Translations under genes and position numbers: made by a program
IMG/VR virus record: IMGVR_UViG_3300017697_000055
Span: 1-32,566 of that record
Source of the DNA: a virus
Direction: 5' to 3' (one strand)
DNA length: 32,566 nt
Shown: positions 1 to 32,566 of the stretch, piece by piece
How the letters are laid out: each line of letters starts with the position of its first letter
Position numbering within the stretch: the first letter of the stretch is position 1
The notes under the pieces: generated by a model
What the model was told of the DNA's origin: nothing
Seen by the model: only the letters and a program-made list of their open reading frames with translations
Databases searched by the model: none

Positions 1-72
1 AGTCTATACTATATAGAGTAATAAGTCGTACACAACGTACATATCGCACACACCAAATACAGGAGAATCATC
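1..72 (+). promoter_or_regulatory. gp32 leader region and ribosome binding site
   Basis: This leader precedes the gp32 start codon at 73. A clear Shine-Dalgarno sequence, AGGAGA, lies at 61-66, six bases before the ATG. The leader is A/T- and A/C-rich with little secondary structure, which would suit translational autoregulation by gp32 binding its own leader as known in T4, but I do not see a convincing T4-style pseudoknot. A short inverted repeat (GTAC, five bases, GTAC) lies near 29-41. No TATAAATA late promoter is visible, so the promoter may be early or middle type, or lie upstream of the window. Confidence 0.45.
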
Positions 73-969
73 ATGGGTTTTAGCGATCTTAAGAAGAAGT
101 CCCGCGACATCGGCGCACTGACTGCCGCAGCGGACAAGATTAACAAGAAGTCAGAGAGTTACAAGGACGATCGTTTCTGGCGTCCCGAACTGGACAAGTC
201 TAGCAACGGGTTTGCCGTTGTTCGTTTCCTTCCCCCAGTGGACGGAGAAGACATTCCGTGGGCGCGTCTGTTCACTCACGGTTTCCAAGGCCCCGGTGGT
301 TGGTACATCGAGAACTCTCGAACCACTATCGGCGACAAGGATCCAGTCTCGGAGATGAACTCCGAACTCTGGAACAGTGGTCTTGAGAGTGACAAGGATA
401 TTGCTCGTCAGCGTAAGCGACGACTGTCCTACATCTCAAACATTCTGGTCGTTAGCGATCCTGCTAACCCACAGAATGAAGGTAAGGTTTTCCTGTACAA
501 GTATGGGAAGAAGATCTTTGACAAGATCAACGAAGCAATGCAACCGGAGTTTGAGGATGAAGAACCAATCAATCCTTTCGACTTCTGGAAGGGTGCGAAC
601 TTTAAGTTGAAGGTTCGTAAGGTTGCTGGATTTATCAACTATGATAAGTCCGAGTTTGATGGAGTCTCTGCCGTCCATGACGGTGAAGACGACGCACTTG
701 AGACGCTGTGGAAGCAGCAGTATGCTCTCAAGGAGTTCACTGATGCATCTAACTTCAAGTCATATGATGAACTGAAGAAGAAGTTGGATCATGTTCTCAA
801 CACTACGAAGTCAACTGCTACGGCAGAAGATTTCAAGGGAACTTTCTCGGAGACCGACAGTTCTACATCATCTGGGGTCCAGTCCACTGAGTCTAGTGAT
901 TCAGATAATGATTCTGGTGAGGAAGAGAATGCACTGTCTTACTTCGAGAAGTTGGCGAGCGAAGATTGA
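73..969 (+). CDS. 32: gp32-like single-stranded DNA-binding protein
   Basis: 298 residues, close to T4 gp32 (301). In T4-like phages gp32 coats single-stranded DNA in replication, recombination and repair and recruits replisome proteins. The basic N-terminus (KKKSRD near residues 7-12) matches the cooperativity region, the core holds the family signatures FLPP, GPGGWYIENS and NEGKVFLYKYGKKIFDK, and the C-terminus after about residue 245 is a Ser/Asp/Glu-rich acidic tail that mediates partner binding in T4. The protein has no cysteine, so the His-Cys3 zinc site of T4 gp32 is absent. All 30 lysines are AAG, unlike the mixed AAA/AAG use of the structural genes. It stands alone, bounded downstream by a strong hairpin. 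The start is supported by AGGAGA six bases upstream. Confidence 0.95.
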   Translation: MGFSDLKKKSRDIGALTAAADKINKKSESYKDDRFWRPELDKSSNGFAVVRFLPPVDGEDIPWARLFTHGFQGPGGWYIENSRTTIGDKDPVSEMNSELWNSGLESDKDIARQRKRRLSYISNILVVSDPANPQNEGKVFLYKYGKKIFDKINEAMQPEFEDEEPINPFDFWKGANFKLKVRKVAGFINYDKSEFDGVSAVHDGEDDALETLWKQQYALKEFTDASNFKSYDELKKKLDHVLNTTKSTATAEDFKGTFSETDSSTSSGVQSTESSDSDNDSGEEENALSYFEKLASED

Positions 970-1002
970 TTATGATTTGATCTAAACTCAACGCCAAACG
1001 AG

Positions 1003-1026
1003 AGAGGGTGTCTTCGGACACCCTCT
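1003..1026. terminator. bidirectional hairpin terminator between convergent genes
   Basis: A perfect 10-bp stem (AGAGGGTGTC with GACACCCTCT) encloses a TTCG loop, giving the very stable C(UUCG)G tetraloop on the plus strand. It sits between the end of gp32 (969) and the end of the leftward cluster (1033). Only short T-rich runs flank it (TTTCC on the right, CGTTTGG on the left when read leftward), so it resembles the T4 C(UUCG)G hairpins that end transcripts or protect their 3' ends. It probably serves both convergent units. Confidence 0.85.
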
Positions 1027-1032
1027 TTCCTA

Positions 1033-2913
1033 TTACCCCGCGTGTTGCATTTCTTTCAGGGACGCCGGACTGTCAACCATGTGTCCAGACTCTACATTCG
1101 TTGTGTTGTTGATAACCTTAGAATTGTTTACGGCAGTTACTTCTGCTGCTGGATCCTGTGTTGGTTGAATTGCATCTAAACGGCCTGCAAGATTAGCAGA
1201 AGTAGACATGTCTCTCGCCTTACCTACATTTCGAGTAGGTTCAGTCATCTTCCCGACAACCATTCCACCGACTCCAAGGGCCCCACTCTGCGCCACTTCA
1301 TTTATTGCAAAATCCATGAAACTGCTTCTTTCGCCCTGCATCTCTTCTGCTGACTTGTTCAGGTTGTCGAACAATGCTCCTTCACCTTTGATCAACCCCT
1401 GACGACGCAGTTCTTTTCTTGTCATTCCAATGTGAAGGCCCTTTGCCTTTGCTTGGTTTGTTTTCGCTAAGGCGATTGCAGAGTCAATGTCTATTTCTTC
1501 GGTGAATAGATCACTCACTGCTGTTGGACTGAACAGACCAAGACCATCTCGTACTGTCGTTGCAGTACCTTTACCACTTGCTTTTACTGCTTCCAGTCTT
1601 TGGACTTCGTTATTGAAATATTCTGTATCAGTGAATGATTCAGCATCCGTTGCATTCATTGGTGAATCTATAGACATCTGTTCTGGACTTAATTTATTAC
1701 CTTCGAAGTCTGCCATCGATTGTTGATCTTCGAGATCCCTTGCAGACATGGTCATCGTGCCTTCGGTTGTGTTCAATTCTCTTGATTGAACAAGCATTGC
1801 ATCGGCGGCATCGACACCTAGATTCTTGAATGTTCCTTGTCCCGGTAGGAAGAGATCAACCTTGTCACCACTTTCTCTTGCAGCATCTACCTTTGCTTGC
1901 TGCATTTCTAGAATTGTCCCGACACTATTGTCTTTGATGGCATCTTTATCTCTGAAGTCTTTGATGGCATCTTTACCCATTTTTGCTGATTGTTCTTCTA
2001 ATTCTCTGATCTCATCTTCGGTAGACTGACCCTCCAATATTTTCTTGACGATGAGTGAAATCCCCGCGATTCCTGCGGCAACGGCCAAAATTGGTGCGGC
2101 GAACGGAGCAATTGCTGTGATGATTCCACCAATAGCACTGACAATTCCCATGATGATAAACCTTGCAGCACCCATGAACGACTTGCCCATCCTAGCAAAA
2201 CCTGCTTTACTTGCTGCTACAGTTTTCTTGGTGCCACTAGTAATTGCTCTACCGATTATCTTAGATTGTACTCGGGCAAAACGCACCATTTTATTTCTGC
2301 TCTTTGATGATGCCATGTCACCACCCGAAGAGGCCTCGGTTTCTGGTGTGCTTGGGGTATCTTCTGTGTCTGGAGTCTTGTTTGCAAATCCAAACGGTGT
2401 GATGATCTTCGGCGGTGAATCCTTCTTGTTCTTGGGTGTGGATTTCATCGAATCCACTAGTTCGGAAACGCTATTTGCAATTCTCTCGACTGCATCTGCA
2501 ATTCGATCACTTGTACCGAATACGGAGTCTGAACTTTTTGATGTCATCGCCTTTACAACTTTTTTCTCTGGAGTATTACCCCTACTCTCGATCTCTTCCT
2601 TGATTTGTTTCTTCTGTTCTCTGTTCGATCTAGCGGTGCGAATGGCCTTACCGATTCCGCCTACAGCAGGTGCAATTCCTAATGTTCCAAAATTCACCGC
2701 TGTCCTAGCGATCTTTTTGGTTCGATCTGCAACTTTGGTTGCGGTGGGACCCAACATGCTGCCTGCAAGAACACCAGTGGCATATGAACTACCTACGTTC
2801 TGTGCCGTCGATTCCTGTCTAACCATTTGACGTATTGATGCACTTTGCTTCTGATCCTTGTGCATCGATTTTAGTTGTGTTACTACGTCTTTTAGTGTTG
2901 CTGCCTGGGCCAC
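1033..2913 (-). CDS. putative tail tape-measure or hub-associated virion protein
   Basis: 626 residues. The N-terminal half is basic and helical, then there is a Pro/Thr/Ser/Glu-rich linker (about 158-200), a long hydrophobic Ala/Gly/Ile segment (about 250-293) able to form one or two membrane helices, a charged helical stretch with a short tandem repeat (about 314-328), and an Asn/Thr-rich C-terminus (near NNTTNV). Length, helicity and a central hydrophobic segment fit a gp29-type tape measure (T4 gp29 is 590 residues), and it follows gp26 and the gp51-like gene in the tail-hub cluster. The GTG start at 2913 is supported by AGAGGA seven bases upstream; it begins one base after the upstream stop. 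A diverged structural protein of another kind is the alternative, since no diagnostic motif is visible. Confidence 0.5.
   Translation of the reverse strand: MAQAATLKDVVTQLKSMHKDQKQSASIRQMVRQESTAQNVGSSYATGVLAGSMLGPTATKVADRTKKIARTAVNFGTLGIAPAVGGIGKAIRTARSNREQKKQIKEEIESRGNTPEKKVVKAMTSKSSDSVFGTSDRIADAVERIANSVSELVDSMKSTPKNKKDSPPKIITPFGFANKTPDTEDTPSTPETEASSGGDMASSKSRNKMVRFARVQSKIIGRAITSGTKKTVAASKAGFARMGKSFMGAARFIIMGIVSAIGGIITAIAPFAAPILAVAAGIAGISLIVKKILEGQSTEDEIRELEEQSAKMGKDAIKDFRDKDAIKDNSVGTILEMQQAKVDAARESGDKVDLFLPGQGTFKNLGVDAADAMLVQSRELNTTEGTMTMSARDLEDQQSMADFEGNKLSPEQMSIDSPMNATDAESFTDTEYFNNEVQRLEAVKASGKGTATTVRDGLGLFSPTAVSDLFTEEIDIDSAIALAKTNQAKAKGLHIGMTRKELRRQGLIKGEGALFDNLNKSAEEMQGERSSFMDFAINEVAQSGALGVGGMVVGKMTEPTRNVGKARDMSTSANLAGRLDAIQPTQDPAAEVTAVNNSKVINNTTNVESGHMVDSPASLKEMQHAG
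1931..1975 (-). repeat. short tandem repeat, 27-bp period, in tape-measure-like gene
   Basis: An 18-base sequence occurs twice exactly (1931-1948 and 1958-1975) with a 9-base spacer. It encodes KDAIKD twice, nine residues apart, in a charged helical region. This looks like a recent in-frame duplication of a helical segment, a usual way for tape-measure proteins to change length. Confidence 0.75.
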
Positions 2914-2914
2914 T

Positions 2915-3091
2915 CTAGTATCCTCTTGTTTGTTCTTTCTCTTGTTCCTTTATTAAAGCAACAAGTAGTTGTATGTAAATCTCTCGTTCAAACGGAAACA
3001 TGTTTTCTAACTCTGCCAATGAGTATTTATGGTGATGCATTAATTGAAAATTAGTTTTGTAGTAATTTTCAAGTGATTCATGGCAGAGCAT
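2915..3091 (-). CDS. small baseplate hub assembly protein, gp51-like
   Basis: A 58-residue protein beginning MLCHESLENYYKTNFQ and ending KEQTRGY, too short for a usual ORF cut-off. Its ATG overlaps the stop of the gp26-like gene (TAATG at 3089-3093), and its stop lies one base before the next gene's GTG, so it is translationally coupled on both sides. The pattern of an aromatic/His-rich start followed by SLAELENMFPFEREIYIQLL is one I recall from short proteins next to gp26 in T4-like phages, some named baseplate hub assembly catalyst (gp51) and some only hypothetical. Translation and overlap are certain; the gp51 name is from memory of the family and its position beside gp26. Confidence 0.75.
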   Translation of the reverse strand: MLCHESLENYYKTNFQLMHHHKYSLAELENMFPFEREIYIQLLVALIKEQEKEQTRGY

Positions 3092-3795
3092 TAGACGAAA
3101 AAACCGTCTACACCTTCAATCTTAAATTCGTTTTCCTTTTTGCAGTTAGGACATATAAATTTTACTGGAATCTTCACCCTTGGTTTTGATTTGATGAACT
3201 CTAGGATTTGTGTAAAGGTATCACTTTCGAGGTTGTTAACAAACTCTTCAATTTCTTCTTTCTGATAGTCTGTTGCGTCGAAAACTTCATCATCCGAATA
3301 GATCTTATCAATCGAAGAACAAACAGAATCAAATACCATATCAACCTGATCCTGCATGGTGCTGTTTCTCAGTTCATCTGCAAACGAAGGGAATTTAAGA
3401 TCAATGATTATTGATTTATTTACTTTGATCCGATTATCTTTTTTCATGCTGTCGTCTATTACGAGATCATCTGTTTTTATGTTAACAGAACAACTGCTTT
3501 CGCAATGAATACACTGCAACTCTGGTTTCATCGTTTCACCAACAGACGATGCTCGTAGTTTGATCAATGCATATTCAGAATCGATGGACGTTGATTTAAA
3601 AATATCCAACTTTCCGTCTGTGCAAGAAAGAACTATATCATGAACTGCTTGGTAAATCGTATTCACATCACCAGATTCTGATGCAAGAAGCAAAACTTTC
3701 TCTTCCTTTACTCGAAAGGGTCTGTAATTGATCTTTCTTTTAGAATCTGGAAGTGTAAAACTATATGTGGGTGTCTCTACTGTTGGTAATGGCAT
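3091..3795 (-). CDS. 26: gp26-like baseplate hub subunit
   Basis: 234 residues, near T4 gp26 (208). It matches the T4 baseplate protein family (PF12322 type): an N-terminal signature around LPDSKRKINYRPFRVKEEK, a helical central part, and two cysteine clusters (LQCIHCESSC near 112-121 and FICPNCKKEN near 212-221) whose two CxxC pairs could form a zinc ribbon. In T4 gp26 acts in assembling the central hub. It lies between the gp54-like gene, 20 bases upstream with AAAGGA in the gap as ribosome binding site, and the gp51-like gene, whose start overlaps this stop. Function is assigned from family resemblance and position. Confidence 0.8.
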   Translation of the reverse strand: MPLPTVETPTYSFTLPDSKRKINYRPFRVKEEKVLLLASESGDVNTIYQAVHDIVLSCTDGKLDIFKSTSIDSEYALIKLRASSVGETMKPELQCIHCESSCSVNIKTDDLVIDDSMKKDNRIKVNKSIIIDLKFPSFADELRNSTMQDQVDMVFDSVCSSIDKIYSDDEVFDATDYQKEEIEEFVNNLESDTFTQILEFIKSKPRVKIPVKFICPNCKKENEFKIEGVDGFFV

Positions 3796-3815
3796 ATTGT
3801 ATTGTTCCTTTCACT

Positions 3816-4709
3816 TTATGCAAGTCCGAAATCACCACCGGGTATCTGGAAATCCACGCCGCGTAATGGACCGACTTCTCTCCCGATATCTGCTTCATTA
3901 GGTTGTTCTCTTCCAACCTGTCGTCTGTCAAATTGTCTTAGTATTGCTTGGTTTTGTAGATCATCATTATTTCCAACAGGAATTGGAATGATTATCCAAT
4001 CTCGATATGCAAATGTGACACTGAACGTGGCAATCTCATTTGCCTTTGCAAATCCGAGTGGGATACTGTCCATTGATTTTGGATATACCTCACGAACCTC
4101 GCATCTGTATAGCACGTTGCTTGATTTGTAGGTAGATACACCGGGAACGGCGTCTACATCTATTCCCTTGTCTAGTGCATCAATGTATAAGTTGCAAACG
4201 TAGTCATCGTAGTATTGCACATCATATCGAGTCCTTGGTGAAGAGATAAAATCCATCCACTCATCGATATATTTTGTCTCGGCAAAGTCACGACTTACCC
4301 GGAACGTCATTGTTAATTCACCGTTGAATTCTGCATCAATAACAGGTCTTCTTACTGGTCCATATGTCCGAACATCTGCTGTTCTAAAGTTTTTGCCGGG
4401 GAATGATATGTCGATACACTGGAACGTCAGCATATCTTGTGCTTCTCTACTTATGATTTGTTTATCAAAGGAGACATCATATCTTGATGGTGAGTATAAT
4501 CCTGTACTGTTTATTTTCTGGAAGAAATCCTGAATTGATTTTGATTGATTGAATGCACTTTTGCTGATTTGATTCCGATTAGACATTTCCTTTTCAGATC
4601 TTTTCAACATCTCAATAACAACATCTTCCGAAGAAGAACCAGTGGTGGAGTCGATTGGACTTACAGGAAGTGCGTGGTTTAATTGTTTTGCTTCTGATCT
4701 AGCAGACAT
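3816..4709 (-). CDS. gp54-like tail tube initiator (gp19-fold baseplate protein)
   Basis: 297 residues, near T4 gp54 (320). The central part (about 70-245) has tail-tube-fold features: strand-rich segments around FQCIDISFPGKNF, a TYGPVRRPV loop, ELTMTFRVSRDFAETKYIDEWMDF, and a closing ATFSVTFAYRDWI strand. The N-terminal 60 residues are helical and polar; the C-terminal 40 are low in structure. gp54 sits on the gp48 cap and starts tube polymerisation. Its start shares one base with the stop of the upstream gene (TGATG at 4707-4711). It is on the opposite strand from gp48, whereas in T4 genes 48 and 54 are adjacent and co-directional. A tube paralog (gp19-like) is the alternative. Confidence 0.65.
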   Translation of the reverse strand: MSARSEAKQLNHALPVSPIDSTTGSSSEDVVIEMLKRSEKEMSNRNQISKSAFNQSKSIQDFFQKINSTGLYSPSRYDVSFDKQIISREAQDMLTFQCIDISFPGKNFRTADVRTYGPVRRPVIDAEFNGELTMTFRVSRDFAETKYIDEWMDFISSPRTRYDVQYYDDYVCNLYIDALDKGIDVDAVPGVSTYKSSNVLYRCEVREVYPKSMDSIPLGFAKANEIATFSVTFAYRDWIIIPIPVGNNDDLQNQAILRQFDRRQVGREQPNEADIGREVGPLRGVDFQIPGGDFGLA

Positions 4710-5560
4710 CAGATTTCTCCTCTTCGTTGTGCGATTGTTCTTCTACTGTCGGTCCAAACATTATACTTCGACGTTTTCTTAAATCTCTCCAGAGGAAGTT
4801 GTATTGCAATTGGCCAATCCTCTGCTGGTATTTTCAACATTCTGGAGTTGATTCTCTTCATAGAATAAACTCTATAACATGGTCTAAAGTATTTATACCG
4901 ATTCGATGCCTTTAATATACTAATATCAAGTTTACCCAGGCGTGCTTCTGTTCCGATACCAGTTCTGAGTTGTTGTAGGTTCATGAAAAATATAGTCCTG
5001 ATTTTGGGTGGCAGATAGTGCAGATTTAGTCCATGTAACTTACCCGGTTCAACCTTTACCAAATAAATCAGAGGGAAAGTATCATAGAATTCTAGTTTTG
5101 ATCTGGTTCTGGGTTCGTAGTTGAACATGAACATCTCACCGGGACGCTTGAAACCTGATGTAGATATGAGACGCTTTTCATCTCGAAGGAATCTCTCTTC
5201 CACTGATAGATCTGCATCCTCATATAATTGACTGATTGCAAGTTCCATCCACTTCAATGCTGCTTCGCCATCGGTTGGTGCGTTTACAGCGTCACGAACT
5301 TCTTTAATCGCATCGAATACGTTCAGTTTTAGATCAGTGTAGTCTAATTTAGAAATTCCTTTGATTAGATCTCGTTGATTTATTTTTTCTTCTACTTCTT
5401 TTTCTGACTTTGGTCTAGTGAACTCTGCGGCCTCATACAGCATTCTGTTTTTTGGTGCAGGAACATCGGGTTCGGATCTGAGTGCAGAACTTATTTCTCT
5501 AAGGTCTTTTGCAATAGATTTGAACATCTCCGATCTTCGATTTTTTCTATTTTCGCTCAC
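4709..5560 (-). CDS. probable gp2-like DNA end protector / head completion protein
   Basis: 283 residues, matching T4 gp2 in length (274). The N-terminal half is charged and helical; the C-terminal half from about residue 140 has conserved-looking segments around PGEMFMFNYEPR, FYDTFPLIYLV, GLNLHYLPPKIR and a final VWTDSRR. I recall this HYLPP-containing domain from T4-like phage proteins annotated as DNA end protector, next to gp4 as here; gp2 caps genome ends and blocks RecBCD. The start is GTG at 5560, overlapping the gp4 stop by GTGA, with AGAGG about ten bases upstream. The family name rests on memory and synteny, so an uncharacterised structural protein remains possible. Confidence 0.55.
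   Translation of the reverse strand: MSENRKNRRSEMFKSIAKDLREISSALRSEPDVPAPKNRMLYEAAEFTRPKSEKEVEEKINQRDLIKGISKLDYTDLKLNVFDAIKEVRDAVNAPTDGEAALKWMELAISQLYEDADLSVEERFLRDEKRLISTSGFKRPGEMFMFNYEPRTRSKLEFYDTFPLIYLVKVEPGKLHGLNLHYLPPKIRTIFFMNLQQLRTGIGTEARLGKLDISILKASNRYKYFRPCYRVYSMKRINSRMLKIPAEDWPIAIQLPLERFKKTSKYNVWTDSRRTIAQRRGEI
4890..4897 (-). promoter_or_regulatory. possible T4-type late promoter inside gp2-like gene
   Basis: Exact TATAAATA octamer on the minus strand (TATTTATA on plus), about 180 bases upstream of the gp54-like start. It lies in coding sequence (codons for RYKYF), so it may be chance; if used it would give a late transcript for gp54-like, gp26 and downstream genes. Confidence 0.3.
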
Positions 5561-5991
5561 TTAAACAATACCTCTTCTGTTAGGATTTTAAATTTCCATC
5601 CGCGATTTTCTGCATAATCCATCGCGTACTTCCATTTAGCAGAATTCACACCCCATCGCTTCACCTCATTGATGTATGATCTAGAGACTCGCTTCTTCTT
5701 CTCTGGGGGTTTGCATTGTTTTTTTGGTTTGATCTCAATCAATGTGGTTTCTTTGTGACCATTTCTATTGATTGAAGTCACTATAAAATCTACATAGTAA
5801 CGGTGTAATTTATTATCGACAGGGGATTTATATGGGACAACCACAGTCTCAGATCCCCATGACAAGATAGACTTGTTCTTATCACAGTAAACCATGAACC
5901 TTCGTTCCCAGAGACTTCTATACACAATTTTGGTGGGATCACCGTCGTATTTCTCTGGATACTTTGGTTTATACTTTCCTTTGTATGCCAT
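5557..5991 (-). CDS. 4: gp4 head completion protein (nuclease-fold)
   Basis: 144 residues, near T4 gp4 (150). gp4 acts after packaging to complete the head for tail joining and belongs to a PD-(D/E)XK or TnsA-like nuclease fold. Residues seen in order: E29 in YRSLWERRF, D68 in HRYYVDF, and E86/K88 in LIEIKP, the expected acidic-acidic-ExK layout. The core pattern SLWERRF, W45-x-SE, VPYKSPVDNKLHRYY is typical of the family. I place the start at the ATG at 5991, giving MAYKGKYKPKYP; an open frame continues upstream to 6129 but overlaps the divergent gp48 and has no family resemblance. No strong ribosome binding site is visible. The stop overlaps the next gene. Confidence 0.85.
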   Translation of the reverse strand: MAYKGKYKPKYPEKYDGDPTKIVYRSLWERRFMVYCDKNKSILSWGSETVVVPYKSPVDNKLHRYYVDFIVTSINRNGHKETTLIEIKPKKQCKPPEKKKRVSRSYINEVKRWGVNSAKWKYAMDYAENRGWKFKILTEEVLFK

Positions 5992-6027
5992 ATATAGTAT
6001 GTAGTAGAACCATAGGAGAAAAATTGC
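5992..6027. promoter_or_regulatory. divergent promoter region between gp4 and gp48
   Basis: Thirty-six bases separate the leftward gp4 cluster from the rightward gp48 cluster. The segment has TATATAGTA (5991-5999), imperfect relative to the T4 late octamer, and AGGAG at 6014-6018 as the gp48 ribosome binding site. Both units must start here or upstream inside the opposite gene; no exact TATAAATA is present. Confidence 0.4.
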
Positions 6028-7461
6028 ATGACCGCATTCGACGGACAACAAGATAACGGGATGGTTTCCAATATTATAGAGGGAGCAAAGGATATCTCCC
6101 AAAACAGGAATTCTTTCTATAGTAATCAAAATGCTGTTGAAATTTATACTGGTGATTATGAGGCAAATCGGTTAGATCCTTCTCGTAGATATGAAAATGA
6201 GTTGAACAAGGCCGAAGGTCCGCTTGCAAATTTATACAAGACGACAAATAACCCATCAAACTCATCTGTTTTTGCTTTCCCTATTGATCTTGCGACGAGT
6301 CCCGATGCAGATACTACACACTTCATGCAGTTCAACATGTATGAAACACAGAGTGCCCAATTACGAAATGCTGATAGACTCAGTACACTCCTTAAAGAAA
6401 ATCCACTAAATGAAGAGGACAATTCATGGAAGGATCGCGTTGCTCAGATGAGCGATGAGGATATAGCAAATATGGGGTTGACACCAATTGGGTATCAACC
6501 AACCCGCAGCAAAGAGGTCCCGGGCGATCCCATCTATAGACAGAGAGCAATTACGAATCGAAATGCAGGAACTGGTGCAAATACGACAGGTGTCATAACA
6601 GAACGAATTGATACTGTGCAGTCAGTTAGACTTTCGAGTGATGAAATAATTCAACAAAGAGTTGATTTTATGGGCAATCAAAACTACAGAGGTGGGGTAA
6701 ACAAACGAGTACGAACTCCAAACCCAACCAGAACTCTGCGACAGAAGAAGTATAAGTCAAAAGATACTTGCTTCCTTTACATGCCACACAAAATCAATAA
6801 TCTTTCTTTGCAGAGTTATGATACACCCAGTTTATTGTTTGCCTCTATTTTGGGACAATCAACAACTGCTCTTGCGGCCGCAGGAAAAGCATTGATGTCT
6901 GGTAACTTCGGAGATGCGGGCAAAGAGGCCATGAATATGATTCAAGCAGCAGGCCCAATAGCGATGAGAAAAGCAATCGGTGCGTTAGACAGTGTTGCTA
7001 GTGTCATCGGAATGGACACAGAGTTAGAGTCCGCAGCGACCCAACTTCTTGGTAAAGCGATCAACCCGAGAAAAGAACTTGTATACAACTCACCCGAACT
7101 CAGAACATTCGAGTTTTCTTATGAGTTTTATCCTAGAAACCTGAAAGAATCACAGATGGTAGAAGCAATCATTAAGATGTTCCGCTTCCATTCTGCACCA
7201 GCATTAGCAACTGGCGGAAACTTCCTTGTGCCACCATCCATATTCGCAATAAAATTCTATAAGAGAAACATGAACAGCGTTGTGGAAAATCCGTTTCTCC
7301 TAAAAATGCGTGATTGTGCATTAACAGAAGTCAACGTAGATTTCACGCCGAACGGGAACTTCAGTGCTTTCGGTAGTGGTGCGCCAGTCGCAACAACCAT
7401 GTCTCTGACATTCAAAGAACTCGACATCAATGTTAAGGATGACATCTTGGAGGGTTATTGA
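6028..7461 (+). CDS. 48: gp48 baseplate tail tube cap
   Basis: 477 residues, longer than T4 gp48 (364). gp48 binds the top of the hub and wedge ring and is the platform for gp54 and the tube. The C-terminal half carries the tube-fold signatures: NPRKELVYNSPELRTFEFSYE, FYPRNLKESQ, IIKMFRFHSAP, FLVPPSIFAIKFY and a final MSLTFKEL. Before it, about residues 275-345 are an Ala/Gly-rich helical insert (TTALAAAGKALMSGNFGD and on), as often seen in marine T4-like gp48. The N-terminal 220 residues are polar and less conserved. ATG follows AGGAG by nine bases. The stop overlaps the gp53 start (TGATG). Confidence 0.85.
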   Translation: MTAFDGQQDNGMVSNIIEGAKDISQNRNSFYSNQNAVEIYTGDYEANRLDPSRRYENELNKAEGPLANLYKTTNNPSNSSVFAFPIDLATSPDADTTHFMQFNMYETQSAQLRNADRLSTLLKENPLNEEDNSWKDRVAQMSDEDIANMGLTPIGYQPTRSKEVPGDPIYRQRAITNRNAGTGANTTGVITERIDTVQSVRLSSDEIIQQRVDFMGNQNYRGGVNKRVRTPNPTRTLRQKKYKSKDTCFLYMPHKINNLSLQSYDTPSLLFASILGQSTTALAAAGKALMSGNFGDAGKEAMNMIQAAGPIAMRKAIGALDSVASVIGMDTELESAATQLLGKAINPRKELVYNSPELRTFEFSYEFYPRNLKESQMVEAIIKMFRFHSAPALATGGNFLVPPSIFAIKFYKRNMNSVVENPFLLKMRDCALTEVNVDFTPNGNFSAFGSGAPVATTMSLTFKELDINVKDDILEGY

Positions 7462-8393
7462 TGGCATTTTTTAGTAAGTTTCCCCTAACAAGGTATCCGT
7501 TCCTTCAAAATTCGGAAGTAAAGCAAAAGGCCGTTGTCAATATCATGAAACGTATTGGGTTTTCTCCTGAGTTAAAGGATCAAACCGAAATGTTTCTTGA
7601 GTATACAGTACAGGACGGTGATACTCCCGAGATCATAGCAGATAAATTATATGGCAACCCAGAATTTCACTGGTTGGTTCTCCTCTTCAATGATATAATT
7701 CATCCGTACTATGATTGGACTCTCGATAACTTGACGTTCGAAAACTGGATAGAGAAGACATACCCCGGAATTTCTCTTTTCCTTTCTGGTGGTGGTTCTG
7801 GTGGAACAGGGGGCGATGGTGATGGAGTTGATGTCAAGAATATGTTCACTGGAAAGTTTATTAAGAACGAAACGATCTATCACACAGACGGAGAAACAAA
7901 CAAAGAAGGTGCGTATTTCAGTCTAGATGGAGAAGCACTTGTCCACTCTTGGGATCCTGATCTCAGTAAACTAACTCTGAAGTATTACACACGAACATTC
8001 CAAGAGGGTGATAGAATTGCAACTGGCGCCACGGCGGGAAGTAGGAAAATCGCAACAGTTCAGCGAGTTACAACTACACCGAGTGCAGTTCACCATTTTG
8101 ATGGTAGAAGTGGAATTACCGGGGATTTCGAATATCTAAATCCCCTCGCTGAAGTAAACAATGAAACGGCAGTATTGGGAAGCACCGGCGGAGTTGTTGA
8201 AAGCATAGTAAAATTTTATGCGACGAATCTTGGTGCTTATATGGGAATATGTGGCGACAACTCAAACAACAATGTAATCACGATACAAAATTACGAAGAA
8301 GAGTTGAATGATGACAAGAAAAATATAAAACTCCTTCATCCAAAATACTTAAACACAATTGATACATCATTGGATAATTTATTAAATGCCTGA
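7461..8393 (+). CDS. 53: gp53 baseplate wedge subunit with C-terminal extension
   Basis: 310 residues from the ATG at 7461 (an extra in-frame TTG codon just upstream is not needed). The first 105 residues match gp53: a short N-terminal arm (FFSKFPLTRYPF), then a LysM-like domain (YTVQDGDTPEIIADKLYGNPEFHWLVLLFND) and DWTLDNLTFENWI. gp53 links wedges around the hub. T4 gp53 is about 196 residues; here a Gly/Ser/Asp linker (GGGSGGTGGDGDG, about 113-126) leads to roughly 180 added residues, strand-rich. GGAGGG lies upstream of the start, which shares one base with the gp48 stop. The reading frame overlaps the hub gene by eight bases. Confidence 0.85.
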   Translation: MAFFSKFPLTRYPFLQNSEVKQKAVVNIMKRIGFSPELKDQTEMFLEYTVQDGDTPEIIADKLYGNPEFHWLVLLFNDIIHPYYDWTLDNLTFENWIEKTYPGISLFLSGGGSGGTGGDGDGVDVKNMFTGKFIKNETIYHTDGETNKEGAYFSLDGEALVHSWDPDLSKLTLKYYTRTFQEGDRIATGATAGSRKIATVQRVTTTPSAVHHFDGRSGITGDFEYLNPLAEVNNETAVLGSTGGVVESIVKFYATNLGAYMGICGDNSNNNVITIQNYEEELNDDKKNIKLLHPKYLNTIDTSLDNLLNA

Positions 8394-9723
8394 TTATGAG
8401 TCCAAACACAGAGCAGAATTTGTAAAACCAAAAGACCTGACTAGATGGACTGGGTTTGGTGATTATGCCATGGAAGAACTTGTTCTCTTTGGTCCAAATA
8501 AACTTGCTATCGACATAGTGAACCAAACAGGTCTTATCAATCTCGTAGTATCAGAGAGTCTATACCAAAACTTCATGTACGGCGAAGTGAAGTTTCTGGA
8601 CTTTGCCAATTTAACTGATAGACTAGAATTGAACGGACAGGATTACATACAAATTTCCTTTACTACTCCGGGGATGTCGGGTATAATGGTAAAGAAGAAA
8701 TTTTACGTTACAAACTATAATCAATTGCAATTGGCATATACTGGTAAAGGTAAAGAAGTTACATTGGGTTTCATATCAGAAGATGCATATCTTTCGATGC
8801 AGAGTAAAGTTCAAGGATCGTACAAGGGAACTATATCTGAGATTGTTAGCAAAATTGCAGAGTCTAAATTATCAAATCCACTTGTCACTACACAACCCAC
8901 TACGAATACACATTCATTCATCATTCCAAATTGGGGAACATATAAAACTATGAATTGGTTGGCGAAAAGGGCGGTGTCGTCATCAAATATAGAAGATTGC
9001 AGTTTCCTGTTATATGAAAATATGGATGGATACCACTTTCGAAGTTTACACGAGTTGGCATCGGGTAGTCCACTTGTCGAGTATAATTACAACCAATCAA
9101 ATCTTCCTGTAGATATTTCTACCGATGAAGGGTTGGTAAAGAAATTTTGTCAGATAGAAGACTTGAGGTTTAACAGACATTTTGATAAAGTGAAAGAAAT
9201 TGATAATGGTGTTTATGCTAGTGAGATTGTTTCGTTGGATTTGGTGACTAAAGAATATTCTTCGCGGCAGTTCGATTACCTCGAACATTTCGATAAAACT
9301 GATTCAGTAGAAACCCACCCACTCATTGCGAGGGATTCTAACTTGAATGTGAATAAAAACGTACAGTCCAATTTTAACTTCGTTGGTACTAGTTCGTTAT
9401 CTCAAGATGGGATTGATGATAATTTTCGGTATTCCGATTTTACTCTAAAGAGAAGATCATCAATTTTAAGGGCAAGATCGTCTTCCCTTTCCATCATTGT
9501 TTCGGGTGACTCAAATAGGAGAGTTGGCGATGTGGTAAGTTTGGATGTTCCAAAATTGGAACCTATAGAAGATGGATCATTAGATCCAAAGGATAGAATG
9601 TTGTCCGGTAGATATCTCGTAACTAGTCTTCAGCATGTGATAAATAAAGAAAAAGGTTACACAACAAGACTAGAATTGTCACGGGATTCGCTACCATTTG
9701 AATTTATGAATGCAGGAGATTAA
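8386..9723 (+). CDS. gp27-like baseplate hub protein
   Basis: 445 residues, somewhat longer than T4 gp27 (391). In contractile tails this protein is a trimeric ring that binds the gp5 spike. Visible features fit the tandem tube-fold hub: early strand segment KLAIDIVNQTGLINLVVSES, a helical middle (TISEIVSKIAESKL), the PNWGTYKTMNWLAKRA helix followed by FLLYENMDGYHFRSL, and strand-rich C-terminal part with GDVVSLDVPKLEP and GRYLVTSLQHVI, as in gp27/VgrG hubs. It directly precedes the gp5 homolog with one small gene between, the order seen in many contractile systems but not T4. Start ATG overlaps gp53 by eight bases with a weak ribosome site. Confidence 0.75.
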   Translation: MPDYESKHRAEFVKPKDLTRWTGFGDYAMEELVLFGPNKLAIDIVNQTGLINLVVSESLYQNFMYGEVKFLDFANLTDRLELNGQDYIQISFTTPGMSGIMVKKKFYVTNYNQLQLAYTGKGKEVTLGFISEDAYLSMQSKVQGSYKGTISEIVSKIAESKLSNPLVTTQPTTNTHSFIIPNWGTYKTMNWLAKRAVSSSNIEDCSFLLYENMDGYHFRSLHELASGSPLVEYNYNQSNLPVDISTDEGLVKKFCQIEDLRFNRHFDKVKEIDNGVYASEIVSLDLVTKEYSSRQFDYLEHFDKTDSVETHPLIARDSNLNVNKNVQSNFNFVGTSSLSQDGIDDNFRYSDFTLKRRSSILRARSSSLSIIVSGDSNRRVGDVVSLDVPKLEPIEDGSLDPKDRMLSGRYLVTSLQHVINKEKGYTTRLELSRDSLPFEFMNAGD

Positions 9724-9724
9724 A

Positions 9725-9883
9725 ATGTTAAATTTCAATGAGAAGCAAGAGTTTGATTCTTTCGAGGAACGATTTAAGGCGTGGGAACGAAAGAAGGATT
9801 ATAGCAACGAAGAGTTACAGGAATGGAAGCAGTGGGCGGAGAAATGGGCCGCCCGAAATTGGCAATCACCAGTTAGCGAGTAA
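9725..9883 (+). CDS. small tryptophan-rich charged protein between hub genes
   Basis: A 52-residue frame beginning MLNFNEKQEFDSFEERFK and ending WQSPVSE. It starts one base after the hub stop, with GCAGGAGAT upstream giving a good ribosome binding site, and ends two bases before the gp5 start. It is predicted helical, strongly charged, with five tryptophans in 52 residues (AWER, EWKQW, EKW, RNW). No family is recognised. Tight coupling between hub and spike genes suggests a small hub or spike assembly factor, or an internal virion protein, but that is inference from position only. Confidence 0.7.
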   Translation: MLNFNEKQEFDSFEERFKAWERKKDYSNEELQEWKQWAEKWAARNWQSPVSE

Positions 9884-9885
9884 TA

Positions 9886-11091
9886 ATGGAAACATTTTTT
9901 GGAAAACAGGGATTCGTTTGGTGGCAAGGTGTTGTAGAGGATATTGGTGATCCTTTAAAACTCGGTAGATGTCGCGTGCGTATTTTTGGTTTCCATGTTC
10001 CAGATAAAAACAAAATCAAGACCGAAGATTTACCGTGGGCATACCCGGTACAACCCATCACTAGTGCTGCTTTATGTGGCATAGGTGAGTCCCCCACTGG
10101 GTTGTTACCGGGATCCCCCGTTTTCGGTTTCTTCCGTGACGGCGATGACGCCCAGCAACCTATCATGTTGGGTTCGATTCCCGGAATACCACAAAATCCA
10201 TCAAATCCAAATGAAGGATTTAGTGATCCGAGTGGTATCCTTCCATTCGAAACGTCGAAGCACGGACACTCTCAGGTTGGAGAGCAGGACGTAAGTAGAC
10301 TTGCAAGAAATGAGAACGTAAACGATACTGCGATTGGTAAGAAGGCGCAAGACACTTATTATCAAGGTGTTCCGACTGCGAATAGTTCTGGTGGCAATTG
10401 GAACGAACCACAATCACCATACTTCGCAATCTATCCGTTCAATCATGTCAAGGAAACTCTATCAGGACACATCCAAGAATTCGATGACACTCCCGGCGCA
10501 GAGAGAATCCACACCTACCACAAATCAGGAACCTTCAATGAGATCCACCCAGAAGGCACAGAAGTGCATAAGGTTGTTTCTGATAAGTACGAACTGATTG
10601 CGGGAGATGAATATGTTCATGTTCAAGGAAACGTAAACCTAATCGTTGGTGGTAAAGGTGAAGGTGAAAAGGACAGCAACATCACTATACTCGTTCGCGG
10701 AAACGCAGGACTTGAAGTGGGTGGAAACGTCTTCGGTAACATCAAGGGAGACGCAACTCTTCAGATAGAAAAGAGTCTAAATGCAGAAGTCAAGAGCAAC
10801 ATGACTATCGGCGTAAAGGGTTCTACTGTGATAAATACTGCTGGTGACACCGAGATAACATCGAAGGGTAAACTTAAACTCTCCGGTGATGCAGGTGTGG
10901 AACTGACATCATCAATGGGCGAAGTAAACATGAACTCGGCAACTGCATCTGTAAATATTACAGCAGCAACGACGGCAATGTTCCAGACGATCAGTGGTGG
11001 TATTGAAATTATGGCGCAGGGCGCTGCTTCAACGGGGAAGTGGGACGCAAGTGGAATTAAATTTAACGCAGCATCGATTGATCTAAACTAA
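9886..11091 (+). CDS. 5: gp5-like central spike protein lacking lysozyme domain
   Basis: 401 residues against 575 in T4. Residues about 10-115 form the OB-fold domain (WWQGVVEDIGDPLKLGRCRV, then GLLPGSPVFGFFRDGD and QQPIMLGSIPG). A polar linker follows, then from about 190 the C-terminal spike: FNEIHPEGTEVHKVVSDKYE and serial short strands (VNLIVGGKGEGE, GNAGLEVGGNVFGNIKGDA, GDTEITSKGKLKLSGDAG) typical of a triple-stranded beta-helix. In T4 a lysozyme domain sits between OB-fold and helix; here no lysozyme-like sequence or room for one is present. The protein is expected to trimerise with the gp27-like hub and carry the PAAR tip. Its stop overlaps the next start (TAATG). Confidence 0.85.
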   Translation: METFFGKQGFVWWQGVVEDIGDPLKLGRCRVRIFGFHVPDKNKIKTEDLPWAYPVQPITSAALCGIGESPTGLLPGSPVFGFFRDGDDAQQPIMLGSIPGIPQNPSNPNEGFSDPSGILPFETSKHGHSQVGEQDVSRLARNENVNDTAIGKKAQDTYYQGVPTANSSGGNWNEPQSPYFAIYPFNHVKETLSGHIQEFDDTPGAERIHTYHKSGTFNEIHPEGTEVHKVVSDKYELIAGDEYVHVQGNVNLIVGGKGEGEKDSNITILVRGNAGLEVGGNVFGNIKGDATLQIEKSLNAEVKSNMTIGVKGSTVINTAGDTEITSKGKLKLSGDAGVELTSSMGEVNMNSATASVNITAATTAMFQTISGGIEIMAQGAASTGKWDASGIKFNAASIDLN

Positions 11092-13823
11092 TGCCAGCAG
11101 ACAGACCAAATACAATTACAATACACTTAAACTCCAACGATTCTGAGTGGTTTCCTGAAGGATCGGCGGGTTGGGACACTCGCTTTGGTGTGGGATGTGA
11201 AGACAATACAAGACAAGATTCTGTTCCACTTGTTGGTGAACTAGGAGAATTGCCATGGTCTCCTCGCACAACTGGTCCACCCAATAATTTTATTCAACCG
11301 ATTACACAGATGACTGGTGTTCGTTTTGAACCACTTGACGGAAACAATATTCCAAACTTCCTAGTACCATTCTATGATTGGGGTGTTCGTGCTGCTTGGT
11401 TCGGAAAGGCCCAGCAGGAAGATCGCCTCTCGTTCGGGGATTACTTTGAACTGTTATTTGATACTCCAGAAGCAAGACAATCTTTCATTGAGGTTTTTGG
11501 AACTGACGTAAAAATGACAAGGACAGGAAAGGATTCTACAGATCCCGACAATCCAATCATCATCTTCGAGGAGAGACAATATACAATCAATCGATCCGAC
11601 TCTCAAATGGAAAGTAATACTACTACATGGGGAGAACAGACTTTTTACATGTTGTCTTGGAAGGATGCTCCCGCCGAGATCGAGACGAATCCACCAACAC
11701 CGACTATTATTTCAGATACAGTTGATCTTCGACTTGTTCCACAAGTATCAACAATCATTGATATTGAATTTATAAATGCGACTGACGTTATTGATATCAT
11801 GGGAACATGTGATACCCAAAACATAAATCCATGTGATCCAGTTGCTCCACCAGAATGTAATAATGACGGAGATTGTACTTCATGTAATTCTAAATGTATC
11901 TCAGGGACTTGTATATGTGAAGACTGCCCTTGTAACAGTGTGTGTCTTGATGTGGATATGGCGGGGGTCCCCAGTCAAACCATTGGAGTACGAGAACTTA
12001 TTGACGGTGATCAAGAAAATTGTGTAGATTGTGTCCATCCAGTGTTCGGGTCCGTCTTCTGTAATTGTCTGCCGGCGATCGATGGTGGTATATGCCGACT
12101 GGCAAGGGATCAAGAGGATGGGACTAATTGTGATTGCAAGGTAGGTCATGTTTGTTGTGAAAACTTTATTAACGGAGTTAGTGACTCCTTTAACTGCTGC
12201 AATGCACAGGAATTCGGTGCCAACGGGCCAGGGAACATAGTACAAAGGTGTATTGATGGATTTGGTTGTGCCCAATCTGCTTGTGAGGTGGATGCAGATT
12301 GTGGCAATGAATGCACAGAATGCAGTCTAAACGAAAATGGTGTGGGTACATGCACACCGAAAGACAACGAAACTTCATGTGGAACTGATGGGTTAAATTG
12401 CACATGGTGTCAAAATGGGGAGTGTGTAGACAACCCCACAACTGATAACTGTAATTGTCCCGGACAGGAATGTGATCCCGGATTTGACTGTTGTCCCGGT
12501 GGGTTCTGCTGTCCTTCAGAATTCGGATGTGGTGAGGGTAGTGGTTGTGATCAGTGTGATTCAGACGGCGATTGTCCACCGTGTGAAGAATGTAGTCAAA
12601 TACCAGGCGGAAATAGGTGTACGGTAACTGACTGTGATCCTTGTTTTACCCGCGAAGAACCTGATTGTGAATGTAACATTCCGGTTTGCCGAAACTGTGA
12701 AGAGTGTACCAGTTCTGGGGATAATCATTTTTGCGTTGAAAATTGTCCAGTATGTTCTAGTTGTGATGGAGATGGTAATTGTTCAGATCCACCTTTTTGT
12801 CCGACCGGAACAACGCTAAACCCATCCACATGTCTATGTGATGATAACTGTGAGGATTGTCAAATCTGGAATGGTTTAGTGTGTGAGACTGACGAAACTA
12901 TATGTGGTTGTTGTGATACTTGTCTTCCAATCCCCGGAACTGTGTTTTCTGAATGTACATCTTCCAACAATAATAACTGCCCTAACGGACAATTTTGTGT
13001 AGATTGTCAATGTCAAGATCCCGGATGTCCGGTTGCTTGTACTGGTTGTCTGGTGTGTGATCTTTCACAAGGAACTGGAGTCGGGTTTTGTAATACACCC
13101 CAGAACATGGGATTACCAGATCCATGTAATGGTACATGTCAAGAGTGTGAATTCTTAGACTTTCTTAATGGTATTGGTCAATGTGGGAACTCGACTTGTG
13201 ACGGAGACTGTTGTGATGATGGATCGTGTTGCTCGGCAGGAAACAAGTGCTGTGATGACTTTACCGACAACTCAATTTATTGTTGCGTCGAGGACGAAGT
13301 ATGTTGTGGAGATGGAACCTGTTGTCCGAACGGACAAATATGCTGCGAAGGAAGTTGCTGTGATCCTGACGCATGTGAAAGTTGTGTACCGGGAGTTGGT
13401 TGTGTAGAATGTGCTGACACTCCGTGTGGTAGTTGTGTGGGTGGATCCTGTGTGGGTGGATGTCCGGACTGTAAATTCTGTCAGGGTGGAGATTGCGTAC
13501 CGGATCCGACTAGATTATGTGATCCGACTTGTCCATTCAACTGGTGTGACGAAAATAATTGTACACCTGCCCCATCGTGTGAGTCGGAGTGTCAATGTTC
13601 GGGACAGAGTAATGAACCATGCACATGCTTTCAAGGCGCACCGCTCTTCGCGTTGATGGATTGTATCTGTGGTGAGGATCCACCAGAGGAAACACCCGGT
13701 GCATGTTGTTCACCGTTTGGTCTGTGTTCCCAAAGGACACCAGAGGATTGTGCCCGGATCGGGCACACCTTCAGAGGCGGCCGATGTAACCCCAATCCTT
13801 GTTCTCTCCCCGGTAGTGGTTGA
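11091..13823 (+). CDS. giant cysteine-rich virion-associated protein with granulin-like segment
   Basis: 910 residues, no family recognised for the whole protein. Residues 1-239 have a single cysteine and look like an ordinary soluble or virion-anchoring domain. From residue 240 to the end, about 128 cysteines occur by hand count, roughly one in five residues, in small knots rich in Gly, Asp, Asn and Pro. Around residues 705-760 eight CC pairs follow each other with spacings near those of granulin repeats (CC-x9-CC-x5-CC-x4-CC-x5-CC in part, including CCPNGQICC). The C-terminal 42 residues form a separate module, GACCSPFGLCSQRTPEDC. There is no signal peptide. It is coupled to gp5 by TAATG and precedes fibre genes, so a baseplate appendage or adhesin is most likely. 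Confidence 0.7.
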   Translation: MPADRPNTITIHLNSNDSEWFPEGSAGWDTRFGVGCEDNTRQDSVPLVGELGELPWSPRTTGPPNNFIQPITQMTGVRFEPLDGNNIPNFLVPFYDWGVRAAWFGKAQQEDRLSFGDYFELLFDTPEARQSFIEVFGTDVKMTRTGKDSTDPDNPIIIFEERQYTINRSDSQMESNTTTWGEQTFYMLSWKDAPAEIETNPPTPTIISDTVDLRLVPQVSTIIDIEFINATDVIDIMGTCDTQNINPCDPVAPPECNNDGDCTSCNSKCISGTCICEDCPCNSVCLDVDMAGVPSQTIGVRELIDGDQENCVDCVHPVFGSVFCNCLPAIDGGICRLARDQEDGTNCDCKVGHVCCENFINGVSDSFNCCNAQEFGANGPGNIVQRCIDGFGCAQSACEVDADCGNECTECSLNENGVGTCTPKDNETSCGTDGLNCTWCQNGECVDNPTTDNCNCPGQECDPGFDCCPGGFCCPSEFGCGEGSGCDQCDSDGDCPPCEECSQIPGGNRCTVTDCDPCFTREEPDCECNIPVCRNCEECTSSGDNHFCVENCPVCSSCDGDGNCSDPPFCPTGTTLNPSTCLCDDNCEDCQIWNGLVCETDETICGCCDTCLPIPGTVFSECTSSNNNNCPNGQFCVDCQCQDPGCPVACTGCLVCDLSQGTGVGFCNTPQNMGLPDPCNGTCQECEFLDFLNGIGQCGNSTCDGDCCDDGSCCSAGNKCCDDFTDNSIYCCVEDEVCCGDGTCCPNGQICCEGSCCDPDACESCVPGVGCVECADTPCGSCVGGSCVGGCPDCKFCQGGDCVPDPTRLCDPTCPFNWCDENNCTPAPSCESECQCSGQSNEPCTCFQGAPLFALMDCICGEDPPEETPGACCSPFGLCSQRTPEDCARIGHTFRGGRCNPNPCSLPGSG

Positions 13824-13835
13824 TCATTGATTTTA

Positions 13836-13842
13836 CTAAATA
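13836..13842 (+). promoter_or_regulatory. weak late-promoter-like site upstream of 286-residue gene
   Basis: CTAAATA lies in the 57-base gap between the cysteine-rich gene and the next one, 38 bases before the ATG. It differs from the T4 late octamer at the first two positions of TATAAATA, so it is only a candidate. Confidence 0.25.
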
Positions 13843-13880
13843 GATGTGTACGATATTAAGAAAATTTAAACGAGGAAACC

Positions 13881-14741
13881 ATGGCCAGTATAAATCAAAA
13901 CTACGCAAATCTGTTGACACTTAGATTTTATAATGCCCTGTATGCACCTCCAGTAGTCAAACCTTCTGAATTACCGAATCTATCTGTATTTTCAAAGAAA
14001 TCTGCGACAAAAGGACCGGTTAGTTGTTCTGGTAAATGTTTACAAACTAAATTGTCTAAGATTGACATTACAATTAAATTTACGGAAGATTCGTTTGGTG
14101 ACGAAACAACATCACTACAAGAATATAAAAGATGTCTCAATGCGGTTGTAACTTCTACTATTAATGAAGAAGAAACTAGCGAGTGTTTTACTGCTGCTGA
14201 CTATGCATCCGCGTTAGATCGATACGGGTTAGGAGATGGAAATCCTTATCGTGCGTTTGCACTTGTTCCTTCTACTAATTCGACTGATTCAGTTACCTTG
14301 TCGGGAGAATCATTTATTATTCGTGATGCAGGATCGTGTGACTATTGTCTTCACGCAAATAAATTATGCACATCAACAAAGAATAGATCCTATACCCAAA
14401 CACATAAAGTGTGTCAAAATAGAATCGGAAAAATATCGTCATCTCCTGGTCCAAATTTTCCAAATGTTTCCCCGGAAATTCAGGAGTTTCGGTCCGGTGG
14501 ATATGACACATCTTGGATTTTTAGGGAGGCCCTCCTTGGGTTTGTAAACTCTGGTGGTTTACAATTTGAAACTAATTGTGGATGCGAAGAAACACCTCCA
14601 ACTAAACCTGTAGGTAACGTAAGTTCATTAGAATCTTCAATGACAAACACCCTTTCTGGAAGAACAACCATATCTACTCAGGGTACACAACCATCACGAT
14701 CCGTTTCTACAAGATCGACTTCGGGTGGTGGATCATACTGA
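13881..14741 (+). CDS. hypothetical virion protein with ten cysteines
   Basis: 286 residues, family not recognised. Ten cysteines are spread along it, including SCSGKC near 48-53, the CDYCLHANKLC cluster near 153-163, and NCGC near 232. The last 50 residues are Ser/Thr/Gly-rich with no charge clusters, like an exposed linker or glycine-serine tail. GAGGA lies five bases before the ATG. It sits between the cysteine-rich protein and the collagen-like fibre, so it is plausibly a partner or connector in the same appendage, but no direct evidence shows a role. Confidence 0.65.
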   Translation: MASINQNYANLLTLRFYNALYAPPVVKPSELPNLSVFSKKSATKGPVSCSGKCLQTKLSKIDITIKFTEDSFGDETTSLQEYKRCLNAVVTSTINEEETSECFTAADYASALDRYGLGDGNPYRAFALVPSTNSTDSVTLSGESFIIRDAGSCDYCLHANKLCTSTKNRSYTQTHKVCQNRIGKISSSPGPNFPNVSPEIQEFRSGGYDTSWIFREALLGFVNSGGLQFETNCGCEETPPTKPVGNVSSLESSMTNTLSGRTTISTQGTQPSRSVSTRSTSGGGSY

Positions 14742-14756
14742 GAATGGTGGTGAACT

Positions 14757-16817
14757 ATGTCCGATGAATTAAATGACTACCAACGAGCGACAGATCCGGA
14801 TGTTGATAACGAAGAAGATCTGTATCAAGATACTCAGGAAGATGCACCGGAAAAATCTATCGAAGACAGACAGGGTAATATAGAATTACCGACTGGATCT
14901 GGTTTATCTATATCTAGCACTTCGATCGATGGGGGAAACGTAAATAATAAACCAAAGGGTGGTCCCCGGAAGTTTTCGAAAACTGAATCAATAGGTAAAA
15001 AGCAAACAGAGTCTTTTGATCTCAAGTCGTTCGCTGTTGATATACCCGAAGATTCCCGACCAGTTATAACTCAAGAAGATGCAGAAGTCCCACTCAGATC
15101 TGGTGCAACCGGATCTCGGGGCCCAGCAGGTTCACAGGGTCCTCGCGGCCCACAAGGTAGACAGGGTGAAATGGGACCGTGTTGTACTGGACCAGATCTT
15201 AATGTAGATGACACGGGACTTACCTTATATGGGTTGACGTTAGGTATAGATCCAGACGCGATCGTTGCAGTTGCCGGAATTTCTGTTGGTTCGATCACTG
15301 CTGATATATTACATGTCGCAGATCAAATAAAATTTCCTAATGGTATGACTGCTGCGTCCGTCGTTACTACGGTGAATGGCGTATCTGGTGATGTTACACT
15401 AACCGATCTCGTTGGTGTCGCTACATTCAATGGTGCTGCTGGAGATGTCCAAGGTGTATCAACTGTCAACGGAGCAACGGGTGATGTTACACTTACTGAT
15501 CTTGTTGGTGTCGCTACATTCAACGGAGCAACAGGCGGAATAACAAGTAGCAACCTTATCCTACACGTTGCAGGACTTTCATCAGACGGCGGTATTACTG
15601 TCGGTAGTGACATACAATTTGGTGGTAATCATAGTATTTTAAATTCGTCTGGTGATTCTATTTTTAAGGCAGATGTCGGCACAAACGTAAGGATTGGAGA
15701 TTTGGACGGTGTAGGAAATAGTAACACTATTTTTGTTAGAGATAGCCATGATGTAATTACATTGAACAGCACCACCATCAGTACCAATGCGGATATCGTC
15801 TCTCTCAACGCGGCCACGGTGAAACTCCCGGATGAATTACAACACAGCGGTGATGAAGACACAAAACTTTCATTCCCGAGTGCAGATAATTTAGTTCTGA
15901 TGGCGGGTGGTGTTACGTTCGCACACGGAACCGCGACTGGTCTTTATGCTCCAGCAGGATTATCTGCTGATGGTGGTGTAACATTCGGATCAATCAACTC
16001 CGCCGGCGCACTTCAGGTAGATGGTAACATACACACAGACGGAGGAATCTCAGCGGACGGTGGTATCAGTGGTGGGCATGTTCATTGTGCAACACTGACA
16101 TCAGACGGCACCTCAACTGTGGGTGGAGTTATCATGAGTGGTGGTGTGATGGTAGGAACCGCAACCAACTCACTTGCATGTTCTGGTGCGGCCGCAACGG
16201 CGACGACTGCTGCTCAAGTGCAATTGCAAGGGAAAAGTGATGATAATGATTATAATATCATTTTTGCAGATCATGCTCAGGGGGCGGCAACAGCAAATCT
16301 TGCAGCAAAGGTAGACAGCGGCACTGGTGCTGATGGGTTGATCTACAATCCCGGCACCGATCTACTTTCGCTTGGTGGCATTTCTGCTGGTAGTGGTGTT
16401 ACTTTAAACGCAGGACTTCACGTTACTGGTGGATCTACTTTCGGAAGTGCGATAAACTTCCAAGATAACCAACTCGAAAGACCCAAGTTCAAGGACTACG
16501 CAGAAACTGTAAATGCAATCGGAACAATCACTGGTAATACTGCGATTGATTTCTCTGCCGGTAATGTGCAGACTGTAACCGGAAACGGAAACTGTGAATT
16601 TAGTTTCACGAATCCACCAGCAACTGGCAATGCAGGAACCCTCACACTCCTGATCACAAACGGTGGTGCAAACACAACAACTTGGGCATCAGCAGTCAAG
16701 TGGCCCGGTAATGTTGCACCAACACTCACGGCATCCGGTATCGACATTCTATCGTTCGTCACAATAGACGCCGGATCAAACATCTATGGATTTGTAGGTG
16801 GAATTAACTTCTCATGA
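14757..16817 (+). CDS. collagen-like trimeric tail fibre
   Basis: 686 residues. An acidic polar N-terminus (1-115) leads to nine Gly-X-Y triplets (residues 116-142) ending in GPCC. A 31-residue repeat occurs twice at about 206 and 237 (VNG-x-GDVTLTDLVGVATFNG), and later come repeated strands such as GLSADGGVTFGS, GGISADGGISGG and AGLSSDGGITVGS, which suggest a beta-helical or stacked trimeric shaft. The final 85 residues (CEFSFTNPPATGNAGTL, TTTWASAVKWPG, GIDILSFVTIDAG, YGFVGGINFS) resemble the C-terminal domain of marine phage tail fibres I recall from cyanophages. It is probably a trimeric receptor-binding fibre. Its stop overlaps the next start as ATGA. Confidence 0.8.
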   Translation: MSDELNDYQRATDPDVDNEEDLYQDTQEDAPEKSIEDRQGNIELPTGSGLSISSTSIDGGNVNNKPKGGPRKFSKTESIGKKQTESFDLKSFAVDIPEDSRPVITQEDAEVPLRSGATGSRGPAGSQGPRGPQGRQGEMGPCCTGPDLNVDDTGLTLYGLTLGIDPDAIVAVAGISVGSITADILHVADQIKFPNGMTAASVVTTVNGVSGDVTLTDLVGVATFNGAAGDVQGVSTVNGATGDVTLTDLVGVATFNGATGGITSSNLILHVAGLSSDGGITVGSDIQFGGNHSILNSSGDSIFKADVGTNVRIGDLDGVGNSNTIFVRDSHDVITLNSTTISTNADIVSLNAATVKLPDELQHSGDEDTKLSFPSADNLVLMAGGVTFAHGTATGLYAPAGLSADGGVTFGSINSAGALQVDGNIHTDGGISADGGISGGHVHCATLTSDGTSTVGGVIMSGGVMVGTATNSLACSGAAATATTAAQVQLQGKSDDNDYNIIFADHAQGAATANLAAKVDSGTGADGLIYNPGTDLLSLGGISAGSGVTLNAGLHVTGGSTFGSAINFQDNQLERPKFKDYAETVNAIGTITGNTAIDFSAGNVQTVTGNGNCEFSFTNPPATGNAGTLTLLITNGGANTTTWASAVKWPGNVAPTLTASGIDILSFVTIDAGSNIYGFVGGINFS
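15372..15536 (+). repeat. 93-bp tandem repeat in tail fibre gene
   Basis: Two copies of about 72 bases begin at 15372 and 15465 (period 93 bases, 31 residues). The stretch around GTTGGTGTCGCTACATTCAA is identical in both copies, while surrounding bases differ mostly at third codon positions, so selection keeps the protein repeat. It encodes the VNG-x-GDVTLTDLVG motif of the fibre shaft. Confidence 0.85.
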
Positions 16818-17551
16818 TTGGTGCAAGTAGAGCAGCAAGCGGAAGAGCATATCAAGTATTGAGTACCACGAACATCACTTCGACAGGCACTCAAACATAT
16901 ACCATACCTTCCGGAGTTGTTTTCATCGAAGTCGAGATGTATGGTGGTGGAGGCGGCGGTGGAGTTGGGTCAGTCGCCGGTGGTAGAGGTGGATCGTCAC
17001 ACACCAACGGTCAAGGCGGTGGTGGTGGTGCATATGTCAAACACCAAATTCGAATAACAGATCTTCGTAAAGATGACACTTTAACTTTTACGGTAGGTGC
17101 AGGTGGTGCAAAGGGCGCAAATGCATCGTCTATGGGAAGTGATGGAGGAGACACACAACTCACTTTACACAAAAGAAGTAGTAGCACAATCACCACATTC
17201 AGTGATATCATAGCAGGTGGTGGTGAGGGTGGAAGAAGTGCAACTGCCTTCGGTGGTGGTCTTCGAGGTGAAGGCGGTGTTGCACAAAATGGAAATTTAG
17301 TAAACACGGACGGTGGAGATGCTACAAATAGAACTTTTGGTTCTGGTACTGCCATAGCAGGAACTGATGGTGGTGATGGTGCAAATCCCGATGGTGGTAA
17401 TGGTGGTGGTGCTGGAACTGAAGGCGCACTTGGTTCTGCTGCTGCGGTAGGACAGGTTCCCGGTGGTGGTGGTGGAGGTGGTGCTTCAGAAAACAACACT
17501 GCGGCCAATGATGGTGGTGCTGGAAAAGTAATCGTAAAGGCGTTTGGTTGA
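16814..17551 (+). CDS. glycine-rich adhesin, probable fibre tip
   Basis: 245 residues. The N-terminal part (YTIPSGVVFIEVEMYGGGGGGG) is the start of a glycine-rich domain I recall in phage tail fibre ends; glycine runs then recur throughout (GGRGGSSHTNGQGGGGGAY, AGGGEGGRSATAFGGGLRGE, DGGDGANPDGGNGGG) and the protein closes with GGAGKVIVKAFG. Such polyglycine layers form the receptor-binding tips of some T4-like adhesins (as in the S16 gp38). It overlaps the fibre gene by ATGA, so it is co-translated and probably caps or chaperones that fibre. The glycine loops are expected to vary with host. A large frame on the opposite strand (17011-17508) is only the mirror of the GGT/GGC repeats. Confidence 0.7.
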   Translation: MIGASRAASGRAYQVLSTTNITSTGTQTYTIPSGVVFIEVEMYGGGGGGGVGSVAGGRGGSSHTNGQGGGGGAYVKHQIRITDLRKDDTLTFTVGAGGAKGANASSMGSDGGDTQLTLHKRSSSTITTFSDIIAGGGEGGRSATAFGGGLRGEGGVAQNGNLVNTDGGDATNRTFGSGTAIAGTDGGDGANPDGGNGGGAGTEGALGSAAAVGQVPGGGGGGGASENNTAANDGGAGKVIVKAFG

Positions 17552-17553
17552 CG

Positions 17554-17561
17554 TATAAATA
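17554..17561 (+). promoter_or_regulatory. T4-type late promoter before PAAR gene
   Basis: Exact TATAAATA octamer in the 26-base gap before the PAAR gene. With the usual T4 late start six bases after the octamer, transcription would begin near 17567, placing the GGAGGAG ribosome site (17566-17572) at the very 5' end of the message. The tight spacing lowers confidence but the match is perfect and lies between genes. Confidence 0.55.
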
Positions 17562-17577
17562 AACTGGAGGAGATATC

Positions 17578-17850
17578 ATGCCAGGAATATCAAGAGTCGG
17601 AATGGACACGGCCGGAAATACAATCTTAACAGGAAACTCAAACGTCAAGGTGAACGGAATGCCTGTTGCACACATTGGGAGTTTGATTGCAAATCACTGC
17701 GGCGGAGATTGTCCTAACCAACACACTGCCCCCGTTATAGTGACGGGATCTGGTATGGTTAGAGTCGGCGGAATACCAGTATGTCGTGCAGGTGATGCCG
17801 CATCATGTGGACACTCAGCAACAGGTTCAGGAAATGTGAGGGCCGGATAA
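17578..17850 (+). CDS. 5.4: PAAR-domain spike tip protein (gp5.4-like)
   Basis: 90 residues, the size of T4 gp5.4. The PAAR repeats are visible as VKVNGMPVAHIGS and VRVGGIPVCRAGD, with His/Cys residues (AHIG, NHCGGDC, GIPVCRAG, SCGH) suited to binding a metal at the cone tip. PAAR proteins cap the gp5 beta-helix and sharpen the spike that pierces the outer membrane. GGAGGAG lies just upstream and a perfect late octamer precedes it. Its stop overlaps the next start by TAATG. The placement after the fibres, not directly after gp5, shows how the accessory genes are inserted in the hub cluster. Confidence 0.9.
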   Translation: MPGISRVGMDTAGNTILTGNSNVKVNGMPVAHIGSLIANHCGGDCPNQHTAPVIVTGSGMVRVGGIPVCRAGDAASCGHSATGSGNVRAG

Positions 17851-19049
17851 TGCCATTAAGTCTAGAAGATTTCAACCCACTCGATCCACAGTGCGATCCC
17901 CAGACACAAGATCTTGGTCAAACTTCACTAGACATCATCAACGATGTGATGACTGGCAACGCCTTTCAGAACCCCGTTGGCACGATCGTCAACACAGCGA
18001 AGGCAGTTGCACAGGATAACGAACTGTCTATCACAAATATCTTAGATAACCAACCACCCGCCGGTGAGGCAGGTGGTCTACAACAGTCAACTATTGATGC
18101 ACTACAGAGTATGAACAATTTGCTCGGTGAATTGAACGGACAACCCGGCGCACAAATCGGAAGTCCAAACGCAGGAATTCTCAACAACATCAAAGACGCA
18201 ACGGACAGAATGTCTGGTGCTGTCAACACACTTGATGCCAATGCCTTCAACCAGAATAATATTGTGAGTCTGTCTGATACATTCAACAGCATGAAGGCAA
18301 ACCTTCGACTTCCCGGACAGGATGTGATCGAAGATAACTTTGGACCAAACTTCAATTTAATTCTTGAAGACGGTGGACTTACACTGATGCAATCGGTCGG
18401 TGCGTCTAACAATATACTTCAACAAACAATTGGTTCATTCCTTGGTGGTGACATCCAAGAAAATGAACTTGTTCAACAAGTAACTGATCTCACACTTAAC
18501 CTAACCGAAACAAAAAACAATGCGTTGGACAGTTACAACCAAACAGTTTCTAATCTCTCTAACATGAGAGACATGGTACAGAAGTATGGAACTGCAAACA
18601 CTTTGATTGCGGCAGTACGATCGAATCCGTGTTGGACTGGTCAGTTAATGAAGGAGTTTGCAAATCCTGATCTTCAGGGTAAACTCGATGCACTACAGGC
18701 ATTTGAGCAAGGAACGTCAATCCCGTCAGGAACATTCTCGATCCCAACTCCAGAGTTACCAGAAGCACCTCCGTTTGTTGCAGCAGGTGCAGATGCAATC
18801 AATCAAGCAAAGGAAAAGGCAAATGAACTCGCCGGAGAAGTAGGAAACGCTGTTAGATCAGTGCAGTCGGGCATCACGGAGTTTGCTCAGGGTGCAATAG
18901 ATACTGTATCTGCTTCAGCAAAGAATGCGATTGCAGGTATTCAGGAATCGTTGGGTAGTGAGGGACTCCTCGCCATGTCAGCAAGTGAAGCATCCACAAC
19001 AGAACAACGAGCATCAGAAGCACAAAACGTCATCGGAAGACTCGGATAA
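17850..19049 (+). CDS. helical virion protein of unknown function
   Basis: 399 residues from the ATG at 17850, which overlaps the PAAR stop (TAATG); the open frame runs back to 17805 without support. The protein is Asn/Gln/Ala-rich and predicted mostly helical, with long stretches such as QQVTDLTLNLTETKNNALDS and EKANELAGEVGNAVRSVQSG that could form coiled coils, a proline-rich hinge (IPTPELPEAPP, about 302-312), and two cysteines. No family is recognised. Co-expression with the PAAR tip suggests a structural or ejected protein of the tail, but this is inference. It is followed one base later by the 945-residue gene. Confidence 0.65.
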   Translation: MPLSLEDFNPLDPQCDPQTQDLGQTSLDIINDVMTGNAFQNPVGTIVNTAKAVAQDNELSITNILDNQPPAGEAGGLQQSTIDALQSMNNLLGELNGQPGAQIGSPNAGILNNIKDATDRMSGAVNTLDANAFNQNNIVSLSDTFNSMKANLRLPGQDVIEDNFGPNFNLILEDGGLTLMQSVGASNNILQQTIGSFLGGDIQENELVQQVTDLTLNLTETKNNALDSYNQTVSNLSNMRDMVQKYGTANTLIAAVRSNPCWTGQLMKEFANPDLQGKLDALQAFEQGTSIPSGTFSIPTPELPEAPPFVAAGADAINQAKEKANELAGEVGNAVRSVQSGITEFAQGAIDTVSASAKNAIAGIQESLGSEGLLAMSASEASTTEQRASEAQNVIGRLG

Positions 19050-19050
19050 T

Positions 19051-21888
19051 ATGTCATCATTTTCTGCACCAAGATTATTTTTACCAAGATACGCCGATGG
19101 TGATATCTATGGGTTTAGTGTCTTACTAAACAATGAACCCGGAGGTCTAGACGACAATTTTCCAGTCTTCCCTCACTGGTCTGATGGACAAGATTCAAAT
19201 GGTGGAGTAACTGCTGGACATAATACAAGAAACAATACTCGCGGACAAATAATTGGTGTTGGTGCTGTTGGTGGAAACAAGGACAGTGTAGACTCCAATG
19301 TTACTAAGTTGTCTTCACCACTCGAACTCCAAGATATCATGGATGCGAAAACTGAGACTGGTCTCAACAATGTGAAACAACCTACATTTTTCGAGTATGC
19401 TTGGTATGATCCCACGGAAAACGAGGAGGGGATCGAGGGGGTGCAGGGTTCAAACCTTTATACATTTTCTGCTGCATTCCATGAAGTTTATTATATTACT
19501 CCTACCGGAAAACTGCGGAATATGGGAACGCGGTATAACACAAAACCGGCAATCGCAAATGCATTTAGAAACATCGGTGGACTGGTCAGTTTAGGTTTAG
19601 ATTGGCGAATGTTAGAATTGTGGGAAGAAAACCCAGACAACTTTGGATACAATCCAGACATCAATTTAAAGCACATATGTGTCGCCTCTGATGAGTGTAT
19701 AATAACTCTAGACACCTTTGGTACGATCCGTATTGTTCAGGCAGGAACATCTGGTGTTGAGTTGACTTCGTTGATGGGTGAACTTGATTATCATCATATT
19801 GTGTACTTCAATAAAGAAGATCTAGAGGATAATTTTTGGATTGACGAAAATGGAAATACTGTTTCTGTACCCAATGTTGATTTTGTCCAATGTTGGGCAT
19901 CTGGTGGAGGCACGACCGCACAAGGGATATGTGTATGGGGACTGAAACGAGATGGAACTCTATACTATCAGGACTTACACAATATGGTTTGGTTTGATCC
20001 AGACTATTGGAAACGCGATACGTTTAATGGTGGTTTTGACGCGAGCGGAACACTTGGTGGGGAAGATGTTCAACCGACCGTCAGAGAAAAGGGAAAATAT
20101 AGAAGTGAACCATTTCGTATACAGAAACTGGAACCGCCTGAGGAAGAAGATGATCCGTCTGTACCCGGAACATGGTTGCCCAAAGGACCACTTGTAATCA
20201 ATCCATATCATGGTGCAAAAATTACCGGAACTCTCCCACAGAACGATGAAAACGGCCATCCGTTGGTTCGAGATCTAAACAATTATCGTTCTGTAAGACA
20301 AACAAGAAGAGGAAGTACCGTACACCAAGATCAAATTGAAACATACTTTGATTTTTCTGTTAGTGCAATAAACGATCCAGTATACGGACCGAATTCAGTT
20401 CATCCGGGTTGGGTATACGAAGCAGGAAGGAACTCTCTGAATCAGATTCCAGTTAATAGCAATGGCAACAGATTCAAGGTTATTAGTTTGTTTGATGGGT
20501 ATGGTCATGGTGGAGGATGTGTATGTGTTGATCCCGATGAACCAATTGGAGATCCAGTGGCACTCGGGCATCCAGATCAAATGGTAGAACCTGTGTTGTT
20601 GAATAGTTGGGTTCCGAATGTTCACAAACATATGTACGAACAACTCCATAAAATAAAAAGATATAGAGTTGTAAAAAATGGACTTGATTGGCAAACAATT
20701 TCAAATATATCAGAAACGCCCGATCCTGTTGGTTATGAATTCGATCAGGAATTGTTTGATTTACTTTACAAAGATAATACAACCGGAGCATATATCCCAC
20801 CAAGAAGAATCTCTTCCTCAAGAAGAAACTTTACTATTATGTCTAATACTGGTATGGTTGCATCGTTTCAGGGTGGGGGTGGTGTAAACGAAACGGGCGA
20901 TGCTCTTAATGGTCCAACTATTGCACCACTTGTAAATTATGAAATAGATCCTGATAACCCAGATCAAATTAAATTGATGTTGGATATAAATGGTAAGCAG
21001 TCTAGCGAGGAGTTTGGTAACTGGTTTTACAATTACGATCCCCCAATCGGTGAGAATTTCGGAGATCCGGTGATACTCGAAGAAAATAATATAAATGCTT
21101 ATCTTCGGCATGGTGCTATACCACAGTGGGGTGTTAACATCTTTTCAGATGATGGAGCGGATCCTACACACGGTCCTCATGACATCAGCGGACCTAAACC
21201 AGAGAACAATGGTAGGTTTGGATTTGGAAATATGCCCAGACGACAGACTAATCAACGGGGTCCAATTGGATCCATTCCGGGGTTGTATGATAAACCATTT
21301 ACAGATATGAGTGCCTTTGCAGGAAGGCCCGCATGGGCGATTCATTATTTTGCTTGGACAGAACACGTTGGTTATGAATATGAATCGAATTATTGGAATC
21401 AAGATTCGTTAGTATACATGTGGTCCGGGAAAGATATTGTTGGAGAAACCATATTTACAGATCCAAATTTCAAAAAAGGATCTTCTATTATACAGGTTTG
21501 GCACGCTGGCGAGGGTAGTCCGTTTGAACCATTCACAACAGATCCTGTCGTTTGGTGGTCGGGACAGGGAGACAATATCAATGCTGTATTCCAAAGCGGT
21601 ATTGTTGATTCTTGTTCTTACTATGAATCCGAAATGTCTGCGGCAGTTATGCCTCCTTTGACCCTTCCCCTAATAGAAGAACGTGGTGGTGGGGATTTCG
21701 ATCGACCACTCGATCCGGATCCACCATTCTCTTCGGAGGAACTGATAAATATAACGCAAGACACAGAATCCGGACCTGGATCCACTGAGGGTGGCGGAGG
21801 AAATCCGGAACCAGAATGTGGGGATTCTGCCGACGAAGGAACCGACGATCCCGATATAGACAAAGATGACGAGATAATACTTCCATGA
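19051..21888 (+). CDS. large hypothetical virion or receptor-binding protein
   Basis: 945 residues from the ATG at 19051; an open frame continues upstream within the previous gene but has no other start support. No family is recognised. The first 560 residues are strand-rich with loosely recurring units of the type strand, acidic turn, strand-G (SAAFHEVYYITPTGKLRNMG, HICVASDECIITLDTFGTIR, CVWGLKRDGTLYYQD), reminiscent of RCC1-like beta-propeller blades. A Pro/Asp/Gly-rich acidic tail covers about the last 75 residues. It overlaps the next gene by ATGA, in the row of giant appendage genes, so a peripheral tail protein is likely. The propeller suggestion is weak. Confidence 0.55.
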   Translation: MSSFSAPRLFLPRYADGDIYGFSVLLNNEPGGLDDNFPVFPHWSDGQDSNGGVTAGHNTRNNTRGQIIGVGAVGGNKDSVDSNVTKLSSPLELQDIMDAKTETGLNNVKQPTFFEYAWYDPTENEEGIEGVQGSNLYTFSAAFHEVYYITPTGKLRNMGTRYNTKPAIANAFRNIGGLVSLGLDWRMLELWEENPDNFGYNPDINLKHICVASDECIITLDTFGTIRIVQAGTSGVELTSLMGELDYHHIVYFNKEDLEDNFWIDENGNTVSVPNVDFVQCWASGGGTTAQGICVWGLKRDGTLYYQDLHNMVWFDPDYWKRDTFNGGFDASGTLGGEDVQPTVREKGKYRSEPFRIQKLEPPEEEDDPSVPGTWLPKGPLVINPYHGAKITGTLPQNDENGHPLVRDLNNYRSVRQTRRGSTVHQDQIETYFDFSVSAINDPVYGPNSVHPGWVYEAGRNSLNQIPVNSNGNRFKVISLFDGYGHGGGCVCVDPDEPIGDPVALGHPDQMVEPVLLNSWVPNVHKHMYEQLHKIKRYRVVKNGLDWQTISNISETPDPVGYEFDQELFDLLYKDNTTGAYIPPRRISSSRRNFTIMSNTGMVASFQGGGGVNETGDALNGPTIAPLVNYEIDPDNPDQIKLMLDINGKQSSEEFGNWFYNYDPPIGENFGDPVILEENNINAYLRHGAIPQWGVNIFSDDGADPTHGPHDISGPKPENNGRFGFGNMPRRQTNQRGPIGSIPGLYDKPFTDMSAFAGRPAWAIHYFAWTEHVGYEYESNYWNQDSLVYMWSGKDIVGETIFTDPNFKKGSSIIQVWHAGEGSPFEPFTTDPVVWWSGQGDNINAVFQSGIVDSCSYYESEMSAAVMPPLTLPLIEERGGGDFDRPLDPDPPFSSEELINITQDTESGPGSTEGGGGNPEPECGDSADEGTDDPDIDKDDEIILP

Positions 21889-24800
21889 CATGGTTTAGAA
21901 ATATTTTTGCAGATACACTATCATCCAACAACGGTGCATTGACTGTTGTAGATCTTGGGGCGAGTAACAGGATAACCTTTCGAGAAGTTCCAAATGCAAT
22001 CGAATATACTTTGTTTGTCCGACCCATTGGTACTTCTCAGTGGATTCAAGTAGATCAACAGGATGGGACTGGTACGCTGAGTCCTTTTGTTGATGCTTTT
22101 GCATGGAGCAGTGAACGAGATCCGATTGACATCGAATACAAAGTAACGGTTACAAAGTCTATCCCGGTAATTGCAGATGGATACTATACTACTGGTGTTT
22201 CTGGGAAAGATGATCAGACAACAGACCCTGATCCTGCAAATAGAACTCCTGGCATGTATGAGAAGGTGTCATACTTTACTGGTGGAGATATAGACGTTAA
22301 CGAAGAATTATCTTCTAGAAGTGACTGGAGTATCGAAAATTCATCTGGAAAATATGACGCAACTTTCTCAACTACTTTTGATGCTATAACTGTATTTAAC
22401 GGCACGACTATAAATTGGCGTGATACTGATTCTTCTTCTATAATTGCTTTGAATGATGCAGACTTTACTCAACACTTGTTCTTGTTGAGAGAGAATTGGG
22501 TCAACTACATGGCAGATAACATTCGAACTAAGGTTGCTGATGGTAAACTGGTGATGAGTGAGATTGATTCGTACTGTTCAGATCCAGAAATTAAGCAAGC
22601 AGATAGAGCATTTGAATTTGGATTAGCGATTGCCGCATTGTATCAACATGGAAGTGATTCAAACCTATATACGCCAAATGATCCAGATCAACTCGACACG
22701 AATCCCTACTTTGATTTTGATATAAGCACAGGTAGAGCAACTGCAACATCTAAGGCAAATATATTTGCTAGTGTTTGGTGTGAAGGGATGTATTTCCGAC
22801 TACTGCAAGAAGAATTTCAAGATCTAGAACTCGAAGGGAAATTTGTACACTATAATCTGCCATACAGGTTCCCTTCATCCTCACTAAATGCATTTAATAG
22901 TTCAGAAACCCTCGGTGAATTAAACCGCACACAAAGAACTCAGTTTTTACTGAACGTATTCAAAACAATGGCCGGTGATGGAATAAATGAGATCATAGGC
23001 CTTGAACATGAAATTCTTCAGTCTGTATATAACTTGTGTGGAACCTTTGTTGATTTTTATCCTTCACACTTCGCAGATGAAATTGATTCTTGGATGGCCT
23101 TGATAGATGCTATTGAAGCATTTGGAACTCCCGGAAAAAATACTATAATGGCGAGTGGGCAGTTCAACACATCATATGATCTGTTTAATGTTGCATGTGA
23201 AGACTGGAAGTCTGAACCAGACTTGGTGAGCAAACCATACTACAACGAAAGTGATTTTTCCCTAATTACAACACCCCCAGAGCAGGGAGTAGTTTCAACT
23301 ATTCCATTGTGTGTGTGGTTGTATATACAAGAGTACATCACAAACAACACAAATATCAACTTACAAAGGTTCTATCAGTTCGGAATCGACAGTGCAATAT
23401 TTAACTACAGTGGATCTGATAATCATATCAACAGAATAAATGCACTAAGTTCTGTTGTTGATGGGTTTGGTACACCTTACAGCACACCCCCAACAGAATC
23501 TGATAAACAAAATTATGCTGAGTATAGGGCGTATGGACAATATAACAAAAACAAAGACTACACAAACATTCCCCGAGGCGGGGGTACAGAACAATTTTTC
23601 ACACCAGATCGCCGGCCGTTGTATGCAGAAGCGTATGGTGCTGCAAGATCAGAAAGAGGCGATAGAGAGCGTTGGGGTGTTGCATCAATCGGATATAGAA
23701 GAACACCTCTTGCCGGATCTCCAGAAGCAGATTTCAATAATGTACAGAAAAATGGTCGTCTCTTGTGGGTCAGAAATCAAACTAGAGATCTTATTCCACT
23801 AGGTTATAAACGATACAGTTTTACAAATATTCAGGGTTGGACAACATATGATGCAGGTGGTGGCAATTCTCCTGCTGTATTCCAACCACACTTTCCATCG
23901 AATCCATTTTCTGGACTAGAACTCACAGAAGCAAAGGTATACCTAAATCAACTAGGAACAGATTTTCATATATCACCGACACCATTCACTAATAATGGCA
24001 GTAATGGTTTTAGTGATCCAAATTCAATCCCGGCCGGTACACCCGGAGATAATAAGGCCTCATGGACGGCAGCAATCAGTTTCCTTCGAAACGAACTTGC
24101 AGCGAATTCAGTTCCCCTCCAAGATCAACAGGTTGTTGCTTATACTGGTTATCGTCCCACATACACTGATAAATCAATGACGCAAGTTGATCGTAGTCTT
24201 CTTGGTGTTTCTAAGCAAAGCAATCGAGGTAGCGGTGGAGATCGGTGGTCTGGTGAAGGAGATTCTCCGGCGTATACTCCTGATGTTGGATTTGATGGAG
24301 AAAGACCTGGATACTCATATTCTGTTGAGGGATTTGATGATTGGTGGGGCCTAGAAGTTGCGGGTTGTAAGACTCTAGGTTTTGACAGCATTGGACTCGA
24401 TACAGGCACATTGATGTATATGAACTCTGGTGGGATGTATAATACAGGTGTTGGAGATAAGGAAGTAGGCATAAGACAGGGCAACACAGATCTTCATAAT
24501 CTGTTTAAGGAAAATTATGGTGTGCGGACTTTCACCGAAGCAGTCGCTTTAAACTACGGTATAAATCCAAAGGATCCTGTACCGTGGACATCTGCTGATC
24601 AGAACAACGATCAATCATATACTGCGGGTGCTATGTGGGCCTACTTTGGTTCATGGTGGGGTTATGTTGGTGCTGATAACAATCTCGATACCTATGGAAC
24701 TAGTGGTACGAACGGAATTATTGGAGAACCTGTTGGTGGTAAAGTTTGGTTTAATGATGGCAACCAGCAAATTGGAGAATTCGGTTCTTCGTTTAATCCT

Positions 24801-26000
24801 GCAACCAGCGAAGTACACTGTGTGTTTCAGTGGAACGACGGAATCACAAGTTATGCTACCGCAAAGGTTATCAGACAGCGTGGATGGACTGTGATGAAAC
24901 AGATTATGTACGACTATCATCAGGCCGGTATAGTTGTTAGCGTTGGTGGTAGGTTCTTCATGGAGAGTGGTGGATACCTCGATGGAACCACCAATCAAAG
25001 AGTTACGTCAGATATGTTCTTTGGATTTGTTCAGGATCTTTCTAATAACCTGATCACCGAAAGACCAAGACCACACACTTTGCGTGATAGAATTGGTGCA
25101 GGGACAAACCAGGCCGCATTTGTTCCAGATGAAATTTTGAATGGTGATCCACACTCCATGTTCTTCCTTAGTGATTGGGCAGCAGAGGCCACTTGTAGGA
25201 ACTTACCAGTATGTGATGATGAGGATCTTGCTATATACGCAAACAAAACGGATCAAGAAATATTTGATAGATTTAGGAACACTACGTTAAATTCGATAGA
25301 CGGTAGACACAATGTTGTCAGGAATACTTACCTTAACGCCGCCAGCACCGGATATGTTCAGTTAGACATAGAACACCCCCTGAACTTCGGTTTTCTTATG
25401 GATCCTCCACGACTGGAAGATACATCTTTTGATCCTATTACTGAACCAGATTTTGCTGCTAAACTGACTACATTTTGCGAAGGACTTGTCCGAAGAATTC
25501 AAATCTTCAAGCAACACTGCCCAAACATAAACATAGGAATCTGGAGATTCTCAGATGCACAGAGAGCAGCGATCCCCGGAGAACAAGAACGATCTCTGGA
25601 TATCCAAAAATTCTGTTCACAAGTTGAATGGAATGGTCAAAGTTTATACGATGCAGTAGATTACTTGTGTCCTACTCTATACCACCGAAATGACAGAGAA
25701 TCGTCGGTTCATACAAGAACAGTCGATGGTGTTCGGACAGATATGGTAAAAGAAGCGTGCGATGCTTTGTTTGAGTTACACGGTGAAGTGAAACCTGTTA
25801 TTCCAATCATAGCGTTTGAATACGAAGGCGGTCCTCATGTGAACGAGTCGGCAGTCGAACTTAATGCCATCGAGGTTAATAATCTACGAGACTATGCAGA
25901 TAACTTCATAGTTTGGCACGCCTTGAGTGGGGAACTAGATCTGTTCGAAGGTAAATTAGACACTCTCATGAACGAAATAGAATTAGTAGAACAAGGATAA
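21885..26000 (+). CDS. giant tail spike with fibronectin-like and glycosidase-like domains
   Basis: 1371 residues. Residues about 10-100 look like a fibronectin type III or similar beta-sandwich (RITFREVPNAIEYTLFVRP). A long helical part follows (about 190-560). From about 600 the sequence has features of a TIM barrel: FNTSYDLF earlier, EVAGCKTLGFDSIGLDTG and GIVVSVGGRFFMESGG as barrel strands. Near the C-terminus is VQLDIEHP, with D1161 and E1163 as a DxE pair like catalytic acids of some glycoside hydrolases, then INIGIWRF, AVDYLCPTLYHRND, VIPIIAFEYEGG and NFIVWHALSG, the order of strands expected in a barrel's second half. It could degrade or bind capsule or wall glycan. The enzyme class is not identified. 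Confidence 0.5.
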   Translation: MTWFRNIFADTLSSNNGALTVVDLGASNRITFREVPNAIEYTLFVRPIGTSQWIQVDQQDGTGTLSPFVDAFAWSSERDPIDIEYKVTVTKSIPVIADGYYTTGVSGKDDQTTDPDPANRTPGMYEKVSYFTGGDIDVNEELSSRSDWSIENSSGKYDATFSTTFDAITVFNGTTINWRDTDSSSIIALNDADFTQHLFLLRENWVNYMADNIRTKVADGKLVMSEIDSYCSDPEIKQADRAFEFGLAIAALYQHGSDSNLYTPNDPDQLDTNPYFDFDISTGRATATSKANIFASVWCEGMYFRLLQEEFQDLELEGKFVHYNLPYRFPSSSLNAFNSSETLGELNRTQRTQFLLNVFKTMAGDGINEIIGLEHEILQSVYNLCGTFVDFYPSHFADEIDSWMALIDAIEAFGTPGKNTIMASGQFNTSYDLFNVACEDWKSEPDLVSKPYYNESDFSLITTPPEQGVVSTIPLCVWLYIQEYITNNTNINLQRFYQFGIDSAIFNYSGSDNHINRINALSSVVDGFGTPYSTPPTESDKQNYAEYRAYGQYNKNKDYTNIPRGGGTEQFFTPDRRPLYAEAYGAARSERGDRERWGVASIGYRRTPLAGSPEADFNNVQKNGRLLWVRNQTRDLIPLGYKRYSFTNIQGWTTYDAGGGNSPAVFQPHFPSNPFSGLELTEAKVYLNQLGTDFHISPTPFTNNGSNGFSDPNSIPAGTPGDNKASWTAAISFLRNELAANSVPLQDQQVVAYTGYRPTYTDKSMTQVDRSLLGVSKQSNRGSGGDRWSGEGDSPAYTPDVGFDGERPGYSYSVEGFDDWWGLEVAGCKTLGFDSIGLDTGTLMYMNSGGMYNTGVGDKEVGIRQGNTDLHNLFKENYGVRTFTEAVALNYGINPKDPVPWTSADQNNDQSYTAGAMWAYFGSWWGYVGADNNLDTYGTSGTNGIIGEPVGGKVWFNDGNQQIGEFGSSFNPATSEVHCVFQWNDGITSYATAKVIRQRGWTVMKQIMYDYHQAGIVVSVGGRFFMESGGYLDGTTNQRVTSDMFFGFVQDLSNNLITERPRPHTLRDRIGAGTNQAAFVPDEILNGDPHSMFFLSDWAAEATCRNLPVCDDEDLAIYANKTDQEIFDRFRNTTLNSIDGRHNVVRNTYLNAASTGYVQLDIEHPLNFGFLMDPPRLEDTSFDPITEPDFAAKLTTFCEGLVRRIQIFKQHCPNINIGIWRFSDAQRAAIPGEQERSLDIQKFCSQVEWNGQSLYDAVDYLCPTLYHRNDRESSVHTRTVDGVRTDMVKEACDALFELHGEVKPVIPIIAFEYEGGPHVNESAVELNAIEVNNLRDYADNFIVWHALSGELDLFEGKLDTLMNEIELVEQG

Positions 26001-26007
26001 ATAGAGT

Positions 26008-29000
26008 ATGGCAGAAAGAACAGAAACACGACATTCTATACCTTCATATGGTTATTCATTCTTCGTTGACAATGAAAGTGGATATGCCTTTGATGCTGCC
26101 CTAACATTTGAACCAAACTGGTGGAACACTGCACCTTCATTTAATGTTGAAGTTTTAGACCCTGATGGGAAAATCCTATACAAAGAATACTTTGAGAGTG
26201 TAGACTATAAGGATCCGAATGTGTTTCATGGTGCGTCTGCTCCAAACGCAACCGATAGTGGCCCATTGATTTATCCTAATCACGAATTAATTTATCCAGA
26301 CGCGAACGAACCGGGTATAATTTCAATTTCTGTTCCTGCGTCTGAAACTGGTGGTGTGTATCAAATAAGAATAATCACATCATACACAACGATAAACAGC
26401 GAAGGTAGAATGTCTTCGGTGGATCTAAGTTTAGATCCACCTTTACCATACGGGTGGAAAGGTGACATGGGATTTACCGATCTATGCCTGTTGAATGATG
26501 TTTTTGCAAAAAGTGGATCTGTTTATTTCTGTTCTTTGCCACCGGGAATCATTGATGATACCGATCCCAATGCAGGACTCAAACAATGGATTCAGGGAAG
26601 AGGGTTCTCTGACGGTTCTGCTGGATTTAACGTGAAGATATTTAAAGATGTGGTCGGTGGTGATGATGTCCTTTTAAAAGAAATTACGATGGAACGGGAG
26701 ACAGAACCAGACGGAGATAGAAGACGTTCATGGAAAATACATGAAGTAAATAATACCCCATCATTGAATCTCGACTATTCTATTTCTGGACCAGAATATC
26801 TCAAGAACGATCCTTCACTGTTTAGGCAAGTGTACAGGATAGATTGGATTAATCTTGATGATGGAGATACATCAGATGCAGATCATGCACACGGTCTGTT
26901 ACTGGAAACACACGAAGCAACAGAAAATGTGAATGAAGTAACGAGTGACTACAACTTACCAACAAATTATAATAGACAAGGTGCGACTGATGTTCCCTTA
27001 ATTCTTTGCTCTGATAGAAATACTGCAATACGACTGAACAATGGTATCAGTTATATCTGGGACGAAGAACTGGAGGTCTACCCGTGGGACTCAAAGAGAA
27101 TCACCTTCTTAAATTCTAACCAGAAGACAGCATGGTCGTTTTTACAACAGGCAAGACGATCCTACAAGTTGAATGTTCTTGATCAGGGTCTAGTAAACAC
27201 ACAAGATGATCCTTATTGGATTGGTAGACCAGGCATAGATCCGGAAGGTGATGACTGGGACTATGCAGGAGCGATGCAGGAATCTATACGCAGCAATATT
27301 CTTCAAGATATTACCGATAATTTCAACCCCGACGCCGGGGTAATCGAATGGGAAAATACAAAGTATTGGGGCGAGGACAAGATAAACAGACTCAGTAACG
27401 CTGTAGTAAAGGCGGGACTGTTTGAATTTTTACCATGTCACATATATGAACAAAACATGGATCCAACTTCTCCGTGGTTTGGAACATTTTGGAATTGGCA
27501 TAAAAATACACATGAAGAAATCAAGGAGGAAGGTGGAACTGATCCAAATCAACTAGGAAACCCATACTCTAGTGTGTTTAGATATCTTCATGATTCTTCA
27601 GGAAACATCTACTCATACTGGAAAGATCAGGAGTTCCCAAGATTACTTGTTTCATCTAATCTCGCTAGACACTTAACAAGAATGTACTCACTCGGCGAGG
27701 GTCGAGAAGATCTTGGACTTGGTTTCCTTCGAGATGCTAATCCGTTATACAAGAATGTAGGAATTCGCAACAGAGTTGTGCTTGCACTAATACACCAGTT
27801 GATGACATTCGATCAAAATGGTGATAGCGTCTACTGGAATGATGATTACAGAGGCGGAGCAATCGCATTCACTACAAATACAATCATTCCTCTTTTGGAT
27901 GTATGGGCAGATATTGGCACAACAGAGGATGATATCTTTGTTGGTGAAGATGCGGTTCGAGTTAAAGAGATTATAAAAACTGGTATCATGCATCACCTCG
28001 AACGATATGCGGGATATCTCATATGTTCTGCTCATAATCAATGGGTACATGCATGGATTGCTATGGCCAAGGCATCCGCATGTTTTAACGATAGTTCGAT
28101 AGATTACTTAATGTTACGAAACATAAAGATATCAGACAATCGATACAACCACAATCATCCAACCTGGCAAGAGTCCGGTGGATACGATAATATTTACTGT
28201 GCATTTGCAATCTATTCTTTGACTGAGGTTCGAGGATATTTACTAAGAAGACGAGATACCATTATAGAAAATAATGAAGGTTCAGATGTTCTTGGTATAA
28301 CTGAATTATCTCTTCGTGATCTTGAAAGTCAGATAAACGATCTTACTGATTATTGGAACCACACAATAGTTATCGAACCAGATGGTTCTCTTAATGGATC
28401 CCACGACTTTAATTCAAGAGTTGATGGCGCACAATGGGGAACTTCACCCCGGCGATTTTTGGAGTTCATTGGTTCCGCGTATGGTGACACAATAGAGATA
28501 CCAGAGATGAACGCATGTCAGACTTTGGTTGCGTGGGTCACTGGAAGAAACTATGAGAATTGGAATGACATATACCGCAAGTGGCAAAACAATATTCCAG
28601 ATCCATATGGTGTCTCGTTCGATCTTGATGTGAACGCGGGCGACGGAACTTCATTTGATGAAAAGAGAATATGGGTTCAAGAAAAAATGTTACCATCGAA
28701 TGATAACCCATATTCTCCGACTAGATTCAGAGAACCATTTACAACCAATGGAGGTGCTTTGGTTGGATTAGATGGAACTGGAACTAATCCATCTTCTACA
28801 ATAGCAGTCCCGAGAGCAGCGGGAATGCAATGGTTCGATAAAGATGATGATACATTGTCATTTTCCCAAGGTGCATCATACGCCATTTCAGGAATTTCCC
28901 CAGAAAATATTTCTGATGAACTACCCGAACCTTTACCTGCCCACTCCGAAACTCCATTTGTAAAATTATGGCCGACGTTCCGGCGATATTGGAATAATGA

Positions 29001-30969
29001 TTCTACTGTTTATACAAATCAGAAAAATGTTGCACCAAATCCAGAAACACGACAGGACATCGGTTCGATATCTGTAAAGACAAATAAGTATTACTGTCAT
29101 ATTCATGCTGATGGTTGGAATCTGGCTAACCAAAATACAGATTGGAACAACCGCAGAAACAATGATCACGATCCAGAGTATATGTGGGCATTGACTGCAT
29201 CTGCTGGTGGTGGATTTAGTCTCTTCACAACACCGGAAAATGGATCTGTTTTGTGTGGCCGTCGAAAAGGATGGTTGGGTTCTAATCAAATTTATATGAA
29301 ACGGTACAAACGAGATACCGATATCACCGATCCAAATCTAGGTCAAGTGTGGAATGATGCAATAGATGCAGATGGATGTGGTTATGCTTGGGCAGAACCC
29401 GGTTCAGATAATGCAACTGCACAGTGGATTGAAGGTTCTGGTGATTTGATCGGAACATTCATACACAAACAACACTTCAATAGAAATTTCTTAACACAAC
29501 CATCACTTTTAGCATGGAATTCTTCAACAAACCCCACTTTCGATGAAGTAGCACAGCAAGGGGGAATAGGATATATCGAAAGACGGTATGTTTTTACTGA
29601 GGATAATGTTGAATGTACAGTTACAATAGTTCCTAAGAGAACAGTTGTGTGGGATGACATCTATATGACGTTACCAATAACAATCATGGGTCGTGGGTAT
29701 TATAGTGGCGATTCTCAATATGTTCAGAACGACCAGGCCAGAAAAAATACAAACAGATATAATGGCGATGGTAATATCCCAATTCGTAATACTTCATATG
29801 GAGATCTTTTTGAGACGGATAAAAATGGTTCTTGGAAAAGAGAAGTTTTCATTTCCGGAGATAAAGTAACAATAGGACATAGACATTTTAATCCACTAGG
29901 AACTGAAATATCTTTCAGTTCGAACAAAGTGGATTACATTGATAGACTCGTTTCTGGACCAGGGACCGATCCTTTATATCCACAGACAGGACAAACTCCA
30001 ACACAAAATGGTAATTTCTTTTGGCCTCCCAGCGAACAAACATTAATAGATCAACCACAACTTGGTAAATTCGGAGATGTTGATGATCTGTTAACGTATT
30101 GCAATGGTGGACGAGATCAAAATGATCTTCCTGTTGGTTGGTCTGTCCCGGCACCTTCTGGTTATCACACAAAAACAACGGCAGGAAAGACTACAGATGA
30201 TGCACTGCGTGTACATTTGAATGATACCGTGAAAAATTGGACTGCAAATGTACCAATATCATTTTCATTCACCATGACTCCGGGCAAAGATTTAGATCTG
30301 GCAGAGGAACAAAGTCAGTCCACCGAACGAAGTATAACAATAACAAATTACCCGGATCTAGAAAAACTTCCCGGTGGTATGATGAATGGTTGGGGTACAG
30401 AAGATGGTGCCAATCCTACTATGGATCACTCACATGTGTTCATAACAGAAGATCTCTTCGACAATCCGGACGCATTCACCTCACCTGTTTTCAATGAGGG
30501 ATTGATGCCCGGTCGAGTCTTTGGAAACCCAAACGGACAATTCATACAGGGCAGCGGAACAATCCACATATTTGGAGATTTGCGTCTTGATCCGGCCGGA
30601 ACTCCACCCGAAGACGGATCTAGTCCTTATGTTCGAGGACAAAATGGACCTGGTATCGCTGGATGTTCATTGATTCCAGGGCGACCCTCGATCGATTTTG
30701 GTTGGCACATGGCGCTGACAATGTTGTCTTCAACCAACGGAAACATGGGTTTCCCAGATAACTGTGATAAGGGAATACATGCTGTAACTCCGTTCAATGA
30801 ATCAATCCATCTAGAAATACCATTCGAAGATCAGGCCGGTGGTAAGAATGATTTCTTCCTACACCTGCATGAAGACATGCAGGCATCATTCATGGATCAG
30901 AATGGCGAGTTCCGTCCCGGAAGTGGCATACTCTCTAATATCGTAATTAGAATCGATTTTGACGACTAA
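26008..30969 (+). CDS. giant tail protein, possible polysaccharide-lyase-like spike
   Basis: 1653 residues, the largest gene here; no family recognised with certainty. The first 150 residues are beta-rich. About 380-860 is helical, with pairs of helices and aromatic and His residues (SAHNQWVHAW at 674-683, NHNHPTWQESGGY at 714-726), as seen in the alpha/alpha toroid of polysaccharide lyases and related enzymes. The remainder is strand-rich, as in the beta-sandwich domains that follow such toroids. Together this fits a spike that grips or cleaves acidic polysaccharide. Seven bases separate it from the previous gene, with no visible terminator. The catalytic residues are not assigned, so a pure binding protein is possible. 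Confidence 0.45.
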   Translation: MAERTETRHSIPSYGYSFFVDNESGYAFDAALTFEPNWWNTAPSFNVEVLDPDGKILYKEYFESVDYKDPNVFHGASAPNATDSGPLIYPNHELIYPDANEPGIISISVPASETGGVYQIRIITSYTTINSEGRMSSVDLSLDPPLPYGWKGDMGFTDLCLLNDVFAKSGSVYFCSLPPGIIDDTDPNAGLKQWIQGRGFSDGSAGFNVKIFKDVVGGDDVLLKEITMERETEPDGDRRRSWKIHEVNNTPSLNLDYSISGPEYLKNDPSLFRQVYRIDWINLDDGDTSDADHAHGLLLETHEATENVNEVTSDYNLPTNYNRQGATDVPLILCSDRNTAIRLNNGISYIWDEELEVYPWDSKRITFLNSNQKTAWSFLQQARRSYKLNVLDQGLVNTQDDPYWIGRPGIDPEGDDWDYAGAMQESIRSNILQDITDNFNPDAGVIEWENTKYWGEDKINRLSNAVVKAGLFEFLPCHIYEQNMDPTSPWFGTFWNWHKNTHEEIKEEGGTDPNQLGNPYSSVFRYLHDSSGNIYSYWKDQEFPRLLVSSNLARHLTRMYSLGEGREDLGLGFLRDANPLYKNVGIRNRVVLALIHQLMTFDQNGDSVYWNDDYRGGAIAFTTNTIIPLLDVWADIGTTEDDIFVGEDAVRVKEIIKTGIMHHLERYAGYLICSAHNQWVHAWIAMAKASACFNDSSIDYLMLRNIKISDNRYNHNHPTWQESGGYDNIYCAFAIYSLTEVRGYLLRRRDTIIENNEGSDVLGITELSLRDLESQINDLTDYWNHTIVIEPDGSLNGSHDFNSRVDGAQWGTSPRRFLEFIGSAYGDTIEIPEMNACQTLVAWVTGRNYENWNDIYRKWQNNIPDPYGVSFDLDVNAGDGTSFDEKRIWVQEKMLPSNDNPYSPTRFREPFTTNGGALVGLDGTGTNPSSTIAVPRAAGMQWFDKDDDTLSFSQGASYAISGISPENISDELPEPLPAHSETPFVKLWPTFRRYWNNDSTVYTNQKNVAPNPETRQDIGSISVKTNKYYCHIHADGWNLANQNTDWNNRRNNDHDPEYMWALTASAGGGFSLFTTPENGSVLCGRRKGWLGSNQIYMKRYKRDTDITDPNLGQVWNDAIDADGCGYAWAEPGSDNATAQWIEGSGDLIGTFIHKQHFNRNFLTQPSLLAWNSSTNPTFDEVAQQGGIGYIERRYVFTEDNVECTVTIVPKRTVVWDDIYMTLPITIMGRGYYSGDSQYVQNDQARKNTNRYNGDGNIPIRNTSYGDLFETDKNGSWKREVFISGDKVTIGHRHFNPLGTEISFSSNKVDYIDRLVSGPGTDPLYPQTGQTPTQNGNFFWPPSEQTLIDQPQLGKFGDVDDLLTYCNGGRDQNDLPVGWSVPAPSGYHTKTTAGKTTDDALRVHLNDTVKNWTANVPISFSFTMTPGKDLDLAEEQSQSTERSITITNYPDLEKLPGGMMNGWGTEDGANPTMDHSHVFITEDLFDNPDAFTSPVFNEGLMPGRVFGNPNGQFIQGSGTIHIFGDLRLDPAGTPPEDGSSPYVRGQNGPGIAGCSLIPGRPSIDFGWHMALTMLSSTNGNMGFPDNCDKGIHAVTPFNESIHLEIPFEDQAGGKNDFFLHLHEDMQASFMDQNGEFRPGSGILSNIVIRIDFDD

Positions 30970-30994
30970 AGTATAAAACACGATGTGCCGGATG

Positions 30995-31002
30995 TATAAA
31001 TA
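30995..31002 (+). promoter_or_regulatory. T4-type late promoter before GAF-like/gp25/gp6 unit
   Basis: Exact TATAAATA octamer in the 76-base gap after the 1653-residue gene. Start of transcription would fall near 31008, 38 bases before the ATG at 31046, leaving room for the AAGGA ribosome site at 31030-31034. This is the best-placed late promoter in the window and probably drives the GAF-like gene, gp25 and gp6. Confidence 0.7.
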
Positions 31003-31045
31003 CTACTACATCTCAAAATAATATAAGTTAAGGATTGTTGTACAT

Positions 31046-31693
31046 ATGGACTTATTAAAATCAGTTGATCTCGGTTTTTATGTTGAACTTGGAATCGTGA
31101 TTGCTCTGATCGGTATGGGTATAACATGGACGTTAAAGCAGACACTCAAAAGATTACTAACCGGCAAAACAAACCGCCGGGCAAACGATCAACTATGGGA
31201 TATGCACAGCGAAGTACATGAAGCACTCACGGAGGCACGAACGAAAGTAGATGCCGCAAGGGCAATGATTATTCAGTTCCACAACGGGGAATATTTTCTC
31301 GACGGTTCTGGTGTGAAAAAAATGTCTACCTCACATGAGTCGCTTCGTTATGGTATTTCTAGTTGTGGTGAGAAACTTCAAAACATCCTAATCTCCATGT
31401 GCGTTTCTTTGCTTCGGCAGATAAAGAAAGACACACCGTCCGTAGTTTATCTGGATAGGGATTGGCGTGAAGAAGATGAAAGTTCGTATTGTAAGAACTT
31501 TCTAGAGTTACACAATGTTCTGGCATTCTCTGTACAACCATTGAAGCACCACGGACTCATCACTGGTTTTGTCATGTTCCAGTGGTGTGCAACCGATAAA
31601 GTAGATGCTATTGATGAGAGAGTTGTTGAGAATATAATCGACGAGTCAGTTCGTAAGATTTCTACACATCTTACACTTCAGGCAGATAAATAG
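31046..31693 (+). CDS. membrane-anchored GAF-like protein
   Basis: 215 residues. Residues about 11-30 (FYVELGIVIALIGMGITW) form one transmembrane helix followed by a basic stretch (KQTLKRLL), so the rest is probably cytoplasmic. A helical linker (about 50-75) leads to a domain with AARAMIIQFHNGEYFLDGSG, KKMSTSHESL and a late GLITGFVMFQWC strand, a layout like GAF sensory domains that I recall in several marine phages and bacteria. No histidine kinase or output domain is attached. It is expressed with gp25 and gp6, unusual for a sensor-like protein in a baseplate operon. Its role (signalling, superinfection, or lysis timing) is unknown. Confidence 0.6.
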   Translation: MDLLKSVDLGFYVELGIVIALIGMGITWTLKQTLKRLLTGKTNRRANDQLWDMHSEVHEALTEARTKVDAARAMIIQFHNGEYFLDGSGVKKMSTSHESLRYGISSCGEKLQNILISMCVSLLRQIKKDTPSVVYLDRDWREEDESSYCKNFLELHNVLAFSVQPLKHHGLITGFVMFQWCATDKVDAIDERVVENIIDESVRKISTHLTLQADK

Positions 31694-31697
31694 ACAT

Positions 31698-32090
31698 ATG
31701 AGAGATAAAAAATACAAATTTTCAGATCTAGATCTTTCGTTTACTCGGAACCCCATTACAGGAGATGTTCCGCGTAAAACTAATTACGAAGCAGTAAAAA
31801 GATCAATACGAAATTTAGTTCTCACAAACAAATACGAAAGACCATTTCAACCGGGAATCTTCGGTGGAATAACAGATCAACTATTTGAATTAGCAGGACC
31901 ATTTGCGGTCATCGAAACAAAAGACAGAATAAAACAAGTCATTCAAGATTTTGAACCCAGAGCAGTAGTACAAGATGTTACTGTGGCAATAGTAGCAGAA
32001 ACGCAAAATATGCTTTGTACTATAACCTTTAGGTTGGCCAACGACGACAGAATCGAAACCTTGAATCTTGCACTGGAGAGATTACGATAA
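31698..32090 (+). CDS. 25: gp25 baseplate wedge subunit
   Basis: 130 residues, as in T4 gp25 (132). gp25 forms the wedge core with gp6 and starts sheath assembly; the family (GPW/gp25) is shared by type VI secretion. Visible signatures: DLDLSFTRNPITGDV near the N-terminus, AVKRSIRNLVLTNKYERPFQPGIFGGI in the middle, where the conserved E-x-P-F-x-P motif falls (ERPFQP), and VAIVAETQNMLCTITFRL near the end. It follows the GAF-like gene by four bases and overlaps gp6 (TAATG). The ribosome site is weak, suggesting translational coupling. Confidence 0.93.
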   Translation: MRDKKYKFSDLDLSFTRNPITGDVPRKTNYEAVKRSIRNLVLTNKYERPFQPGIFGGITDQLFELAGPFAVIETKDRIKQVIQDFEPRAVVQDVTVAIVAETQNMLCTITFRLANDDRIETLNLALERLR

Positions 32091-32566
32091 TGGCAACCAA
32101 CGATAGAAATCTTGAATTAACAGAATTAGACTTTCTGGATATCAAAGAATCTCTTAAGACGTATTTGAAGTCTCAGAACGTATTCAAAGATTATGACTTC
32201 GAGGGATCTGGATTATCAGTTCTTCTTGACGTGCTTTCATACAATACCCACTACATGGGTTTCTACGCAAACATGGTTGCGAATGAAATGTTCTTGGATA
32301 GTGCAGTCATGCGAGACTCTGTTGTCTCTCTCGCAAAGCATCTTGGATACACACCAACATCAAAGAAGGCATCATTTGCGACTGTAAATGTAAAATATAA
32401 CACGACTTATGTATCCGGCACTTATTTGCCTGCATTCACTACGTTTTCTGCCAAGGGAGAAAACGGAGTAGATTATACCTTCCAAAATGAAACACCAGTG
32501 TTGATTGAGGAAGATACTAACTCAGACAATTCTGGCAACGGTATTGCACCCAATGTATCAATCTAT
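32090..32566 (+). CDS. 6: gp6 baseplate wedge subunit, N-terminal fragment (cut by window end)
   Basis: Open from the ATG at 32090 (overlapping the gp25 stop) to the last base, giving 159 residues of a protein that is 660 residues in T4. The start MATNDRNLELTELDFLDIK, the helix-rich segment VLLDVLSYNTHYMGFYANMV, ANEMFLDSAVMRDSVVSLAK and HLGYTPTS are the hallmark N-terminus of gp6 and gpJ-type baseplate proteins. gp6 dimers form the inner ring linking wedges. The frame is intact up to the edge; the rest lies outside the window. Confidence 0.92.
   Translation, partial: MATNDRNLELTELDFLDIKESLKTYLKSQNVFKDYDFEGSGLSVLLDVLSYNTHYMGFYANMVANEMFLDSAVMRDSVVSLAKHLGYTPTSKKASFATVNVKYNTTYVSGTYLPAFTTFSAKGENGVDYTFQNETPVLIEEDTNSDNSGNGIAPNVSIY

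Follow-up and report, generated by a model that had tools for sequence, protein, structure and literature searches.

A protein with 129 cysteines encoded directly behind gp5 in a T4-like phage, a candidate tail appendage

In Agrobacterium phage Milano, a myophage, the tail, baseplate and receptor-binding proteins are linked by disulfides, some of which must break for contraction, according to its published description (PMC10811340). The structural proteins contain 2.1% cysteine, and the main text of the paper, in which the word "cytoplasm" is absent, thus gives no account of how the bonds form in the cell (PMC10811340). In gene order, the locus described here can be compared with that of Vibrio phage D479, which ranked first among phages by its gp5 (40% identity over 95%). 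Its tube cap, wedge, tail protein and gp5 genes, followed by PAAR and a wedge, stand in the order shared with our locus, but one 166-aa gene of dissimilar sequence lies between gp5 and PAAR where our locus carries a cassette headed by an extremely cysteine-rich protein. Since D479 has only this single gene in the interval, the cysteine cassette looks added. Milano is a precedent for the disulfides that we propose for this protein, differing in that its cysteines are scattered (2.1%; PMC10811340), whereas the protein has a 671-residue region at 19% cysteine.

The window, i.e. the whole stretch of DNA that was analyzed, is a virus record of 32,566 bases. T4-like PHROG matches in its upstream part include a baseplate hub, tail tube, DNA end protector, head closure and tail tube cap protein, followed by a baseplate wedge, a tail protein and gp5, while a tail fibre, a fibre-assembly-like protein, PAAR and a baseplate wedge protein were matched downstream of the cassette. 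The resulting order is tube cap, wedge, tail protein, gp5, cysteine-rich protein, a 286-aa protein, tail fibre, fibre-assembly-like protein and PAAR. We presume that the tube cap and the wedge correspond to T4 gp48 and gp53, and the number gp25 is presumed likewise. Judged by its homologs of gp5, tube cap, wedge, PAAR and the major head protein, the window derives from a T4-like myovirus. The major head protein (gp23), taken from a 128-kb contig holding a nearly identical copy of the cysteine-rich protein, shares 57% identity with its counterpart in cyanophage S-SCSM1 and 56% with the one in pelagiphage HTVC008M. A scan of 107 kb turned up no tRNA.

The gp5-like baseplate hub/spike protein (401 aa, 9886..11091, plus strand) matched PHROG 430 at E 3e-99 and Pfam Gp5_OB at 8.5e-27, and its match to Gp5_trimer_C (2.4e-06, 28.1 bits) lies under the cut-off of 30.9; alongside these OB and C-terminal trimerisation domains, Pfam gave no match to a lysozyme domain in it. 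Behind the cysteine-rich gene, the cassette continues on the plus strand with the 286-aa protein (13881..14741), which has 10 cysteines and for which family searches gave nothing below E 0.28. Then come the tail fibre (686 aa, 14757..16817, plus strand; PHROG 9017, tail fiber, 3.4e-11), the tail-fibre-assembly/minor-tail-like protein (245 aa, 16814..17551, plus strand; PHROG 863, 1.8e-18) and the PAAR spike-tip protein (17578..17850, plus strand; PHROG 281, 3.4e-17). Collagen-like Gly-X-Y triplets run for a short distance in the tail fibre, at about residues 116-140 (Pfam Collagen 0.0044, below cut-off).

The cysteine-rich gene itself (11091..13823, plus strand) starts with ATG and encodes 910 amino acids with 129 cysteines and a pI of 4.05. 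The ATG shares one base with the gp5 stop codon TAA (11089-11091) in a CTAATG junction (11088..11093, plus strand); this junction, CTAAACTAATG (TAATG, a one-base stop/start overlap), is identical in the window and in two diverged loci, L008 and L010, introduced below. The first-pass annotation had put the gene directly behind the gp5 spike gene, in full agreement with this overlap inside the baseplate and tail-fibre gene block. A CTAAATA motif at 13836 was dismissed as no more than chance.

The cysteines are distributed very unevenly. Residues 1-239 (11091..11807, plus strand) have a single one, C36, and residues 240-910 (11808..13820, plus strand) have 128, or 19.1%, against a baseline of 1.1% (394 of 34,718 residues in 93 ORFs of the longest contig of the same phage group). 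The earlier estimate of about 128 cysteines, roughly one residue in five from residue 240, is thereby confirmed, position 11808 being the codon of residue 240. The 671-residue region is acidic, with 108 Asp and Glu against 17 Lys and Arg, and contains 4 His. No hydrophobic stretch was found at the N-terminus, and the protein therefore carries no sign of export. Adjacent cysteines (CC pairs) are not a general feature: the region has 14 of them, fewer than in composition shuffles (mean 24.2, sd 4.0), 4990 of 5000 of which had at least 14. Enriched across the region are cysteines spaced by 2, 4 and 5 residues (24, 18 and 17 versus 16.0, 10.5 and 8.5 in shuffles), so the ladder of CC pairs considered below is a local feature.

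Full-length copies at 99.7-99.8% identity were present in three IMG/VR contigs, and a fourth contig has the first 89 residues. A search based on gp5 led to the two diverged loci, each with a full-length homolog behind gp5: L008 (10156-13296; 1046 aa, 151 cysteines) and L010 (7075-9855; 926 aa, 123 cysteines). With three near-identical contigs and two diverged full-length homologs, the protein is not an artefact of a single assembly. Scans with alignments of the protein, of gp5 and of the N-terminal domain added no further gene versions, and a genome scan with the homolog alignment (A1) returned 45 pattern matches, none of which was confirmed. Nothing comparable to the gene is present at L023, a more distant gp5 locus; the proteins behind gp5 in D479 and in L023 were considered as relatives and found to be unrelated.

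No match was obtained for the cysteine-rich protein in PHROGs, Pfam or NCBIfam. None of the families named for comparison in the first-pass annotation (granulin, EGF, TIL and metallothionein) matched, as Pfam-A returned nothing at E ≤ 0.1 when queried with the whole protein and nothing at E ≤ 10 with six fragments, in searches whose HMMER filters may hide weak matches of cysteine-rich sequences. The N-terminal domain had no Pfam match, no PHROG better than E 0.1 and no PDB match, and a PDB sequence search with the whole protein and with the A1 profile gave nothing. In tblastn against 50,697 phage records, run with the low-complexity filter on, the whole protein had no match and the L010 homolog none at E up to 10; the N-terminal 240 residues had one hit at chance level (E 0.8). 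A "virion protein" of cyanophage S-SCSM1 (517 aa, 19 cysteines in frame) was dropped as unlike the cysteine-rich protein. Among the open-access papers listed, we found neither a cysteine-rich phage tail protein of comparable design nor a granulin-like fold in a phage protein. The place of the protein fits a phage tail appendage, and its design is unlike that of any member found in families, structures, named phages and the papers listed, in keeping with the earlier remark that no phage protein of such design had been described.

Eight of the 14 CC pairs, at residues 707, 713, 720, 731, 738, 744, 751 and 756 (nucleotides 13209-13361), form a ladder (residues 705-758; 13203..13364, plus strand) with gaps of 4-5-9-5-4-5-3 between pairs. 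These are the eight pairs that the first-pass annotation had located at about 13205-13375, and their gaps contain its CC-x9-CC-x5-CC-x4-CC-x5-CC pattern. The AlphaFold model of the full-length protein was poor (mean pLDDT 36), with ten-residue blocks reaching 60 only at 131-140 and 701-760, and the PDB structures matched to it (at best TRAF domains, Z 3.5) were set aside. Modelled alone, the fragment 697-796 reached pLDDT 72.6; within its residues 1-60, the block values were 71-90. The many small knots proposed earlier thus found a model in the ladder only, while the rest of the protein has no confident one.

The granulin framework consists of 12 cysteines with four central CC pairs. When the ladder model was compared with 36 chains by VIA-align, a single one, zebrafish granulin AaE (6cku), reached Z ≥ 2; its Z of 4.5 (rmsd 2.6 Å, 53 of 56 residues aligned, 34% identity) lies in a range that, as VIA-align warns, can reflect merely a common arrangement. 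Foldseek placed human granulin A third, at a non-significant E of 4.6. Sequence searches with three related queries gave weak matches to granulin-5 (E 0.24, 0.37 and 0.12); four spider-toxin chains (best E 0.0063) ranked above it in the first search and one snake protein (E 0.18) in the second, and it was the sole match in the third. In the weak phmmer alignment at E 0.24, all 12 cysteines of the aligned granulin-5 stretch meet cysteines. The Pfam granulin profile, PF00396, matched none of five records at E ≤ 10, in a search in which the control genomes never passed the cut-off either; with fragments, the window and L008 proteins were not matched at all, and L010 scored 7.7 bits against a cut-off of 20.9. 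The model of residues 705-758 suggests a hairpin stack like that of the granulin domain (PF00396; PDB 6cku, 2jyt), but the ladder needs one-residue gaps at CC steps and continues on both sides. The granulin-like spacing that had been pointed out is therefore retained for the modelled fold and for the cysteine correspondence within a non-significant alignment, and not at the Pfam threshold. As modelled, the ladder may have a granulin-like fold, reached by convergence or remote descent; this reading is based on the model, and we do not claim membership in the family.

Other large cysteine-rich proteins were found in viral contigs. A DNA scan for the CC ladder gave at least 120 stretches and is no census, since the known contigs of the cysteine-rich family were absent among the matches listed. 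Among the same matches, 44 ORFs had the peptide pattern: one, in L034, encodes a natural-looking large cysteine-rich protein; another, in L079, encodes a protein of 154 aa that is plausible as a membrane protein and differs in kind; and the remaining ones look like low-complexity or antisense frames. A genome scan for the ladder gave at least 118 stretches with 73 ORFs among them, the best 25 of which look low-complexity. The L034 protein (1095-5459 on a 165-kb viral contig; 1454 aa, 281 cysteines) is, like the window protein, large, cysteine-rich, viral and equipped with a CC ladder. It matched STIG1 (PF04885) at 6.9e-40, above cut-off, with 13 STIG1 stretches, as well as the MXAN_6577-like family NF041328, whereas the window, L008 and L010 proteins matched neither. 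A single pairwise BLASTP comparison of the L034 and window proteins gave E 0.017 over the ladder, and homology is not established, the profile score of 24.3 being reached by 4 of 20 shuffles with fixed cysteines. The L034 protein had no match in named phages, and a search without a positive control found no gp5 relative in its contig.

A contig of the same phage, G001:C1, encodes a second cysteine-rich protein on the minus strand (74026-77064, equivalent to L027:14026-17064; 1012 aa, 55 cysteines). Residues 561-812 hold 44 of its cysteines, and by eye the remainder resembles a beta-helix tail protein. It had no PHROG match and none in the 50,697 phage records (tblastn, E up to 0.001). Homology of its insert is not established: the score of 20.8 (19 columns) was reached by 1 of 60 shuffles with fixed cysteines and 4 of 60 full shuffles, and a smaller control had 0 of 20 shuffles above it. 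Large cysteine-rich proteins thus occur in viral contigs more than once, with no established homology among them. At about 30000-44000, G001:C1 also has a run of apparent sugar-nucleotide and glycosyl-transfer genes, as judged by eye from protein starts.

We then compared divergence along the block. By tblastn, gp5 is 96% and 92% identical to its counterparts in L008 and L010, and identity drops sharply at the boundary with the next gene, to 40% and 46% for the cysteine-rich protein (48% and 51% in alignment A1; 51% and 56% for residues 1-239). Its divergence lies far above that of gp5. It is not the sole variable gene: the 286-aa protein diverges even more (26% and 35% by tblastn, 31% and 40% in the alignment), the tail fibre is 62% and 42% identical over the parts present (partial in L010), the tail tube 47% and 52%, the tube cap 61% and 53%, and a 626-aa protein encoded beside conserved genes (1033-2913, minus strand), which has no PHROG match, 32% in L008. 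Only the 286-aa gene in both loci, the 626-aa gene in L008 and the partial tail fibre in L010 fall below the cysteine-rich protein. Jumps in divergence at gene boundaries are common for host-contact genes, but divergence alone is no marker of host contact, as other genes of the block vary too. Among the near-identical contigs, the cysteine-rich gene has four amino-acid changes (N85T, P328A, D760A, L878V), none at a cysteine and too few for a claim of positive selection. This strain comparison omits 30 differences in a 987-aa gene of L001, which are located where the contig ends and suggest a frame slip, and makes no synonymous/non-synonymous distinction for minus-strand genes.

Within this divergence, the cysteines are retained. 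Between the window and L008, 126 of 129 cysteines are kept, against 300 of 750 other residues (40%); for L010, the figures are 115 of 129 and 326 of 739 (44%). In sequence, then, the cysteines are conserved above the background, in a comparison that, like that of parity, is based on three gene versions. All three have even totals in the cysteine-rich region (128, 148 and 122 in the window, L008 and L010) and odd totals in the whole protein (129, 151 and 123). C36, the lone N-terminal cysteine of the window protein, is invariant and would be left without a partner if every other cysteine paired inside the region. In L008, an extra pair of cysteines, at residues 112 and 120 of that protein, lies in the N-terminal domain, and the three cysteine-bearing insertions in the cysteine-rich region hold 4, 6 and 8 cysteines. 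Against L010, five of six cysteine-bearing indels have a single cysteine, several of them looking by eye like alignment shifts, and one cysteine is lost from each of four ladder pairs; these single-cysteine indels do not support parity. With three sequences only, parity is no settled test of pairing. The neighbouring 286-aa protein has 10 cysteines in the window and 12 in each of the two other loci.

On the basis of its place among tail genes, the conserved one-base overlap with gp5, the divergence jump and the retention of cysteines, we consider with moderate confidence that the protein is a tail appendage of a T4-like phage, in which a docking domain would carry a variable, disulfide-built arm that contacts the host. 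A covalent staple or armour would also account for the odd totals in all three homologs together with one invariant N-terminal cysteine: the protein would sit in the baseplate or tail tip and stabilise it through inter-chain disulfides, with C36 as the link and no role in host binding. The disulfide-linked tail of Milano is a precedent for it, but its cysteines are scattered (2.1%; PMC10811340) and form no domain at 19%. An internal staple should, moreover, evolve slowly, and the cysteine-rich gene ranks with the block's most divergent ones. We regard such a staple as unlikely.

We rate lower still, as quite doubtful, a metal-binding protein, either a metal store or a metal-folded arm, whose cysteines would hold Zn, Fe-S or other metals. 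Metal would solve the problem of folding in a reducing cytoplasm, the protein has 25 CxxC motifs, which are common in metal sites, and the single-cysteine indels of L010 are unlike strict pairing. Against this, the cysteines gained in L008 came as a lone pair and in blocks of 4, 6 and 8, the 671 residues have only 4 His, no family, metal-binding ones included, was matched, and the granulin-like ladder, if modelled correctly, would be a disulfide fold. On these few events, disulfides probably fit better than metal. Least probable is a non-virion protein, a soluble decoy, inhibitor or host-takeover factor freed at lysis and lying behind gp5 by chance: granulin-like and other cysteine-rich modules usually occur in secreted proteins and the N-terminal region has no known tail-binding domain, but the gene lies inside the tail cassette, overlaps gp5 in all three versions and encodes no signal-like N-terminus.

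For the tail appendage, we propose the following mechanism. Residues 1-239 would be the docking domain, attaching to the baseplate or tail tip, and residues 240-910 an acidic arm of small cysteine-knotted modules, with one granulin-like hairpin stack at 705-758. The chain would be made reduced in the host cytoplasm and then joined to the tail, and its cysteines would form about 64 disulfides when the particle, freed by lysis, meets oxygenated water. Pairing, if any, would most simply take place after lysis, and oxidation at this stage might fail if the host is anaerobic. The first-pass annotation had offered three ways out for a protein assembled in reducing cytoplasm, namely folding only after lysis, holding metal or relying on a special chaperone; given the lack of a hydrophobic N-terminus, we favour the first. 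Two contigs, each of which may be incomplete, contained no match to the thioredoxin or Evr1/Alr families, in a search whose Evr1/Alr control gave a signal in only 1 of 14 genomes, below the cut-off. A disulfide scaffold would replace the hydrophobic core and leave the surface between cysteines free to change, which would suit contact with a changing host surface, either in attachment or in receptor recognition.

We tentatively take this one step further, to a redox-triggered tail adhesin: an arm of about 70 kDa with about 64 disulfides, including a granulin-like domain, that would be unfolded in the cell and adhesive only outside. If true, such an adhesin would define a new class of host-contact proteins in phages, in which cysteine scaffolds replace beta-helices and trimeric fibres. 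If the protein is in the virion, the phage manages to fold a domain of 128 cysteines without exporting it, and variable surface loops are borne by a disulfide scaffold, which as a design is known best among secreted proteins. The timing of disulfide formation in phage particles could then be tested directly, and the protein may be a source of very stable small binding modules.
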